A stretch of DNA of 64,000 nt from assembly GCA_017961585.1 (NCBI GenBank), contig JAGCWX010000028.1:1-64000 (forward strand), in the 5' to 3' direction. This document shows, one piece after another, positions 1-64,000 of this stretch; position 1 is the stretch's first letter, and every line of letters begins with the position of its first letter. The position numbers and the translations under genes were made by a program. The notes beneath the pieces were generated by a model. That model was not told where the DNA came from. It searched no databases and saw only the letters and a program-made list of their open reading frames with translations. The DNA comes from Elusimicrobiaceae bacterium. GTDB lineage: Bacteria > Elusimicrobiota > Elusimicrobia > Elusimicrobiales > Elusimicrobiaceae.

Positions 1-512
1 CTAAAGCAGATGTAAATGCAAAGAGTAATGAGGGGGTTACCGCGCTGATGTATGCAAGTCTAAGTGGACACACCGAAATCGTAAAGGCGTTGCTAAATGC
101 CCAAGCCGATGTAAACTTGAAGAGCATTGATGGACTGACCGCATTGATGGGTGCAAGTGAAAATGGGCATACTGAAACTGTAAAAGTATTGCTAGATGCC
201 AAAGCAGATGTAAACGCAAAGAGTAATGAGGGGGTTACCGCGCTGATGTATGCAAGTCTAAGTGGACACACCGAAATCGTAAAAGCATTAGTACATGCCG
301 GAGCGGATGTAAACGCAAAAGAAAATAAAGGTTGGACTGCCTTGATGTTCGCAAGCCAAAATGGACATACTAAAACTGTAAAAATGTTGCTGGAGGCAAA
401 AGCGGATGTAAACGTTGCTAATAAGGATGGAGATACAGCTTTGTCCATCGCGCGCCAACAAGGAAATAAAGAAATCGTCCAACTTTTAAAATCTGCCGGA
501 GCCAAAGAATAA
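1..512 (+). CDS. Ankyrin repeat protein, 5' end cut off by the window
   Basis: The reading frame is open from base 3 and ends with TAA at 510-512; the true start lies outside the window. About 169 residues are visible, made of 33-residue ankyrin repeats with the usual G-x-TALM-A and G-HTE-VK-LL-A-ADVN signature. The last repeat ends in a capping helix (IARQQGNKEIVQLLKSAG). Ankyrin arrays bind proteins; the partner cannot be read from sequence. Two repeats are almost identical at DNA level: 3-85 and 201-283 differ by one base, so the array has grown by recent duplication of a two-repeat (198 bp) unit. No signal peptide can be judged because the N-terminus is missing. A terminator follows directly. 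Confidence 0.9.
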   Translation, partial: KADVNAKSNEGVTALMYASLSGHTEIVKALLNAQADVNLKSIDGLTALMGASENGHTETVKVLLDAKADVNAKSNEGVTALMYASLSGHTEIVKALVHAGADVNAKENKGWTALMFASQNGHTKTVKMLLEAKADVNVANKDGDTALSIARQQGNKEIVQLLKSAGAKE

Positions 513-527
513 ATTTATAAATATAGG

Positions 528-562
528 AACCGCCCTTTGTGTAACAGCAAGGGGCGGTTTTG
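528..562 (+). terminator. Rho-independent terminator of the ankyrin gene
   Basis: The arms CCGCCC (530-535) and GGGCGG (552-557) form a GC-rich stem, extended by AA/TT pairs, and are followed by four T. It starts 16 bases after the ankyrin stop codon. Confidence 0.8.
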
Positions 563-802
563 CATGCCTTCATGTGGTAACATTTCTACGCACTTGTGAA
601 ACTCGAACTATCCAAAAGCTGTAGATAATAACACCGGGCACTAAAACGGAGTATAAGAACCAGGGTACACTATAGTGGACACGCTCTCGTCGGTAGTTGG
701 GCGCACCTAGAGGGCGTTTTGTTTGTATTGCATACGTACTCCTTTGAACCCTGTGCTTAGCGCGCGGGGTTCTTTTTTGCAACACTTTTTCAAAGGAAAT
801 AC
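563..802. other. Intergenic stretch with no confident gene
   Basis: No convincing intact gene was found. On the minus strand an AAAGGAG site stands 5 nt before an ATG at about 735, but that frame stops after eight codons. A neighbouring frame then stays open down to 570 and encodes one hydrophobic helix (PWFLYSVLVPGVIIYSF). This could be a small membrane protein broken by a one-base deletion in an A-run, or chance. On the plus strand the stretch ends in a clear terminator (746-778) without a recognised gene in front of it. Confidence 0.5.
746..778 (+). terminator. Orphan plus-strand terminator
   Basis: An 11-bp stem (746-756 with 762-772, two G-U pairs, 5-nt loop) is followed by six T. It lies 230 bases after the ankyrin gene, which already has its own terminator, and before genes on the other strand. 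It therefore suggests either a backup terminator or a short plus-strand transcript from 563-770. Confidence 0.65.
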
Positions 803-1294
803 TTAGAATCTTTTTACGCGGCGGTGGCAATAAGGTTGGGTGCCTTTGCGCGCGTAATATTTATGGTGATATTCTTCCGCCGTCCAAAATTTCCCGGCCG
901 GGGTCACGCGCGTAACCACCGCAAGCCCTTTTTGCTTTAACATATCTATCACGCGCAAAGCGGTTTGTTTTTGAGCGGGCGTAGTGTAAAAAATTTCCGA
1001 ACGATATTGGGGCCCCAAGTCAGGCCCTTGGCCGTCTGCCTGGGTAGGGTCGTGAATTTCCATAAAACCTTTGACCAGTGTTTCATAGGAAACTTGCGCC
1101 GGGTCAAACGTGATTTTGACGGTTTCCGCGTGGCCCGTGGTGTGCGTGCATACTTGCTCATAAGTTGGGTTTTCCACGTGGCCGCCCGTATAGCCGGGCA
1201 CAATATCCACCACACCCGGGAAATCTTTCATCAGGTGCTCCACACCCCAAAAGCAACCACCCGCAAACAGGGCCACTTCGTAGTTATTTTTCAT
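803..1294 (-). CDS. msrA: Peptide-methionine (S)-S-oxide reductase MsrA
   Basis: 163 residues, the usual size of a single-domain MsrA. The catalytic motif GCFWG is at residues 13-17 with nucleophile Cys14; the downstream GYTGG, GHAE and YRS-IFY-T-Q signatures and a late Cys (PYC near residue 156) that may act in recycling are all present. It reduces oxidised methionine in proteins, using thioredoxin. The frame is open 84 bases further upstream, but family alignment favours the Met at 1294. A -10 box TATGCT sits exactly 6 nt before this ATG and there is no Shine-Dalgarno site, so the mRNA is probably leaderless. It lies 87 bases downstream of the MarC gene, with a terminator in between, so it is likely transcribed on its own. 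Confidence 0.95.
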   Translation of the reverse strand: MKNNYEVALFAGGCFWGVEHLMKDFPGVVDIVPGYTGGHVENPTYEQVCTHTTGHAETVKITFDPAQVSYETLVKGFMEIHDPTQADGQGPDLGPQYRSEIFYTTPAQKQTALRVIDMLKQKGLAVVTRVTPAGKFWTAEEYHHKYYARKGTQPYCHRRVKRF

Positions 1295-1329
1295 ACTTAT
1301 AGCATACCTAAATACAACCAAAAAATCCA

Positions 1330-1364
1330 ATAAAAAAGCGCCCCCTCTAAAAGAAGAAGCACTT
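1330..1364 (-). terminator. Terminator after the MarC-family gene
   Basis: Read on the minus strand, AAGTGC pairs with GCGCTT (one G-U) across a long loop, followed by a run of six T. It separates the MarC gene from msrA. Confidence 0.6.
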
Positions 1365-1381
1365 TTACTCAAACACAAATT

Positions 1382-1972
1382 TTACAGTTTTACAAATTCG
1401 GCAATGCCACCCAGCACCATGTCTACCGACATTAAAATCAAGATCATACCGGTCAATCGTTCAATGGCCGTCAACCCGCGCTGCCCCAAAAGTTTGCTAA
1501 TGGGGAACGAACAAAGCAAAATAGCCATATTGATTAAAGAGGCACACACTACCGCGCCCAACGTCATCAGTTTATTGGAATGTTGCGCCGCGATAATAAG
1601 CACCATGGAAAGCGCAGCCGGCCCTGCCACCAGCGGGATGGCCAACGGAACGATAAAGGGTTCGTCCTTTGGGTCGCTCTTGGGAGCGGAACTGTCTTCG
1701 GTACTAAATACTAGGTTGATGGAAATTAAAAACAGGATAATCCCCCCCGCAATACTAAGCGAGTAGGAGTGAATCCCAAACGCCCGCAGGAACCATTTCC
1801 CGCAGAACAGGAAGAACACCATAATAAGTAGCGCGATAAATAATTCGCGAAAAATCACCCAGGTGCGGCGTTCCGGTGCTACTTTTTTAAGAGCCGTAAT
1901 AAACAGCGGGATATTTCCAAACCCATCCATTACCAGCACCAGCGTAATGACCGACGAAATAAAAGCATCCAT
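1382..1972 (-). CDS. MarC/UPF0056-family inner membrane protein
   Basis: 196 residues with about six hydrophobic segments, matching the MarC/UPF0056 family in length and layout. The N-terminal motif MDGFGNIPLF is the family's D-x-GN-P-F signature in the first helix, and P-A-IPLVAGPAA in the middle is the second conserved half. The family is named after the mar locus, but members are not established antibiotic exporters; the substrate is unknown. An AGGAG site stands 5 nt before the ATG, so unlike its neighbours it has a leadered mRNA. It is followed by its own terminator. Confidence 0.9.
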   Translation of the reverse strand: MDAFISSVITLVLVMDGFGNIPLFITALKKVAPERRTWVIFRELFIALLIMVFFLFCGKWFLRAFGIHSYSLSIAGGIILFLISINLVFSTEDSSAPKSDPKDEPFIVPLAIPLVAGPAALSMVLIIAAQHSNKLMTLGAVVCASLINMAILLCSFPISKLLGQRGLTAIERLTGMILILMSVDMVLGGIAEFVKL

Positions 1973-2026
1973 AAGAACTCCTAAATACGTGCAAATCTAC
2001 TTAAATTATAGCAAATTCGGTTGGGG

Positions 2027-3436
2027 CTATTTTTTCTCAATGCGTTTACGTTCACGCTCAATAGCGGCCAGGCGCGCCTGGTGCCCCGGCCAAAAACGTT
2101 TGAGCCGCCGGCGCATTTGTGCGGTAGTGGTAGTGTGGGAGGGCATCAATTCTTTTTTATCCGACGCACGGCGACGAGGGCCGTAGTATGTTTGAGTATT
2201 TCGTTCGTCCTCAATTTTGCCACTACCCACCGATATGCGCTGATGCGGAAAAATACTTTGCCGACCCGTAATCAAAAAGCTAATCACACACGTTACCGTA
2301 GCGTACGGTGCAATCGCCGCACCAAAAAGTTCAATCGCCATAATACTAGCCGAAAGCGGCGTATTGGCAGCCCCAGCTAGCACGGCTACTACGCCCAGCG
2401 CAGCCAAGGTAGCGCTGTCTACTCGTAAAAATTCGGAAAGCATTGCCCCGGCTTGCGCTCCCACAAAGAAAATAGGAGTGATAATCCCGCCGATACCGCC
2501 CGCCGCCAACGTGACTGAGGTGGTAATAATTTTGTACAAAAACCCAAAAGGCGACTGGAGCGCCGCCCCGCTAAGCGGGCCGTCAATCCCGGCCATACCT
2601 AATCCTAAATATAACGGGGAAATAAACGCCCCGATCAGTACCAAAATAAGTCCGCCCACCATGCACGTCATAAACATACTGCTGCGCACGGTAATAAACC
2701 GAAATATCACCCGAGTAAATTTGCTGATTTCAATAAATAAAACCGACACCAACCCAAAAAACAACCCGGCTATAATGACTTTGAGTAAAAACAGTTCCGA
2801 AAATACCGGCGAGAATGAAAGCGGATGATAAATATAGTTAACGCCCAAATACGAGGTTACGCCAAAAGCCGTAATCCCAGCCACCAACGCCGGGAACATC
2901 ACCTCATAAAACATATGTCCCACCCACAACACTTCCAATCCAAATAGCGCGCCCGAAACCGGCACGCCAAAAACACCAGCAAACCCGGCACTCACCCCGC
3001 AAATCATCAAGCGGCGTTGATCCGGCACGGACAAGTGAAGCACGCGCCCTACAAGGGCAGAAATCCCGGCACCCACATCGGCACAAGGGGCCTCTTTACC
3101 GGCGGATCCGCCTACTGCCATGGTGACAATGGAAAGCACAAATGCCTTTATTACGGAAAGGATTGAAACTTCTTTGTAAGTATTGATGCGATGGATGACA
3201 GCATCGGTGGAATAATCTTTGTGGGCTTTGGCAACTTTGCGTGCCAGCAGAGCAATTATATAGAGAGCAAAGGGCAATGCAATGTAAAAACACGGCACGT
3301 GGTTACGCGCCCCAATGCAAGCATCTAATAATTTAAGGAACATTGCATCAAGCCCCCCCACCACTATTCCAATTAAGGTAGCCAGTACCAGCCATTTAGC
3401 AATGTGCAAAATACTATGGGTAGGTTGCGCTAACAT
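2027..3436 (-). CDS. ClC-family chloride channel or H+/Cl- antiporter
   Basis: 469 residues, about ten hydrophobic helices. Signature loops are GGSAGKEAP at residues 109-117 (family GxxGxEGP; Glu115 is the gating glutamate position), GVPVSGALFGLE, and GGIGGIITPIFFVGAQAG. The usual GSGIP anion-filter motif is not evident near the N-terminus, so ion selectivity and channel versus antiporter mode cannot be assigned. The C-terminal 75 residues are a basic, charged cytoplasmic tail without CBS domains. No Shine-Dalgarno site; an extended -10 (TGC-TAAAAT) ends 6 nt before the ATG, implying a leaderless mRNA. The promoter faces away from the pilin promoter at 3507. Confidence 0.92.
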   Translation of the reverse strand: MLAQPTHSILHIAKWLVLATLIGIVVGGLDAMFLKLLDACIGARNHVPCFYIALPFALYIIALLARKVAKAHKDYSTDAVIHRINTYKEVSILSVIKAFVLSIVTMAVGGSAGKEAPCADVGAGISALVGRVLHLSVPDQRRLMICGVSAGFAGVFGVPVSGALFGLEVLWVGHMFYEVMFPALVAGITAFGVTSYLGVNYIYHPLSFSPVFSELFLLKVIIAGLFFGLVSVLFIEISKFTRVIFRFITVRSSMFMTCMVGGLILVLIGAFISPLYLGLGMAGIDGPLSGAALQSPFGFLYKIITTSVTLAAGGIGGIITPIFFVGAQAGAMLSEFLRVDSATLAALGVVAVLAGAANTPLSASIMAIELFGAAIAPYATVTCVISFLITGRQSIFPHQRISVGSGKIEDERNTQTYYGPRRRASDKKELMPSHTTTTAQMRRRLKRFWPGHQARLAAIERERKRIEKK

Positions 3437-3506
3437 AGCTATATTTTAGCATTTATACTATCTCATAACATCAAAATGTTAAACCGCAGGTTCCTGTCAA
3501 TTGGCC

Positions 3507-3535
3507 TTGTTTTTTAGGCGTTTTTCAAGTATACT
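3507..3535 (+). promoter_or_regulatory. Sigma-70-type promoter of pilin gene at 3565
   Basis: TTGTTT (3507-3512), a 17-base T-rich spacer and TATACT (3530-3535). The -35 box is directly preceded by GGCC, as in the promoters of the pilin genes starting at 19457 and 44195. The predicted start is near 3542, giving a leader of about 23 nt that carries the AAGGAG site. Confidence 0.75.
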
Positions 3536-3564
3536 GTTTCCATAAGCCAAAAAGGAGAAATGTA

Positions 3565-4365
3565 ATGAAAAAGGGATTTACCTTAATTGAACTATTAGTG
3601 GTTGTGTTAATCATTGGTATTTTGGCGGCGGTAGCATTGCCACAATACCAAAAGGCCGTGATGAAAAGTAGGTTTTCGTCTTTAAAACCGATTGCCAAAG
3701 CGGTTAAAGATGCGCAAGAAATGTACTTTGAAACGTACGGACATTATGCAACGGATAGCGAATTAGACGACCTGGATATAGACATCCCGGAAGACGTGGA
3801 TATTGATTTAAGTGAAACGGACGGACACGATTTTGTGCGCGCCAATCACGATAAATTAAACAATAGCTACACGATGTATTTGGCGCATAGCGAAAACTTT
3901 GCCAATAACATCTATTGTGAGGCCCTATCCACAGACGACCAAGCCAAAGCACTTTGTGCAGCAGACGGAGGGGAAGATACAGGAGTAGAGAACGACGGCT
4001 ATTTGCTGTATTTGCTCTCCGGCAATAGTACGGGCGGGTTTGCCCCTACGTACATACCGTGGACTGGCTATTATGAATGTATTTCTGAAGAATTTTCTTC
4101 AGGAGGAGGTCACCGATGTTCCGGTTTTGAATATAGCCAGCCTCGTGACTACTCTTGTGTTGGCTACGGAGTAGCAGGTTGTCAAGATTCATCTTTTGCA
4201 AACGGAGCTAACTGTTGGGCATATATAAGCGGATCGTGTAACAATTCCTCTTTTACCAACGGAGCCAGATGTCACGCAAACGCAGCTAATACATGCCAAG
4301 GGACATACGATGAAACAAGCTGTTGCGAGGGCGGAGATAACTGTGGCGATAGCCCACGTTGTTAA
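3565..4365 (+). CDS. Type IV pilin-like protein with cysteine-repeat tail
   Basis: 266 residues. The leader MKKG precedes the PilD cleavage site G-FTLIE; Glu5 of the mature protein is present and the hydrophobic N-terminal helix ends in PQYQKAVMKSRF. Residues about 30-155 form a conserved head shared closely with the pilins at 18642 and 35068 (IAKAVKDAQE, LNNSYTMYLAHSENFANN, GDYLLYLLxGNSTG-like). The last 100 residues are a Cys-rich tail of 15-19-residue repeats (for example SSFTNGARCHANAANTC) ending in ETSCCEGGDNC. The AAGGAG site lies 8 nt before the ATG. It stands alone between convergent or divergent neighbours, not in a pilus operon. It could be a pilus subunit or a pseudopilin; sequence does not decide. 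Confidence 0.93.
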   Translation: MKKGFTLIELLVVVLIIGILAAVALPQYQKAVMKSRFSSLKPIAKAVKDAQEMYFETYGHYATDSELDDLDIDIPEDVDIDLSETDGHDFVRANHDKLNNSYTMYLAHSENFANNIYCEALSTDDQAKALCAADGGEDTGVENDGYLLYLLSGNSTGGFAPTYIPWTGYYECISEEFSSGGGHRCSGFEYSQPRDYSCVGYGVAGCQDSSFANGANCWAYISGSCNNSSFTNGARCHANAANTCQGTYDETSCCEGGDNCGDSPRC

Positions 4366-4384
4366 ACACAAACACAAATTCTGT

Positions 4385-4420
4385 AAAACTCCCCGAGCTC
4401 ACGCGTGGGGAGTTTTATTT
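4385..4420. terminator. Bidirectional terminator between pilin and def
   Basis: The 10-bp arms AAAACTCCCC and GGGGAGTTTT (4385-4394, 4407-4416) lie between convergent genes, with T-rich sequence on both exits. Confidence 0.85.
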
Positions 4421-4427
4421 AAGAGAT

Positions 4428-4952
4428 TTAGTCCCACTTGGGGCGCAGTTGCTTGATGGCTTTTTTGACTTCGGGTTTTAATTTGGGGTCTACCAGGTCT
4501 ACAAATAGTTTACCGTCCAGGTGGTCTACTTCATGTTGAAAAGCTTTAGCCAATAACCCACGGGCGCGTTTGACTTGTTCTTCCCCATTCTCATCGGTAT
4601 AGCGAACGGTAATGTCCGTAGCGCGCGCAACATCCGCCCACAATCCAGGAACGGACAAACATCCTTCCTCTTCCACCTTTTCCCCGCGTTTGGCCAAAAT
4701 GACCGGATTAATAATTACATAACGTGTAGGTTTGGCATTTTCATCCTTCGGATCGGGTAGCAAGATAATGGCCAGGCGTAAATCCAGCCCTATTTGATTG
4801 GCGGCCAACCCTACCCCACGCACGGCCAGGCACGTTTCCTCCATGTCGGCCAATAACTGCGGAAGCCGGGGGGCAATGTCCTTATATTTAACGGGTTTTA
4901 ACTTTTGGCGCAAAATCGGTTCGCCATATTTTGTAATGCGCAATACTGCCAT
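4428..4952 (-). CDS. def: Peptide deformylase
   Basis: 174 residues. It removes the formyl group from the N-terminal methionine of new proteins. The three deformylase motifs are intact: GVGLAANQIG (motif 1), EGCLSVPG (motif 2, metal-binding Cys) and HEVDHLDG (motif 3, HExxH metal-binding and catalytic Glu). There is no Shine-Dalgarno site; an extended -10 (TGC-TACAAT) ends 6 nt before the ATG, so the mRNA is probably leaderless. It is convergent with the pilin at 3565 and shares its terminator. No fmt neighbour is visible in the window. Confidence 0.97.
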   Translation of the reverse strand: MAVLRITKYGEPILRQKLKPVKYKDIAPRLPQLLADMEETCLAVRGVGLAANQIGLDLRLAIILLPDPKDENAKPTRYVIINPVILAKRGEKVEEEGCLSVPGLWADVARATDITVRYTDENGEEQVKRARGLLAKAFQHEVDHLDGKLFVDLVDPKLKPEVKKAIKQLRPKWD

Positions 4953-5013
4953 AATTGTATTGTAGCAAATTAAGAGGTTTTATTCCCTCTCCAAAAAAGC
5001 TAAAATAAAGAAG

Positions 5014-6507
5014 ATGACCGAACAGGAACTCCAACAATTAGTGGCTCATTTTTCGGCCGGACGCACGCCGGACGGGCAGGATTTCAATGCCAGCCGTATG
5101 TATACCCTTTTAGAAGAGCCCTTCTGCATTTGGTGCCAATTCCACGCCCCGCAAAAAGAGGCGGTAGCAGAATCTAACCGATACGAAAATTTGAAAGTTC
5201 GCACCGATCGCAATTCCCGCGATGAGTGGATTAAAGAAGAATTCCCTACCGTATTTTTTGTAGAAGCTCATGACGACTTGGAACGCTTTACCGGCACTTT
5301 GGCCGCTATGGCCCGCGGCGAGAGTGCTATCGCCAACGCGGCTTTGTGGAATCTGCCCGAAAATGTTTACGGAAGTATCAATTTGTTGGTTAAGACAGAC
5401 ACTGCCCCCAGCCGGTTTGGCCCGTATCATTATGAAATTTATCAATTCAAACGCGCGCACGATTTGAAAGAACACTATGCGCTGCAAGTATCTTTGATGA
5501 ACCAAATTTTGGGGCAAGTGCAAGGATATACCCCGGCTAAAGCCCGCGTATTTTTAAAAGGACGCACGGTGGATGTATCGCACGCGGATCACGCCCAACG
5601 CTTGGCCCACGAGCTGGCATTCTGGCGCAATATTAAAAGCGGGCTGGCCAAACCCGAAGCCCATAAACCCCCCAAGGCCGCGGCATCCCCTTGGCGTGTG
5701 TATGCCAATAAACTCATGGCGCAAACCAAAGACCTGATTATGCTGCCGCACCTTAATACCGAAATGCGCCAGTGCCTTAAAATTAACGGTTTGTTTACTA
5801 CCGATGATGTGGCTCACGCGCCTTTGGCCAAATTGCAAGAAATTTTGGAAGAACCCTACGCCACCGAAACGTATTACAACGCCCGGGCCTATTTGCACAA
5901 CAAACCCATTTTGCGCCAATCGGGGCACTTCCCCCCGCCTGATAAAAAATATAATTTGTACTTTGATTTTGAAGCAACCGAAACCTTCACCAAAGATAAT
6001 AAATCCTTTGTTTATTTGATTGGTATTTGGGATAAAGAACAAAACAAATATGTAAGCTTTGTAGCCAAAACGCCCGAAGAAGAAATCAATATTTTTGAAC
6101 AGTTCTATCAGTACATCCAAGATTTTGAAAATACCGCTTTGTATCACTGGACCGAGTATGAAGTACGCAAAATGCGCAAACTAGCTATGGCTTGGCCCGA
6201 CAAAGCCGACCATTTAAACAAACTGTGCGATTTGTGTTGTGATTTGAAGGTTTGCGTGAATGATGCTTTCTATTTGCCGGCGCCCAGTTTCTCTTTAAAA
6301 GCAGCCGCCCCGGCCTTTGGCTTTAACTGGCGTCAAGACGATTGCGGCGCGATGGACAGCATGGTCTATTTTACCAACTGGCTCAAAACCGGTGACGAAA
6401 AATTACTTCGTAAAATTTTGATGTACAACGAAGATGACTGCAAGGCTATGCTTGCCCTGGAAAACGCTTTAAAAGAAGCGGAAGTCCTCTCCCCCAATAC
6501 GTTATAA
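5014..6507 (+). CDS. TM0106-type RecB-like nuclease / YprB-like RNase H-fold exonuclease
   Basis: 497 residues. The C-terminal half (from about residue 310) is an RNase H-fold 3'-5' exonuclease domain of the YprB type: YFDFEAT supplies the DxE pair and YNEDDCKAML the late acidic residue. The N-terminal half resembles the RecB/Cas4-like part of TM0106-family proteins, but the expected D/E-x-K motif reads YQFKRA, so this nuclease site may be degenerate. A helix-hairpin-helix-like stretch links the halves (INGLFTTDDVAHAPLAKLQEI in part). The role in vivo is not known. A TAAAAT box stands 7 nt before the ATG and no strong ribosome site is seen, so it may be leaderless. Confidence 0.82.
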   Translation: MTEQELQQLVAHFSAGRTPDGQDFNASRMYTLLEEPFCIWCQFHAPQKEAVAESNRYENLKVRTDRNSRDEWIKEEFPTVFFVEAHDDLERFTGTLAAMARGESAIANAALWNLPENVYGSINLLVKTDTAPSRFGPYHYEIYQFKRAHDLKEHYALQVSLMNQILGQVQGYTPAKARVFLKGRTVDVSHADHAQRLAHELAFWRNIKSGLAKPEAHKPPKAAASPWRVYANKLMAQTKDLIMLPHLNTEMRQCLKINGLFTTDDVAHAPLAKLQEILEEPYATETYYNARAYLHNKPILRQSGHFPPPDKKYNLYFDFEATETFTKDNKSFVYLIGIWDKEQNKYVSFVAKTPEEEINIFEQFYQYIQDFENTALYHWTEYEVRKMRKLAMAWPDKADHLNKLCDLCCDLKVCVNDAFYLPAPSFSLKAAAPAFGFNWRQDDCGAMDSMVYFTNWLKTGDEKLLRKILMYNEDDCKAMLALENALKEAEVLSPNTL

Positions 6508-6559
6508 CCCCTCTTGCACCCTTTTCTTACGCGTGGTATAATAAAGAAAAGGGTTTATT

Positions 6560-6970
6560 ATGGCACTCAACATCGTTAAACAATACAGTGTATTTTTAAT
6601 TAACGAACCCGGCGCCTTGAAAAATTTTGCCGAGTTGTTCGTGCGCGAAAAGGTAGATATTATTGCCATGTCGCAAGATGTACGTTACGATGCCGCTGTT
6701 GTTCGCATTGCTGTACAACAAGATAAAGGCATCAGCCACGCGCTGACTAAAGCAGGTTTTACCAGCGTGAAAACAGATGCTATTTGTTTGGATATGCCCA
6801 ACCGTATCGGCATTTTGCGCGATATAGGGACCACCCTATCCGACAAAGGCATTAACATTACTACCATTTACGGAACTTCCGGTGCTGGGGGTATCACGCG
6901 TTGGATTATTATTGTCAATGATATTACCAAAGCCCTCAATGCCTTAGAAAGCAGCGGCCTTTTTGAGTAA
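6560..6970 (+). CDS. Tandem ACT-domain protein
   Basis: 136 residues made of two ACT-like halves (about 4-70 and 72-136) with the repeated N-x-PG-L and PNRIGILRDIGTTLSDKGINI motifs. Stand-alone tandem ACT proteins bind amino acids and regulate enzymes or transport; the ligand here cannot be inferred. TATAAT lies at 6537-6542 and an AAAAGGG stretch upstream of the ATG may serve as ribosome site. A strong terminator follows, so it is a single-gene unit. Confidence 0.88.
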   Translation: MALNIVKQYSVFLINEPGALKNFAELFVREKVDIIAMSQDVRYDAAVVRIAVQQDKGISHALTKAGFTSVKTDAICLDMPNRIGILRDIGTTLSDKGINITTIYGTSGAGGITRWIIIVNDITKALNALESSGLFE

Positions 6971-6983
6971 ACAATCCCCAACT

Positions 6984-7015
6984 AAAAGCCCCCGGTTTTT
7001 GCCGGGGGCTTTTTT
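6984..7015 (+). terminator. Terminator after the ACT-domain gene
   Basis: AGCCCCCGG and CCGGGGGCT form a strong stem with flanking A and T runs. It lies between convergent genes and probably serves both strands. Confidence 0.9.
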
Positions 7016-7030
7016 GTGTTTGCAAAAAAC

Positions 7031-7813
7031 TTAAAACTCTATCACCATCATGCTTGGCGTGATAAGGCACCAAAAATTTACCAGTGCTCCCAAGCTTAAA
7101 AAGGGACCGAAGGGAATCGCTTCGTTAACTTGTTTGCCGCGGCGAATCATTACAAAAAGCGCGTACACCAAACCAAAGAAAGAGCCCATCACCACGGTGG
7201 TAATGACGCCTTGCCATCCAATGAGCGAGCCAATCCCCGCCATCAGTTTGACGTCTCCGCCGCCCATGGCCTCTTTTTTAAATAGCCATGTGCCGATAAG
7301 GGCAATAGCCAGTACGCCAAAAAGCCCAACTCCGGCCCCTAACAGTGAGGCCAATTCCTTTTCCCACCATAGGCCCGAGAAATTAGGATTGCACCACGCA
7401 AATGCTACCCCCAGCACAATCATCCCCAAGGAAAACCGATCCGGGATGATCATCAACTGCAAGTCAATAACGGATAAAATAATTAGGAAGTATACGGCTG
7501 TTAAGAGCACAAACGTCCAAATACTTAATCCGTATTTCCACACAAATAATACGGTGAGTAGCCCGGTTAATAATTCAACCAGCGGATATTGCCAAGAAAT
7601 AGGCGCTTTGCAGTGGCGGCATTTCCCCCGTAAGAACAAGAAACTAAGTACGGGGATATTATCGTACCACCGGATGTGATTATTACACTTGGGGCAAAAA
7701 GAACCCGGCCACACAATGGATTTATTTTGCGGAATACGGTAAATACATACGTTAAAAAAACTCCCCAAAATAAGCCCAAAAACACCGGCTAACACTAAGC
7801 TAAGCGTTTGCAT
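7031..7813 (-). CDS. pilD: Prepilin leader peptidase / N-methyltransferase PilD
   Basis: 260 residues, polytopic membrane protein of family A24. The cytoplasmic zinc loop carries two CxxC pairs (CPKC, CRHC). The two catalytic aspartates are in [11 protein letters not shown] and in the GxGD-type motif MGGGDVKL. It cuts class III leaders before the FTLIE sequence and methylates the new N-terminus. It is the only such enzyme in the window and presumably serves all eight pilin-like genes here. It is the last gene of a minus-strand run Nif3-M20-pseudopilin-pilD and starts 12 bases after the pseudopilin stop, with an AGGAG site. Confidence 0.96.
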
Positions 7814-7824
7814 GAAAGAAGCTC

Positions 7825-8241
7825 CTAGTGCGTCGTCCAGTGTTTGCCGTAACTGTCGTGCTCGTCCACGTTTACAAACACGTCGCCAAAGCGCGGGTCT
7901 TCGGGATTATTTACATAGGCCCAACCACCCGTTTTGGTGAATGCCTCTTCGTACGTTCCGGTAGATACGTGGGAAGTGGGGGCATACCCCGGCACGGTCA
8001 CTTGCGGAATTTTTTCAATGTACGCCGGCACCAAGCAAGACAAATCATCCGTGGGATACATCCCTTGATGTTCGCCGTAATAAGCAGCAATGGCACTGCG
8101 CATTTGCACTAATTGATGTTTAGTGCGGCCTTCTTTGGCTTTGTGCACTAAGGTCATAAACTTAGGCACGGTAAACCCTAGCAAAAACGCCAACACTACT
8201 AACATCACAATTACTTCGGTAAGAGTAAAACCTTTTTTCAT
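7825..8241 (-). CDS. GspG/PulG-like pseudopilin
   Basis: 138 residues. Leader MKKG, cleavage before FTLTE, Glu5 present. The hydrophobic helix ([19 protein letters not shown]) differs clearly from the near-invariant [18 protein letters not shown] of the other pilins. The C-terminal half ([31 protein letters not shown]) resembles major pseudopilins such as GspG. It precedes pilD by 12 bases and has a GAGG ribosome site. The direct link to pilD suggests a core role in a type II secretion- or pilus-like assembly, in contrast to the scattered single pilin genes. Confidence 0.88.
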
Positions 8242-8249
8242 AAGATCCT

Positions 8250-9479
8250 CTATTTAAAATGCATGGCAATGTGAACAAATACTTTGGCATCCCCCAACGT
8301 GTTTTTGATGCTGCTGTACTCGTTGGGTTGGTGAGCCATATCATCCAACTTAGAGAAAACTACCGTCGGATAACCGGCATTGCGCAAGTAGGCGCCCACC
8401 GTTCCCCCACCGATCCCTTGTACCCGCGGCGTATTTTTGTAAACGGCACGGGCCGCGGCCACGGTTAGGTCTACGATTTCGGCCTTTTTATCGGTAGGGA
8501 GGGAAGCATGCTCTTGCACGATATCCAATTTTACTTTTACTTTAAATTGTTTTTCCACCCCGGCTATGATTTTGCGAATTTCTTTTAACACGTCCGCATT
8601 TTTATAGCAGGGCAATACCCGGCAATCAAAATAAAACACGTCTGTACCCGGGATGGTGTTGACGTTAGGCACGTTGGCTTCTTTTTTGGTCGGCTCAAAT
8701 GTGCTGGCCGTTTCCGGGCTGAAAAGCGGATTTTTCTTGTTGAATTTTTTATACAAATCCCCTAATTTTACAATTAGGTGCGCGCCCACGCGGTGCGCGT
8801 TATTACCGCTATGCGGAGTGGAGGCGTGAGTTTGTTTGCCCAGTACCGTAAATTTGAGCCACAACATATTTTTTTCGGCCACTTCCACCATGGTACCTTG
8901 CGGGTTTCCGCCGTCCGGCACGAGGAAAGCATCTTGCTTGGTAAATAATTTTTTGTGATTTTTTAAAATATCCACAATTCCATACGTACTGCCGATTTCT
9001 TCATCCGCGTTTAGCAAAAGCGCATACGTGCACGGCGGGCGGATGCCCAAATCCATCATGGCTTTTACCGCTAACAGGCCTGATACCAACCCTTGTTGGT
9101 TATCTTCGGAACCGCGTCCGTAAATTTTGTCCCCTTTGACTACGGCTTTAAACGGATCGGTGCTCCATAAATTTAAATCCCCGGGAGGCACAATGTCCAT
9201 ATGCGCCATCACCCATAACGTTTTGTTTTTATTTTTTCCGTAGTATTTAGCCACTAAATTGGGGCGGTATCCGCCTTTGGCTTTAGAATCTTTGGCTTTG
9301 ATTACGCTTACTTCGTCAAATTTCATTTGTTTGAGCACGCTAAGCAAATACTCGGCTTTGGCATGTTCCCCATCCCCTCCCTCGTGCGGGGAGACGGCCG
9401 GGCAGGCAATCATATGTGTCTGCAAATCAATAACGGTTTGTTTGTAAGTGTCAATTTTTTTGAATAACTGCTTTTCCAT
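8250..9479 (-). CDS. M20-family metallopeptidase (ArgE/DapE/dipeptidase type)
   Basis: 409 residues. The dinuclear zinc site is visible as MAHMDIVPPGD (His, Asp), GRGSEDNQQG (bridging Asp), ADEEIGS (general base Glu and metal Glu), PDGG and a late His (DDMAHQPNE). The central lid domain starts around residue 195. The family includes dipeptidases, carboxypeptidases and deacylases; length and motifs fit a peptidase, but the substrate is not determinable. It starts 11 bases after the Nif3-like gene and runs into the pseudopilin gene 8 bases later, so it is part of that operon. Confidence 0.9.
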   Translation of the reverse strand: MEKQLFKKIDTYKQTVIDLQTHMIACPAVSPHEGGDGEHAKAEYLLSVLKQMKFDEVSVIKAKDSKAKGGYRPNLVAKYYGKNKNKTLWVMAHMDIVPPGDLNLWSTDPFKAVVKGDKIYGRGSEDNQQGLVSGLLAVKAMMDLGIRPPCTYALLLNADEEIGSTYGIVDILKNHKKLFTKQDAFLVPDGGNPQGTMVEVAEKNMLWLKFTVLGKQTHASTPHSGNNAHRVGAHLIVKLGDLYKKFNKKNPLFSPETASTFEPTKKEANVPNVNTIPGTDVFYFDCRVLPCYKNADVLKEIRKIIAGVEKQFKVKVKLDIVQEHASLPTDKKAEIVDLTVAAARAVYKNTPRVQGIGGGTVGAYLRNAGYPTVVFSKLDDMAHQPNEYSSIKNTLGDAKVFVHIAMHFK

Positions 9480-9490
9480 AATTTCCTCCG

Positions 9491-10243
9491 TTACAGCGGA
9501 TTATCAATATCTATAAATTCGGTTTCTACATCAAATTGCTCAGCCGTACGCTGGCGCAGTGCTTGCACGCCGCACTTTTCGGAATGATAATGCCCCAAGG
9601 CCAAACAATTTATGTTGCCTTCGCGGCACCATTCCTGGGCGGGCTCGTCCAAACTGCCGGTTACGTACAAGTCAAGGTTTTGGTCAATCGCTTGCGGGAG
9701 CATGCTGTACGCCCCCCCGCTAATAATGCCAACGGTGCGGATTTCTTTGGGACCGTAGGCCAACACTTGTGCCTTGGTTTGACAAAATTGTTCTAAAGTG
9801 GTTTGCACGACGTTTAGCGAAGTGGGGTTCACTTCCCCCGCAAAACCGATTTCTACCCCGTGATATTGCCCAAACGTACGCATATTTTGCGCCTGCAAAG
9901 CACGCAACAAACAAGCGTTGTGGCCTACTTCGGGGTGTTTATCCAACGGCAAATGGTAGGCGGCCAAACCCATATCGTGCGTAAGCAAATATTTTACGCG
10001 TTGGCCGAACAAGCCGGTAATGGTTTGTTCTTGCCCCCATAATAAGCCGTGATGTACGCAAACCAAATCTGCCCCGGCCGCCCGGGCTTTTTCAAAAAGT
10101 GCAACACTGGCCGATACCCCAAACGCCACCCGCTTTACTTCCTGCGGGCCTTGCACCTGCAAGCCGTTGCGGCTGCTGTCGGGAACGGTGGAACTTTGTA
10201 AGTAATGGTCCCAAAATTTAATAAGTTCGTCGCACTTTACCAT
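9491..10243 (-). CDS. Nif3/YbgI-family dinuclear metal protein
   Basis: 250 residues, the size of the short (non-inserted) Nif3 family members. The metal motif VCVHHGLLWG is present, as is the C-terminal GHYHSEKCG (His-x-x-x-Glu) region. Nif3 proteins form hexameric toroids; their function is uncertain despite the label GTP cyclohydrolase I type 2 homolog. The ATG has no ribosome site but TATCAT ends 6 nt before it, implying a leaderless mRNA. It heads the operon Nif3-M20-pseudopilin-pilD and is divergent from the amidase gene by only 25 bases. Confidence 0.9.
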   Translation of the reverse strand: MVKCDELIKFWDHYLQSSTVPDSSRNGLQVQGPQEVKRVAFGVSASVALFEKARAAGADLVCVHHGLLWGQEQTITGLFGQRVKYLLTHDMGLAAYHLPLDKHPEVGHNACLLRALQAQNMRTFGQYHGVEIGFAGEVNPTSLNVVQTTLEQFCQTKAQVLAYGPKEIRTVGIISGGAYSMLPQAIDQNLDLYVTGSLDEPAQEWCREGNINCLALGHYHSEKCGVQALRQRTAEQFDVETEFIDIDNPL

Positions 10244-10268
10244 AAAATTATGATATCATTTTATAGGT
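10244..10268. promoter_or_regulatory. Shared palindromic -10 region for two divergent genes
   Basis: The palindrome ATGATATCAT (10250-10259) offers TATCAT as a -10 box on both strands, each with a TGA extension. The minus-strand box is 6 nt from the Nif3 start and the plus-strand box 9 nt from the amidase start. The -35 regions would lie within the opposite coding sequences. Confidence 0.5.
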
Positions 10269-12104
10269 ATGAAAAACATCTTTTTTTGGTTATTTTTAGC
10301 AGTTTGTCCTCTAGCCGCCACGGCGGCCTCTATCCCCACCGCCCCTTATTTACCCACGCAAAGTGCCAAAGCGCAAAAAAGCAAAGCCCCCATTACCGTG
10401 CAATATCCGTATGAAAAAATGAAAGTTTCGCGCGGGGCCAAGCATATGTTTATATTGGGGCAAGTAAACCTTTCCCAGCCGGCCACGCTGGATATCAACG
10501 GCCAGGAAGTGGATTTATTTAAAAACGGTGCGTTTGTGGCATTTGTTCCGTTGCAAAGCGGGACCAATGAACTCATTTTAACAGCCAAAAATAAAGACAA
10601 TTCCGTCCAAGCTATCCGGCGGGTAATTGTGCCGGGCAACGATATTAAAGATTTTTCAGCCAAAGCGGCCTTTGATAAAGAGGAAGTTTTCCCGCAGCGG
10701 CCCATTGAGTTATTACCCGGTGAAAAAATCAACCTATACGTACGCGGAACCCCCGGGGCCAAAGTGCACGCCAGCTTACCGGATTTTAAACACGGCAAAA
10801 ACATTACGCTAAAAGAAGATGCTTCCCGCCCGGGCACTTACCGTGCCGCCTTTGTCGTGGACGGAAATCAACCGGCGCAAAGTGCCAAAATTACTTATCA
10901 AATGACGGGCGGCCCCAAACGCAGCAAAGCCAAAATAACTTCCCCCGCTAAAATTATCGTGCGCGATAAAGAGAAACCTTTTACCTATGCAAAAGTTACT
11001 TCCCCCGGCGTAAAACTGCGTAAATTACCAACGGCTTCGGGCAATTTGTTCCCGGATTACCGGGCATACGGTCCCTTGCGCGTAACGGGTGAAATGGCCA
11101 GCCAGTACCACCTTTATTTAAGCGATACAGAGGCGGCCTGGTTGGAAAAGAAACGTCTAAAATTGCTTAAAGACTTTGACGAAACGCCCAACACGCTTTC
11201 GTTCATCCGCACACACACTGCGGCGGATCACACGCGCTTGGTCTTTACGTTGGATCGGGCCGTGCCGATAAAAATCCACGAATATCAAGACCGCCTGGAA
11301 CTGGTACTGTATTACATTGATTATTTTGAGCCCAACTTCAGCTTGGACGAAACCAGCCCGCTGTTGGAAAATATCCAATGGTCCCAACCGACCGAGCGCG
11401 CGATTGCATTTAGATTGCAACTGTCCAAAAAAGAAAAACTGTGGGGATATTCCTACAATTTTGAAGACAATGAACTGGTGGTGGATTTAATCCACGCGCC
11501 CAAACTAAAGCCCACTAAAAACAAACCGCTAGCCGGCGTGCGTATTGCGCTGGATGCCGGGCACAGCCCCAAGCGCAATATTCCTTATGATGGGGCGATC
11601 GGCCCGACGGGATATTTGGAATACGAAGCTACCATGGCCTTGGCGCAGGACTTAAAACCTATGCTGGAAAAAGCCGGCGCCACCGTGCTGATGACGCGGC
11701 ATGATGACAATCAAATGTCTTTGCAAAACCGCTACGATTTTGCCCTTGCCAATAACGCGCACTTGTTTGTCAGCTTGCACTACAATGCCTTGCCCGAGAC
11801 GGTCAACCCCTTGGCTAAGCCGCGCGGCTACTCGGTCTATTACGCTTATCCGCACAGTTTTGCCCTGGCCGAAAGTGTGTACAAGGCCTACAACCAGCAC
11901 GTACCGCTGCCCGACAATGGGCTCATCGCTAACGATGTTTTATTTATTCCGCGCATGCCGCAATTCCCCAGCATTTTGGTGGAAAGCGCGTACCTGATTT
12001 TGCCCGAGCAAGAAGAACTGGCCAAAAGCAAAGACGGCCGCGCCCTATTTACCAAAGCCCTGTACGAAGGCATTGTAAACTTCTTCAAAAACCAAGGGAA
12101 ATAA
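10269..12104 (+). CDS. Secreted N-acetylmuramoyl-L-alanine amidase (Amidase_3)
   Basis: 611 residues. A signal peptide (MKNIFFWLFLAVCPLAATAA) directs export. The C-terminal catalytic domain starts near residue 422: LDAGH (first zinc His), EYEAT (zinc Glu) and SLHYN (second zinc His), followed by the late catalytic Glu in LVESAYL. It cleaves the amide bond between muramic acid and stem peptide. The first 400 residues hold several all-beta modules, including an SH3-like stretch (VKLRKLPT) and an AMIN-like region (RLVFTLDRAVPIKIHEY), which would place it at the septum or on peptidoglycan. The start is the first Met, 9 nt after a TATCAT box. A terminator follows. Confidence 0.93.
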   Translation: MKNIFFWLFLAVCPLAATAASIPTAPYLPTQSAKAQKSKAPITVQYPYEKMKVSRGAKHMFILGQVNLSQPATLDINGQEVDLFKNGAFVAFVPLQSGTNELILTAKNKDNSVQAIRRVIVPGNDIKDFSAKAAFDKEEVFPQRPIELLPGEKINLYVRGTPGAKVHASLPDFKHGKNITLKEDASRPGTYRAAFVVDGNQPAQSAKITYQMTGGPKRSKAKITSPAKIIVRDKEKPFTYAKVTSPGVKLRKLPTASGNLFPDYRAYGPLRVTGEMASQYHLYLSDTEAAWLEKKRLKLLKDFDETPNTLSFIRTHTAADHTRLVFTLDRAVPIKIHEYQDRLELVLYYIDYFEPNFSLDETSPLLENIQWSQPTERAIAFRLQLSKKEKLWGYSYNFEDNELVVDLIHAPKLKPTKNKPLAGVRIALDAGHSPKRNIPYDGAIGPTGYLEYEATMALAQDLKPMLEKAGATVLMTRHDDNQMSLQNRYDFALANNAHLFVSLHYNALPETVNPLAKPRGYSVYYAYPHSFALAESVYKAYNQHVPLPDNGLIANDVLFIPRMPQFPSILVESAYLILPEQEELAKSKDGRALFTKALYEGIVNFFKNQGK

Positions 12105-12124
12105 AATTGCGCAGAATATTGTGA

Positions 12125-12160
12125 AACTCCCCGGCCTTGGAGGCCGGGGAGTTAAACTTT
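12125..12160 (+). terminator. Terminator of the amidase gene
   Basis: A 13-bp perfect stem (12125-12137 with 12141-12153, 3-nt loop) is followed by AAACTTTTG. It lies 20 bases after the stop and may also serve the convergent pilin gene. Confidence 0.85.
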
Positions 12161-12213
12161 TGCTTTAACAAGGTTGGTGAAAGACTTTGCCGCCACCTCT
12201 TATCTATTTACGA

Positions 12214-13296
12214 CTACCAAGTCGGAACTTTTGTAAGACAGTTGGATTTTTTTGTGTGCGCACACGTTACACACTTCCACCGATACTGATAGTTGTTTGT
12301 TCCGTCGGGACTAACAGAAGCACATTGTTTCTGCACAGCAACCGCATAAGTCTTTCCTTCTTGGCAAGAACTTGATGGAGAACCCATTGCCCCTGCTACT
12401 TTCTGTCCTCCACATTTCATATCCGTATGATAGGAAGCAGGTACCCAACTTTTGTTACAATTTTTCCCTCCAAGGGAGTTCCCACCTGTACCCGGTTCTG
12501 GAATTCCCCAATTATCCGACATCTTTAGGTTTTCCTCATTGTTCTCGACCGACTGAAGAGCTGGGGTTCCACCCGTATAACAAAGCACTACTTCTTCGTC
12601 ATCTTTTTTGGATGTAGTAGTGGTATACAAATCAGTGTCACAAGATTCCCATTCTCCCTGTGCATTACAACATTCTTGAACTGGAAGTTGCGAACCCTCG
12701 TTAAGTGTCACATCGTCTAGATCGCCCGACAAGGTCTTATTCGAAAGCATCACTCCTCCTGTCACTGGGTTTACCCATCTTGTCGCACCCTGTTGGCATT
12801 TCTTTGGCGACGATATCGGGTCCGAGTGAGGTATAACTCCGGTTGTTTTCGTTACCACCACTTCGCAATCTTCATTTCTGGCCAGGTTTGTTAAGTCGGA
12901 ACACTTGGGATAATCTTTATCCAATTTATCGCATCCCGTGCCGGTGCAACAAATACGCCCGTCCGCATACGAAGGAATACTTAACTTGTAATCCTTTTCA
13001 ATGCGTTGCGCCTCTATCCCGGTGTTGGTTAACGTATAGCTAAAATAGGTCCCCGTGTTCTTGGGCATAGAGGCCAACAAGTGCCTTTGGGTTTGCTCGG
13101 CTTGTGTTACATACGGTTTATCGAGCATGCAGCGCGCTTCCTGCTCGGTGCGCACGGCGGCCATCATTTCTTCCGCCTCGCTGGTTTTGCGGGTTTCCAA
13201 TACTTTGGTGAATTTGGGTAATACAATCGCAGATAATACCCCAATGATTACTACGGCTACTAACAGTTCGGTTAGTGTAAAGGCCTTCTTTTTCAT
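12214..13296 (-). CDS. Large pilin-like protein
   Basis: 360 residues. The leader MKKKA is cut before FTLTE, so the residue before the cut is Ala instead of the usual Gly; Glu5 is present. The head has the pilin layout, but the sequence is not close to the other pilins here. The C-terminal two thirds are Cys- and Asn-rich without the regular F-x-N-x-C repeat, with CC pairs at RICCTGTGC and QECCN that could form disulfides. It stands alone, convergent to the amidase. Translation is probably controlled: the AAGGAG site lies inside a perfect hairpin directly before the ATG (13299-13324). Confidence 0.85.
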   Translation of the reverse strand: MKKKAFTLTELLVAVVIIGVLSAIVLPKFTKVLETRKTSEAEEMMAAVRTEQEARCMLDKPYVTQAEQTQRHLLASMPKNTGTYFSYTLTNTGIEAQRIEKDYKLSIPSYADGRICCTGTGCDKLDKDYPKCSDLTNLARNEDCEVVVTKTTGVIPHSDPISSPKKCQQGATRWVNPVTGGVMLSNKTLSGDLDDVTLNEGSQLPVQECCNAQGEWESCDTDLYTTTTSKKDDEEVVLCYTGGTPALQSVENNEENLKMSDNWGIPEPGTGGNSLGGKNCNKSWVPASYHTDMKCGGQKVAGAMGSPSSSCQEGKTYAVAVQKQCASVSPDGTNNYQYRWKCVTCAHTKKSNCLTKVPTW

Positions 13297-13298
13297 GA

Positions 13299-13324
13299 CA
13301 AACTCCTTGTGTGCAAGGAGTTTG
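13299..13324 (-). promoter_or_regulatory. Hairpin that covers the ribosome binding site of the pilin at 12214
   Basis: An 11-bp perfect stem with a 4-nt loop lies 2 nt upstream of the ATG. Its 3' arm contains AAGGAG, the only well-placed Shine-Dalgarno site, so the folded RNA would block initiation. A second purine-rich site (GAGGAGG, 13326-13333) lies just outside the hairpin but about 30 nt from the ATG. Confidence 0.75.
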
Positions 13325-13347
13325 CCTCCTCGCTAGAAGACAAGGTT

Positions 13348-13376
13348 ATTTTATGTTAAAAGAGAGGACTTGTCAA
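13348..13376 (-). promoter_or_regulatory. Promoter of the pilin gene at 12214
   Basis: Consensus TTGACA (13371-13376 on the minus strand), a 17-base spacer and TAAAAT (13348-13353). The transcript would begin near 13341 and carry a leader of about 45 nt including the hairpin. Confidence 0.75.
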
Positions 13377-13424
13377 TAGCACGCCGGGCAAATACACCCG
13401 AATTTCCGTCTTGTAATATGGTAG

Positions 13425-15139
<1,715 letters not shown>

Positions 15140-15209
15140 ATATATAGTGTACTAAAAATTTTCCCGGGGCTTGCAAAAAATGAGTTTCTTTGCTAAACTA
15201 AATAGCATA

Positions 15210-15247
15210 GTGTGGATACCTAACCCGGTAGAGCACTTCATTTTTTT
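15210..15247 (+). promoter_or_regulatory. Possible leader hairpin before the DksA-like gene
   Basis: Downstream of an extended -10 (TGC-TAAACT, 15191-15199) the leader can fold as GTG/CAC plus TACC/GGTA around a TAACCC loop, followed by seven T. This resembles a weak attenuator, but the stem is short and interrupted. Confidence 0.3.
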
Positions 15248-15264
15248 ATGTAAGAGGTTTATTT

Positions 15265-15642
15265 ATGGCAGCCAAAAAAGATAATAAAGATACGCTTAGC
15301 ACAGCGGAAATTAAAGAAATTAAAAAGCACCTGTTGGAGCTAAAAGAAGACGCTGCCAAACGTCTGCAAAATACCAAAGAAATGGATATGCCCGAAATTG
15401 AAGTGGGCGACCCCATTGACGACGCCAGCAAAAGCTTGGATAAAGAGATTTTGTTTGAACTTTCTAGCAATGCGCACAATACCATTGAACAAATTGAAGC
15501 CGCTTTGCGCAAAATTGATAAAGGAATTTACGGCATGTGTGAATACTGCCGCAAACCTATTGGCAAAAAACGTATGAAAGCACTGCCTTTTGCGCGCTAT
15601 TGCATCAACTGCCAACATACCAACGAACACCACCGCAGTTAA
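15265..15642 (+). CDS. DksA/TraR-type zinc finger protein
   Basis: 125 residues. An N-terminal helical region (about 10-85, rich in Lys and Glu, coiled-coil-like) is followed by C-x2-C-x17-C-x2-C (CEYC ... CINC), exactly the DksA/TraR zinc motif. DksA-type proteins act in the secondary channel of RNA polymerase with ppGpp; shorter relatives have other roles, and the DxxDxA tip motif of DksA is not clearly seen (DDASK is the closest). An AGAGG site precedes the ATG. It is a single-gene unit with its own terminator. Confidence 0.9.
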   Translation: MAAKKDNKDTLSTAEIKEIKKHLLELKEDAAKRLQNTKEMDMPEIEVGDPIDDASKSLDKEILFELSSNAHNTIEQIEAALRKIDKGIYGMCEYCRKPIGKKRMKALPFARYCINCQHTNEHHRS

Positions 15643-15660
15643 ATATCCCTCTGCATAAAA

Positions 15661-15696
15661 GTTCCCCGGCTAATTGCGTAGCCGGGGAATTTTGTT
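15661..15696 (+). terminator. Terminator of the DksA-like gene
   Basis: The 9-bp arms TTCCCCGGC and GCCGGGGAA flank a 10-nt loop and are followed by TTTTGTT. It may also serve the convergent RDD gene. Confidence 0.85.
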
Positions 15697-15710
15697 GGTC
15701 TTACTCAAAC

Positions 15711-16571
15711 TTATATTTTATTGGTAAAGGATACGGGGGTATTGTCCTTATCTTTTGCTACGGCTGAGATTTTATACACTTCGTCCTTTACCCCAATTTT
15801 AAAGGTTCCTTTACCGGTAGCAAGCACTTTTTGGATGTCGCGCTGGAACTGCACCGGATCGCCGGATAAGAGTACCAGGCGGCGCAAGTCGTTGGTGTAA
15901 TATCCATAACGCAAGCGGTGGCCTTCTTCAAGCAGGGCTATTTTTTGCAGAAAATCCCGGGCCTCGTCCACTTTTTGTTTTTCACGCCAATTGCGCCCAC
16001 CAAAAGATTGATACAATCCGCCAACAAAACAAATCAGCAATATAGCCCCTATCGCGCGGATAACCCATACTTCCCAGGCGGCCCGTTCGCGCAGTTGTAC
16101 CACTACACTGCCGCCAAAGAAATCGTGCAGAGCCCGTTTGCGATCGTCCACAAAAGCCAATACAAATCCACCAAAAAACAAAGCTGCGCTTACGTAATAA
16201 CCTATTGCACGCAACAACGCCCGCGGGAACGAAATCGGCGCGCTGCGGTCCTTTTTTACAACCGCAATCCCTACTAAATTTTTACCCAACGTTACCCGTC
16301 CATTGCACGAGAAAATAGCTTCGTAAAGGATAAAAATTAAATTCATCCCTACCAACATTGCTATCAATTGCCACAGTTCCAAAGAACGGCCGGCCATTTT
16401 GCAAATCAGCGTGATAATCAGCTGTAACGGTAAGAAAATAATACCGTAATCAATGATGAGCGCTACAAAACGTTCGGTAATCGCCGCGTAAGGCAACAAA
16501 GCCGGTTGTTGCGTGGTTTGCACGGCAGGAGCGGCATCATTCATAATATCAATGCGGTTTTCAGTTGTCAT
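15711..16571 (-). CDS. RDD-family membrane protein
   Basis: 286 residues. The N-terminal 190 residues contain the RDD core: ITERFVALIIDYGII (Arg and Asp of helix 1) and DDRKRALHDFFGGSVVV (the second Arg-Asp signature), plus a further hydrophobic helix. The C-terminal 95 residues are soluble; they begin with a helix (FLQKIALLEEGHRLRYGYYTND) that recalls the early head of pilins, which is only a suggestion. The role is unknown; some RDD proteins exchange Na+ for H+. It is the third gene of the LemA-HtpX-RDD run. Confidence 0.85.
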   Translation of the reverse strand: MTTENRIDIMNDAAPAVQTTQQPALLPYAAITERFVALIIDYGIIFLPLQLIITLICKMAGRSLELWQLIAMLVGMNLIFILYEAIFSCNGRVTLGKNLVGIAVVKKDRSAPISFPRALLRAIGYYVSAALFFGGFVLAFVDDRKRALHDFFGGSVVVQLRERAAWEVWVIRAIGAILLICFVGGLYQSFGGRNWREKQKVDEARDFLQKIALLEEGHRLRYGYYTNDLRRLVLLSGDPVQFQRDIQKVLATGKGTFKIGVKDEVYKISAVAKDKDNTPVSFTNKI

Positions 16572-16611
16572 AAATACTCCGTTAACTCATTATAACAAGT
16601 TTTCAAAAAAG

Positions 16612-17613
16612 TTAAAACCCGCGGTCCATTTCTTCCAGCGCGGCAATGCGCTTGGCAATAGGCGGATGCGTGGCCATCAGCCCCGTCATCCAAGAAAATA
16701 GATTTTGTTTTGCAAGCGGATTTTCAATACACATAGCGGCCATACTGGCACGTTTATCCAACGCTTCTACGCGGCTATCGGAAGAAATTTTACGCAACGC
16801 ACTGGCCAGCGCAGCCGGGTTGCGCGTCATCAACGCACCCGTAGCATCGGCTAAATATTCCCGCTGGCGCGACATAGCTAAACGTATAAGCGGCGCAAAT
16901 ACTAAACCATATCCCCAGCACACCAGCCCCAACAAAATCAATAAAAAAGCCCCACTCCTGCGGTTCCCTCGGCTAGAGGATAACCCGAGGCGGAAACACA
17001 ATTCCCCCGCAAAGGTGAAAAACGAAATCCCCGCAACGGTAATAAGCATGAGGCGAATGTCGCGATTTTCAATATGGGAAAGTTCGTGCGCTACGACGCC
17101 TTCCAGTTCGGCTCTCTCCAGTTTTTTTACAATCCCTTTGGTAAGCGCCACGGAAGCATGTTCCGGGTCCCGCCCGGTAGCAAACGCGTTTAAGGATTCG
17201 TCATCCATAATATAGATACGCGGCAAGGGCAGGCGGCGGCTCATACATAAATTTTCCACCAGGCGGTAAATTTCGGGCTGATCTTGACGGGTAACGGGGA
17301 TAGCATCAGCGCTGTTGAGTAATAGTTTATCCCCACTAAAGTACGAAAACGCCATCCATATGCAGGCCAATATCCAACAAATAACGGCCACCCCCGTGGC
17401 GGTTATAGCCGCTTGAATCAGCGCCACTTGTGTGGAAGAAAGAACCTGCCCATTAATTACCATGGGGGCCGTTTGAGGTTGCGTGAATCCACCGAAAAAC
17501 ATTACTCCCCCCAACACCAACGCTGTAAGCAACGCAAACACTATGGGAAATAACAAAACTAACATCCACGTGCGATGTTTGTTTTGCGCAATGTGTTGGT
17601 AGGTAGTGGCCAT
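16612..17613 (-). CDS. htpX: HtpX-like M48 zinc metalloprotease
   Basis: 333 residues. HELSH in VVAHELSHIENRD supplies the HExxH zinc motif, and REYLADATGA gives the third zinc ligand (Glu) with the downstream Asp. N-terminal membrane segments and two more hydrophobic helices after the active site fit HtpX, which degrades misfolded membrane proteins. The gene starts two bases after the lemA stop, and LemA-HtpX pairs are common in many bacteria, so joint action is likely. Confidence 0.93.
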   Translation of the reverse strand: MATTYQHIAQNKHRTWMLVLLFPIVFALLTALVLGGVMFFGGFTQPQTAPMVINGQVLSSTQVALIQAAITATGVAVICWILACIWMAFSYFSGDKLLLNSADAIPVTRQDQPEIYRLVENLCMSRRLPLPRIYIMDDESLNAFATGRDPEHASVALTKGIVKKLERAELEGVVAHELSHIENRDIRLMLITVAGISFFTFAGELCFRLGLSSSRGNRRSGAFLLILLGLVCWGYGLVFAPLIRLAMSRQREYLADATGALMTRNPAALASALRKISSDSRVEALDKRASMAAMCIENPLAKQNLFSWMTGLMATHPPIAKRIAALEEMDRGF

Positions 17614-17615
17614 AA

Positions 17616-18179
17616 TTAAAATTCTACTTTTACGGGATTACGGGCAGCTTTTTCATCGGCAGCCAATTCAAAAAGCTGCTCTTGCGTGAAGCCAAAACGC
17701 CCCGCAATTACATTAGCCGGAAATTGCTGTATCTTGGTATTGTATGACAATACATTCCCGTTATAAAAACGACGCGCGGCCTGGATTTTATCTTCCGTGT
17801 CGCGCAATTCGCGTTGTAATTCCAAAAAGTTCGTATTGGCTTTCAAATCCGGGTAGGCCTCGCTCAACGCAAAGAGCGATTTGAGCGCCCCGCTCAGTTC
17901 CCCTTCGGCTTTGGCCACGTCTTGCATAGTGTGCGGCTGATTAAACATAGCATTGCGCGCGGCTACAATTTTTTCTAAAGTTTCGCTTTCATGTTTAGCA
18001 TACCCCTTAACGGTGGCTAATACATTGGGAATTAAATCAAAACGACGTTTTAATTGGACTTCAATATCGCTCCATGCTTCTTTGACACAGTTGCGCATAC
18101 GCACCAACGTGTTATACAAACCGATTACATACAAAACAACTACGACGAGCAAGATGATTACTACGACGGCTAGTCCCAT
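17616..18179 (-). CDS. LemA-family protein
   Basis: 187 residues from the chosen start. One N-terminal membrane helix (VVVIILLVVVVLYVIGLYN) precedes a helical-bundle domain with the family motifs VKEAWSDIEVQLKRRFDLIPNV (in part), ENL-like AARNAMF, LQRELRDTEDKIQAARRFYN and FGF near the end. The frame is open 54 bases further upstream, but the start at 18179 has an AAGGAG site 6-7 nt away. The function of LemA proteins is unknown; in this family they often travel with HtpX. Confidence 0.93.
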   Translation of the reverse strand: MGLAVVVIILLVVVVLYVIGLYNTLVRMRNCVKEAWSDIEVQLKRRFDLIPNVLATVKGYAKHESETLEKIVAARNAMFNQPHTMQDVAKAEGELSGALKSLFALSEAYPDLKANTNFLELQRELRDTEDKIQAARRFYNGNVLSYNTKIQQFPANVIAGRFGFTQEQLFELAADEKAARNPVKVEF

Positions 18180-18273
18180 ATTTTTCTCCTTAGTACACGG
18201 TATTTTACAGCTAACAATTATATTGTAGCACATTCGCCCTGGGAAAATATGCTATAATAAAGTATAGATTTAA

Positions 18274-18357
18274 GCCGGGGTGCTGGAATTGGTATACAGG
18301 ATAGTCTCAAAAACTATTGCCCGCACGGGCTTAAGGGTTCAAGTCCCTTCCCCGGTA
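18274..18357 (+). tRNA. tRNA-Leu (CAA)
   Basis: 84-base class II tRNA. The acceptor arm GCCGGGG pairs with CCCCGGT (one G-U); the anticodon stem ATAGT/ACTAT encloses CTCAAAA, giving anticodon CAA (reads UUG); the long variable arm GCCC-GCAC-GGGC identifies leucine; the T loop is TTCAAGT. CCA is not encoded. An extended -10 (TGC-TATAAT, 18250-18258) stands in front and a terminator follows at once. Confidence 0.96.
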
Positions 18358-18364
18358 AAAATAT

Positions 18365-18392
18365 AAACCGCCTTTAGGCGGTTTTATTTTTT
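18365..18392 (+). terminator. Terminator of tRNA-Leu
   Basis: AAACCGCCT pairs with AGGCGGTTT around a 2-nt loop, followed by TATTTTTT. It begins 8 bases after the tRNA. Confidence 0.9.
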
Positions 18393-18555
18393 GTCGGGGA
18401 GCGCATAAACTGCTTTATGCGCGTAAGGGACTTGAAGCCCGCAGCGATGTTTTTGTTTGAGCGTGCGAAGCCGCAAAAGGCAAAAACCGCGAGGGCGGGC
18501 CCGGGCGAAATTTCCGTCAGGAAATTTACGTAGGGCAAGTCTCCCCGGTAAAATT
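18393..18555. repeat. Imperfect palindromic element with tRNA-Leu fragments
   Basis: This gene-free stretch contains a 12-base reverse complement of the tRNA-Leu T arm (18425-18436) and a direct copy of the tRNA 3' end (CAAGTC-TCCCCGG-TAAAA, 18536-18552) lacking three bases. Outer arms (CGGGGA near 18395, TCCCCGG near 18542) and internal hairpins (GCGCATAAA with TTTATGCGC; AAATTTCC with GGAAATTT) make it strongly self-complementary. It may be a remnant of an element inserted at the tRNA. Confidence 0.6.
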
Positions 18556-18558
18556 TAA

Positions 18559-18580
18559 GAGCCACGCGTTTGCGTGGCTC
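18559..18580. terminator. Hairpin downstream of pilin at 18642
   Basis: A 9-bp perfect stem GAGCCACGC/GCGTGGCTC with a 4-nt loop. The minus-strand exit reads TTAAATTTT, so it probably ends the pilin transcript. Confidence 0.6.
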
Positions 18581-18641
18581 CTTCAATTTCAGTTCCTAGT
18601 TTTAAAAATTTTCTAGATCTATGCTTGAGTTGAGATTTTAG

Positions 18642-19457
18642 CTAACACTTGGGAGCACTTGCCGGACAATGCCCGCCGGATTGTTCCTCACAGCAACTTG
18701 TTTCATCGTATTCTCCCTCACAATGATTGCTCCCAGCAGTACCGGATACAACACATCGCGAACCATTTGTAAACGTACTGTTAGAACAGGAACCATCCCC
18801 GTAAGCGGCATAACATGTGCTATTATCAAATGTGGACCCAGAACATCCACTGTACCAGGAGTAAAAAGCTATACACTCAGCTCCCTCCGTAAATAACGAA
18901 TTCACACAGAAATCCGTGGCAGCAAGAGATCCATCGCATTGAGTAGAAGATCCTGAAAAAGTATCCCGGTAAGCGGGTGCAAAATTTCCCGTGCTATTTC
19001 CATTAAGCAAATACAGCAAGTAATCCCCATTTTCAGTAGGGTCCGCCTGAGCACCTTCCGCCACGCAGAGGGATTTGGCCTGCTCATCCGTAGATAGTGC
19101 TTCACAATAAATGTTGTTGGCAAAGTTTTCACTATGAGCCAAGTACATGGTATAGCTGTTGTTTAATTTATCGTGATTAACACGTACATAATCGTGCCCG
19201 TCCACTTCGCCTATTTCCACATCTACCTCTTCCGGAATATCTATGGCCAAGTCAGGCAATGCACTTTCGTCTGCATAGTAACCGTGTTCCTCAAAGTAGA
19301 ATTCTTGCGCATCTTTAACCGCTTTTGCAATTGGTTTTAAAGAGGCAAATCTGCTTTTCATTACCGCTTTTTGATATTGCGGCAACGCCACCGCCGACAA
19401 AATACCAATAATTAATACTACTACTAATAATTCAATTAATGTGAACCCTGTTTTCAT
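18642..19457 (-). CDS. Type IV pilin-like protein with cysteine-repeat tail
   Basis: 271 residues. Leader MKTG, then FTLIE with Glu5 and the invariant hydrophobic helix. The head (to about residue 160) closely matches the pilins at 3565 and 35068 (SLKPIAKAVKDAQEFYFEEHGYY in part, LNNSYTMYLAHSENFANN). The tail has Cys repeats such as SCSNSTFTNGSRC and GCSGSTFDNSTC and ends in ETSCCEEQ. An AGGAGG site lies 8 nt before the ATG. The promoter at 19487-19534 belongs to the pilin promoter family. No pilus assembly genes are adjacent. Confidence 0.93.
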   Translation of the reverse strand: MKTGFTLIELLVVVLIIGILSAVALPQYQKAVMKSRFASLKPIAKAVKDAQEFYFEEHGYYADESALPDLAIDIPEEVDVEIGEVDGHDYVRVNHDKLNNSYTMYLAHSENFANNIYCEALSTDEQAKSLCVAEGAQADPTENGDYLLYLLNGNSTGNFAPAYRDTFSGSSTQCDGSLAATDFCVNSLFTEGAECIAFYSWYSGCSGSTFDNSTCYAAYGDGSCSNSTFTNGSRCVVSGTAGSNHCEGEYDETSCCEEQSGGHCPASAPKC

Positions 19458-19486
19458 AATAGTTTCCTCCTACCCATATTAGTAAT

Positions 19487-19534
19487 AGTATAATGGAAAA
19501 ACGACGAAAAAACAAGGCCTATTTTGGACCTATA
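19487..19534 (-). promoter_or_regulatory. Promoter and candidate operator of pilin at 18642
   Basis: On the minus strand: TTGTTT (19510-19515), a 17-base spacer, TATACT (19487-19492). Immediately upstream of the -35 box is ATAGGTCCAAAATAGGCC (19516-19533), a motif that recurs before the pilin at 43701 and the gene at 33543. Confidence 0.7.
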
Positions 19535-19564
19535 CGAAGATAAATTTATCGTTTAAATTTTAAA

Positions 19565-19582
19565 GGGAGGCGTTTGCCTCCC
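19565..19582 (-). terminator. Terminator of the ferritin-like gene
   Basis: GGGAGGC pairs with GCCTCCC around a 4-nt loop; the minus-strand exit is TTTAAAATTT. Confidence 0.7.
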
Positions 19583-19599
19583 CTTGTTCTTGCCAAATT

Positions 19600-20115
19600 T
19601 TATTTGGCGCAACCTTTTTTGTCACTCCCCAGGCAAGAGCATTGCAAATCTTCCAGGTCTTGTTCGTGCTCCAATTCGTCTTCCAAAATTTCACGCACTA
19701 AATGTTCGGTCACCGGGTCTTTATCCTGCACCATGTGGAGCAATTTATCGTATACTTCAATAGCACAACGTTCACTCTGAATATTTTGTTTGAGCAACGT
19801 AAGTGCATTTGGATCCTTGGGAGCGAAAAAACCGCAGGTGCTTTCTTTGAGCCACAAATCCGGTGAGATGGCCGGAGTGCCGCCCAGTTCTATAATACGT
19901 TTGGCCAATTTTTCGGCGTGTTCCAATTCTTCGCCGGCATGTTCGGTAAGTTCGTTGGCAACGAGGTGAGCCATTTTCCCTTCGGCTACCTTGGCCCCAA
20001 TCCAATATTGGTAATAGGCCAGCCATTCGTCGCAATAAGCGCTGTTGAGTTCGCTGATTAACGCGTTTACATCCAAACCCGCGCGGGTGACTAATTCTTT
20101 TGCTTTCATTCCCAT
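19600..20115 (-). CDS. Ferritin-like diiron protein (bacterioferritin/Dps-like)
   Basis: 171 residues forming a predicted four-helix bundle. Candidate diiron ligands occur in AYCDEWLAYY (Glu), GEELEHAEKL (Glu, ExxH), ERCAIEVYDKL (Glu) and EDELEHEQDL (ExxH). The C-terminus is Cys-rich (QCSCLGSDKKGC), which is unusual for bacterioferritins and may bind metal. A role in iron storage or peroxide and oxygen defence is likely. The ATG at 20115 was chosen because AGGAGG lies 6 nt upstream; a TTG two codons earlier and an ATG two codons later are less well placed. Confidence 0.85.
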   Translation of the reverse strand: MGMKAKELVTRAGLDVNALISELNSAYCDEWLAYYQYWIGAKVAEGKMAHLVANELTEHAGEELEHAEKLAKRIIELGGTPAISPDLWLKESTCGFFAPKDPNALTLLKQNIQSERCAIEVYDKLLHMVQDKDPVTEHLVREILEDELEHEQDLEDLQCSCLGSDKKGCAK

Positions 20116-20213
20116 AGGCAACCTCCTTATGTTATTTCCCTATTTGGGTGGACTATTACTATACTAAGGAGAATGCCTTTTCACAAGCGCCAAAATTAAT
20201 TAGTTGCCCCAGA

Positions 20214-21512
20214 TTAAAATTTCCCGCCAATGCGAAACCCGATATGGTGCGTACCGTCGTTGAGATTTTTGGTCATACTGATCCCCACTGGTAGCGGGAA
20301 CCGCCACAACCGGTAGCTAAGTGTTGCCCCCACACCGCTATGCGGCTGATACGAGCTCCCTCCAGTAGTTACATAGGCATGCTCAAAGAAGGGCATCAAA
20401 CTTAATAACCCGATTTTGTTGCGCAAAATAAAATAGGTAAAACTAACCCCGGCTGACATGCCGCCTTTGCCACGTTGTTCGCGATCGTAAATTCCCATAC
20501 CGAAAAGTAAATCCGACGAGCGTATCAAATTACTAAACGGGGCATCAAAAGCACGCTGGGCCTTAGCAAATACGGCTAATAAATGACGTTTTTTAAACTC
20601 CCACAAACAAGCTCCGTCCACGGAAAGTTTTTGAATGTCGTAATCGCTCCCGGTCCAATGCCCTCCCGCCGTGTAGGAAATTTCCGCCAGCTTTCCGGTA
20701 CGCATGCGTGGCAAGTCCTGCAAAGCGTGATGTTTGTCGGACAAACCTATTCCTGCCAGTGCCCCCATATTCATCCCCGGACGAATATCATCCGCATACT
20801 GCAAGGAAAAAGAAACAGTAGAATGATTGCCGCTATCTAGTACCCCATGTTTATAGCGATAATACTCATACTGCGGTGTAATGGAAATGCTCCATACACG
20901 CGAAAAAGCCCTGCGGTAAGAAAATGTAAGCTGATCCTGCTTGCCGTGCACCTGGCCCAAGAAAGAATCATTATGTTCATCTTTATCGTCAGCTGTAGCA
21001 AATACGCCCGGGGAGCTAACCCAGCCATTTTCATAAAACCGTTGTTCAAAATTTAAGTGTGTGTATCCCGCGTAAAACGAGTGATCCCCCACACTTAGTC
21101 CCCCGTGGGCAGAAAATCCATCCTCACCACCGCCTATAAATAGCCCCGCTGTTTCCCCCTGTTTAAAAAGGTTTCCACTGGCCAACGAAACCCCACCCGC
21201 TTTCTTCTTGCCACTAATGGCAAAAATCATCGGGAATACGTACCTGCGGTCATCCGCTTTGATGTGGATATCCACTCCATCTTTGCGTTTTTCTTCCAAA
21301 AATTCCAAGGTTTTAAATACACGCAGTTTGTGCAAATCCTCTTGCGCTTTGAGGTATTCTTCCTCAGTGAATTGTTCCCCTTCTTTTAAATGGAAACGAT
21401 TCAGCAGGGTTTGCGGAGCCATACGAGTGGTCTGCGCCGTAATACGGTGCACCGTTTCGGCCGAGCCAAGGACAGGAATCATTGCCAGTAAAAATGCTAT
21501 ATAATTTTTCAT
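20214..21512 (-). CDS. BamA/Omp85-like outer membrane beta-barrel protein
   Basis: 432 residues. Signal peptide MKNYIAFLLAMIPVLGSA. Residues about 20-85 look like a single POTRA domain (LKEGEQFTEEEYLKAQEDL, then HIKADDR), followed by a 330-residue barrel with alternating aromatic and polar strands and a terminal Phe (IGGKF). Full BamA has five POTRA domains and about 800 residues, so this is a short relative of unknown cargo. The start was moved from 21545 to 21512 to give a proper signal peptide; TACAAT ends 6 nt before this ATG, implying a leaderless mRNA. Confidence 0.8.
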   Translation of the reverse strand: MKNYIAFLLAMIPVLGSAETVHRITAQTTRMAPQTLLNRFHLKEGEQFTEEEYLKAQEDLHKLRVFKTLEFLEEKRKDGVDIHIKADDRRYVFPMIFAISGKKKAGGVSLASGNLFKQGETAGLFIGGGEDGFSAHGGLSVGDHSFYAGYTHLNFEQRFYENGWVSSPGVFATADDKDEHNDSFLGQVHGKQDQLTFSYRRAFSRVWSISITPQYEYYRYKHGVLDSGNHSTVSFSLQYADDIRPGMNMGALAGIGLSDKHHALQDLPRMRTGKLAEISYTAGGHWTGSDYDIQKLSVDGACLWEFKKRHLLAVFAKAQRAFDAPFSNLIRSSDLLFGMGIYDREQRGKGGMSAGVSFTYFILRNKIGLLSLMPFFEHAYVTTGGSSYQPHSGVGATLSYRLWRFPLPVGISMTKNLNDGTHHIGFRIGGKF

Positions 21513-21605
21513 ACTCTTATTGTACTGTTTCTGTTTCTTTTGCACCTGCCAAAAATTAATTACTTATATGCTATAATAAAACCACACTATATATAGGAGT
21601 TTTCT

Positions 21606-22094
21606 ATGGCCAGACGCGATAAAATAAACTATTACCTAGATTTAGCCGATATTGTTTCCCAACGGGGCACGTGTTTACGCCGCCGATACGGGGCTGTAAT
21701 TGTAAAAAATGATGAAGTCATCTCTACCGGATATGTGGGTGCCCCGCGTGGACGCAAAAATTGCTGCGATTTAGGAACCTGCATCCGCCAAGAGCTCAAT
21801 ATTCCCCGTGGGGAACGCTATGAATTGTGCCGTAGCGTACACGCCGAAGCAAACGCTATTATTAGTGCCTCGCGCGATAAAATGCTGGATGCTACGCTGT
21901 ACCTATCGGGCCGGGAAGTCAGCTCCAACGAATATATCAAAAATTCCAATTCTTGCTCTATGTGCAAACGAATGATTATTAACGCAGGCATCAAAAAGGT
22001 GGTCGTGCGCGACACAGCTACCGAATTTCGCGAAATCAACGTGCAAGATTGGATTGATAACGACGAATCCCTGGAAGGCGTAAAGGGATATTAA
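21606..22094 (+). CDS. Deoxycytidylate (dCMP) deaminase family protein
   Basis: 162 residues. The zinc-deaminase core is HAEANAI at about residues 79-85 (zinc His and catalytic Glu) with the second half SCSMC instead of the canonical PCxxC. An inserted Cys-rich stretch (NCCDLGTC and ELCRS) before the HAE motif is typical of dCMP deaminases with a second metal site. It would convert dCMP to dUMP for thymidylate synthesis. TATAAT (21573-21578 region) and an AGGAG site precede the ATG. Confidence 0.85.
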   Translation: MARRDKINYYLDLADIVSQRGTCLRRRYGAVIVKNDEVISTGYVGAPRGRKNCCDLGTCIRQELNIPRGERYELCRSVHAEANAIISASRDKMLDATLYLSGREVSSNEYIKNSNSCSMCKRMIINAGIKKVVVRDTATEFREINVQDWIDNDESLEGVKGY

Positions 22095-22183
22095 CGCCCA
22101 GCGCTCCAAAAAGCGCGTGTGCCCATGGGACGATTTTTACTATAATAAGAAGGTAATCTCACCAACAGGAGGTCTTACACTAC

Positions 22184-24547
22184 ATGTGGTATGGTATTTC
22201 ATCCCTGCGACCGTTTGAACAGTACGCACTTTTTGGCGTGCTGGCAATCGCGATAGCGGGGCTTTTGTATGCTTTATTTTTGCGTCGGCAGGTAATGAAC
22301 GAAGATGCCGGCACCCCCAAAATGCAAGAAGTATGGGGCGCTATCCGCGAAGGGGCCAACGCTTACCTCAAGCGGCAGTTAAAAACCATTTTACCGTTAA
22401 TTGGATTATTAACGGTTTGTTTGTTTTTATCCGTCTACATTGTGCCCGTTTCGCAAGATTCCATGGAACGCTTTGCCGGGCTCAATGCCAGCACGATTAA
22501 ACTCATTGCCGCCTTCGGGCGTGCCGGTGCGTTTATTTTAGGGGCTGTGTTTTCCCTCTTAGTAGGGCAGTTAGGGATGCGTATTGCCGTGGACGCCAAC
22601 GTGCGCGTGGCAGCTGCCTCTAAACGTAGCTTCGGTGATGCTTTGCGTATTGCCTACCGCGCCGGAACCGTTACCGGGATGCTTACCGACGGCTTAGGGC
22701 TCTTCGGTGGGACCATCATTTTTATTATCTTTGGGATTGCCGCGCCGGATGCCTTGTTAGGGTTTGGGTTCGGCGGCACGCTGCTGGCGCTGTTTATGCG
22801 CGTAGGCGGCGGTATTTACACCAAAGCGGCTGACGTAGGGGCCGACTTAGTAGGTAAAGTAGAAGCCGGCATCCCGGAAGACGACCCGCGCAACCCCGCC
22901 GTTGTGGCTGACTTGGTGGGCGACAACGTGGGCGACTGCGCCGGTATGGCTGCTGATATTTTTGAATCGTACGAAGTGACCATCGTTTCGGGCTTAATCT
23001 TAGGGATTGGGCTGTGGCGTTTAACCGGCCACCACGAATGGATTGTCTATCCACTCCTCGTGCGCGGGATTGGCGTGCTGTGTTCCATTATTGGTACGTA
23101 CGCCGTAAAGGACTCCAAACGCTCCGCCGGGAACGCAATGAAAGCTATCTTTAAGGGCTATTCCATTTCCGCAGCTATTTCCGTGGCTATTTTCGGCGTA
23201 TTGGCTTACTATTATATGAGCGGTGTGCCGGGTGGTTGGTGGCGTCCGTTTGCGGCCACGACTATTGGTATTATCTTGGCCATTAGCATTGACCGCTTGA
23301 CCGAATATTTTACCGGTACGGAAAATAAACCGGTGCAAGAAGTCAAAAAATCTACTGCCACCGGTTCGGCCACTACCATCTTGTCCGGTATTGCGGTGGG
23401 ATTTGAATCCGCCGTGTGGACCACCTTGGTCATTGCGGCTTCTATTTTCTGCTCGGTCGTGATTTTCGGCACGATTGACGGCCTCAGCCCGGTAGAAAAG
23501 TTCAACTTCATCTTATACGGGGTAGCAATGACCGGTATCGGTATGCTTACTTTGACCGGCAACAACGTGGCGATGGACTCCTTCGGTCCGATTGCCGATA
23601 ACGCCAACGGTATCGGTGAAATGGCCTGGCACGGTCAAGACGACGCCGAAACCAAAAAAGCCCGCCAAATTATGGCCGACTTGGACGGCGTAGGCAACAC
23701 CACCAAAGCCATTACCAAAGGGGTGGCGATCGGTTCAGCTGTAATTGCAGCCGTGTCGCTGTTTGCTTCGTACATGGTGGACGTAAGCAACGTGCAACAC
23801 TTGCTCAATGACGCCTGGGCCGCCGCCGGCAAAAGCCAAGCCATGACGCTACTGAGCGAAGTGGGCATTGTGGTTTCTAACCCGGTGGTATTTGTAGGGA
23901 TGCTCATCGGTGGGGCGTTACCGTGGTTGTTCTCTTCCTTTGCTATTAACGCAGTAAGCCGCGCCGCTGCCCTCATTGTGCAGGAAGTGCGCCGCCAATT
24001 TAAAGGCGGAGTTTTGGAAGGAAAAGCCAAGCCGGATTATACCCGCGCTGTAGGCATTTCCACCATTGCCGCACAAAAAGAATTAGTGATTTTGGCCCTG
24101 CTGGGGATTATTTCCCCGGTGGTAGTTGGTTTGACCTTTGGCGTGGAAGCCCTGGGCGGATTCTTAGCCGGGATTATCGTTTCCGGTCAGCTGTTGGCAG
24201 TGTTTATGTCCAACGCCGGTGGCGCGTGGGATAACGCCAAAAAAGTGGTAGAAGACGAACCCAGCAACATTGCCGCTAACACGGGGAAAGGGTCCGAACG
24301 CCACAAAGCCAGCGTTGTAGGCGATACGGTGGGCGATCCCTTGAAAGACACTGCCGGCCCGGCTGTCAACCCACTAATTAAAGTGGTCAACATGGTGGCC
24401 GTCATTGTGGCGCCTATCATTGTAAACTATCACAACGAATTTACCCCCTTGGGCCAAGTGGGGTGGATTGTAGTGATTATCTTGCTGGCCGTTTTGAGTT
24501 GGGCAATTTTAACCAGCAAAAAACCTGCGCAAGATGTAACCAAATAA
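22184..24547 (+). CDS. hppA: Membrane-bound H+-translocating pyrophosphatase
   Basis: 787 residues, about 16 membrane helices. The pyrophosphate motif DVGADLVGKVE (near residue 217), the acidic ADLVGDNVGDCAGMAAD stretch, and the C-terminal GDTVGDPLKDTAGPA are intact. The sequence GNTTKAIT has Lys at the position that separates K+-independent from K+-dependent enzymes (Ala in the latter) and Thr three residues on, so a K+-independent H+ pump is expected. It couples PPi hydrolysis to ion export or runs in reverse. AGGAGG lies 12 nt before the ATG. The gene is monocistronic with a strong terminator. Confidence 0.97.
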   Translation: MWYGISSLRPFEQYALFGVLAIAIAGLLYALFLRRQVMNEDAGTPKMQEVWGAIREGANAYLKRQLKTILPLIGLLTVCLFLSVYIVPVSQDSMERFAGLNASTIKLIAAFGRAGAFILGAVFSLLVGQLGMRIAVDANVRVAAASKRSFGDALRIAYRAGTVTGMLTDGLGLFGGTIIFIIFGIAAPDALLGFGFGGTLLALFMRVGGGIYTKAADVGADLVGKVEAGIPEDDPRNPAVVADLVGDNVGDCAGMAADIFESYEVTIVSGLILGIGLWRLTGHHEWIVYPLLVRGIGVLCSIIGTYAVKDSKRSAGNAMKAIFKGYSISAAISVAIFGVLAYYYMSGVPGGWWRPFAATTIGIILAISIDRLTEYFTGTENKPVQEVKKSTATGSATTILSGIAVGFESAVWTTLVIAASIFCSVVIFGTIDGLSPVEKFNFILYGVAMTGIGMLTLTGNNVAMDSFGPIADNANGIGEMAWHGQDDAETKKARQIMADLDGVGNTTKAITKGVAIGSAVIAAVSLFASYMVDVSNVQHLLNDAWAAAGKSQAMTLLSEVGIVVSNPVVFVGMLIGGALPWLFSSFAINAVSRAAALIVQEVRRQFKGGVLEGKAKPDYTRAVGISTIAAQKELVILALLGIISPVVVGLTFGVEALGGFLAGIIVSGQLLAVFMSNAGGAWDNAKKVVEDEPSNIAANTGKGSERHKASVVGDTVGDPLKDTAGPAVNPLIKVVNMVAVIVAPIIVNYHNEFTPLGQVGWIVVIILLAVLSWAILTSKKPAQDVTK

Positions 24548-24565
24548 CCTCAAAAATTATTTCAG

Positions 24566-24597
24566 AAGCACGCATTGAAAAATGCGTGCTTTTTTAT
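24566..24597 (+). terminator. Terminator of hppA
   Basis: An 11-bp stem AAGCACGCATT/AATGCGTGCTT closes a GAAA loop and runs into six T. The -35 box of the next promoter lies inside it. Confidence 0.92.
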
Positions 24598-24603
24598 TAT
24601 ACT
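24575..24603 (+). promoter_or_regulatory. Promoter for the structured RNA and pilin at 24.6-26.0 kb
   Basis: TTGAAA (24575-24580), a 17-base spacer and TATACT (24598-24603). The -35 box is formed by the loop and last stem bases of the hppA terminator. Transcription would start near 24610, just before the first conserved block of the RNA. No other good promoter is seen before the pilin ATG. Confidence 0.65.
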
Positions 24604-24613
24604 ATAGATACAA

Positions 24614-24812
24614 TTTGATCTGTTTTTGGAACCGTATGTAAGCATACGGAGGGCTGAAAAGCACTAGCGATCTCCAAAAATAGCCGATTAGGCACAACAC
24701 AGGCAGCTTAATTACCTGCTTATGTTGTGCCGAGTGTTTGTCCCACAGCGGGCAAGCCACGGCTGTTTTGGTTAGACACTGATCGCTAGGTCTAAACATA
24801 TCGGCCGTTTTT
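24614..24812 (+). ncRNA. Structured leader RNA of unknown class, copy 1
   Basis: Shares conserved blocks with 34824-35030 (ATCTGTTTTTGGAACCGTA, GCCGA-TAGGCA, CACGGCTGT-like, GCCGTTTTTG) while the intervening helices differ in sequence but keep pairing. Helices: 24621-24629 with 24674-24682; 24632-24638 with 24643-24649; 24664-24672 with 24781-24789 (9 bp, long range); 24691-24699 with 24723-24731. The 3' end is CGGCTG (24760-24765) with CGGCCG (24802-24807) then five T, an intrinsic-terminator shape. AGCCG at 24682-24686 can compete for CGGCT. It lies 59 nt before a pilin ATG in the same direction. I do not recognise it as a known RNA family. Confidence 0.8.
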
Positions 24813-24871
24813 GTTGGGTTTCATAAACAGTAAATTGAAAAATTAGGTCGAAAATCAAGGAGAAAAAGTTT

Positions 24872-26014
24872 ATGAGAAGCACAAAAAGAGGGTTTACCCT
24901 CATTGAATTATTAATCGTTGTACTCATCATTGGTATTTTAGCGGCGGTGGCGTTGCCGCAATATCAAAAAGCCATTTTAAAAAGCCGATTTAGTACTATG
25001 TTCGACCTAACCAAAGCCGTACGCGACGCACAGGAACGATTTTACTTGGCACATGATTATTATGAGGATGAATTGGGCGAGTTGGATGTTCTATCCGCCA
25101 CTGGGCAAACGGCTACTTTGTCGGACGGCTCCCAACTAAAATTGGGCGTTGAAGCCAATCATATTTATGTAAAGACCAGTTCCCCTAAACTAAACAATAC
25201 GCTTGTAATGTATCAGGATCACAGCCCCAATTTCCCCGGAGAAATCCACTGTGAAGCTTTGCAAGAAGACGATCTAGCCAATTGGCTATGCGAAAAAAGT
25301 TTAGGTGGAACCTATATTGGGGACAAATACGGTTACTCCATTTATGCCTTAAATACCGAAGATCCCAACGGCACATTCGGCCGCACACAATATAATGTAA
25401 CCACAGCCAAAACATACACAGATGGAGATATTTGCCAAGGGGACCGGAAAAATACTTGCCGCGGCGGAACCCATAAAAATAATTCCAGGTGTATTGGAAA
25501 CGCGGATTATGCATGCGATGGAACCGTCAAATTATTTAATTCTACTTGTGAAGGGAATGCCTATGTAGCGTGCCGCAACGTAGAGGCAAAAGATTATTCC
25601 ACTTGTGAAAGCAATGTAGGGTCCACCTGCTACTGGGCCACCTTTGAAAATCACTCCACCTGCAAGGGAATTGCATGCTTAGGAAATAATTATGACAAAT
25701 ACTCCGTGTGCGAATCCGAAGCAAGTGGGGCTTGCAACGCCATGGACACTTATGGTCATGGTCCTTCCTATTACACAGATCATTCCTCTTGCATAGGTAA
25801 CTATGCCAATTCTTGCAAAGGGAATAATGTTTTCAACAATTATTCTACGTGCGAGGCCAAAGTTACCGGCGCTTGCAGCGGGGCCCATTATGATGATACT
25901 AGCTACTGCACCGGAGATTTCTGCCCGAATGGGGCCCGCACCTCAACCGGCCAAACTTGGTGCCGAGATAGCAAATGGGCCGCTACCAAAAAATCTGAGG
26001 TATGCTCCAACTAA
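24872..26014 (+). CDS. Long pilin-like protein with about nine cysteine repeats
   Basis: 380 residues. Leader MRSTKRG, cleavage before FTLIE, Glu5 present, standard hydrophobic helix. The head (to about residue 175) is a divergent relative of the other pilins (AVRDAQERFYLAHDYY, LNNTLVMYQDHSPNFPGE in part). From about residue 180 to the end there are roughly nine repeats of the type F-x-N-x-STC-x-GN-x4-AC, each with two Cys, suggesting a disulfide-laddered extension. AAGGAG lies 9 nt before the ATG. It follows structured RNA copy 1 without an obvious promoter of its own, so its expression probably depends on reading through that RNA. Confidence 0.92.
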   Translation: MRSTKRGFTLIELLIVVLIIGILAAVALPQYQKAILKSRFSTMFDLTKAVRDAQERFYLAHDYYEDELGELDVLSATGQTATLSDGSQLKLGVEANHIYVKTSSPKLNNTLVMYQDHSPNFPGEIHCEALQEDDLANWLCEKSLGGTYIGDKYGYSIYALNTEDPNGTFGRTQYNVTTAKTYTDGDICQGDRKNTCRGGTHKNNSRCIGNADYACDGTVKLFNSTCEGNAYVACRNVEAKDYSTCESNVGSTCYWATFENHSTCKGIACLGNNYDKYSVCESEASGACNAMDTYGHGPSYYTDHSSCIGNYANSCKGNNVFNNYSTCEAKVTGACSGAHYDDTSYCTGDFCPNGARTSTGQTWCRDSKWAATKKSEVCSN

Positions 26015-26017
26015 TCT

Positions 26018-26048
26018 AAAAATCCCCCGGAGTTACCGGGGGATTTTT
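26018..26048. terminator. Bidirectional terminator between two convergent pilins
   Basis: AAAATCCCCCGG and CCGGGGGATTTTT form a strong stem with a 5-nt loop, placed between the stops of the pilins at 24872 and 26051. Confidence 0.9.
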
Positions 26049-26050
26049 AA

Positions 26051-26581
26051 CTAGCTGCAAATTCCGAATTCTAGTGCATCTTCTGACAAAGATCCTTTCC
26101 ACCATGGGCAAATCAACTCTTCCGGATCTGCACCATCAAGAGCCCAAGGAGAAGTAACAGAGTCTTTGGACCAATTGATAAATCCAGATCCATTATTTAG
26201 CCAGGGAATAACGCCTTCTACTACTGTATCAAACTCAATTCTACATCTGGCTAGTCCACAGGAAACATACCACCCCCCCAAAGGGGTATAACAATGGGCC
26301 TCACCACATTCGGTCCAGGGCAAATCTATATCCAGTGTCCCAGTAGCATGGGGTCCTAAGAATTTAATGGTGTCTTCATTAGGTATACCATTTTCCAGGA
26401 TCCATAAATCGGTAGCTTTAGATAGTGTATTGAACGTAAGTTGTACATCAGCTAACCGTGCCTTAGTTACTGCTTTTTGATATTGTGGCAACGCCACCGC
26501 CGCCAAAATGCCAATGATTAAGACTACGACTAATAATTCTATTAGTGTAAAGCCTAAACGGCTTTGTACTGCTTGTTTCAT
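26051..26581 (-). CDS. Short type IV pilin-like protein
   Basis: 176 residues. Leader MKQAVQSRLG, cut before FTLIE, Glu5 present. The head (LSKATDLWILENGIPNEDT in part, then FLG, LDIDLPWTECGEAHC) matches the layout of the pilin at 43701 ([24 protein letters not shown]), so the two form a second pilin subfamily without the F-x-N-x-C repeat tail. Six Cys in the head probably form disulfides. The frame is open 96 bases further upstream, but the AAGGAG site 7 nt before 26581 fixes the start. It is convergent with the long pilin at 24872. Confidence 0.92.
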   Translation of the reverse strand: MKQAVQSRLGFTLIELLVVVLIIGILAAVALPQYQKAVTKARLADVQLTFNTLSKATDLWILENGIPNEDTIKFLGPHATGTLDIDLPWTECGEAHCYTPLGGWYVSCGLARCRIEFDTVVEGVIPWLNNGSGFINWSKDSVTSPWALDGADPEELICPWWKGSLSEDALEFGICS

Positions 26582-26729
26582 AAGCTCTCCTTGTGTTTTA
26601 ATGGTTTGGAAAAAAATAGTATATGAAAAAAAAAACAAGTCAATCTTTTTTAAAACAATGACGTAAAAATGTAACATCCCCCAGTGTTAACCTGAGGGAT
26701 GTTTGTGGGACAAACAATTTTTCCAAACG

Positions 26730-27482
26730 TTATTTAAGTTTAATTTTGCTCATCATATCATACATGATGATACTGGCCGCGGCGGATGCGTTTAAGCTAT
26801 CCACACCGCCTAATTGCTTTTGCTCAATAGAAATCACTTCGTCGCAATTCTCGGCAGTTTTTTCGCGGATACCAAATCCTTCGGATCCAATCACCAGCAC
26901 GGCCGGGGAATTGTATTGCACTTTGTGGATCGACTTGCCGGCCATATCGGCGCCGTAAATCCAAAATCCCTCTTCTTTCAAATCGGTAATCGCAGCCGAG
27001 AGGTTAGCCACCTCCACCAAGTTGACGTTTTCAATCGCGCCGCACGCTACTTTATAAACAGCAGGCGTAATACCTACGGTGCGGCGGTTGGGCAAGATAA
27101 TGGTGGAAAACCCCAAACACGCAGCGCTACGGATGATGGCGCCCAGGTTTTGCGGGTCGGTCATTTCGTCCACGGCTAGCCACAGTTCATCTTTTTTGCC
27201 GTCGGCCTCATAAATAGCGGTAGAAAGTTTCATCAGCTTAACGGGCTGCACTTTGGCCAAAATGCCTTGGTGATTGGCGTTGCCTGTCAGTCGGTCCAAC
27301 ACTTTGTTTTCAATGCGGTCAATGCGCACGTTGGCACGCTTAGCCAGACGGATGATTTCTTCCACGGTGCGGTGCCCGGCTTTACTGTCGGACACATACA
27401 ACTGCGTCACGTTGCGCTTTTTGCTTTTCAGCGCTTCCATGACCGGGTGAATACCGTAAATAATATCTTGGTTATCTTGCAT
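26730..27482 (-). CDS. rlmB: SpoU-family 2'-O-methyltransferase, RlmB-like
   Basis: 250 residues. The N-terminal substrate-binding domain begins IIYGIHPVMEAL, the usual RlmB start. The SPOUT knot motifs are DEMTDPQNLGAIIRSA (motif 1, Asn and Arg), VLVIGSEGFGI (motif 2) and DSLNASAAASIIMYD (motif 3). RlmB methylates the ribose of G2251 of 23S rRNA; TrmH-like alternatives cannot be fully excluded. It is the last gene of the ruvA-to-rlmB run and starts 8 bases after the pfkA stop. Confidence 0.92.
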   Translation of the reverse strand: MQDNQDIIYGIHPVMEALKSKKRNVTQLYVSDSKAGHRTVEEIIRLAKRANVRIDRIENKVLDRLTGNANHQGILAKVQPVKLMKLSTAIYEADGKKDELWLAVDEMTDPQNLGAIIRSAACLGFSTIILPNRRTVGITPAVYKVACGAIENVNLVEVANLSAAITDLKEEGFWIYGADMAGKSIHKVQYNSPAVLVIGSEGFGIREKTAENCDEVISIEQKQLGGVDSLNASAAASIIMYDMMSKIKLK

Positions 27483-27490
27483 GTTTCCTC

Positions 27491-28591
27491 CTAGCCAATT
27501 TGGGCTGAGCCAAAGCTCATGCCCACTTCCAACGCGGCTTTTACTTCGGCTCCGTGCGGATCCACTAATTTCAAATGCGCGATTGCGTCGCTGATTTTGA
27601 CCTCGGTAATACCAAAGTTTTTAAACGAGGCCATATACCCAAATTTTCCTTCCAATATCATATCCAAGGCCTTGGCACCGTAAAGCGTGGAAAGCCAACG
27701 GTCAAATGCCGTTGGGCTACCGCCACGTTGGGTGTGCCCCAGCACACACGCACGCGATTCAATCCCGGTGCGGTGTTCAATCATATCGCTTAATTTATAA
27801 GCGATACCCCCCAGGCGGATAGAATCGGTACTGCCGGCCACGGTGCGAGCGACGGCTTGTTCACCGGCTTCGTTCTTGGCACCCTCAGCCGCCACCACAA
27901 TGCTAAAGGGTTTGCCTTTGCTCTTGCGGTTTAAAATGTATTTTACAATGACATCGTCATTATACGGAATTTCCGGGATGAGCACCACATCCCCCCCGCC
28001 CGCTAAAGCGGAGCGCAACGCAATCCACCCGGCGTAGCGGCCCATGGTTTCCACAATCATTACGCGGTGGTGGGATTGCGCCGTGGTGTGCAAGCGATCA
28101 ATGGCCTCCGTGGCAATATGCAAGGCCGAATCAAACCCAAAGGTTTGATCGGTAGCATCCAAATCGTTATCAATCGTTTTGGGAACCGCCACAATGGGCA
28201 TACCCAGTTCTACAAACTGCTGGGACATATGCAACGTGCCGTCCCCGCCGATGGTAATCAAAGCGTCCAGCTCGTGCTCTTTAAAATTATGCAGGGCTAC
28301 GCTGGATACATCGCGCGGTTTTTCCGGCGAGCCAAAAGGGGCCAACGTATATTTGAAAGGATTAGCAATGTTGCTGGTGCCCAAAATAGTACCGCCCAGC
28401 GTTAAAATGCCGGAGACAGTTTCATTGGTAAGTTTAAAAATATCGTTACGCACCAAACCGTCAAATCCGTTGCGCACGCCAAATACTTCTATGCCGTGGC
28501 CCAACGCGTTTTTACACGCGGCGCGCACCACTGCGTTTAAACCGGGGCAATCGCCCCCGGCTGTCAAAATTCCTATGCGTTTAATGGTCAT
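27491..28591 (-). CDS. pfkA: 6-phosphofructokinase
   Basis: 366 residues. TAGGDCPGLNAVVRA binds the phosphoryl donor, GGDGTLHMS and PKTIDNDL form the active site, and HTQRGGSPTAFDR the sugar-phosphate site. The two donor-specificity positions are Gly in GGDG (ATP-type) and Lys in PKTIDND (found in PPi-type and in the mixed group III enzymes). In the literature on group III enzymes this Gly/Lys combination goes with ATP use, so ATP is the better guess, but PPi use is not excluded. hppA in the same window makes the question relevant. It lies 22 bases downstream of ispH in the operon. Confidence 0.93.
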   Translation of the reverse strand: MTIKRIGILTAGGDCPGLNAVVRAACKNALGHGIEVFGVRNGFDGLVRNDIFKLTNETVSGILTLGGTILGTSNIANPFKYTLAPFGSPEKPRDVSSVALHNFKEHELDALITIGGDGTLHMSQQFVELGMPIVAVPKTIDNDLDATDQTFGFDSALHIATEAIDRLHTTAQSHHRVMIVETMGRYAGWIALRSALAGGGDVVLIPEIPYNDDVIVKYILNRKSKGKPFSIVVAAEGAKNEAGEQAVARTVAGSTDSIRLGGIAYKLSDMIEHRTGIESRACVLGHTQRGGSPTAFDRWLSTLYGAKALDMILEGKFGYMASFKNFGITEVKISDAIAHLKLVDPHGAEVKAALEVGMSFGSAQIG

Positions 28592-28613
28592 TTTTCCTCC
28601 GGCGTGTAACGCC

Positions 28614-29492
28614 TTATAACTTTGCGGTGGCGCGGTCGCGCAAGGTTTTTACGCGAAATACCACGCCTTCAATCACCCAGCTGGGGGTGGAAGCCCCCGC
28701 CGTAATAAATATCTTGGGAGATTCTACTACTAATCTCTCATCTAATTCTTCGTCAGTTTCCACATGTTGCACGTGTTTACACAGCCCTTGGCATAGCTGC
28801 GCTAAGCGGGCCGTGTTGGCACTGTGTTTACCGCCTACTACAATTACAAAATCTGCACTTTGGGCTTGCTCTATCGTTTCTTTTTGCCGGTCCTTGGTGG
28901 GCTGACAAATAGTGTTGGAAATTTGGCACTGATCGGCATGTTTTTTGACTTCTTCGGCAATTTCGTAAAATACCGCTTCGGGCTGAGTGGTTTGGCTGAC
29001 CACGTTTACTTTGTCAAAATGCGGCAGTGCTTGGGCTTCTTTCAACGAAGAAACTACATTCACCCGCCCTTGCGTGTAGCCCATTAGCCCAATCACTTCG
29101 GCGTGTTGTGCATCCCCCACAATGACCGTGTGATAATCCTGCACAGCAAATTTAGCGATAATGTTTTGAGCGTGTTTTACAAGGGGACAGGTAGCATCTA
29201 CCAATTCCATACCGTAGTTTTCAATTTCACGCTGGAAATCAGGCGTGATACCGTGCGCACGGATTACAAGCACTCCCTTTTTATTTTCCGCTTGCGTTAA
29301 TGTATCAATGGCTACAATTTGCTTGCGTTCAAGCATTTGCGTAACTTGGCGGTTGTGAATCAGCGGCCCCAACGTATAAACGGGCTTTTTGCCGCTGGCT
29401 TCCAGCGCAATTACTTTCTCAATAGCGTGCTTGACGCCCGGGCAAAACCCGGCCGACTTCGCCACCACAATTTCGGGAGTCTTTTTAGTCAT
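28614..29492 (-). CDS. ispH: 4-hydroxy-3-methylbut-2-enyl diphosphate reductase
   Basis: 292 residues. The three cluster-binding Cys are in SAGFCPGV, DATCPLV and NTICQPT; the conserved HAEVIGLMGY, SQTT and GGKHSANT motifs are present. It makes IPP and DMAPP in the last step of the MEP isoprenoid pathway. The frame can start at 29519, 29498 or 29492; the Met at 29492 gives the standard N-terminus and lies 7 nt after TATAAT, with no ribosome site, which points to a leaderless mRNA from a promoter inside the operon. It sits between queA and pfkA. Confidence 0.94.
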   Translation of the reverse strand: MTKKTPEIVVAKSAGFCPGVKHAIEKVIALEASGKKPVYTLGPLIHNRQVTQMLERKQIVAIDTLTQAENKKGVLVIRAHGITPDFQREIENYGMELVDATCPLVKHAQNIIAKFAVQDYHTVIVGDAQHAEVIGLMGYTQGRVNVVSSLKEAQALPHFDKVNVVSQTTQPEAVFYEIAEEVKKHADQCQISNTICQPTKDRQKETIEQAQSADFVIVVGGKHSANTARLAQLCQGLCKHVQHVETDEELDERLVVESPKIFITAGASTPSWVIEGVVFRVKTLRDRATAKL

Positions 29493-29527
29493 ATACATTA
29501 TTATAGAAAATTTGCGCAATACAACTT

Positions 29528-30565
29528 TTACAAAATCATCATGCTGTCGCCAAAGGAGTAGAAGCGATACTTCTTGGCGACAGCTTGCAAATACGCCTCA
29601 TAGATAAAATCCTCGCCGGCAAAGGCAGACGTCATGCACAACGGCGTAGAATCCGGAAAGTGGAAATTGGTAATTAGGCAATCAATTGCTTTAAATTGAT
29701 AGCCGGGGTAAATAAACAAATCGGTCCATTTTTTGCCGGCGTGGGTGATGTGATTCTCGTCGGTAAAACTTTCCAAGGTGCGTGTGGACGTCGTCCCGCA
29801 CGAAAATACCCGCTTGCCCGCCGCGCGGACCGCGTTTAGCGTGGCCGCTGTTTCGGGGCTTACCTCCCCTAATTCAGCTAACATTTTATGCTCGGTTGGT
29901 TCGCCGCGCAAGGGCTTGAACGTCCCCCATCCTACGTGTAACGTAATGTAGCAAACGTGCACGCCTTTATCTTTTAACTTTTGCAATAGTTCCGGCGTAA
30001 AGTGAAACCCTGCCGTCGGGGCCGCAATGGATCCCTCGTACTTGGCATATACGGTTTGGTACCGTTCTTTATCCGTTTCAATGCTGGCGGAAAGCCCACT
30101 ATGTTTGCGCGCTTTTTCAATATATTGCGGAAGCGGCATTAGCCCGTGGTTGTGGCAAAAGGGCAAAATATCGTCGTGATTAAACTCCAGCAAAAATTCT
30201 TTATCTTGCGTGGTGCCCAGCATGGTGGCTTGTAAACCGTCGCCAAAATCCAGCTGCATACCTTCTTTATAATCGTGCGTGAGCACGGCCCACACATTGG
30301 GTTTTTGCATCGGGCGCACGAGTAAAATTTCCACCTTTCCCCCGGTAGGTTTGTGCGCAAAAAGTTTAGCGGGAAACACTTTTGTATTGTTAATTACCAA
30401 GGCATCGCCGGGGTTAAAATACTCGTGAATATCGCGGAAAATGCGGTGTTCAATGGTGTGCGTATCGCGGTGAAGCACCATTTGACGTGAAGAATCACGC
30501 GGAGTAGCTGGTTGCTTGGCAATCAGCGGGTCAATGTCTAATTTTTTAAAACGTTCAAATGCCAT
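29528..30565 (-). CDS. queA: S-adenosylmethionine:tRNA ribosyltransferase-isomerase
   Basis: 345 residues, standard QueA. The family motifs P-x-PRDSSR, NNTKVFPAKLFA, AAPTAGFHFT, HVGWGTFKP, SCGTTSTRTLES and ITNFHFPDSTPLCMTSAFAG (in part) are all present. It transfers ribose from SAM to preQ1 on tRNA to form epoxyqueuosine, the substrate of QueH. It begins one base after the stop of the SpoIID-like gene, so the two are translationally linked. Together with tgt and queH it covers the tRNA-bound half of queuosine synthesis. Confidence 0.96.
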   Translation of the reverse strand: MAFERFKKLDIDPLIAKQPATPRDSSRQMVLHRDTHTIEHRIFRDIHEYFNPGDALVINNTKVFPAKLFAHKPTGGKVEILLVRPMQKPNVWAVLTHDYKEGMQLDFGDGLQATMLGTTQDKEFLLEFNHDDILPFCHNHGLMPLPQYIEKARKHSGLSASIETDKERYQTVYAKYEGSIAAPTAGFHFTPELLQKLKDKGVHVCYITLHVGWGTFKPLRGEPTEHKMLAELGEVSPETAATLNAVRAAGKRVFSCGTTSTRTLESFTDENHITHAGKKWTDLFIYPGYQFKAIDCLITNFHFPDSTPLCMTSAFAGEDFIYEAYLQAVAKKYRFYSFGDSMMIL

Positions 30566-30566
30566 A

Positions 30567-31835
30567 TTATTTCACTACAGAAAGGGTGCTGCCCGGATAA
30601 TAATGTTTTAAAATCTCTTTGTATTTGTAATTTTGTTTGGCCATGCCGTGGGCCCCGTCCTGGCACATACCAATACCGTGCCCGTAGCCGTGCCCTTCAA
30701 AATGTACTTTATTGGCCCCGGTGCTTAGTTTGGTAATTTTACAGCTGCGTAGCCCCGTGCCGGCCCGAAACGACGAGCACAATACAGTTTTGCTACCGTT
30801 GCTGGTTTTAATCGTCAACGTAACAGCGCGGCCGGTGCCGGTTTTTTTAGCCACTTTTACACTTTTAAGCGCACCTTTGAGCCCTTGGGACCGGGCAAAT
30901 TTTTCCACCGCAGCATTAGAAAGATCCTGCTTAAAATTGTAGCTTTTGGAGTGGGAATCAAACTTGCACGTAGCCCCGGAAAGCGGCTTAATGTTGGGGG
31001 CTTTTTTATTCCAAATTTGCACGTGATCGGTTGCACCGCCGCAGTTGCCGTGATAATATGTAAAAAAGAGTTCGCCTTTGTAAGAAAGTACTTCCCCGCG
31101 GGTTTGATCTACCGCTTGTTTTACGTTATCATACACTTGACCGCCGCCTTTATAAACTTGGCTGCGTACATCGTTGTAAAGATCAAAGGGTTCTTCTACC
31201 TTTTTTTCAATAGATTTAAGCGTATACGTGCGGGCTGCCACGGCTTGCGCTTTAAGGGCTTCCAACGCCCACGTGTGGTGCATTTCGTACGGAAGTACGC
31301 CGTAAAGATACTGCTCCAGCGGTACATATTCCAGCAACATAAATGTTTTGCCGGGTAACACTACAAATTTGCCCGTGTATTTATTTTTATCCCATTCCAA
31401 TATTGTTCCGCCGACAGGTTCAATAATAATGGGTTGCGCGGCTACTAGCGTGCCCGCTTGCACTTGGTTGTTGCGGTGCGTTTTGATAGAGACCGTTCCG
31501 GCTGCTGAAATTTTGTACTTTTTGCTTCCGTCCTGTGTGTAAATATTCACGCGTCCGGAATGTTTTACATAAGCGGATTTGCCTTCCTCCAGCAATAACA
31601 CACGCACGATTTTATCGGGCTTGGGGGTTGCTTTTTTGGCAGGAGCGGGCTTGGCAGGCGTTTGAGGAGCCGGTTCCAGTTCCGTGAGGACCGACGGGGT
31701 TCCTAACGTTACCGCAGGTTGATAGGTGGGTGCAGTAGAGGAAACGGGGGCAGATTTGCGGGGCTGAGTGGAAGGAACGGCGCACCCTGCAAGTAACATC
31801 CCCACACAAAAAAGAATCATCCCCCCACGCTGCAT
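30567..31835 (-). CDS. SpoIID/LytB-domain lipoprotein
   Basis: 422 residues. A lipoprotein signal (MILFCVGMLLAGC, Cys18 from the chosen start) is followed by a Pro/Ala-rich linker (about 25-85) and the SpoIID domain: LEQYLYGVLPYEMHHTWALEALKAQA (in part), YHGNCGGATD and GHGYGHGIGMCQDGAHGMA. SpoIID in sporulating Firmicutes is a lytic transglycosylase; homologues without sporulation occur in many phyla and probably process peptidoglycan. The start at 31835 lies one base after the ruvB stop; a Met five codons later (31820) is an alternative. It is cotranscribed with ruvAB and queA. Confidence 0.85.
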   Translation of the reverse strand: MQRGGMILFCVGMLLAGCAVPSTQPRKSAPVSSTAPTYQPAVTLGTPSVLTELEPAPQTPAKPAPAKKATPKPDKIVRVLLLEEGKSAYVKHSGRVNIYTQDGSKKYKISAAGTVSIKTHRNNQVQAGTLVAAQPIIIEPVGGTILEWDKNKYTGKFVVLPGKTFMLLEYVPLEQYLYGVLPYEMHHTWALEALKAQAVAARTYTLKSIEKKVEEPFDLYNDVRSQVYKGGGQVYDNVKQAVDQTRGEVLSYKGELFFTYYHGNCGGATDHVQIWNKKAPNIKPLSGATCKFDSHSKSYNFKQDLSNAAVEKFARSQGLKGALKSVKVAKKTGTGRAVTLTIKTSNGSKTVLCSSFRAGTGLRSCKITKLSTGANKVHFEGHGYGHGIGMCQDGAHGMAKQNYKYKEILKHYYPGSTLSVVK

Positions 31836-31836
31836 A

Positions 31837-32859
31837 TTAAAACAAAAGCTCTTGAGAAAGTTTGCGGCCCATATGTTCATAGGCCTTGCGCGTGGCCACA
31901 CGGCCGCGCGGAGTGCGGGCAATAAACCCGGCTTTGATTAAAAAGGGTTCAATGACATCGGTAAGCGTATCCACCGATTCGGAAACGGCAATTGCCAAGT
32001 TATCCACCCCTACCGGGCCGCCGTTAAAGCGGTCAATCAGGGCTTCCAAAATACGCTTATCCACGCTATCCAATCCTTCTGCATCTATATCCAAAGAATC
32101 CATAGCCGTGGTGGCAATTTCGTGCGTGATAACACCCTGCCCTTTGACTTGCGCAAAATCGCGCGCACGGCGCAGCAAGCGGTTGGCAATACGCGGGGTT
32201 CCGCGTGAACGTTTGGCCAGTTCGGTAAGTCCCTCGCGGTCCGCTTCAATGTTGAGCAGCCGGGCCGAACGCGCCAAGATGTCGGTAATCTCGGGCACTT
32301 CGTAAAAACCTAAATTAAATACAATACCAAAACGATCCCGCAACGGGCCGGTCAACAAGCCCGAGCGTGTGGTTGCCCCTACCAACGTAAAATGCGGCAC
32401 AGCCAATTTTAACGTGGTGGATCCGGCCCCTTTGCCCGTGTTAATAAAGAACGTAAAATCTTCCATAGCAGGGTAAAGGGCCTCTTCCACGGCCGGATTC
32501 AAACGGTGAATTTCGTCAATAAATAAAATATCCCCTTCGGCCAGTTCGGTAGTCAACATGGCGGCTAAATCGCCGGGGCGGGCCAGCACCGGGCCCGAAG
32601 TTACTTTGATATTAACCCCCAGTTCCCGCGCTAAAATGTTGGCCAGCGTAGTTTTTCCTAAGCCGGGCGGCGCGTAAAATAAACAATGGTCCAACGCCTC
32701 TTTGCGCGATTTGGCGGCCTTAATAAAAATGCGTAAATTTTCTTTGAGTTTTTCTTGGCCGACAAATTCGTCCAACGTGGTAGGGCGCAAGGCGGCCTCC
32801 AGCCCGGCGGATTCATCGGGCAATTGGGTTACATCTAAAATTTCGTTTTGGTTGCTCAT
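31837..32859 (-). CDS. ruvB: Holliday junction branch migration ATPase RuvB
   Basis: 340 residues. N-terminal [12 protein letters not shown], Walker [12 protein letters not shown], Walker B FIDEIHRL, sensor and arginine-finger region [18 protein letters not shown], and the C-terminal winged helix ([10 protein letters not shown]) are complete. It forms hexameric motors with RuvA on Holliday junctions. Its start overlaps the end of ruvA by 4 bases (ATGA type). ruvC is not in the window. Confidence 0.98.
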
Positions 32860-33467
32860 TTGGTTAACACCCGCAGGGCCTCTTTTACAATATTTTCCAG
32901 TTTTTCAGTCGGTTTAACGCCTTGGGCGTGCAATTTTTCAAGTGCCCGGCGCGACTCGGCAGCAGAATACCCCAACGCACTCAAGGCCTCCACCACACCC
33001 GTCATATACGGGGCCTGATCCGCCACTTTAATTTTGGTTTCACCCTGAATGGACACACCGTCCATTTTATCTTTTAGAGAGGTGATCAACTTCTCAGCCG
33101 TTTTGGCGGTAAAACCAAAAATACTGGTTAAAATTTTAGGATCGCGCGATACAATGGCTTGATGAAAATCCGCCACCGAACGCAGGGCTTTATTCAAATA
33201 TTCCATGGCTTTTTTAGGGCCGGTATTGGGAATAGCGGTTTTGAATAAATACCACAATTCTTTATCTTCTTTGTGGGCAAAACCGTAAAGCACCGTCCCA
33301 TCGTAAGGCGAGATGGATTCCGCGACATAAAACTCCGCCTGTGCTCCTTGCACCAATTCGGCAGCGGCCGTAGGAGGGATATTTAGTTCATACCCCACCC
33401 CACCACAAACGAGCACAACGCTGTCTTCGCGGGATTCCAATACGGTTCCCTTTAAATAGGCGATCAT
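32856..33467 (-). CDS. ruvA: Holliday junction DNA-binding protein RuvA
   Basis: 203 residues, full length. Domain I starts [19 protein letters not shown] (in part), the helix-hairpin-helix region follows with the acidic pin stretch, and domain III ([17 protein letters not shown]) that contacts RuvB is intact. It has no Shine-Dalgarno site: an extended -10 TGT-TACAAT is followed by AAGAGT and the ATG, a block shared with the BamA-like gene at 21512. It heads the seven-gene reverse operon down to rlmB. Confidence 0.96.
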
Positions 33468-33542
33468 ACTCTTATTGTAACATATTCCCGCAAGGCGGAA
33501 AAAAGAATTTATTCAGTGCGGGGCTGGGTTCCTCCCTCGCGG

Positions 33543-33908
33543 TTATATACCGCGGCGGGAGGAGACTTTTTGTTCAAAGGTTTTTTGAATTTTGTTGCCT
33601 TGATATACGGCTTGCACGTGAAGGTGTGTTTCATACCGGGCCCAATGACGGTACACACGGAAAGTGGTTACTTCATTGGCATTATATACCCGAAAGGAGA
33701 GGTCTTTTTCGTAGCTTTCTTGAGCCCATTTGGCACAACTGCGCCACTGTTCACACAATTGGGACGTCCTTTCGTTACTATAATAGGGCTTTCTAGAAAC
33801 TTCCGCACGCACTACCGCACGGGTGACAGCCCGCTCCAAGGGCGTGTGTGTATACACAATCCCCGTCAACAACAAAACTAAGCTAATACATCCGATCCAT
33901 TTTCTCAT
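33543..33908 (-). CDS. Small secreted or membrane-anchored protein, unknown
   Basis: 121 residues. I do not recognise the family. An N-terminal hydrophobic segment (IGCISLVLLLTGIVY) could be a signal peptide or anchor; the rest is basic, with two Cys close together (QLCEQWRSCAKW) and a beta-rich middle (FRVYNANEVTTFRVYRHW in part). The extended -10 TGC-CACAAT ends 6 nt before the ATG, the six bases between being AGGAGT. Two copies of TTTGGACCTAT lie about 40-75 nt upstream, a motif shared with two pilin promoters. Confidence 0.6.
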   Translation of the reverse strand: MRKWIGCISLVLLLTGIVYTHTPLERAVTRAVVRAEVSRKPYYSNERTSQLCEQWRSCAKWAQESYEKDLSFRVYNANEVTTFRVYRHWARYETHLHVQAVYQGNKIQKTFEQKVSSRRGI

Positions 33909-33948
33909 ACTCCTATTGTGGCAAAATATAACCGCAAAGGGCAGGGTC

Positions 33949-33986
33949 TTTGGACCTATTTTGAAAGGGAATTTGGACCTATTTGG
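33949..33986. repeat. Direct repeat TTTGGACCTATTT, candidate operator
   Basis: TTTGGACCTATT occurs at 33949-33960 and again at 33972-33983, with spacing of 23 bases. The second copy overlaps the stop codon of the gene at 33979. The same core occurs upstream of the -35 box of the pilin gene at 18642 and, with one change, of the pilin at 43701. Confidence 0.5.
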
Positions 33987-34773
33987 TAATCCAATGGCTA
34001 AGAACGTAACTGGCTAAAAATAAGAGACTTCCCAACATAAAAAGCAATACCAGCCCATATACCCACCGTCCACCGGATCGCCGCGTAAAGGCCGGTGCGG
34101 CTTGTTGTAATTTCAGGGAAACTTGGGCTTGTAGCAAGTCGTCCGAAATGGGAGCTGTCGCAGGCGCAACGGAAGACTTGGAGTTTTGCACCAATGCTTT
34201 CATAATTTGTATCACCCGGTAACGTAAGGGTTGGATTTGATCTACCGGGAGCACGCTAAATTCGTGATAGATAAGCGCGTACGAAGTGAGCTCTAAATAG
34301 CACGGTGGAACTGCTTTTAATAAGCCCACCAGTTCTTGGGGCAGCGTAAAATCCGCTGGGGCAGAAAGAACATATTTCTCGGCCAATTCAGGCGGAAGAG
34401 AACCCGAAGGCACCGTTTCGCGCGGGCGGCGTGGCATTAAAATAAACGGACAAAAATCCCCGCGAGTCAGTTCGACCGTAACTAATGTATAAAGTAGTGA
34501 GGTGCTATCGAGTTTCGCTCCGGTAATTTCATCCTCACAAATACGGATGAAAGCCCCGCTATCTTTGCAAGTGAGCACATGCTTAAAATGATGTTTGCCT
34601 TGGCGAAAAAAACAGGACGCCATCATTTGGTCTTCGGTAAGCACACCGTCCAAATGTGGGTCGTACTTTAGCCCCAACGTGTGGGCCATACGTTTCAATT
34701 GCGCGGTGCGTGTGTGTCCCATCACCGCGGTCAAAACCCCTAGAATTAAAATCCCTATCCCCAAGTAACCCAT
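33979..34773 (-). CDS. Membrane protein of unknown function
   Basis: 264 residues. I do not recognise the family. One hydrophobic helix is at the N-terminus (LGIGILILGVLTAVMG) and one at the C-terminus (VYGLVLLFMLGSLLFLASYVL in part), with a 215-residue soluble region between, so both ends are in the membrane. The middle has a short pair of Cys (CFFRQ, TCKDS, RICED) and no motif I can name. The extended -10 TGC-TATTAT ends 6 nt before the ATG and there is no ribosome site. It is divergent from structured RNA copy 2. Confidence 0.65.
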   Translation of the reverse strand: MGYLGIGILILGVLTAVMGHTRTAQLKRMAHTLGLKYDPHLDGVLTEDQMMASCFFRQGKHHFKHVLTCKDSGAFIRICEDEITGAKLDSTSLLYTLVTVELTRGDFCPFILMPRRPRETVPSGSLPPELAEKYVLSAPADFTLPQELVGLLKAVPPCYLELTSYALIYHEFSVLPVDQIQPLRYRVIQIMKALVQNSKSSVAPATAPISDDLLQAQVSLKLQQAAPAFTRRSGGRWVYGLVLLFMLGSLLFLASYVLSHWITK

Positions 34774-34795
34774 AGCTTTATAATAGCATAAATTA

Positions 34796-34804
34796 TGTTA
34801 TAAT
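34796..34804 (+). promoter_or_regulatory. Extended -10 promoter for structured RNA copy 2 and pilin
   Basis: TGT-TATAAT (34796-34804) without a clear -35 box. The predicted start near 34811 is about 13 nt before the first conserved block. Only 37 nt lie between the end of the RNA and the pilin ATG, too little for a separate promoter. Confidence 0.6.
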
Positions 34805-34823
34805 AAAAAAGCAGTAATAAAAA

Positions 34824-35030
34824 TTTAATCTGTTTTTGGAACCGTAGCAGATACGGTGGGCTTTTAATAAATTAAGAGTTCAGTTGAAGTCCAGAAACAG
34901 CCGAACTAGGCATAAAATAAAAGAACTTATAATCCTTTTATTTTATGCCCAATGTTTACCGTGTAAACGGTAAGCTACGGCTGTAATGGTAGAGATCCCT
35001 TCAACTGGCTCGACTATTGTAGCCGTTTTT
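34824..35030 (+). ncRNA. Structured leader RNA of unknown class, copy 2
   Basis: Same conserved blocks and order as 24614-24812, with different helix sequences that still pair: 34831-34839 with 34891-34899; 34841-34846 with 34852-34857; 34881-34889 with 34999-35007 (9 bp, long range); 34909-34923 with 34935-34949 (15 bp perfect); 34956-34962 with 34966-34972 (7 bp, loop GTAA). The 3' end pairs CGGCT (34978-34982) with AGCCG (35021-35025) before five T, and an upstream AGCCG (34899-34903) can pair with the same CGGCT. It ends 37 nt before the pilin ATG at 35068. Confidence 0.8.
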
Positions 35031-35067
35031 GCATGTATTTTTTCCAAAAACAAATAAGGAGAAATCT

Positions 35068-36057
35068 ATGCAAAAAGAAAATGTAACAAACAAAGCTTTA
35101 TTTGATATCCCCCTCACCTGCCCTGCAAAATCCCTCAAGGGCGAGGGGATCCCTTCCACCTTGAGGGGGAAGGTGGCCGAAAGCTGGATGAAGGGGCACC
35201 GCTTTGGGTTCACGCTCATTGAGCTCTTGGTCGTCGTCCTTATCATCGGCATCTTAGCCGCCGTAGCATTGCCGCAATACCAAAAAGCCGTTATGAAAAG
35301 TAGATTTGCGTCCTTAAAGCCGATTGCAAAATCGATTAAAGATGCGCAAGAATTTTATTTTGAAGAACACGGTTACTATGCGGAAGAGGACGAATTACCC
35401 GGCTTGGTTATAGATATCCCGGAAGGGGTAGATGTGGAATTAAGCGAAACGGACGGGCACGATTATGTGCGCGTTAATCACAGTAATTTAAACAACAGCT
35501 ACACGATGTATTTGGCCCACAGCGAAAACTTTGCCAACAATGTTTATTGTGAAGCGCTGGCAACAGATGAGCAAGCCCAATCCCTCTGTGTGGCAGAAGG
35601 TACTATTGCAGATCCTATCACAAACGGAGATTATTTGCTGTATTTATTAAGCGGGAATAGCACCGGAGAATTTTCTGTTGCCATGTCGTACACTCCGTGG
35701 ACCACTTGGGGTTGTCAATCTGAAGAATTTCACAGCCATTATTGTTCGGGGTTTTTATATGACGGAAGCCAAGGAGTTAGCGGATGCGGTGCCATGGGAG
35801 CTCCCGGTTGTTCAGATTCGGCTTTTACAAACGGAGCCAGTTGCTTCGCAAGAGAAATGAATTCTTGTAATAATACCCATTTTGATGCCTCTACCTGTGA
35901 AGCAAGTTCGAGTGACAGTTGCCAAGGGACTTTTACAAACGGCTCGACTTGTATTGCTAAGGTATCCGGCGGATGCGACCAGGGCACCTACAAAGATACA
36001 AGCTGTTGTGAAGATAACGGTACCGGTTATTGCGGCAGCAACGTACCACATTGTTAA
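35068..36057 (+). CDS. Type IV pilin-like protein with long leader and cysteine-repeat tail
   Basis: 329 residues from 35068. An AAGGAG site lies 7 nt upstream, but the cleavage site G-FTLIE comes only after 47 residues, far beyond normal prepilin leaders, because a palindromic DNA element (35109-35200) is embedded in the leader. An internal ATG at 35188 (MKGHRFG-FTLIE) would give a normal 7-residue leader, with a purine-rich stretch upstream. The head matches the pilins at 3565 and 18642, and the tail has Cys repeats (SAFTNGASC, THFDASTC, GTFTNGSTC) ending in DTSCCEDN. It is preceded by structured RNA copy 2. Confidence 0.88.
   Translation: MQKENVTNKALFDIPLTCPAKSLKGEGIPSTLRGKVAESWMKGHRFGFTLIELLVVVLIIGILAAVALPQYQKAVMKSRFASLKPIAKSIKDAQEFYFEEHGYYAEEDELPGLVIDIPEGVDVELSETDGHDYVRVNHSNLNNSYTMYLAHSENFANNVYCEALATDEQAQSLCVAEGTIADPITNGDYLLYLLSGNSTGEFSVAMSYTPWTTWGCQSEEFHSHYCSGFLYDGSQGVSGCGAMGAPGCSDSAFTNGASCFAREMNSCNNTHFDASTCEASSSDSCQGTFTNGSTCIAKVSGGCDQGTYKDTSCCEDNGTGYCGSNVPHC
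35109..35200. repeat. Palindromic repeat element inside the pilin leader
   Basis: CCCTCAAGG and CCTTGAGGG (35132-35140, 35159-35167) and CCACCTT/AAGGTGG form nested inverted repeats; the outer ends (CCCCTCA, TGAAGGGG) are also roughly complementary. It is in frame with the pilin and both strands read through. It resembles coding-compatible palindromic elements seen in many bacterial genomes. Confidence 0.65.
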
Positions 36058-36075
36058 CCATAGACTAAAAAACGA

Positions 36076-36110
36076 GTCAGGTTTCAGATATTTTATATTT
36101 GAAACCTGAC
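36076..36110. repeat. Perfect 16-bp hairpin between pilin and hydA
   Basis: GTCAGGTTTCA and TGAAACCTGAC continue into an AT-rich inner stem with a 3-nt loop and one G-T pair. It lies between convergent genes but has no U-run on either exit, so it is either a poor terminator or a dispersed inverted repeat. Confidence 0.7.
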
Positions 36111-36138
36111 CCCATTCAAACGCAATATTACAAGAATA

Positions 36139-37872
36139 TTATTTTTGGCCGGTCCGGTCCTTGCGGTCGGTATAGTGCGTATGCAAGAGTTCGTGCGCTT
36201 TGTGGTCGCCCACTTTCTCAAAAATACGTCCGTACAAGGCCATTACGTCTTTGTTGTCCTGAGACTTGTAATCCAACATGGCGTCTTCGTCGTACAAGCC
36301 CTGGGCACGTTGTTTGCGGATTGCCCAACCTTCATACTGAGGTTGACCGGCACCCGCCACACAACCACCGGGGCAGGACATGACTTCAATAAAGTCATAA
36401 TGCGCTTTACCGGCTTTTACGTCGTCAAGCAGTTTGCGTGCGTTTTTCAGCCCGCTGGTAACCGCTACACGAACGGTATGCCCGGCAACTTCTACCGTGG
36501 CTTCTTTGAATTCTTTGCTTTCACGCAGTACGTTGAATTTGAGCTTGCCCGCTTTGGGATCTAATTCAGCCGCCGCGTAACGCAAGGCAGCTTCCATTAC
36601 ACCGCCGGACGCACCGAAAATTACGCCCGCGCCGGTTTTGGCACCAAACGGCTCATCGTATTCTTCATCGGGCAAGTTGGCAAAATCAATGCCGGCCGCT
36701 TTAATCATATTGGCCAAAGAAACCGTAGTTACTACGTGGTCCGTATCCGGGTTTTTATCCACGTAGAATTTATCAAGCTTGGCTTCCATTTTTTTGGCCG
36801 AGCACGGCATAATGGCAACCACTACTAAGTCTTCGCGTTTGCCGCCTTTTTGCTCAAAATCTGCCTTAAGCACGGGGCCCATCATCTGCATGGGCGAGCG
36901 CGCGCTGGAAAGATTCGGGATGAAATCCGGGGTGAATTTTTCAACGTAATTTACCCAAGCCGGGCAGCAGCTGGTCAGCTGCGGCAAGCGGTCCTTTTTG
37001 GTAAAGCGTTGCAAGAATTCCGTGGCTTCTTCCACAATTGTTAAATCGGCGGCGAATGAAGTATCGTACACATAGTCAAACCCTAACATGCGCAGCGCGG
37101 CGGCAATTTTGCCGTCCACAGACACGCCGGGTTTAATACCAAATACTTCGCCAAGTCCCACGCGCACAGCCGGAGCAATATGCACAGCTACTTTTTTATC
37201 CGGGTTGTTAATGGCTTTGTAAACTTCTTCCACTTCGCTCGGGTTGGGCATCAAGGCACCCGTCGGGCACACGCGGGCACACTGACCGCAGGATACACAT
37301 TCTTTGTTTTCGCACATGTCTTTGGCAAAGGCCGTAGCAATGCGGGCGCGGTAGCCGCGGTACGCAAAATCAATCGCACCAATGCCTTGTACTTCGTTGC
37401 AAGTGCGTACGCAGTTGCCACACAAAATACATTTGCTTTGATCGCGCACCAAGGCCGGGGCCGTGGCGTCTTTTTCGTTTTCGTGCTTTTTAATTTTGTA
37501 GCGGATTTCGGTAATACCTAAATCTTTGGCGAATCTTTGCAATTTACAATTGCCCGATTTGCCGCACAACGTACAGTTGTGATTACCGGAAGCAAGTAAC
37601 AATTCCAAGTTAATTTTGCGCAGGTGGCGGATTTCGTCGCTATGTACGCGCACTTTCATGCCGTCTTTGGGGGCCAAGGTACACGAGGTTACAATCCCCA
37701 TGCCTTCCACGTCCACCAAGCACAAGCGGCACGCACCGTAAATTTCCAGTTCCGGCTGATAGCAAAACGTAGGGATATTGAACTTGGCCTTACGCACCAA
37801 TTCCAATACGTTACGTTCGCCTTCTATCGGTACTTTTTTACCTTCAATGTAAATAAAACCTTGATTTTCCAT
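36139..37872 (-). CDS. hydA: NAD(P)H-linked [FeFe] hydrogenase, catalytic subunit HydA
   Basis: 577 residues. N-terminal 2Fe-2S domain (FCYQPELEIYGACRLC), His-Cys 4Fe-4S motif (HNCTLCGKSGNC), two 4Fe-4S sites (CILCGNCVRTC, CVSCGQCARVC), then the H-cluster domain with TSCCPAW (L1), MPCSAKKMEA (L2) and EVMSCPGGCVAGAGQ (L3; the usual third Gly is Ala in GAG). This layout is the multimeric group A3 enzyme that works with HydB and HydC, in many anaerobes by electron bifurcation from NADH and ferredoxin. It is the third gene of hydC-hydB-hydA. The maturases HydE, HydF and HydG are not in the window. Confidence 0.96.
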   Translation of the reverse strand: MENQGFIYIEGKKVPIEGERNVLELVRKAKFNIPTFCYQPELEIYGACRLCLVDVEGMGIVTSCTLAPKDGMKVRVHSDEIRHLRKINLELLLASGNHNCTLCGKSGNCKLQRFAKDLGITEIRYKIKKHENEKDATAPALVRDQSKCILCGNCVRTCNEVQGIGAIDFAYRGYRARIATAFAKDMCENKECVSCGQCARVCPTGALMPNPSEVEEVYKAINNPDKKVAVHIAPAVRVGLGEVFGIKPGVSVDGKIAAALRMLGFDYVYDTSFAADLTIVEEATEFLQRFTKKDRLPQLTSCCPAWVNYVEKFTPDFIPNLSSARSPMQMMGPVLKADFEQKGGKREDLVVVAIMPCSAKKMEAKLDKFYVDKNPDTDHVVTTVSLANMIKAAGIDFANLPDEEYDEPFGAKTGAGVIFGASGGVMEAALRYAAAELDPKAGKLKFNVLRESKEFKEATVEVAGHTVRVAVTSGLKNARKLLDDVKAGKAHYDFIEVMSCPGGCVAGAGQPQYEGWAIRKQRAQGLYDEDAMLDYKSQDNKDVMALYGRIFEKVGDHKAHELLHTHYTDRKDRTGQK

Positions 37873-37881
37873 AGTTAACTC

Positions 37882-39765
37882 CTAGGCACGCACCGTAACT
37901 GCACCAAATTTACAAGTAGATTTGCAGTTACCACATTTGACACATTTGTTCGGGTCAATTTGATGCGGTTTACCTACCGCACCGCTGATAGCTTGCACAG
38001 GGCAAGCGCGTTTGCACATCCCGCAACCTTTGCATTTTGCCGGGTCAATTTCGTAACGGGCCAACGCTTTGCATACCCCGGCGGGGCAGCGTTTTTCCAC
38101 TACGTGTGCCAAATATTCGTCTTTAAAATGTTTCAAGGTAGAAAGCACCGGGTTGGGAGCCGTTTTACCCAAAGCGCACAGTGAAGTTTTCTGCACGGCT
38201 TTGGCTAATTCTTCCAACTTGGTCAATGTTTCCAAAGTACCTTTGCCTTCCACAATGTCGTTTAACATCTTGAGCATTTGGTCGGTCCCTTCACGGCAGG
38301 GAACACATTTTCCGCACGATTCGCGTTGCGTAAATTCCAAGAAGAACCGCGCCACGTTTACCATACAGGTTTTGTCGTTCATGATAACCAACCCACCAGA
38401 ACCTACCATGGCTCCTACGGATTTTAAGGAATCGTAATCCAACGGAACGTTCAAATGTTCTTTGGTTAAGCATCCGCCCGAAGGTCCACCGATTTGCGCG
38501 GCTTTGAAAGCAGCCGGGTTGACGGTTCCGTCGGAATTGGTGGTACCGCCAGCCACGTCATTAATCACGTGCCCCAGCGTGGTGCCCATAGGCACTTCCA
38601 CTAAGCCGGTGTTGGCTACGTGGCCCGTTACAGCGAACGTTTTGGTACCCGTGCTGGTAGGCGTACCGATTTTTTTGAAAGCATCGGCACCCATTTCAAA
38701 TACTTTGGCTACCAAGGCCAACGTTTCTACGTTGTTAATAACGGTCGGTTTACCAAAAAGACCTTTATGCGCCGGGAAGGGCGGTTTAATACGCGGCATA
38801 CCGCGTTTACCTTCTACAGAGGCGATTAAAGCGGTTTCTTCACCGCACACAAACGCGCCGGCCCCTTCCATAACGTTGATTTTGAAATTTTTTCCGCTAC
38901 CAAATACATTTTTACCCAAAATGCCTTTTTCTTCGGCCTGGGCAATGGCTTTGCGGATACGCTGAATGGCCAACGGATATTCCATACGTACATACACGTA
39001 CCCTTCATCCGCGCCGATAGCAAAAGCGGCAATCATCATACCTTCCAATACGGCGTTGGGGTTGCCTTCCATTACGGAGCGGTCCATAAACGCACCCGGA
39101 TCGCCTTCGTCAGCGTTACAAATTACGTATTTCTTTTCGCCTTTTTCAATGCGGGTAAATTCCCATTTTTTACCGGTGGGGAACCCTGCTCCGCCGCGGC
39201 CACGCAAGCCGGAATCCAGCATCTCTTTGCAGACTTGTTCCGGAGTCATGGTGTTGTAAATGCGTTTGGCTTGAGCATAACCGCCGTGGGCGATATATTC
39301 GTTAATATCTTCGGGGTTGATGCGTCCGCAATCGTGCAGCAAGATACGTTCTTGCTTAGCATAGAACGGGATATCCGCCACGGTTTTGGCTTTTTGGCCG
39401 GTAGCCGGGTTGTGATACAACAAGCGGTCAATCACTTCGCCTTTAACCATGGTTTTTTCTACGATTTCGGCTACATCTTCGGGTTTTACTTTGGTGTAGA
39501 AGATATCTCCCACACTCACCAACGGCCCTTGCGCGCAGAACCCGCGGCAACCGCTTAAACTTAAATAATTTTCGCGGCAACCTTTGGTAATTTCTACGCA
39601 GAAATCCAATTTATGTTTTTTCATTTCGGCTTGGAAAGCGTCGTACACTTTCAAAGACCCGCCGGCAATACAACCGGTCCCGCCGCAGATGACCACACGT
39701 TTGGTAATGTTTTTGTAGGCCTCGTTATATTCTTTGGCAATTTGTTCAATTTCTTTATTTGGCAT
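37882..39765 (-). CDS. hydB: Hydrogenase NuoF-like flavoprotein subunit HydB
   Basis: 627 residues. An N-terminal thioredoxin-like 2Fe-2S domain (CGGTGCIAGG ... CRENYLSLSGCRGFC in part), the NuoF core with NADH and FMN sites (GLRGRGGAGFPTGKKW, CNADEGDPGAFMDRS), an SLBB part, the 4Fe-4S motif CGKCVPCREG and a C-terminal two-cluster ferredoxin domain (CKGCGMCKRACP, CVKCGNCKSTC). It takes electrons from NADH and passes them on to HydA. It overlaps hydC by 11 bases and ends 10 bases before hydA. Confidence 0.96.
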   Translation of the reverse strand: MPNKEIEQIAKEYNEAYKNITKRVVICGGTGCIAGGSLKVYDAFQAEMKKHKLDFCVEITKGCRENYLSLSGCRGFCAQGPLVSVGDIFYTKVKPEDVAEIVEKTMVKGEVIDRLLYHNPATGQKAKTVADIPFYAKQERILLHDCGRINPEDINEYIAHGGYAQAKRIYNTMTPEQVCKEMLDSGLRGRGGAGFPTGKKWEFTRIEKGEKKYVICNADEGDPGAFMDRSVMEGNPNAVLEGMMIAAFAIGADEGYVYVRMEYPLAIQRIRKAIAQAEEKGILGKNVFGSGKNFKINVMEGAGAFVCGEETALIASVEGKRGMPRIKPPFPAHKGLFGKPTVINNVETLALVAKVFEMGADAFKKIGTPTSTGTKTFAVTGHVANTGLVEVPMGTTLGHVINDVAGGTTNSDGTVNPAAFKAAQIGGPSGGCLTKEHLNVPLDYDSLKSVGAMVGSGGLVIMNDKTCMVNVARFFLEFTQRESCGKCVPCREGTDQMLKMLNDIVEGKGTLETLTKLEELAKAVQKTSLCALGKTAPNPVLSTLKHFKDEYLAHVVEKRCPAGVCKALARYEIDPAKCKGCGMCKRACPVQAISGAVGKPHQIDPNKCVKCGNCKSTCKFGAVTVRA

Positions 39766-40240
39766 TTGCGGCCTCCTGCTTGGCTACTTCGTCAATAATT
39801 TGCGCTACTTTGGCAGGCGTAATTTGCCCATGCACGGTGTCATCCATCACCATAACCGGCGCCAATCCGCACGCCCCTAAACAAGATACACATTCCAGCG
39901 TGAACATTCCGTCCGCCGAGGTATCTTGCCCATCTTTAAGTTTCAATTTTTCCCGCACAATGTTAATAGCGGAAGCAGAACCTTTTACGTGGCACGCGGT
40001 CCCATTGCAAACTTTAATGATGTGTTTGCCTTTGGGCGTGGTAGAAAAGTGAGCAAAAAAAGTCGCCACGCCAAAAACACGGGCGGGCGAAATTTCAAGC
40101 TCATTAGCGATATAACGCATAATATCTTCCGGCAAGAAGCCGTAGGTATCCTGCACTTTTTGCAGGATAGGGATCAGTTTTGCGCTGTCTTTGCCATAAT
40201 CTTGCAAGATTTTGGCGGCAGGCGCGAAGCGGTCTGTCAT
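39755..40240 (-). CDS. hydC: Hydrogenase NuoE-like 2Fe-2S subunit HydC
   Basis: 161 residues. The 2Fe-2S site is CNGTACHVKG followed by CVSCLGACGLAPV, as in NuoE. The N-terminal helical domain (ILQKVQDTYGFLPEDIMRYIA in part) is standard. It is the first gene of the hydCBA operon, has a GGAG site 7-8 nt before its ATG, and its 3' end overlaps hydB by 11 bases, which suggests coupled translation. Confidence 0.95.
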   Translation of the reverse strand: MTDRFAPAAKILQDYGKDSAKLIPILQKVQDTYGFLPEDIMRYIANELEISPARVFGVATFFAHFSTTPKGKHIIKVCNGTACHVKGSASAINIVREKLKLKDGQDTSADGMFTLECVSCLGACGLAPVMVMDDTVHGQITPAKVAQIIDEVAKQEAANAK

Positions 40241-40360
40241 GGGTATCTCCTATAAAGTTTGGCAATCAAAAATAGAACGGAAATACTAAGCCAAGTATTC
40301 CTTGTTTATATTATAACAAAATCTAACACGGAAAGCTAAAAAAATTGCTACCATATAAAC

Positions 40361-41653
40361 GTGACGATTTTAGTAATTATTCTGATGCTTGCGCTCAACG
40401 CTCTCCTGGCCGCATATGAAATGGCCCTGGCGTCTATTTCGCGCACTAAAATTTCTGTCTTATTTCAAGAAAACCACTCCGGTGCACAGGCCGCTTTGTT
40501 TATGAAGGACCACCTGGAAGGTAGCTTGGCTGTGGTACAAATTGGTATTACTTTGGTAGGCGCGATTGCCGCCGCCATGGGCGGCGCCGGGGCGGATAAC
40601 GCTTTCAAACCCATTTTGGCCAACTGGGGCATTACCGGCAAATTGGCTCATGCAATTTCTATTACATGCGTAGTTTTGCCGCTGAGTTTTGTTACCATTG
40701 TATTTTCCGAATTAGTCCCCAAAACATACGCTATCCAAAACAAAGAATGGGTGGTTTTGAAATTATCCCCCATCATGCGTATAGTGTACGTATTTTTACA
40801 GCCGGTAGTAAGTGTAATGGAACGGCTCGTTCGCTTTTGCACCCGCAATGCCCCTGCCAAAACGCAAGACCCCAAAACTGCCAAAAAAGCTGCCCTTACG
40901 GACCTGCGCACCGCAGCGGCAATTGCTTCCTCGTCGCGTTTATTTAGCCAGGCAGAGGAAAAAATTGTGCTGGCCAGCGCGCAATTTTGCGTGCGCACCA
41001 TTAAAGAAATCCAAGTTCCCCTGGATCAGGTTTACTTTTTATCCGCCAACGATTCTATTGCCGACACGTTTTTAAAAGCCCACCTGGATATGCATACCCG
41101 GTTCCCGCTGCTTGAAGACCTGCAGGACAAGCAAAGCATTGTGGGATACTTAAATTTTAAGGATATCTTTTCTTCCACCAAAACCAGTAGCGCGCACACA
41201 TCCACCCGTTCCATTATGCGCCCTATTATTAAGTTAGAGGATGATACCCTTATTTCTTCCGCTTTGCAGCAGTTGATGAAAACCAAACAACATATTTGTT
41301 TGGTAACCGACGAGGGTACCATTACCGGTATTTTGACGCTGGAAGATATTTTTGAAGAACTGGTGGGCGAAATTGAGGACGAGTATGACTTTTCTGCCGC
41401 CTACATCCGTCCGTTTGGCGATTCGTTGGTCGTCAGCGCGGCTGCCAAAATAGCGGACGTATTTGCCACGTTGCAAATACCGGCCCCGGCCGATTTATCC
41501 CCCACTCAAACAGTAGCTCAATGGGTTGCGCAAAAGTTGGGGCAGTCCCCCACCAAGAATGAAAAATTCTCCGCGGATGGGCTGCTGCTGGAAACCCGCA
41601 AATTTCGCCGCCATAAACTGGTGGAAGCTCTGGTCACCAAGTCTGAAAAATAA
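40361..41653 (+). CDS. CNNM/CorC (HlyC/CorC)-family transporter
   Basis: 430 residues. An N-terminal DUF21 membrane domain (ALNALLAAYEMALAS, ITLVGAIAAAMGGAGAD, FSELVPKTYA), two CBS domains (about 205-330) and a C-terminal CorC/HlyC domain (GDSLVVSAAAKIADV). Relatives export Mg2+ or Co2+ or handle Na+; the ion here is not known. The start codon is GTG at 40361, which follows an extended -10 (TGC-TACCAT) by 6 nt, so the mRNA is likely leaderless. Confidence 0.9.
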   Translation: MTILVIILMLALNALLAAYEMALASISRTKISVLFQENHSGAQAALFMKDHLEGSLAVVQIGITLVGAIAAAMGGAGADNAFKPILANWGITGKLAHAISITCVVLPLSFVTIVFSELVPKTYAIQNKEWVVLKLSPIMRIVYVFLQPVVSVMERLVRFCTRNAPAKTQDPKTAKKAALTDLRTAAAIASSSRLFSQAEEKIVLASAQFCVRTIKEIQVPLDQVYFLSANDSIADTFLKAHLDMHTRFPLLEDLQDKQSIVGYLNFKDIFSSTKTSSAHTSTRSIMRPIIKLEDDTLISSALQQLMKTKQHICLVTDEGTITGILTLEDIFEELVGEIEDEYDFSAAYIRPFGDSLVVSAAAKIADVFATLQIPAPADLSPTQTVAQWVAQKLGQSPTKNEKFSADGLLLETRKFRRHKLVEALVTKSEK

Positions 41654-41730
41654 ATTTTCCAATACATTTTTCTATAATATAATGTAGATACTGCACACGA
41701 ATCACCGCAAACTGATAAAAAGGAGCCCGT

Positions 41731-43650
41731 ATGAAAAATTTTGGATTTGTAAAAGTAGCCGCCGCTGTGCCCACCGTAAAGGTGGCAGACCCTGCGTTTA
41801 ACGCGCAGCAAATTTTAACGCAGCTTAAACAAGCTGCAAAATCAGGCGTGCGCTGTGTGGTATTCCCGCAGCTTTCTATGACGGGATACACGTGCGCGGA
41901 TTTGTTCTTAAAATCCACTTTATTAAACGCCGCCGAAGAGGCCCTGGCAGATCTTTTGCAAAAAACCAAAACGCTAGACGTGGTGTTTATTGTGGGGATT
42001 CCCGTGCGCGCGGATGCCGTGCTACTCAACGCAGCAGCCGTATGTTACAAGGGACAAATTTGCGGCGTGGTACCCAAAACCTATTTGCCTAGCGGCAAAG
42101 ACGAGGGCCGTTGGTTTGTGCGCGGGCTTGCATTCTCAGCCGAAGAAATAACTTTGTGCGGGCAAATCGTCCCCGTCGGGACGGACCTGCTGTTTAAAGC
42201 CGGCCCGCTATGCTTTGGCGTGGAAATTGGGGAAGATCTGTGGGCCACGTTGCCCCCCTCCAGCGAGGCCGTATTACAAGGTGCCCACGTCATTTTCAAC
42301 CTCTCTGCCAGCAATGCCCTCGTTGCCAAACACGCGTATGTGCGCCAGGTAGTGGCTCAGCAATCTGCACGCGGGCTGTGTGCATATGTGTACGCTTCGT
42401 GCGGGTTTGGAGAATCCACCACCGACGGTGCTTTTGATGCCAACGCGCTTATTTTTGAAGACGGCAAAGAGCTGGCCTGTTCCAAACGGTTTACCTTAGA
42501 ACCTCAACTCGTATGTGCGGAAGTTGACGTGCAACGTCTGCAAAACGAGCGTATGGGAAACCCCGCTTTCCGCACGGATAGCGCCTTAGAAACCTCGGCC
42601 CCGTACGGTGTGATTGAAATCAATCAGCCGGAAATAGAAATTAAAAAACTTACGCGCCGGATAGACCCACTTCCGTTCGTGCCAACGGGAAAAGAACTGG
42701 ACGAACACTGCGAAGAAATTTTTAATATTCAAGTAGCCGGCCTGGCCACGCGCCTGTTAGCCGCCCACGCAAAGGCGGCCGTCATCGGCATTTCGGGCGG
42801 ATTGGATTCCACCTTGGCCCTGCTGGCCACCGTGCGCACGTTTGACAAATTAAAATGGCCCCGCAAGCAAATTGTCGGCATAACCATGCCCGGGTTTGGC
42901 ACTACGGACCGCACCTACAAAAACGCCCTTGCGCTGATGAAACAATTGGGCATAACCGTGCGGGAAATTTCCATTAAAAAAGCGTGTGAACAACATTTTA
43001 AAGACATCGGGCACAATAGCAAACAACACGATGCTACGTACGAAAACGCACAAGCGCGCGAACGTACCCAAATTTTAATGGACGTGGCCAACCAAATCGG
43101 CGGCTTGGTAGTAGGGACGGGCGATCTTTCCGAAACGGCCCTGGGGTGGTGCACGTACAACGGGGATCACATGTCCATGTACGGCGTCAATGCGGACGTG
43201 CCCAAAACGTTGGTAAAGTCCCTAGTATTGTGGGTGGCCGCGCACGAAACGACCGATAAAAAAACGCAAAAAGTGCTTGTGGACGTGGCCAATACGCCCA
43301 TCAGCCCGGAATTGTTACCCGCCGACAAAAAAGGACGTATCGCCCAAAAAACCGAAGATTTGGTGGGCCCGTACGTATTGCACGATTTCTTTTTGTACTA
43401 TTTTGTGCGCTACGGGTTTGGCCCCGGCAAGATTTTCTTTTTGGCCAAGCACGCATTCGCGGGACAATTCAAAGAGCCGGAAATCAAAAAGTGGTTGACG
43501 GTTTTTGTCCGGCGATTCTTTAGCCAACAGTTCAAACGCTCCTGCATGCCAGACGGCCCCAAAGTGGGCAGTGTGGGGCTCTCCCCGCGTGGGGATTTCA
43601 AAATGCCCAGCGACGCCAGTGCCAACGCGTGGCTCAACGAATTGCAATAA
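41731..43650 (+). CDS. nadE: NAD+ synthetase of glutamine-dependent layout with a degenerate glutaminase domain
   Basis: 639 residues: nitrilase-type glutaminase (1-290) and NAD synthetase (330-639). The synthetase half is intact: GISGGLDSTLAL (P-loop), TMPGFGTTDRTY, GTGDLSETALGWCTYNGDHMSMYG (in part). In the glutaminase half the catalytic Glu of the FPEL motif reads FPQL (Gln), and the nucleophile Cys of EICEDLW reads EIGEDLW (Gly, codon GGG); only the Lys in PKTYLP is kept. It therefore cannot use glutamine by the normal mechanism and probably needs free ammonia. AAGGAG lies 7-8 nt before the ATG. Confidence 0.93.
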   Translation: MKNFGFVKVAAAVPTVKVADPAFNAQQILTQLKQAAKSGVRCVVFPQLSMTGYTCADLFLKSTLLNAAEEALADLLQKTKTLDVVFIVGIPVRADAVLLNAAAVCYKGQICGVVPKTYLPSGKDEGRWFVRGLAFSAEEITLCGQIVPVGTDLLFKAGPLCFGVEIGEDLWATLPPSSEAVLQGAHVIFNLSASNALVAKHAYVRQVVAQQSARGLCAYVYASCGFGESTTDGAFDANALIFEDGKELACSKRFTLEPQLVCAEVDVQRLQNERMGNPAFRTDSALETSAPYGVIEINQPEIEIKKLTRRIDPLPFVPTGKELDEHCEEIFNIQVAGLATRLLAAHAKAAVIGISGGLDSTLALLATVRTFDKLKWPRKQIVGITMPGFGTTDRTYKNALALMKQLGITVREISIKKACEQHFKDIGHNSKQHDATYENAQARERTQILMDVANQIGGLVVGTGDLSETALGWCTYNGDHMSMYGVNADVPKTLVKSLVLWVAAHETTDKKTQKVLVDVANTPISPELLPADKKGRIAQKTEDLVGPYVLHDFFLYYFVRYGFGPGKIFFLAKHAFAGQFKEPEIKKWLTVFVRRFFSQQFKRSCMPDGPKVGSVGLSPRGDFKMPSDASANAWLNELQ

Positions 43651-43662
43651 AATAGCACGAGA

Positions 43663-43690
43663 TCCCCCTTTCTATTTAAAGAAAGGGGGA
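43663..43690. terminator. Hairpin between nadE and convergent pilin
   Basis: The 10-bp arms TCCCCCTTTC and GAAAGGGGGA flank an 8-nt AT-rich loop. There is no U-run on either side, so it is a weak terminator candidate. Confidence 0.5.
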
Positions 43691-43700
43691 AAGAACTTGA

Positions 43701-44195
43701 TTATCCATCAAAGACAGCAGTAAACCCAGCAGACGCAGCCCCGTTACACACGGTCTGCCCCATGTCGTCTTCATACAAACATTGTTTTTCTTCAGTGCCG
43801 TCTTGGAATTTAGTCCAGTTGAAATAATAATAATGATTACGCAGATTTTCAACACTCATAAAGCACCCTCCGATTTCAGCGGAGCAAAATGCCACGTAGC
43901 CAAAATCATTACTGTCACAATAGTCTCTATCACACGTAAGGCCTGTCAAGTTAATGTCCAAACAATCTTTGCAATTAGCATCAGTGCCTAAAAATTCCCT
44001 GCTACCTGTTGAAGGAATCCCGTTTTCTAATACGTAGCGGTCCATAGATTGCATAATACTAGTCATAAGTACAATAGCTTCGGACACACGGGCCTTCTCC
44101 ACGGCCTTCTGATATTGCGGCAACGCCACCGCCGCCAAAATACCGATAATTAACACAACTACTAACAACTCTATTAACGTGAATCCTTTGTTCAT
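43701..44195 (-). CDS. Short type IV pilin-like protein
   Basis: 164 residues. Leader MNKG, cut before FTLIE, Glu5 and the invariant hydrophobic helix. The head ([28 protein letters not shown]) matches the pilin at 26051 in order and motifs; eight Cys follow, none in the F-x-N-x-C repeat. A GGAGG site lies 5-7 nt before the ATG. The promoter (44240-44287) belongs to the pilin promoter family with the GGCCC-AAAAT-GGGCC element. It is convergent with nadE. Confidence 0.93.
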
Positions 44196-44239
44196 AATTC
44201 CCTCCTAGCACACTTTAAATAGTATACATAGTCACTTTA

Positions 44240-44287
44240 AGTGTACATAAGAAAAAAGAAAAAAACAAGGCCCATTTTGGGCCTATA
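44240..44287 (-). promoter_or_regulatory. Promoter and inverted-repeat operator of pilin at 43701
   Basis: On the minus strand: TTGTTT (44263-44268), a 17-base spacer, TACACT (44240-44245). Directly upstream is ATAGGCCCAAAATGGGCC, whose GGCCC/GGGCC arms form a perfect inverted repeat touching the -35 box. Confidence 0.7.
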
Positions 44288-44300
44288 AAGGCAAAAATAG

Positions 44301-44325
44301 GCCCCGGTACAGAGAGGGGCTTTTT
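44301..44325 (+). terminator. Hairpin plus U-run between divergent genes
   Basis: GCCCC (44301-44305) pairs with GGGGC (44316-44320), followed by five T. It lies 75 bases upstream of the choloylglycine hydrolase gene and downstream of no known plus-strand gene, so it may be an attenuator or end a short RNA. Confidence 0.45.
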
Positions 44326-44399
44326 CTAACCCTATTTTACGCGTGCAAATTGATTGCAAATTTGTTTCAATACGATAACCTAAGAATAAGGAGGCCTCC

Positions 44400-45494
44400 A
44401 TGAATAAACTACTCAGCTTTGCGTTGGCTGCCGTTTTGGCAGTTGTCGCAACCCCAAACGGCTTTGCCTGCACCGGCATAGCCATTGATGCCGCAGACGG
44501 AACAAAACTCCTCGCGCGCACCATTGAATGGAAAGGCGGCAACTTAGAAAGCAAACTGGTCATTATGCCGCGCGGTATGAAAAACACCGCTTTAACCCCC
44601 CAAGGACAAAACGGGCACGTTTGGTATAACAAATACGGCGCCGTGGGGGCCAGCACCGTGCAAGCCCCCTTTGTAACCGAGGGCGTAAACGAAAAAGGGC
44701 TTAACGTGGGAATTTTTTACTTTGCCAACTACGGCAGTTTAACCCCGTACAACCCCAAACACGCTAAAAAATCCGTAAGCGACGGCGAAATGGTGCGCTA
44801 CATGCTAACCAATTTTGCCACCGTGGACGAAGCATTAAAAGGGATAGAGGATATTGAAATTATTCCCATCGGCAAACCCGATAAAAGCGGCCATTACGCC
44901 ACCGGCCATTGGCGCATTAGTGATGCCTCGGGCAAAAGCGTGGTTTTGGAAATTACCGATAAAGGCCAACGCCACGTGTATGATAACAACCTGCGCGTGA
45001 TTACCAACTCGCCGGGATTTCCGTGGCACCAAGCCAACCTCAACAACTACATCCATTTGTCCGGCGGCGAAACGCCTAACAAAACCATGGGCGATGTAAA
45101 CTTGTTTTCCTTTGGCGGAGGCACTAATTTGATGGGGTTGCCCGGGGATTTAACGCCGCCTTCGCGCTTGGTGCGGGCGTTCTTCTACGTGCAAACCGCC
45201 CCCAAACCTAAAGACGCCTACAGCGCGGTTACGCAGGCATTTCATATCTTAAATAACTTTGATTTGCCCATCGGGGCCGAGTACGCCCCCGGCGAAAAAA
45301 TACCGGATATGCCCAGCGCCACCCAGTGGACGGCTGTGAGCGATGTAACGCACCCCACGTTTTATTACCGCACGATGTACAACTCGGCCATACGCAAAAT
45401 TGATTTAACCAAAATCAACTTTGATACGGTTCCCTATACGGTAACCGATATGGACCAAACCCCTCAGGAAACCTTCCACGAACGGTTGTTCTAA
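44400..45494 (+). CDS. Secreted choloylglycine hydrolase family protein (bile salt hydrolase or penicillin V acylase type)
   Basis: 364 residues, peptidase family C59. The signal peptide (MNKLLSFALAAVLAVVATPNGFA or shorter) ends right before Cys24, which becomes the N-terminal nucleophile. Arg40 (RTIEW), Asn in ITNSPGF and Arg in SRLVRA match the catalytic set; the Asp expected at position 43 is Glu. The enzyme would act in the periplasm on amides such as conjugated bile salts, penicillin V or N-acyl homoserine lactones; sequence does not separate these. AAGGAGG precedes the ATG. It is a single-gene unit ended by a strong terminator. Confidence 0.9.
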   Translation: MNKLLSFALAAVLAVVATPNGFACTGIAIDAADGTKLLARTIEWKGGNLESKLVIMPRGMKNTALTPQGQNGHVWYNKYGAVGASTVQAPFVTEGVNEKGLNVGIFYFANYGSLTPYNPKHAKKSVSDGEMVRYMLTNFATVDEALKGIEDIEIIPIGKPDKSGHYATGHWRISDASGKSVVLEITDKGQRHVYDNNLRVITNSPGFPWHQANLNNYIHLSGGETPNKTMGDVNLFSFGGGTNLMGLPGDLTPPSRLVRAFFYVQTAPKPKDAYSAVTQAFHILNNFDLPIGAEYAPGEKIPDMPSATQWTAVSDVTHPTFYYRTMYNSAIRKIDLTKINFDTVPYTVTDMDQTPQETFHERLF

Positions 45495-45496
45495 TA

Positions 45497-45527
45497 AAAA
45501 AACCCCCGGTTTAAGCCGGGGGTTTTT
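45497..45527. terminator. Terminator between choloylglycine hydrolase and thioredoxin-like genes
   Basis: AACCCCCGG and CCGGGGGTT with flanking A5 and T5 runs, between convergent genes, so functional on both strands. Confidence 0.9.
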
Positions 45528-45542
45528 CAAAGAAAAGGAAGT

Positions 45543-46037
45543 TTATTTGACCAACTTATCAATTTCTACGCTGACCACTTCTTCCATATCCGGGCGGTAC
45601 CCTTCCCATATTTTAATAGCACGGTGCTTTTTGTCAAACAAAATAGTGTGCGGAAACCCGCTCACCCCTAATTCTTCAATTAGTTCCCCTGCACCATAAA
45701 GCGCTGTGGGGGTGAAGCCGTGTTCGGTTACTGCATCGCGCACCGGGCCGGGGGTGCCATCGGCAAAGGCACCTACAATTTCCACTTGCGTGCCGTATTT
45801 TTTGTGTAACGCACTGATAGCCGGCATGGTTTTTTTGCACCACGGGCACCAAGAACCCATAAATACAATTAGAACCGGCTTCCCGTCATAATCCGACGTA
45901 TACCACATCTTTTCTGTATCCGTTGCAACAGGCAACTCGGCCTTACCTAAAGTGGGTACTTCGGGCAAATCCGGCAATTTGGGTAAACAAGCCGCCGCCA
46001 ATACAGCTACGGCCAACAACGCTACTATTTTTTTCAT
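45543..46037 (-). CDS. TlpA/ResA-like thioredoxin-fold lipoprotein
   Basis: 164 residues. The lipobox LAAAC at residues 12-16 follows a short signal (MKKIVALLAVAVL). The thioredoxin active site is GSWCPWCKK, and the cis-Pro loop is GFPHTILFD. It probably reduces disulfides in the periplasm while anchored to a membrane; substrates could include the Cys-rich pilins, but this is only a guess. The frame is open 54 bases further upstream; AAGGAG 6 nt before 46037 and the lipobox decide the start. It is divergent from the M23 gene. Confidence 0.9.
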   Translation of the reverse strand: MKKIVALLAVAVLAAACLPKLPDLPEVPTLGKAELPVATDTEKMWYTSDYDGKPVLIVFMGSWCPWCKKTMPAISALHKKYGTQVEIVGAFADGTPGPVRDAVTEHGFTPTALYGAGELIEELGVSGFPHTILFDKKHRAIKIWEGYRPDMEEVVSVEIDKLVK

Positions 46038-46094
46038 AAGTTCTCCTTGTAAGTCTATTCCCCCGCAGGGTCCATATATGATAGAATACAAAAG

Positions 46095-47015
46095 ATGGGT
46101 AATTTTATCAATACTTTTGCCAGCGCACTGGGAGAGCGGATTGATATTCTAATCATGCCGCGCAAGGGAGCCAGCACCAAATTAAAACTGCGGCGCTTGA
46201 CGTTGTGGGCCCTTATCGTGGTGTGGTTGCTGCTTACAGGCGCGGGAATTTTGTTTTTTGTGCGCGGTTACGACTACAATATGATCAAAGCCGAGAACAA
46301 CCTAATGCGCATGAAACTGAAATTGATTGCCGATGAGCTTGAACGCGGGCGGAAATATTTGGACCTTACCCACACTACCGATACCCAAATGCGCCAAATG
46401 CTAGGCATGCCGGGCGGTAAATTTGTCAATTTACCCAAAGGATGGGAAGAAGCCAAAGCCCAGCAAGATGCTCGCGCAAAGAAGTTGTTTGAAACCGATT
46501 TGAAGGACATGCAAACAGAAGATTTTGAACATTACGTGGATGATTTGGAAGATAGTGCCAAAACGCAACTGGCCAGCTTTCAGGAAATTGCTTGGTATTT
46601 TGCCAATAAGAAAGAAGGGCTCAACTCCACCCCCTCCATCCGGCCTTCCAGCGCGCCGATCAGCTCGGGCTATGGATATCGGTTAGACCCGGTGGGAAGA
46701 CGCACTTCCAAAAAACATAACGGGGTAGATTTTGCCGGCAAGCCCGATAGCCCTATCGTGGTTACAGCCGACGGCGTAGTGCGCCACGCGGGCTGGGTAC
46801 CCAGCTTTGGGCAAGCCATTTTGGTAGACCATGGGTTTGGGTATTCCACGTTGTACGCACACACAACTGGAATCACCGTAAAATCCGGCGATGTAGTTAA
46901 ACGGGGCGACAAAATTGCTACAATGGGTTCTAGCGGCAATTCCACCGGCACCCATTTGCATTACGAAGTGTGGAAAGACGGGCAAGCCGTCAATCCGCGC
47001 AACTATTTTAAATAA
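46095..47015 (+). CDS. M23-family peptidoglycan endopeptidase, membrane anchored
   Basis: 306 residues. One membrane helix (LWALIVVWLLLTGAGILFFV, about 36-55), a coiled-coil region (about 60-170, NNLMRMKLKLIADELERG) and a C-terminal LytM domain: HNGVDFAG (His and Asp zinc ligands), TLYAH and HLHYEVW (HxH). All catalytic residues are present, so it should cut peptide cross-links. An extended -10 (TGA-TAGAAT) ends 7 nt before the ATG and there is no ribosome site. It is the first gene of a four-gene run with a bactofilin next, a pairing known to control cell shape in several bacteria. Confidence 0.93.
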   Translation: MGNFINTFASALGERIDILIMPRKGASTKLKLRRLTLWALIVVWLLLTGAGILFFVRGYDYNMIKAENNLMRMKLKLIADELERGRKYLDLTHTTDTQMRQMLGMPGGKFVNLPKGWEEAKAQQDARAKKLFETDLKDMQTEDFEHYVDDLEDSAKTQLASFQEIAWYFANKKEGLNSTPSIRPSSAPISSGYGYRLDPVGRRTSKKHNGVDFAGKPDSPIVVTADGVVRHAGWVPSFGQAILVDHGFGYSTLYAHTTGITVKSGDVVKRGDKIATMGSSGNSTGTHLHYEVWKDGQAVNPRNYFK

Positions 47016-47029
47016 ATGAGGAGAAAGAT

Positions 47030-47419
47030 ATGGGATTTTTGAAAAAAGACTCTGACTTTTCTTCCGGCGAACATTTTTCCGTCGTCAGTGCGGAATGTTA
47101 CTTTCAGGGAACGCTGAATGTGCAAGGTTCCCTGCGGGTGGACGGTACGTTGGAAGGGGCCGTGGATAATGCGCGCCACGTAATCGTGGGCGACGGCGGC
47201 AAAATTGTAGGCGACGTAACTGCCGAAATTGTAGTCTGCGGCGGTTCCATTGAAGGAAACGTCTGCGCCAATATGTTGGAAATATTGGGCAAGGCCTCTA
47301 TCATTGGCGATATCCGCGCCAAAAAAATGATTGTGGAAGAAGGCGGCCGTATTGACGGACGCTGCACCATCGGCGAAGAATTGGATACCATCCAATCTAC
47401 CGAACAAGAAGAGAATTAA
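47030..47419 (+). CDS. Bactofilin
   Basis: 129 residues. The bactofilin (DUF583) beta-helix core is visible as short repeats (GTLNVQGSLRVDGTLEGAV, GKIVGDVTAEIVVCGGSIEGNV in part, IIGDIRAKKMIVEEGG), flanked by short charged tails. Bactofilins self-assemble into filaments at the inner membrane and recruit peptidoglycan enzymes. It follows the M23 peptidase by 14 bases with a GAGGAG site 5-6 nt before the ATG, so it probably positions that enzyme. Confidence 0.95.
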   Translation: MGFLKKDSDFSSGEHFSVVSAECYFQGTLNVQGSLRVDGTLEGAVDNARHVIVGDGGKIVGDVTAEIVVCGGSIEGNVCANMLEILGKASIIGDIRAKKMIVEEGGRIDGRCTIGEELDTIQSTEQEEN

Positions 47420-47429
47420 GGAGCTAAAA

Positions 47430-48107
47430 ATGTCGTTTTTTATCAAACACAAAAAATCTATTTTACTGGTCACGCTGGCCTTCTTTTTGGGCAGTATTGT
47501 GTATTTGGGGCTGAGTGCCTATTCCCGCAGCAATTATAAACTTAACGCCGCTCAAGTGGGCAAGCAAAGCATCACCTACCGCGACCTCTACCGCCTGACC
47601 GAACAACGCGCCAACCAGCTGCGCAATCAAGGGATGGAAGTGGACGAAGACGTGATGAAATTTTTAGAACAGCAAACCCTTTCCGCCTTAGTAAGCGAAG
47701 AAATTTTAAACCAAGCCGCGCAAAAAGCCGGGTTGCATGTATCCGATTACGAAGTAGCGTACGACATCCAAACCGCCCCTTGGTTTGCGCCCGAAGGCAA
47801 ATTTGATAAAAAGGTCTATGAATACGCCGTAAAATCTACCCAAGGCGTTACACCGGCCAAGTTTGAAGAACAACTTCGCCGCGATAAATTGGCCAACCGT
47901 TTCCGTCAGGTGCTCTATTCGTTCTATAAATTGACCCCGGCCGAAACTAAATACTCCTACGAAGTACAACACGGCAGCGTGGCGGGCTTTGAAGAAAACC
48001 AAAAAGATTTCCAATCCGCTTTGATGGATACCAAAATGCAAACGGCCCAACAAGCGTTTTTGGATGACTTTAACAACAACGTAAAAGTGAAAACGTTTTT
48101 GGAGTAA
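47430..48107 (+). CDS. SurA N-terminal domain protein, membrane anchored
   Basis: 225 residues. An N-terminal membrane helix (SILLVTLAFFLGSIVYLGL) is followed by a SurA/PpiD-type chaperone domain: VGKQSITYRDLYRLTEQ, QTLSALVSEEILNQAAQKAG (in part), FDKKVYEYAVKSTQGVTPAKFEE (in part). There is no parvulin PPIase domain, so it is a chaperone-only relative. It likely assists exported proteins at the inner membrane. The frame is open 99 bases further upstream into the bactofilin gene; the AAGGAG site 6 nt before 47430 and the helix decide the start. Confidence 0.87.
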   Translation: MSFFIKHKKSILLVTLAFFLGSIVYLGLSAYSRSNYKLNAAQVGKQSITYRDLYRLTEQRANQLRNQGMEVDEDVMKFLEQQTLSALVSEEILNQAAQKAGLHVSDYEVAYDIQTAPWFAPEGKFDKKVYEYAVKSTQGVTPAKFEEQLRRDKLANRFRQVLYSFYKLTPAETKYSYEVQHGSVAGFEENQKDFQSALMDTKMQTAQQAFLDDFNNNVKVKTFLE

Positions 48108-48110
48108 GCC

Positions 48111-49025
48111 GTGAATAATAACGACGTATTGGTAGTGGGCTCCGTTGCCTTTGATACCATTGAAAATGCCAACGGCCGCGCAGAGCGCGTGCTGGGCGGC
48201 GCGGCAAGCTACGCCTCTATTTGCGCGAGCTACTTTGCCAAGCCCGCCGTGGTGGCCGTAGTAGGGACCGATTTCACGGACGAGTACCGCGCCCCCTTTA
48301 TTAAACGCGGCGTGGATATCCGCGGCGTGGAAGTAAAAGAGGGGCTGACCTTCCACTGGGGCGGCAGCTACGATGCCGATTTCAATACCGCATTTACTAA
48401 ATTTACGGACTTAAACGTGTTTAAAGATTTTAAGCCCGTTCTCACCAAAGAGCAACAAAATGCCAAGGCCGTCTTTTTAGCCAATATTGACCCGGAGTTA
48501 CAGCTTTCCGTCCTAAAACAAGTCAAGCACCCGCGCTTGGTGGCGTGTGATACCATGAATTATTGGATTTCTTCCAAAAAAGACGCGCTGCTTAAAGTAA
48601 TTAAACAAATTGATATTTTGTTTTTGAACGAAAACGAAGCACGCCAACTAACCGGCATTTACAATTTAATTCAAGCTGGCAAATGGTTGCTGGGCAAAGG
48701 CGTCAAATACGTGATTATCAAATTAGGGTCCAACGGGTCCATGCTAGTAAGCGAAAAAGGCATTGCCCAATTGCCGCCCTATATTTTGGAGCACGTGCAC
48801 GATACCACCGGCGCGGGTGATACGTTTGGCGGAGGATTCACCGGCTATTTGGCCAGTTTAAAAAATTGGAACAGCTTGCAAGCTATTAAGCGCGCGATGA
48901 TGATTGGCAACGTGATGGCCTCGTTTACCATTGAATCGTTTAGCGTGGTGCGCTTGGCCGGGCTAACGCAGCAGGTAATCAACAAACGCCTCAAAGAATA
49001 TACCGACATGCTGCGGTTTGATTAA
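48111..49025 (+). CDS. PfkB-family carbohydrate/nucleoside kinase
   Basis: 304 residues with a GTG start three bases after the previous stop. The PfkB signatures are GGAASYASICA (substrate loop), NENEARQLTG, and DTTGAGDTFGGGF (anion hole with catalytic Asp). The substrate cannot be named; family members phosphorylate ribose, adenosine, fructose-1-P or similar. Placement at the end of an envelope operon (M23, bactofilin, SurA-like) is unusual for such a kinase. A strong terminator follows. Confidence 0.9.
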   Translation: MNNNDVLVVGSVAFDTIENANGRAERVLGGAASYASICASYFAKPAVVAVVGTDFTDEYRAPFIKRGVDIRGVEVKEGLTFHWGGSYDADFNTAFTKFTDLNVFKDFKPVLTKEQQNAKAVFLANIDPELQLSVLKQVKHPRLVACDTMNYWISSKKDALLKVIKQIDILFLNENEARQLTGIYNLIQAGKWLLGKGVKYVIIKLGSNGSMLVSEKGIAQLPPYILEHVHDTTGAGDTFGGGFTGYLASLKNWNSLQAIKRAMMIGNVMASFTIESFSVVRLAGLTQQVINKRLKEYTDMLRFD

Positions 49026-49034
49026 ACAACATAT

Positions 49035-49068
49035 AAAACTCCCCGGGCTCACAACCGGGGAGTTTTAT
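49035..49068. terminator. Terminator between PfkB kinase and radical SAM genes
   Basis: AAAACTCCCCGG and CCGGGGAGTTTT flank an 8-nt loop between convergent genes. The outer arms repeat those of the hairpin at 4385-4420. Confidence 0.9.
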
Positions 49069-49088
49069 TTTAGATAATTTTTCCCTTC

Positions 49089-50384
49089 CTAAAATTGCGC
49101 GGCAATTTGCGGGTCTTCCATGCACAAATATACCACCGCTTTGGGGAACGTTTTGCGCAACAGCGGCACTAAAAATTGATACACTTCTTGACGTTGCGCG
49201 GGGCTGTAGCGCATCTTTCCGTCAAAATCCAATAGAAATTCACCATCTAAAATGGTATTGTGCACAAAGCGAGTCTCAATGGCTTTTTTAAGCTCGCGGC
49301 TAAAGCGCAGCGTGCCCACACTAATCCAAGCGATTTTATCGTGCGGAAGCGTGGCGGCCATTTCCTCAACGGTGCGGGCATAATCTTGCTGATAGCCGTT
49401 GTAAATAACCACCGGGTCAAAGTGAAACCCTAAACGGTATCCGGCACGGGCCACCTCGCACGCGGCTTGCAAACGCGCCGTAAGCCCCGGGGTAAAATGC
49501 TCGGCCAAGTTGGTAATGGGCGCGGCATTAACCGACCACGATACCACCACATTTTCACACCCACCGGCTTGTAATAATCCGCCAATGTTTACACTTTTGG
49601 TTTTAAACTCAAACTGCAAGTGCGGCCGCGCGCGAAAGAACGGAACCAGTTGCGCGGAATATTGGGTTAAATCGTCAAAGACAAGGGAGTCGGTAAACTC
49701 CCCACTGCCGATGCGCGGGCGGTCAAACGGACCACAACGAAATTTGGCCCCGTCAATTTTAGCTAAAAATTCGTCCACATTGGCGGGCAATAAAACCGCG
49801 TGCAAATTTTGGTATTGCTGCAAGAAACAATACTCACACTCAAAGCGGCAACCAAACCCTAAATTAATTAAATTGTACCCGCACCCGGCTGAACCACAGC
49901 TGCACGGACAGGGTTTTAAAAAGTCATACTTTTCGCGGTGGATGAAAAGCGTGTCTAGACGGTTGGAAAAATACGGGCTGCCAACTTGGGTTTTGCCGTC
50001 GGTCTCTTTGAATTCGGCCTGCGGGAAAGCCGCGCGCACACGCTGTGCAAGCGGCGTGTCTTTGACGGAAGTTTCTATATAAACGGTTTTGGGAAAGAAC
50101 GGGCGCGGGGTTAAATCGGCCTCTTGCGCGGGGTCCAATTCCAGCTTGGGCAAATAAAATTGGTCTTTGCGCGCCGTCTTAAAATTAACCGGATAGCGCT
50201 TTTGAAGTAAAATCTTTTTGGCGCGCTCAAACGTAAGATTTTTTTGCACGGGTAAAATTTCCGATGGGGGAAGTTGATCACGCTTAGCAATTTCGTACAG
50301 CAGGCGCACTAACTCACGCTGTTTGTTAATGCCCAACGCGGGTAAAAGTTGGGTTAAATAGTGCTCTATTTGAGAAGGGTGCAT
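49089..50384 (-). CDS. Radical SAM protein of the spore photoproduct lyase-like family
   Basis: 431 residues. The radical SAM cluster motif is C-x3-C-x2-C (GCRFECEYCFLQQY). The surrounding sequence (CPCSCGSAGCGYNLINLGFGC in part, IGSGEFTDSL, FKTKSVNI, SWSVNA, GFHFDPVV) is typical of SplB-like proteins. Spore photoproduct lyase repairs thymine dimers in spores; this organism shows no other sign of sporulation, so the substrate is unknown. The start at 50384 has GGAGG 4-5 nt upstream. It overlaps the aldo/keto reductase gene by 19 bases, at the end of the addB operon. Confidence 0.88.
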   Translation of the reverse strand: MHPSQIEHYLTQLLPALGINKQRELVRLLYEIAKRDQLPPSEILPVQKNLTFERAKKILLQKRYPVNFKTARKDQFYLPKLELDPAQEADLTPRPFFPKTVYIETSVKDTPLAQRVRAAFPQAEFKETDGKTQVGSPYFSNRLDTLFIHREKYDFLKPCPCSCGSAGCGYNLINLGFGCRFECEYCFLQQYQNLHAVLLPANVDEFLAKIDGAKFRCGPFDRPRIGSGEFTDSLVFDDLTQYSAQLVPFFRARPHLQFEFKTKSVNIGGLLQAGGCENVVVSWSVNAAPITNLAEHFTPGLTARLQAACEVARAGYRLGFHFDPVVIYNGYQQDYARTVEEMAATLPHDKIAWISVGTLRFSRELKKAIETRFVHNTILDGEFLLDFDGKMRYSPAQRQEVYQFLVPLLRKTFPKAVVYLCMEDPQIAAQF

Positions 50385-51283
50385 AATTCCTCCGCGCTCA
50401 AATATACGTCGGCCGCTTGTGCATTTTGCAATACTTGCTCGGCGCGGCGCGCACCGGCCAACGCACACGTGACCCCCGGTTGTGCTAGTACCCACGCCAA
50501 CGCCACCGCAGTGCAGGACGTGTGATGCTGGGCAGACAGTTCTTGCACATGCTTTACCGTGGATTGTGCTTGTACAAAAGCATCATCCCGGTAGCACTTA
50601 TAAAAATAGTTGCGTGCATCCGCACGACGCAAATTAGGTACACGTTTATATTTACCGCTTAAAATCCCCCCACACAAACTGCCGTATGCCACAAACCCCA
50701 ATTGATGTGCGCGGCAAATTTCCAGCACGGGCGCGGCTTTGTGCGGATGCAAGAGGGAAAGCTCATCTTGCACGCAATCAATTAGCCCTGTTTGAGCCAT
50801 TTGCGCCAAAATTTCCGGCGGGATATTGCAAACCCCAATATGCCGGATTTTGCCTTGTTTTTTGAATTGTGCCAAACTTTCCAACACGCTTTGCCAGGGA
50901 ATTTGCGGATCCAAATAATGCACAAAATAAATATCAATAAAATCGGTTTGAAGTAAACGCAGGGAAGTTTCCAGCTGGGCAGTAATAGTTTGCGGGCGCA
51001 AATCGTGATCGGTCCACGAGCCGTTTTTCACAAGCCCACACTTTGTAGCCAAAATAACCTCTTGGCGGCGGCCTTGCAAAATGCGGCCTAAAACTTCTTC
51101 GCTACTTCCATAAATGGGGGCGGTGTCAATTACATTGATCCCCGCGTCCAGCGCGGCCTGTACCGCGGATTGGGCCTCTGCAAAAGGAGTATCGCCCCAA
51201 TCGGTTGCGCCGCCCAGCGCCCAGCCGCCCAGCCCGACGGTGGATAGTTGTAAATCTGTTTTCCCTAAGCGGCGATAGTGCAT
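50366..51283 (-). CDS. Aldo/keto reductase
   Basis: 305 residues, a TIM-barrel oxidoreductase. The catalytic tetrad is visible: Asp and Tyr in DTAPIYGSSEE, Lys in ATKCGL, His in FVHYLD. NADPH-binding residues follow in the late GVTCALAGAR stretch. The substrate is unknown. It starts one base after the stop of the CoA-binding protein gene and overlaps the radical SAM gene, so all are translated from one mRNA. Confidence 0.92.
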   Translation of the reverse strand: MHYRRLGKTDLQLSTVGLGGWALGGATDWGDTPFAEAQSAVQAALDAGINVIDTAPIYGSSEEVLGRILQGRRQEVILATKCGLVKNGSWTDHDLRPQTITAQLETSLRLLQTDFIDIYFVHYLDPQIPWQSVLESLAQFKKQGKIRHIGVCNIPPEILAQMAQTGLIDCVQDELSLLHPHKAAPVLEICRAHQLGFVAYGSLCGGILSGKYKRVPNLRRADARNYFYKCYRDDAFVQAQSTVKHVQELSAQHHTSCTAVALAWVLAQPGVTCALAGARRAEQVLQNAQAADVYLSAEELCTLLK

Positions 51284-51284
51284 A

Positions 51285-51659
51285 TTACCAAAGTCCGTTT
51301 TCGGCCATAAAGCACGCGTTAACGGCTTTAATACCCGACGCAGTAGCCAACACAAAAGCTTGGTCTTCTTGCGCGCCGGGTTGGAACCAAATTTCCTTCA
51401 CGCCTTTTTGTTTGCATTGAGAAACAGCTTCTAACGCGGCTGCCGGTGGAATAACCAAAACAGCAACATCCACCGCGTGTGGCACGTCAGATAATTTAGA
51501 ATAGAGAGAATGCCCTTCCACACTTCCCCCTTTGGGGTTAATGCCAAAGACGGTAAACCTTTTTTGCAAAAGCGTGTGAAAAATTTTATAGCCGTATTTG
51601 GACGTATCTTGCGAAACACCAAAAACGGCTATAGATTGATTAGAATAAGGATTAGGCAT
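51285..51659 (-). CDS. CoA-binding domain protein (YccU-like)
   Basis: 124 residues, a stand-alone Rossmann CoA-binding domain: IAVFGVSQDTSKYGYKI, VFGINPKG, VDVAVLVIPPAAALE, IWFQPGAQ. Such proteins bind CoA or a related nucleotide; no reaction is assigned. The ATG at 51659 lies inside the last codons of ybaB (8-base overlap); a TTG four codons earlier is possible but unlikely. Confidence 0.88.
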   Translation of the reverse strand: MPNPYSNQSIAVFGVSQDTSKYGYKIFHTLLQKRFTVFGINPKGGSVEGHSLYSKLSDVPHAVDVAVLVIPPAAALEAVSQCKQKGVKEIWFQPGAQEDQAFVLATASGIKAVNACFMAENGLW

Positions 51660-51948
51660 TCGGGATTCCAAAATTGCTTCCCATAGCTTGCGCGGCCATC
51701 ATTTGCGTGTCGCGCACGGCTTTATTCACAACCGCTTTGATTTCTTCGCCCAGTTCGGCCTCGCTGCAGTTTTTAGCCAATGGGTCCACGCGCACTTCTT
51801 TCACTTCCATGGAACCGTTTAACGTGATTTCTACCAAATGGCGCGGGCTTTCGGCCTTGATGACCATGGCATCCAACCGTTTCTTCATTTCTTCCATTTG
51901 GCCTTTTAATTTCCACAAATCTTTAAGTTGTCCTAATTTGTCGAGCAT
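51652..51948 (-). CDS. ybaB: YbaB/EbfC-family nucleoid-associated protein
   Basis: 98 residues, the standard length. Starts MLDKLGQLKDLWKLKGQ; the central VEITLNGSMEVKEVRVDP and the C-terminal MMAAQAMG helix fit the family. It binds DNA as a dimer. In many bacteria ybaB stands next to dnaX and recR; here it follows addA by 36 bases, still a recombination setting. A GAGGAG site lies 5-6 nt before the ATG. Confidence 0.93.
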   Translation of the reverse strand: MLDKLGQLKDLWKLKGQMEEMKKRLDAMVIKAESPRHLVEITLNGSMEVKEVRVDPLAKNCSEAELGEEIKAVVNKAVRDTQMMAAQAMGSNFGIPNA

Positions 51949-51983
51949 AATTTCTCCTCTTTTGGTTTTTTATATTGTAACTT

Positions 51984-54900
51984 TTATAAATCCACTGCTG
52001 CAAATGTGCGAATAAATACGGCCGAGCACCGCACCGCTTTGCCGGGGAACAGTTGCTTGGCGGCATGAGCATACGCGTTTAATTGTAAACGATATTTCTT
52101 GTCCACCCACGCGGCTTCTTGCCCCGGGGCTACTTGGTCCGTTTTGTAATCCACTATCCACAAGGAACCATCCGCCCGCTGCAAGAGGGCATCCATGACC
52201 CCGCTTTGCACTTCGCCTGTTTTTAACGGCACAGAGAAGGGCATTTCACACGCGAGCAGTTTATCACAAGAAATTTCCTTAAATATATCCGAAGCGATAA
52301 ACGGTTTTAAAAGCGTTTCGGCGGACTCGGCTTGTTGCGGCGCGCCCAGCTGCTGGGCGGCTTGCATACACGCAAAAGAAATGTCCGCCACGCGGCCGGC
52401 GGTCCATAATTCAAGCGCGCGGTGGCAAACGCTGCCCAGCTCAGCTCCTTGCTGTTGCTGCAAAGTGGATAGAGAATTTTCGGCCAACTCACTAGGAGCC
52501 AACGGGTGGGCTTGCTTGCGGAAATGTTCATACGATTCAACCCGCGCTTGCTGGGCTTGCTTCCAAGCCGTAATTTGTGCGGTTGTATAAGTGGGCAGTT
52601 GAGCCCCAGCCGCTACATGCGTGTAGAGGAAGCGAGCCGGGTCCTGATAAGGCACGTACGTAACAGGGATGCTCAATTCGCCATCCGGCGTGCTAACTTG
52701 CGGGGCGGACCCATCAGGGAATAAACCCGCAGCCACAAAAGCAGAGGCGGCTTGAGCAGCCCCCTTGCGCCCGTCGGCCACTAAAATCAGTTTTTCCTTG
52801 GCACGTGTTAACGCTACATACAAAATGCGTACTTCCTCGCAACGGCTGTGCTTTTTTTGTTCTTCTTCCAAAAAAGCCAAATTAACATCGCAAATATTCC
52901 CGGCGCGCAACCCGTACATGGTGTATTGCCAAGAAAATAAATGCGTAGCCGGATGCGCGGCAACTGCTGTTTCCTTGCGCGACAAATCCGCCAAGAGAAC
53001 AACGGGGAATTCCAATCCCTTGGATTTATGCACGGTAAGAATAGAAACGGCATCCGCAGCTTCATCGGCAGGAGGAAGAGTAAAATCGTCCGGGCTTTGA
53101 TCCACGCGAATTTGAACATCCGCTAAGAAAGAAAGCAAAGAACCATTTTCTTGCGCTTGATATTGAGCAACCCACCGCTCAAATTGCTGCAAGTAGGAGA
53201 GCGTTTTCTCTCCATCGTAAGCAGCTGCACATACTTCCGGGAAAAAGGTTTCTTGCAAAATATGCCCAACCAATTCATGCACAGGAACCCGGCCCGCCAG
53301 TTGCGTAAAATGCTTGATTTGCGCCGCCAAAGCGGTGGTTTGTTCGCGCGTAGCCAAAGCCGATAGCGTAAGCTGGCCCGCGCGCGAAAGCTGGTAAATG
53401 TGCTCGTCGGTCTGGGCTCCAAATGGACTGCGCAGCACCCCGGCTAAGGCAATTTTGTCATCGTTATCCGCCACCAAACGCAACAGTAAAAGCAAGTCAT
53501 TAATTTCTTGTTTATGGAAAAAATCTTTATCGGTTTGCGTGTCAAAGGGAATATTGTAACGGCGTAGCGCGTCCGTATAAATGCGGGTGGTGGTTCCCAC
53601 TCGGGTCAACAAGGCAATGTCTTTATAGGCCAACGGGCGGCCGTCCGCCAGTTTAAGGGTCCCTACGTTTTGTAAAATCCACCGAGCAATTTGTTCGGCT
53701 TGATTGTGGCGATAGTCATCGGCTTGGCCTTCTTGCGAGGAGTCCGGGCTTACAAACAACCAACTTACATCCGGTCCGTTGGACGAGCGTGGCGTAAAAA
53801 TCGGCTCATAAGCGGGCTGAAAAGCCGTTTGCTCAATCATCGCACGCGAACAAATTTGATTAGCGGTTTCCACAATCCCGCACGTACTGCGGAAATTGCG
53901 GCGCAAGAAACATTTCTCCCCTCCTTGTTTTAAGATAAGATCTGTAAATAACTCATACGCAGTAATGTCTGCCCCACGGAAACGATAAATGGATTGTTTC
54001 GGATCGCCCACTACAAATAATTTCCCTGGCTGCAAACGCACCTCTTGCCAGGACTGCGCCGTACCCGGTTTTTCTTCTGCCAAAAAAAGTAAAAGTTCCC
54101 CTTGAATAGGGTCCGTATCTTGAAATTCGTCAATAAACAGGGCTTCTATTTTTTCTTTAAGCAACCGGCGTACGTAGAGGTTTGTTTTCAGCAAATTGCG
54201 CGTGGTAATAATGAGGTCATCAAAACTAAGCACCCCTTGGGCTTGGCAATCCGCTCGCACTTGCCGGGCAACAGGGCCCACCAAACTTTGCGCCAATAAA
54301 AATATTTTTTGAACGGGAACCGCTACTTTTTGCGCAAACGTAACGAGGGAACGGGCCTGATCAAAGTCGTCAGGGTCCCAATCCTTATAGGGATTAGCCG
54401 GAAGGGAAAATGATTCGTCCTCCGGCTCTTGAAAAGGTTCTTGATTTAAAAATAAAGCTGTGGCTTGTAACGATTTTTGCGCCCATTGTAAGGCCGTTTC
54501 CAACACACGCGTTTTTTTGCCGGCAGATAGATAGGTATCACATAATTGCTGGGCCTGGGCCGATTTTTCTCGGCAAAGTTGAGCCAGCATCCGTCGGTGG
54601 CTGTAATAATCGTACTCTACAGGTTTAAGGCAAGAAAGTTCCCACGCAAACGCTTGCAACTGCGCAAGAGAAATTTTGCCCAGCACCTCTTTCCATGCTT
54701 GCGCCCGAGGAGCGTGTTCCCCTAATTCTTCATCCAAAAAATGGTTCCAACGCGCTTGGAATAAACGGTCCGCTTTTTGCCCGCTATCAATTTGTGCACC
54801 GGGGGATAAAGCCGCTTCCAGCGGAAAAGTTTTCAAAATTTCCGCACAAAAACTATGAATGGTACCAATACTGGCACGGTCCAAGCGTGAAAGTGCCGTT

Positions 54901-55214
54901 TGGGCCCGCACTAGCAAATCGGCATCCGGCACATGAAAATGTTCCCGCAGCAAAGTTAAAGTACGGTCTTCTTCACCGGTGGAAAGGGCTTCAATAAGAT
55001 GCTGAAGTTTAAAAATAAAACGGGTTTTGATTTCCGCGGCAGCTTTTTCCGTGAATGTTAAAGCCACCAGTTTCTCTACCGGAGTGGCTTGCGCCAGCAC
55101 GCACAAACACAAACGATGGATAAGCAAAGTGGTTTTGCCTGTGCCAGCGCCGGCTTCCACTACCATATTTTTGCCCAGCTGGGTTTGCACCCGCAAGCGG
55201 TCTTCGCGGTTCAT
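51984..55214 (-). CDS. addA: AddA-like helicase-nuclease (UvrD/RecB family)
   Basis: 1076 residues. The N-terminal UvrD-type helicase has Walker A EAGAGTGKTT, ALTFTEKAAAEIK (motif Ia), LFIDEFQDTDPIQ (motif II), VGDPKQSIYRFRGAD (motif III) and LTVHKSKGLEFPVV (motif V). The C-terminal PD-(D/E)XK nuclease is GVMDALLQR ... WIVDYKTDQ (Asp and DYK). With AddB it resects double-strand breaks for recombination. The ATG at 55214 overlaps the addB stop by 4 bases and has GAGGAGG 8 nt upstream. Confidence 0.95.
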   Translation of the reverse strand: MNREDRLRVQTQLGKNMVVEAGAGTGKTTLLIHRLCLCVLAQATPVEKLVALTFTEKAAAEIKTRFIFKLQHLIEALSTGEEDRTLTLLREHFHVPDADLLVRAQTALSRLDRASIGTIHSFCAEILKTFPLEAALSPGAQIDSGQKADRLFQARWNHFLDEELGEHAPRAQAWKEVLGKISLAQLQAFAWELSCLKPVEYDYYSHRRMLAQLCREKSAQAQQLCDTYLSAGKKTRVLETALQWAQKSLQATALFLNQEPFQEPEDESFSLPANPYKDWDPDDFDQARSLVTFAQKVAVPVQKIFLLAQSLVGPVARQVRADCQAQGVLSFDDLIITTRNLLKTNLYVRRLLKEKIEALFIDEFQDTDPIQGELLLFLAEEKPGTAQSWQEVRLQPGKLFVVGDPKQSIYRFRGADITAYELFTDLILKQGGEKCFLRRNFRSTCGIVETANQICSRAMIEQTAFQPAYEPIFTPRSSNGPDVSWLFVSPDSSQEGQADDYRHNQAEQIARWILQNVGTLKLADGRPLAYKDIALLTRVGTTTRIYTDALRRYNIPFDTQTDKDFFHKQEINDLLLLLRLVADNDDKIALAGVLRSPFGAQTDEHIYQLSRAGQLTLSALATREQTTALAAQIKHFTQLAGRVPVHELVGHILQETFFPEVCAAAYDGEKTLSYLQQFERWVAQYQAQENGSLLSFLADVQIRVDQSPDDFTLPPADEAADAVSILTVHKSKGLEFPVVLLADLSRKETAVAAHPATHLFSWQYTMYGLRAGNICDVNLAFLEEEQKKHSRCEEVRILYVALTRAKEKLILVADGRKGAAQAASAFVAAGLFPDGSAPQVSTPDGELSIPVTYVPYQDPARFLYTHVAAGAQLPTYTTAQITAWKQAQQARVESYEHFRKQAHPLAPSELAENSLSTLQQQQGAELGSVCHRALELWTAGRVADISFACMQAAQQLGAPQQAESAETLLKPFIASDIFKEISCDKLLACEMPFSVPLKTGEVQSGVMDALLQRADGSLWIVDYKTDQVAPGQEAAWVDKKYRLQLNAYAHAAKQLFPGKAVRCSAVFIRTFAAVDL

Positions 55215-58200
55215 CGGCGGGCCTCCTCTAATTCTTGGCAAGTACGGCTTTTGCGTGCCCGAAGCAAGGTTTTAAAAGCATCTCTGCGGCAGAGCAATCC
55301 GTACGGGCAATACGTACAAGCTGAAGAAGGATTCACGAAAAAACTCCCCTCTTCAATAAGGCCAATTAATTGCTTGAGAAAGGCAACGGCCCGTGGATAC
55401 ATGGCACGATATTCTTCGGGGGAAAGATCGCTTTTTTTGTAAGAAGCAATAGCCAGCAAACAGGCCCCCGCGCTTTGATAAGAAGCTAACGCAGGTTGCA
55501 TCCCGGCCATATATGTGTAAAGGAAAGGTTGAAAGATAAGATGTGTAAAAAAATCTTGATCCAAATGGGCCGTCCCCTTGCGGGAAGATTTATAATCCAC
55601 AATGCGAAATGCCTTTGCGGACTCATCTATATCCACACGATCTATGATCCCATACAAATGCAACGGCAATTGCTCGGTCGGTTCTATTTGAACCTTCCAC
55701 TCAAAACGGGACGGAGTAAACGGACCTAAATTTTGTAAATCTTCCTCTATAAAATCTGCCAATTTTTGGTGCAAGTCTTCCAAAATCATTTCCCATATCA
55801 CGGGGTAAATACCAAACACTTTATAAGAAGTGGGCGTGTAGTGTGCCGCTAGTGCACGGGTTAAATAAACTTCCACTTGCGGCCTGGACAAAGTATGCGG
55901 AAGCTGCTGAGTAAGAAGAATTTGATAAAAATCGTTTAATACTTCGTGATAGGCCGTTCCGCGCAAATCGGCCGGCAGTTCATGGCGGCTGAGTGGTTCT
56001 TCCGGCTCGCCCAATTTAACGACACGATTGAAAAAATATTTCAGCGGACAGGTGGCTATTTCTTGCAAAGCGGAAGGAGAAAACCCTTTTTTATTGGCTT
56101 GTACAAAAGCTTGCGCGCCGCTTTGAATTTGGCCGTCAAACTCTCCCAATTCCCCCATTTTACAAAGTGCCCCAGCGGCTGCTAGTTGGGCGGATTTTTC
56201 AGCAGTGAGTAATCCGGCCGTTTGATAATTCTCAGAGGCGGTAGCCAGGTTTAAAGAAAATTGAGAAGAAATTTCTTTTTCACAAAGTAGCTCGGGCGCG
56301 CAAGATTGTAAACGCGAAGACAAACGCCCGCTTACTCGTATCGCCTGCGAACCGTGCCAATCCAGCTCACAAGCCCGGGCCAATTGCGCTGCATAGACCG
56401 AGGGAACAGCCGGTTTTCCATCCGCCGTATAGCGTGCCACCAAGGCATACAAATGCTCACGCGCACTGCATACAACGCTGTAAAATAACAGTTTTTCTTC
56501 ATCAATGCGGTCCAAACTGCCGTTAATCCAGTAGCCAAGCGTATCGCGCAGCATAAAGCGGTAATAATCGCGCAGTACAGGGTCTTCTTGCATGATAAGC
56601 GGAAATTCCTGGTCGTTAAGTCCCAATACAAACACTGTTTTAAAGGATAAACCACGCGCGCGAACGGCATCCGTTACCAATACACCGCCAGGCCAATTTT
56701 CAACTTCATTAAAACTAAGGCCCGCCAACGCTTCAAGTACTTCTTCTAAAAGTTCACCCGGGCGGCAAGACGGACGCACCGCTTGATAAGCCGCTATTTC
56801 GTGGATGGCATTACAAATGGTTTGGTAAATTTCAATTTCCTTTCCCCGTAAAGCAGCAACGTCCAACTGGGCCTCCAAGAAAGAAAGAACCTGCTTGGCC
56901 CCGGTTTGCCACGGTTGCGCTTTTTCCAATTCACTAAGTTGAGAAGCCGTTTGTTCCAGCCAAGCCAAAAGATCCGGTTCATATCCTTGTGTTTGCGGCA
57001 ACAAATCACGCCATTGAGCCAAATCGCGCTGTGCCAAAGAGCGGTTTAATACGCGCTTCCATTCGGTTTTACGAGGTTGTTTAAAATAGGCGCTGGAAAC
57101 AACACTCAGCACTTGTTCCCGCGCAAAACCGTGGCGCGCAAGAGATAAAAGTTGCTGACAAAAAAGCCCCAACGCATAATGAGAAATGGAATACGTAAAA
57201 GAGGCATTGAGCGGCAAACAATTCGCTGTAAATACGCGACGGATTTCATCTTGATAAGCAGATAAACTGCGTGCAATGACGGCTATATCTTGCAGAGAAT
57301 GCCCCTGCTGCTTAAGGCGCAAAATCTCTTTAGCCACAAAGAACACCGCCCCATGTTCATCGGGCACACTGACTAGCCGCACGCCCGGTGCCGGGGCACT
57401 TCCTTGGTTGGCAAATAAAAAATCTGCACTGGGCCCTAAAGCGCTGGGTACTGGTTGAGCTACATTTTCAGCCCCGGGGAAACGTAGCCAGTTGGTTTCA
57501 AAAAACTTTTTGGCAAATTGATAGGCCGGATGCTGCGCGTACGGTGCAAATACCGTAAGCGGATAAACCGACTGTAACCGGGTAATTAGCTCCAGCTGCC
57601 GGCCCGGCATATCGTAAAATCCATAAACTAAAATGTGCGTAAAATCGTGCAAATAAGAAGATGTGTCCACCTGTGCAAGTGCCCGTTCAAATGCGGTTTG
57701 ATAGGAACGATACCCCGGAACATTATTTTCCGCTTGGCAATACTCCCGGTATAGTTTAATGAGCCATGCAAAACGGCCATTATCTTGTTGTAAAACAAAA
57801 TCGGGCATACTGCGCAAATGTTCTTCCAGCACGTCCGGATCAGCCAAAGAATCGGCCAAATCCCGCAAGGCACTTTTCACCACCTGCACAAAACCACGGG
57901 AAACGGGATAGCGGTCCAACCCCGGGCGAGTTAACAAATCTTTAATTAAAAAATCGCGCAGATGACTTTGGGGAAATAATGGATCGGTTTCCCCACCGGC
58001 CTCTTGATCCAATTTGCTAACCAATCCGCCAGCCGTAATAAAATGAATATTGGCCAATGCTCCCAATTGTCGCGCCAAACGGGTTTGCAGCTGCTCAATA
58101 ATAAGGGAAGAAGAACCAATGATAAGCCATTTATCCAACACGTTGCTGCGGTGCGTTTGCACAAAATGCACCAAGCTGTTTTCTAATGAAGGATACGGAG

Positions 58201-58216
58201 CATAATATAACTTCAT
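55211..58216 (-). CDS. addB: AddB-like subunit with Fe-S PD-(D/E)XK nuclease
   Basis: 1001 residues. The N-terminal half is helicase-like without a readable Walker A motif (IIGSSSLIIEQ where AddB of Bacillus has a P-loop), so it is probably not an ATPase. The C-terminal nuclease shows GIIDRVDI and IVDYKSS, framed by four Cys (CPLKYFF before, CTYCPYGLLC after) that fit the iron-sulfur staple of AddB nucleases. It is the first gene of a six-gene minus-strand operon and overlaps addA by 4 bases. The start at 58216 was chosen over 58231 by family length. Confidence 0.9.
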   Translation of the reverse strand: MKLYYAPYPSLENSLVHFVQTHRSNVLDKWLIIGSSSLIIEQLQTRLARQLGALANIHFITAGGLVSKLDQEAGGETDPLFPQSHLRDFLIKDLLTRPGLDRYPVSRGFVQVVKSALRDLADSLADPDVLEEHLRSMPDFVLQQDNGRFAWLIKLYREYCQAENNVPGYRSYQTAFERALAQVDTSSYLHDFTHILVYGFYDMPGRQLELITRLQSVYPLTVFAPYAQHPAYQFAKKFFETNWLRFPGAENVAQPVPSALGPSADFLFANQGSAPAPGVRLVSVPDEHGAVFFVAKEILRLKQQGHSLQDIAVIARSLSAYQDEIRRVFTANCLPLNASFTYSISHYALGLFCQQLLSLARHGFAREQVLSVVSSAYFKQPRKTEWKRVLNRSLAQRDLAQWRDLLPQTQGYEPDLLAWLEQTASQLSELEKAQPWQTGAKQVLSFLEAQLDVAALRGKEIEIYQTICNAIHEIAAYQAVRPSCRPGELLEEVLEALAGLSFNEVENWPGGVLVTDAVRARGLSFKTVFVLGLNDQEFPLIMQEDPVLRDYYRFMLRDTLGYWINGSLDRIDEEKLLFYSVVCSAREHLYALVARYTADGKPAVPSVYAAQLARACELDWHGSQAIRVSGRLSSRLQSCAPELLCEKEISSQFSLNLATASENYQTAGLLTAEKSAQLAAAGALCKMGELGEFDGQIQSGAQAFVQANKKGFSPSALQEIATCPLKYFFNRVVKLGEPEEPLSRHELPADLRGTAYHEVLNDFYQILLTQQLPHTLSRPQVEVYLTRALAAHYTPTSYKVFGIYPVIWEMILEDLHQKLADFIEEDLQNLGPFTPSRFEWKVQIEPTEQLPLHLYGIIDRVDIDESAKAFRIVDYKSSRKGTAHLDQDFFTHLIFQPFLYTYMAGMQPALASYQSAGACLLAIASYKKSDLSPEEYRAMYPRAVAFLKQLIGLIEEGSFFVNPSSACTYCPYGLLCRRDAFKTLLRARKSRTCQELEEARR

Positions 58217-58310
58217 GCACGAAGTCCACAAAAAAAGTAGAATAAGGGGTACCTGTTTATTATGGCATTTTAGGAAAGTATAATCAAACTATCTCGGAGT
58301 TCTTAATTAT

Positions 58311-59108
58311 ATGACGATTTTTGATGCGATTTTATTAGGGATTGTACAAGCATTAGGCGAGTTTTTACCCATTTCCAGCTCAGCTCATTTAGTGTTATTG
58401 CCCTTTTTCCGCGGGCAAGCATATCAAGGATTGGCCTTTGATGTAATGTTGCACGCCGCCACACTACTAGCTGTACTGCTTTACTTTGTTTATGATTGGT
58501 GGATATTGCTAAGAAATGGGCTTACACAACCTAAAACAAAGGAAGGGAAAATGTTGTGGTACTTGGCCGCTGCCACCGTACCGGCCGGCTTGGCAGGGCT
58601 TTTGCTAAACGATTGGGCAGAAAGCACTTTTCGCAATCCTCTCTTGATTGCAGCGTGCTTAGCATTATTTGCCTTCTTTTTGTGGGAAGCCGACAAACAA
58701 TCCAGCGCACAAAACGGAGACCCGGACATTTATACCGTCCCTTTTATGACGGTATTTTTAATTGGATGTGCACAAGCGCTGGCAATTATGCCGGGGGTTT
58801 CACGTAGCGGAGTAACCATTACCGCTGCGTTATTTTTGGGAATGTCGCGCCCGGCAGCCGCACGAATTTCGTTTTTACTTTCCACCCCAATCATTGCCGG
58901 GGCTGCCCTTTTAGAAGTGACCAAACTATCTTTGGCGGACTTCAATGCCCCGTTGATATGGGGATTTGTGAGTGCGTTTATCGGCGGGCTTTTGGTGATT
59001 GGCGGCCTAATGCGCTTTATTAAAACACATAGTTTTAATGTTTTTGTGTATTACCGCTGGGTACTGGCCGCCGTGATTGTAATCTTCTATTTTTGGAAAT
59101 TAAGCTAA
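58311..59108 (+). CDS. uppP: Undecaprenyl-diphosphate phosphatase UppP (BacA)
   Basis: 265 residues, about eight membrane helices. The two conserved motifs are ALGEFLPISSSAHL (with the family E-x3-E region altered to GE) and PGVSRSGVTI, holding the catalytic Ser and Arg. It recycles the lipid carrier for peptidoglycan and confers bacitracin resistance when overexpressed. A CGGAG site lies about 14 nt upstream of the ATG, with TATAAT at 58279-58284. It is divergent from addB and convergent with proC. Confidence 0.95.
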   Translation: MTIFDAILLGIVQALGEFLPISSSAHLVLLPFFRGQAYQGLAFDVMLHAATLLAVLLYFVYDWWILLRNGLTQPKTKEGKMLWYLAAATVPAGLAGLLLNDWAESTFRNPLLIAACLALFAFFLWEADKQSSAQNGDPDIYTVPFMTVFLIGCAQALAIMPGVSRSGVTITAALFLGMSRPAAARISFLLSTPIIAGAALLEVTKLSLADFNAPLIWGFVSAFIGGLLVIGGLMRFIKTHSFNVFVYYRWVLAAVIVIFYFWKLS

Positions 59109-59112
59109 TCCA

Positions 59113-59910
59113 TCAATCGGCAGCTACTTGCTGAGCTTTGCGAGCAGTAGCCGCAAGCGTTTCCCGCACAACTTCTTTAAAATCACTGGAAATTAGCACT
59201 TCCATTCCGGCAGCCGTACATCCCCCGGGGGTGGCTACTTTACGCGCTAATTGGGCAGGGGAAACATCTTCTTTCCCCACCATTTTAGCGGCTCCCAAAA
59301 CGGTTTGCACTGCTAATTGGCGGGCAGTTCCTTCTTCCATCCCTTGCGCCTGCGCGGCACTGGCAAGGGCATCAATAAAATCATACACAAAAGCCGGGCC
59401 GGAACCGGAAAGCGCGGTGGCTATGTCAAAAAGAGCGGGCGGGATTTCAAACGTTTTACCCATGCAATTAAACAGGGCACGGATTTCCTGCCGGTCCTGC
59501 GCGGAAACTTGTGAAGAAAATTCAAATAGCGTAACACCTTCCCCTAACGCTAAAGGCGTGTTGGGCATAATGCGTACTACGGGCCAACCCGGTAATACCC
59601 GCTGGATTTTTTCTACCGTCCAACCCAGCGCCATGCTGATAAGCGGTTTGGGCGCAAGTTGAGCGCTGGCCAATTGCGCCAAAATTTCGGGCATTTGGGC
59701 CGGTTTTACGGCCAAGAATAAACGATCGGCGGCCTGCATCACACGCAGATTATCCGTATAGGCCGCAATTCCTAGTGTATTGCAAAGACGGTTGGCCGAC
59801 TCGGGCGTGTGCACCGAAGCAAGTATGTCCGCCGCTTTCCATCCGCTAGCCAACAAACCGCGGATAATGGCTCCCCCCATTTCACCGGCTCCAATAAATC
59901 CTAATTTCAT
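59113..59910 (-). CDS. proC: Pyrroline-5-carboxylate reductase
   Basis: 265 residues. Rossmann motif IGAGEMGGAIIRGLL at the N-terminus, LAVKP in the middle, MPNTPLALGEGVT, and the C-terminal LSGSGPAFVYDFIDA (in part) and TPGGCTAAGME signatures. It makes proline from pyrroline-5-carboxylate with NAD(P)H. Its ATG overlaps the proA stop by 4 bases. It is the last gene of proB-proA-proC. Confidence 0.97.
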   Translation of the reverse strand: MKLGFIGAGEMGGAIIRGLLASGWKAADILASVHTPESANRLCNTLGIAAYTDNLRVMQAADRLFLAVKPAQMPEILAQLASAQLAPKPLISMALGWTVEKIQRVLPGWPVVRIMPNTPLALGEGVTLFEFSSQVSAQDRQEIRALFNCMGKTFEIPPALFDIATALSGSGPAFVYDFIDALASAAQAQGMEEGTARQLAVQTVLGAAKMVGKEDVSPAQLARKVATPGGCTAAGMEVLISSDFKEVVRETLAATARKAQQVAAD

Positions 59911-61211
59911 TGATTTCCTCCCCGTTTTTTATGCGTGAATGCACGCGCGTGCAGGCCCATATAATCAGCTACTTTATGGCCGTGCCCGCGTAATTTATAC
60001 TTGTAAATAGTCAATCCGCTTAGTCCTACAGGGCCGCGGGCATGTGTTTTTCCCGTGCTGATGCCCACTTCCGCACCAAAACCGTAACGATAACCATCAG
60101 CAAAGCGTGTAGAAGCATTGTGATAAACTCCTGCCGAATCCACTTGCTGCAAGAAAATTTCGGCCTCGGCGTCCTCTTGTGTAACAATAGCATCCGTATG
60201 GTGCGAACCGTACGTATTAATGTGGGAAATGGCCTCTTGCATGCCCGAAACAAGTTTTACGGAAAGTTTCTTCTCTCCATATTCCGTGTGCCAATCGGAT
60301 ACCGGGCCAGCAACCTGCGCCAACGCAGCTACATCTTCTCCCCCATACAACTCTACTCCGTTTTGAATAAGAGTTTGCAAAAGTTGACGCTGCTTTTGAG
60401 CAGGCCAATGCGTGTCTATAAGCAAGGTTTCCAAAGCATTACACGCAGCCGGATATTGTGTTTTGGCATCTACCGCTAAAGTGCAAGCCATTTCTACATC
60501 TGCTGACGGTGCGACGTAAAGGTGACAAACTCCATCAGCGTGCCCTAGCACCGGGATGCGCGTATTGGCTTTTACATATGTCAAAAGGGCATTGCCACCT
60601 CGCGGAATAATTAAATCAATGTAGCCATCCGCCCGTAGCATTTCGGCCGCTTCTTCGCGCGAAGAAAGCAAGGCAAACGCTCCGGTAGGATACCCCGGCA
60701 CTTGTTCCAACGCGTGTTGAATCACTTGCATAAAAGCTTGGTTGGTGTGCAATGCTTCCTTCCCGCCTTTTAACAAGGCCGCATTGCCGGACTTCACAGC
60801 CAATGCACAAATTTGCGGGATAACATCGGGGCGGGCCTCAAAGATAATGCCCAATACGCCAATCGGACAAGAAATTTTTTGCAAAACAAGCCCTTCGTCC
60901 AGCTCTGTCTCCTCCAAGATAGCCCCACACGGATCCGGCAAATTGATTAATTCTTCCATCCCGCGAACGACTGTTTCTAGTTTTTCGGGCGTTAGTTTAA
61001 GGCGTTCGTACAAGGCAGGTTTCATTTTTCCGGCCGACAGCTGCTCTTTGGCAATTTGCAAATCTTGCGCGTTGGCTTGTAAAATAACGTCCGCGTGCGC
61101 CCGCAAGGCCCGGGCCAATTGCGTAAGTGCTTGGTTTTTAGTAGAAGCAGACAAGGAAGCTAATGCAAAAGAAGCTTGCTTGGCTTGCTGGGCTAATTGG
61201 ATTATGTTCAT
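59907..61211 (-). CDS. proA: Glutamate-5-semialdehyde dehydrogenase
   Basis: 434 residues, the normal ProA length. The catalytic Cys is in YPAACNALETLL; the substrate-binding signature VDSAGVYHNASTRFADG (in part) and CPIGVLGIIFEARPDV are conserved. It reduces glutamyl-5-phosphate. It overlaps proB by 4 bases upstream and proC by 4 bases downstream. Confidence 0.98.
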   Translation of the reverse strand: MNIIQLAQQAKQASFALASLSASTKNQALTQLARALRAHADVILQANAQDLQIAKEQLSAGKMKPALYERLKLTPEKLETVVRGMEELINLPDPCGAILEETELDEGLVLQKISCPIGVLGIIFEARPDVIPQICALAVKSGNAALLKGGKEALHTNQAFMQVIQHALEQVPGYPTGAFALLSSREEAAEMLRADGYIDLIIPRGGNALLTYVKANTRIPVLGHADGVCHLYVAPSADVEMACTLAVDAKTQYPAACNALETLLIDTHWPAQKQRQLLQTLIQNGVELYGGEDVAALAQVAGPVSDWHTEYGEKKLSVKLVSGMQEAISHINTYGSHHTDAIVTQEDAEAEIFLQQVDSAGVYHNASTRFADGYRYGFGAEVGISTGKTHARGPVGLSGLTIYKYKLRGHGHKVADYMGLHARAFTHKKRGGNQ

Positions 61212-62356
61212 AGCAGTACAATATTGTCCCGATGGACTACTTCATCATAATTTTTAGAACCGATTTTTTGGGCAATCTCTTGCGAAGAACAACCGGCTAT
61301 TTTTACACATTCCCGGCTGGAATAATGTGTAAGCCCACGGGCAATTTCACGTCCCTTTTCATCTAAAATAGAAACGGCATCCCCTCTTTCAAATTCCCCG
61401 GCTACGGCCACAATTCCGGCCGGCAGAAGTGAAGATCCTTTTTGCACCAACGCCTTAACGGCCCCGGCATTAATTTGAATGCCGCCCGCAACGTTGGTAG
61501 CATACGCCAACCACAATTTTTTACTGGGCAAGTTGGCCGTGGGTAGGAAAAGGGTTCCCTTATAATCGGCACTCCATAATTTAGAAACTGCACCGGGCTG
61601 CTTGCCATACGAAATGACCATAGCCGCCCCGGAACGGGTGACGATTTTGGCAGCTTCCAACTTGGTTTTCATACCACCGCGTCCACGGGAAGAAGCGCAA
61701 AAGCCCAGGGCCTCTATTTGGGGAGTAATTTCGTACACCGTATGCAAATGCTGCGCTTGTTTGTTTTTGCGCGGATCGGCATCATACAAACCGTCTACAT
61801 CACTTAAAATACAAAGTAAATCCGCATCCATACCGGCCGTTACCAAAGCAGCCAACTTGTCGTTATCGCTAAAACAAACTTTGACGCCTTGGTCCTTGTA
61901 ACTGCGCAGTTCGTTGGGGGAGACGGTATCATTTTGGTTAATAACCGGGATACATTTAAGCTCTAAAAGCCGGCTTAGTGTATCGCGCAAACTTAGATAC
62001 CGGGCCCGGTTGGCAAAATCATCTTCTGTCAAAAGCACTTGGGCAGCAGTAATGCCTAATTGTTTAAAACCATCTTCATAAAACTTCATTAGACCAATTT
62101 GCCCCACAGCTGCGCAGGCCTGCTTAAAAGAAACGGCATCGGATAAATCCGTATTTCCTAAAATGCGCCGGCCCATCCCTACTGCCCCGGAGGTAACTAC
62201 CAAAATTTCCTTCCCCTGCGCGTGCAAGGCAGCCATATCCTCCAAAAAGGAGTATAAGCGCGAAAGGGCCAATTCTCCCTCGTCCGTACTAAGGGCATTG
62301 GTGCCAAATTTAAACACAATCCGTTTGGATTTTTTAAGTAAATCAATTGGTTTCAT
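61208..62356 (-). CDS. proB: Glutamate 5-kinase with PUA domain
   Basis: 382 residues. The amino acid kinase domain (to about 260) has FKFGTNALS, VTSGAVGMG, INQNDTVSPNE, FSDNDKLAALVT and GRGGMKTKLEAA. A C-terminal PUA domain (about 285-365) follows, as in Escherichia coli ProB. It phosphorylates glutamate as the first and feedback-regulated step of proline synthesis. It overlaps the nuclease gene upstream by 4 bases. Confidence 0.97.
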   Translation of the reverse strand: MKPIDLLKKSKRIVFKFGTNALSTDEGELALSRLYSFLEDMAALHAQGKEILVVTSGAVGMGRRILGNTDLSDAVSFKQACAAVGQIGLMKFYEDGFKQLGITAAQVLLTEDDFANRARYLSLRDTLSRLLELKCIPVINQNDTVSPNELRSYKDQGVKVCFSDNDKLAALVTAGMDADLLCILSDVDGLYDADPRKNKQAQHLHTVYEITPQIEALGFCASSRGRGGMKTKLEAAKIVTRSGAAMVISYGKQPGAVSKLWSADYKGTLFLPTANLPSKKLWLAYATNVAGGIQINAGAVKALVQKGSSLLPAGIVAVAGEFERGDAVSILDEKGREIARGLTHYSSRECVKIAGCSSQEIAQKIGSKNYDEVVHRDNIVLL

Positions 62357-63087
62357 AGAGAAGTTTCCTCTTTACAGGCAGATTGTTCACACGTGTTACG
62401 AAATGCACACTGCGCACAATATTCGCTACACGCCGGGAATTGCCCCGCTTCTATTTTTTTACCTACTTCAATAAAAGTATCTAAAATTTGTTGTTCATTA
62501 AATGCTTCAAACGGCGCACTTTGCGTTTGATTAAAAGCCATAAAGTAATAAGTTACTTTGCCTTTTTGCATATTCCACGCACGCCGGGCACCCACGGAAT
62601 AAATCCCCAATTGTAACGAATCGGTTACCGGGAGGGTTAAATCCACGTCCGTACCGGTTTTATAGTCAATCACTTCCCAGGAACCGTCCGGGTGCTTATC
62701 AATGCGGTCAATTTTTCCACGGAATGTCCAACCATCTTGTTCAAAAATAAATTCCCGCTCGGTGCTGTCCACCGTAGTTTTGCGCTGATATTCCGCTTGT
62801 TCGTAATCTTCCAGCATTTTTTTGCCCTTGAGGTACCACTCCATTTGCTCCCCGGCAGTGGCGTACCCGGCGCTGAGCCAACAATCATCATAATAGGACA
62901 AAATTTCGGAGGGATCGTTGCTGTTTGCGTGATATGCCTCCAACGCCCGGTGCAATGAAACCCCCAGCGAGGAAGCGGGCACAAGCCCTTCACGCTTGCC
63001 GTCTATGTACTTGTATTTGTAAAGTAGCGGGCACTCATTATAAGTTTTAATTTTAGAGTAATTGAGTTCGTGCACGTCACTGTACAT
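62353..63087 (-). CDS. RecB-family PD-(D/E)XK nuclease with Cys cluster
   Basis: 244 residues. The N-terminal YSKIKTYNECPLLYKYKY carries the first Cys, GKIDRIDKHPDGSWEVIDYKTG (in part) gives the Asp and DYK active site, and the C-terminal CSEYCAQCAFRNTC gives the remaining Cys for an Fe-S cluster, as in Cas4 and AddB nuclease domains. There are no cas genes, so it is a stand-alone DNA nuclease of unknown role. GGGAGG lies 6-7 nt before the ATG. It overlaps rsmD by 11 bases and proB by 4 bases. Confidence 0.85.
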   Translation of the reverse strand: MYSDVHELNYSKIKTYNECPLLYKYKYIDGKREGLVPASSLGVSLHRALEAYHANSNDPSEILSYYDDCWLSAGYATAGEQMEWYLKGKKMLEDYEQAEYQRKTTVDSTEREFIFEQDGWTFRGKIDRIDKHPDGSWEVIDYKTGTDVDLTLPVTDSLQLGIYSVGARRAWNMQKGKVTYYFMAFNQTQSAPFEAFNEQQILDTFIEVGKKIEAGQFPACSEYCAQCAFRNTCEQSACKEETSL

Positions 63088-63673
63088 GGGAGTCCTCCCG
63101 CGTGTGACGAATAAAACGGACTAACGTATCCCCGTATTTCTCGGTACGAAACACTTCATAACCAGCCGGGATGGCGAATTCTTCCGTTTTGTGCGTTTGA
63201 ATAACGAGCAACCCGTTCGGCGCCAACAAATCCGCATCTGCTACATTTTTAAGCGAGGGCTCAGAAAATGCAAGCATTTTATTGTTAATATCGCGGTAGG
63301 GCGGACCCATAAAAATGATATCATAACCGTCGTTATCGCTATAAGCCAGCAACCAATCAAGCGGTTTTAAAATATCTCCACGCAGCACTTTGGCACGGTC
63401 TTCAAACCCCAAATGCACCAAATTGCGGTGGATATTTTTAATACAGGCGGGCTCTTTTTCCACCATGACGGCTTTTAAAGCCCCCCGGCTCAGTGCCTCT
63501 AGCGACACATTCCCTGTACCGGCAAATAAATCCAAAAATTTAGCCCCGGTAATACGCGGACGCAAAATATCAAACAGGGATTGTTTCATCCGGTCAGAAA
63601 TCGGTTTTACGGGCAAATTTTTAGATACAGAAAATATTCGCCGCCCGCGGGCTGTTCCAGCAATGATACGCAT
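63077..63673 (-). CDS. rsmD: RsmD-like 16S rRNA (guanine-N2)-methyltransferase
   Basis: 198 residues. N-terminal MRIIAGTARGRRI and PISDRMKQSLFDIL (RsmD substrate region), SAM site DLFAGTGNVSLEALSRGA. The catalytic motif IV, normally (D/N/S)-PP-(F/Y), reads GPPY here, so the residue thought to position the target amine is missing. RsmD methylates G966 of 16S rRNA. AAGGAG lies 4 nt before the ATG. It follows the response regulator gene by 8 bases. Confidence 0.88.
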   Translation of the reverse strand: MRIIAGTARGRRIFSVSKNLPVKPISDRMKQSLFDILRPRITGAKFLDLFAGTGNVSLEALSRGALKAVMVEKEPACIKNIHRNLVHLGFEDRAKVLRGDILKPLDWLLAYSDNDGYDIIFMGPPYRDINNKMLAFSEPSLKNVADADLLAPNGLLVIQTHKTEEFAIPAGYEVFRTEKYGDTLVRFIRHTREDSHVQ

Positions 63674-63681
63674 AAAACTCC

Positions 63682-64000
63682 TTACAATTGGGCAATGCCT
63701 TCTTTAAGTGCATAACGCACTAATTCCGCTTGTTTATGGATACCTAATTTGCGCATGATATTGTTGCGGTGCACGTGAATGGTATTCAACGAAAGCGTAA
63801 AATGTTTAGCTATTTGTTTGCTGCTGTATCCCTCGGCAATAAGTTGTAAAATAGCTTTCTCTTTGGGGGTCAACCGACTGGTATGTTTGCGAGGAACATC
63901 TTTTTCCAAAAATCCTTGAACTAAAAATTTGGAAATTTTCCCCCCAAAGTAAAACCGCCCGGCGGCTACTTCACGTATAGCATCCAGTAATTCATCCGCC
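63682..64000 (-). CDS. NarL/LuxR-family response regulator, C-terminal part
   Basis: The frame is open to the window edge, so only the last 105 residues are seen; an apparent start at 63909 is internal (TTG). The segment ADELLDAIREVAAGRFYFG is the end of a receiver-to-linker region, and LTPKEKAILQLIAEGYSSKQIA with NTIHVHRNNIMRKLGIHKQAELV (in part) is a LuxR-type helix-turn-helix DNA-binding domain. The target genes are unknown. It is the most upstream visible gene of the rsmD-nuclease-proBAC run. Confidence 0.92.
   Translation of the reverse strand, partial: ADELLDAIREVAAGRFYFGGKISKFLVQGFLEKDVPRKHTSRLTPKEKAILQLIAEGYSSKQIAKHFTLSLNTIHVHRNNIMRKLGIHKQAELVRYALKEGIAQL

Follow-up and report, generated by a model that had tools for sequence, protein, structure and literature searches.

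In T-box leaders and in protein- or tRNA-dependent attenuators, a terminator and an antiterminator helix exclude each other and share one strand, and the cGAMP riboswitches of the GEMM-Ib group are linked to pilin-type genes. The cGAMP-binding riboswitches of Geobacter are GEMM-Ib RNAs (PMC8835794), and the Bc1 c-di-GMP-I riboswitch of Bacillus thuringiensis is reported to combine transcriptional with translational control (PMC11218506). The Termite-flg and Termite-leu motifs are held in Rfam as RF01729 and RF01730 (PMC2864571). The leaders described here come from a window of 64,000 nt, the whole stretch of DNA that was analysed (contig JAGCWX010000028.1, assembly GCA_017961585.1, an Elusimicrobiaceae bacterium of gut or rumen type), and they share features with each of these systems. 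Like the c-di-GMP-I riboswitches, a wider class that regulates surface and motility genes, they are 5' leaders with an intrinsic terminator; their helices differ, however, they match no Rfam riboswitch in sequence or structure, and they occur with up to about 130 matches per genome. Like GEMM-Ib, they stand before genes for pili or surface structures in many copies per genome, but with a different fold, in a different phylum and again with no Rfam match. The arrangement of exclusive terminator and antiterminator helices around a common strand is that of T-box leaders and protein- or tRNA-dependent attenuators; in contrast to those, the genes downstream are surface genes rather than amino-acid genes, and a leader ORF is not conserved. 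The best partial match to the T-box family (RF00230) reached 12.9 bits against a cut-off of 93, and there was none in the window. Termite-flg and Termite-leu are likewise structured RNAs that came from comparative genomics, and their termite-gut habitat is shared with Endomicrobia; neither was matched in Rfam scans of the window and related loci.

By sequence and predicted fold, the leaders of two prepilin genes in the window (Table 1) are both members of an uncatalogued family of folded RNAs of ~200 nt that lie before pilin and other cell-surface genes. We read the element as a family of cis-acting attenuator RNAs, 5' leaders that would determine whether polymerase continues into the surface gene behind them, in most cases one for a pilin (probability roughly 0.78). 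The parts of the leader follow each other in the order a - P2 - P3 - PKa - b - P4 - P5 - c - PKb - d-UUUUU - e - f(SD/AUG). An earlier note on this DNA had proposed that in both copies CGGCT can pair either with a downstream GCCG, as a terminator followed by five T, or with an upstream AGCCG. All of these elements lie where the note had placed them, both in copy 1 (CGGCT 24760-24764, AGCCG 24682-24686, GCCG within CGGCCG 24802-24807, five T 24808-24812) and in copy 2 (CGGCT 34978-34982, AGCCG 34899-34903, TAGCCG 35020-35025, five T 35026-35030). The terminator is present, but its stem is much longer than was claimed: 19 nt with 79% complementarity in copy 1 (24759-24777/24790-24808) and 18 nt with 78% complementarity in copy 2 (34977-34994/35009-35026). 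The upstream pairing is also present, but it is really 7 bp long (ACAGYCG/CGGCUGU) and is flanked by a 9-bp helix, PKa/PKb, which had gone unmentioned. The full antiterminator, a post-terminator hairpin over the Shine-Dalgarno sequence and AUG, and the family-wide distribution go beyond that note.

Table 1. Features of the two leader copies and their genes in the 64,000-nt window.
Feature	Positions	Strand	Remarks
Promoter-like site of copy 1, TTGAAA-17-TATACT	24575..24603	+	10/12 consensus positions; no more than suggestive, as chance alone would give ~0.7 such sites in this region
Switch RNA copy 1, whole model match	24618..24812	+	covariance model R1 159.2 bits, R2 164.5 bits
Strand a, copy 1 (CUGUUUUUGGAA)	24620..24631	+	5' arm of P1; strand e also complementary
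Hairpin P2, copy 1	24632..24649	+	covariation across the family
PKa, copy 1	24664..24672	+	partner 24781-24789; 9 bp, perfect; both-sided changes in 9/9 columns
Strand b, copy 1 (CCAAAAAUAGCCG)	24674..24686	+	3' arm of P1 or 5' arm of antiterminator; includes AGCCG
Hairpin P4, copy 1, with conserved loop (CUUAAUUACC)	24691..24731	+	covariation in 16/16 pairs
Hairpin P5, copy 1	24736..24757	+	covariation in 8/8 pairs
Strand c, copy 1 (CGGCUGUUUUGG)	24760..24771	+	partner b (antiterminator) or d (terminator)
PKb, copy 1	24781..24789	+	partner of PKa; inside terminator loop
Strand d and U-run, copy 1	24790..24812	+	3' arm of terminator, then five T
Strand e, copy 1 (GGTTTCATAAACAG)	24817..24830	+	complementary to a and to the start-codon region
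Strand f, copy 1	24857..24875	+	Shine-Dalgarno AAGGAG and AUG; GUUUAUGA at 24868-24875 pairs with 24821-24828 (8 bp)
Prepilin gene 1	24872..26014	+	PF07963 N_methyl, 33.6 bits
Switch RNA copy 2, whole model match	34828..35030	+	R1 164.0 bits
PKa, copy 2	34881..34889	+	partner 34999-35007, 100% complementary
Strand b, copy 2 (UCCAGAAACAGCCG)	34890..34903	+	
Strand c, copy 2 (CGGCUGU)	34978..34984	+	7 bp with 34897-34903
Strand d and U-run, copy 2	35009..35030	+	
Strand e, copy 2 (around TTTCCAAAAACAA)	35041..35053	+	complementary to strand a of copy 2 and to the Shine-Dalgarno sequence
Shine-Dalgarno AAGGAG and AUG of pilin 2	35056..35070	+	predicted fold with e
Prepilin gene 2	35068..36057	+	PF07963 N_methyl, 31 bits

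Further copies were first found by a DNA search of the window's genome, and 28 copies were used to build covariance model R1. In that genome (1.49 Mb) R1 found 6 full copies, two in the window and one each on contigs C22, C7, C33 and C18, a count that leaves out five weaker or antisense partial matches. The RNA was present in 57 of 61 genomes of the same genus, in 80 of 90 of the family and in 95 of 341 of the phylum, where it was confined to two families; the second model, R2, gave a near-identical distribution plus one marginal match in another family. Records that carry the RNA are labelled Elusimicrobiaceae, Elusimicrobiales, Endomicrobia or Ruminimicrobiellum. The highest numbers of matches per genome, which include some weak or antisense partial ones, were 130 (G060, 1.7 Mb), 95 (G026), 63 (G077), 54 (G040) and 53 (G085). 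When genome contigs were scanned with the P1 pattern, at least 120 stretches matched. Almost all of the 80 matches listed came from Elusimicrobiota or from bins with the RNA; outside Elusimicrobiota, a few taxa and 6 viral contigs among the matches listed fit no more than the short P1 palindrome and failed to match the full model. Shorter relatives of about 166-170 nt in two genomes (L104, L106 and L116; G298 and G305) lack P4, carry changes in every switch strand and possibly form a sister class. No riboswitch or cis-regulatory family of Rfam 15 reached its gathering score in the window, in 20 related loci or in single copies, where tRNAs alone reached the cut-off, and a search of openly accessible journal papers found no description of the RNA family.

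Both copies fold more stably than expected, with z scores of -5.7 (copy 1) and -8.7 (copy 2) against 200 dinucleotide-preserving shuffles, none of which was as stable. Across the 28 copies, 51 of 71 named pairs had changes on both sides, against 31 in shuffles, and standard pairs filled 92% of cells, compared to 78% when shuffled and 37-46% when partners were slid by 1-3 columns. Covariation was strong in P2, P4, P5 and the 9-bp PKa/PKb helix. In P1 and at the foot of the terminator stem (CGGC/GCCG) there was hardly any variation. In 63 divergent copies, all nine PKa/PKb pairs had both-sided changes, a pairing that is absent from R1, the model that made this alignment. Several unpaired stretches are conserved as well: GGAA after P1, YCGUUUUA before P4, GAGUG between P4 and P5, and CCA before c, together with the P4 loop (CU-AU--CC).

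Strand c (CGGCUGU) is complementary both to the upstream strand b (ACAGYCG) and to the downstream terminator arm d. In the 28-sequence alignment the b:c pairing was possible in 98% of cells, and in 15-65% when slid by 1-3 columns. Close relatives showed one-sided changes only, as would be expected if d also holds c. Because the CGGC core of strand c never varied among the 28 close copies, the evidence for b:c covariation comes from a modest number of divergent and mutually related copies. Among 170 non-redundant copies, b:c again paired in 98% of cells, and both-sided changes occurred in 11 cells against 0.5 ± 0.8 when shuffled, a count that should not be taken as a probability because these sequences share kinship. 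The compensatory changes in b:c often came with a matching change in d. Strands b and c changed together, with the terminator arm still able to pair, in L115 (AUAGUCA/UGGCUAU), L093 (AUAG-U-UCG/CGGCUAU), L147 (ACAACCG/CGGUUGU), L106 (AUAAUCGC/GCGAUUAU) and a copy from the window's own genome, L076 (ACAGUCG/CGACUGU); in L077 and L222 (GCGGUCA/CGACUGC) 6 of 7 pairs formed, and there too the terminator arm still pairs. Some Endomicrobia copies have b:c reduced to 4-6 of 7 pairs or interrupted by a 1-nt bulge. The antiterminator is longer than b:c, since the loop that follows c also pairs, with a stretch of 9-10 nt upstream of b, and 9 of 9 of these pairs covary. The proposal that the two pairings of CGGCT exclude each other thus extends, as b:c versus c:d with compensatory changes, to the whole family.

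Predicted folds suggest an order in which these helices form. In transcripts cut before d, b:c was predicted in 161 of 164 copies; in the full-length RNA, c:d was predicted in 157 of 164. With each helix forced before d is made, the antiterminator beat P1 by a median of 8.8 kcal/mol and was favoured in 156 of 159 copies, although pseudoknots are ignored in these energies, and a combination of P1 with the PK pairing could be a competitor of the antiterminator. For copies 1 and 2, the predicted folds of cut transcripts place PKa/PKb beside b:c, in one nested helix around P4 and P5; this is why we take the PK pairing to be the antiterminator's outer half. The terminator (P6) loops measured are mostly 10-12 nt long, of which 9 nt would be held in the pairing, so that a permanent PKa/PKb pseudoknot would be strained; since the nested antiterminator would account for the PKa/PKb covariation without a knot, such a pseudoknot appears disfavoured.

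As in an attenuator, sequence and predicted folds give two exclusive helices that share one strand, one of them an intrinsic terminator, and the element lies in the 5' UTR of the gene it would regulate. With the antiterminator predicted to dominate until the terminator arm is made, the riboswitch-or-attenuator logic suggested earlier holds at this level, and judged in the same way the leaders make up a new, riboswitch-like family of pilin attenuators. We considered a version driven by translation of a leader peptide, which would fit the ATG found in the P2 region of 74 of 178 copies. That ATG is absent from the other 104, the frames run from 1 to 58 codons, and no leader ORF is conserved among the 178 copies; we rejected this candidate and regard it as hardly credible.

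The position of the leaders bears directly on how the genes would be expressed. In 155 copies with a recognisable Shine-Dalgarno sequence and ATG, the median distance from U-run to ATG was 41 nt, so in most cases the downstream gene must be read through the leader. In copy 2 the ATG at 35068 lies 37 nt past the U-run, as the earlier note had counted, and its view that pilin expression depends on read-through agrees with the typical spacing of 30-50 nt between leaders and prepilin starts, too close for another promoter. Prepilins followed 44 of 45 scorable copies in the copy-rich genomes G040 and G060, and in the window's genome prepilin genes (PF07963) came directly after 5 of 6. The sixth, the divergent L077 (G000:C18:73104-73331, minus strand), lies ~300 nt before a PglD-like acetyltransferase gene that is followed by a bacterial sugar transferase, a context hinting that surface glycosylation shares the switch. 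Elsewhere the downstream genes encode lipoproteins, exported proteins, glycosyltransferases and two methyltransferase-like proteins; for non-pilin genes, function was assigned by eye unless a Pfam search had been made.

Could the leaders instead be free-standing small RNAs that end at the terminator and act in trans, with the e sites of pilin mRNAs as the targets of strand a? Several copies have a promoter-like sequence just upstream, a terminator is predicted in nearly all, and strand a, which hardly varies, can base-pair by its complementarity with the UTRs of many pilins. The copies, however, are sense-oriented at their short distance before genes, and the lack of room for another promoter makes read-through necessary for expression, which counts against this explanation; the b:c alternative would also be unnecessary for such an RNA. 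We consider a role in trans improbable, and it could coexist with attenuator function.

Some further observations concern the genes and the DNA around the leaders. The two methyltransferase-like genes, in separate genomes, are similar to each other (KNDEFYTQLADIE..), lie behind the switch in L115 and L220, and have otherwise surface-related neighbours. Two further prepilin genes of the window lack this leader, at 18642-19457 and 26051-26677 (both minus strand), and the former has a promoter-like TATACT close before its Shine-Dalgarno sequence. The candidate pilins under the switch (24872-26014 and 35068-36057) carry long cysteine-rich C-terminal repeats (about C..NSTC..) that look unusual for pilins. 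An AGGAG-like box lies 43-55 nt upstream of strand a (e.g. in L127, L083 and L197) in 60 of 178 copies, against 18 when shuffled; mostly no start codon stands behind it, and often a hairpin then follows, between a probable -10 box and the RNA. Some hairpins upstream of the RNA have a P4-like loop (CUGAUCC).

A more specific form of the attenuator reading is that the RNA acts as a true riboswitch and senses a metabolite, such as a cyclic dinucleotide, bound at the P4-P5 junction or in the P1-P2-P3 domain; we hold the chances of this to be slightly short of even. Conserved unpaired junction bases (GGAA, YCGUUUUA, GAGUG and CCA) and the conserved P4 loop speak for it, as does one leader common to many unrelated surface genes. 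Three of the conserved unpaired stretches are joining strands of a junction that exists only with b:c, which favours that junction as a functional and perhaps sensing site. The tandem copies L103 and L115, which lie 55 nt apart (G315:C15:6740-6917 and 6973-7161) before one methyltransferase-like gene, have an arrangement known for riboswitches. The missing Rfam riboswitch match stands against this form, and so do the remote G298 and G305 copies without P4, which also keep the junction argument from being decisive. GGDEF genes were found in all 14 genomes tested, a point in favour of this form, but equally in genomes without the RNA, and we set their presence aside as an uninformative clue to the ligand.

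Beyond the terminator, the UTRs of 133 copies folded to a mean of -8.3 kcal/mol compared to -4.3 kcal/mol in shuffles. Stems with a score of at least 8, differing in sequence from copy to copy, covered the Shine-Dalgarno sequence or AUG in 37% of copies compared with 6% of shuffled UTRs; strands a and e, the latter often UUCCAAAAACAG, could form 8 or more Watson-Crick pairs in a row in 27% against 3%. By a cruder measure, the paired fraction of Shine-Dalgarno and AUG bases in the minimum-energy fold, the rise over controls was modest (0.49 vs 0.42 and 0.52 vs 0.41). In copy 1, e can pair with a at 13 of 14 positions (counted by eye, G-U included); in copy 2, e is predicted to fold onto the Shine-Dalgarno sequence and AUG. 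In many post-terminator UTRs, the Shine-Dalgarno sequence or AUG is thus likely to be buried in a hairpin; the 5' arm of this hairpin resembles b, and the 5' end of the RNA could open it. In the simplest reading of these statistics, strand a, once off b, would open the ribosome site; only about a third of copies show the a:e and e:f features clearly.

The same strands raise the question of a mobile, MITE-like repeat, with CAATTT..CTGTTTTTGGAACC and GGTTCCAAAAACAG..AAATTG as transposition ends and the structure incidental. Copy number is high in some genomes, and a and e form a terminal inverted repeat in part of the copies. Such an origin is nevertheless very improbable: orientation and distance to start codons are fixed, the copies covary internally and are divergent rather than near-identical, and e is recognisable in a minority of copies only and is also shaped to pair with the Shine-Dalgarno sequence and AUG.

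Support at sequence level covers the pairings, their conservation, their mutual exclusion and the gene position; what we infer for the attenuator is the order in which events occur, the layer of translational control and the existence of a signal. In the OFF state, a:b (P1) and c:d (the terminator) would form, and transcription would stop ~40 nt before the gene. In the ON state, PKa-b would pair with c-PKb, and this antiterminator, closing a junction with P4 and P5, would keep c from d so that polymerase continues. In many copies the mRNA made by read-through would have its Shine-Dalgarno sequence or AUG masked in a hairpin by e, which closely resembles b; with b engaged by c, the 5' strand a would be free to pair with e and uncover the ribosome site. 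The balance would be set by some signal, most likely a small ligand or protein at P2/P3 or at the P4-P5 junction.

More tentatively, and with odds of only about one in three in its favour, this may be a new riboswitch class, with a new ligand or aptamer, that the whole surface repertoire has in common as one switch (in a genome of 1.7 Mb, as many as about 100 pilin genes); the freed 5' strand would couple antitermination to opening of the ribosome site, and one signal or stochastic bistability would set which pilins are displayed. To our knowledge, the copy number per genome is far above that of any riboswitch. If the proposal is true, the leaders would provide a natural panel of more than 100 variants of one switch and a candidate new ligand class, as well as a testable case in which a single RNA strand stands behind both the transcriptional and the translational decision. 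It would also mean that Elusimicrobiota (Elusimicrobiaceae and Endomicrobia), an under-studied phylum, run many of their pilin and surface genes through RNA.
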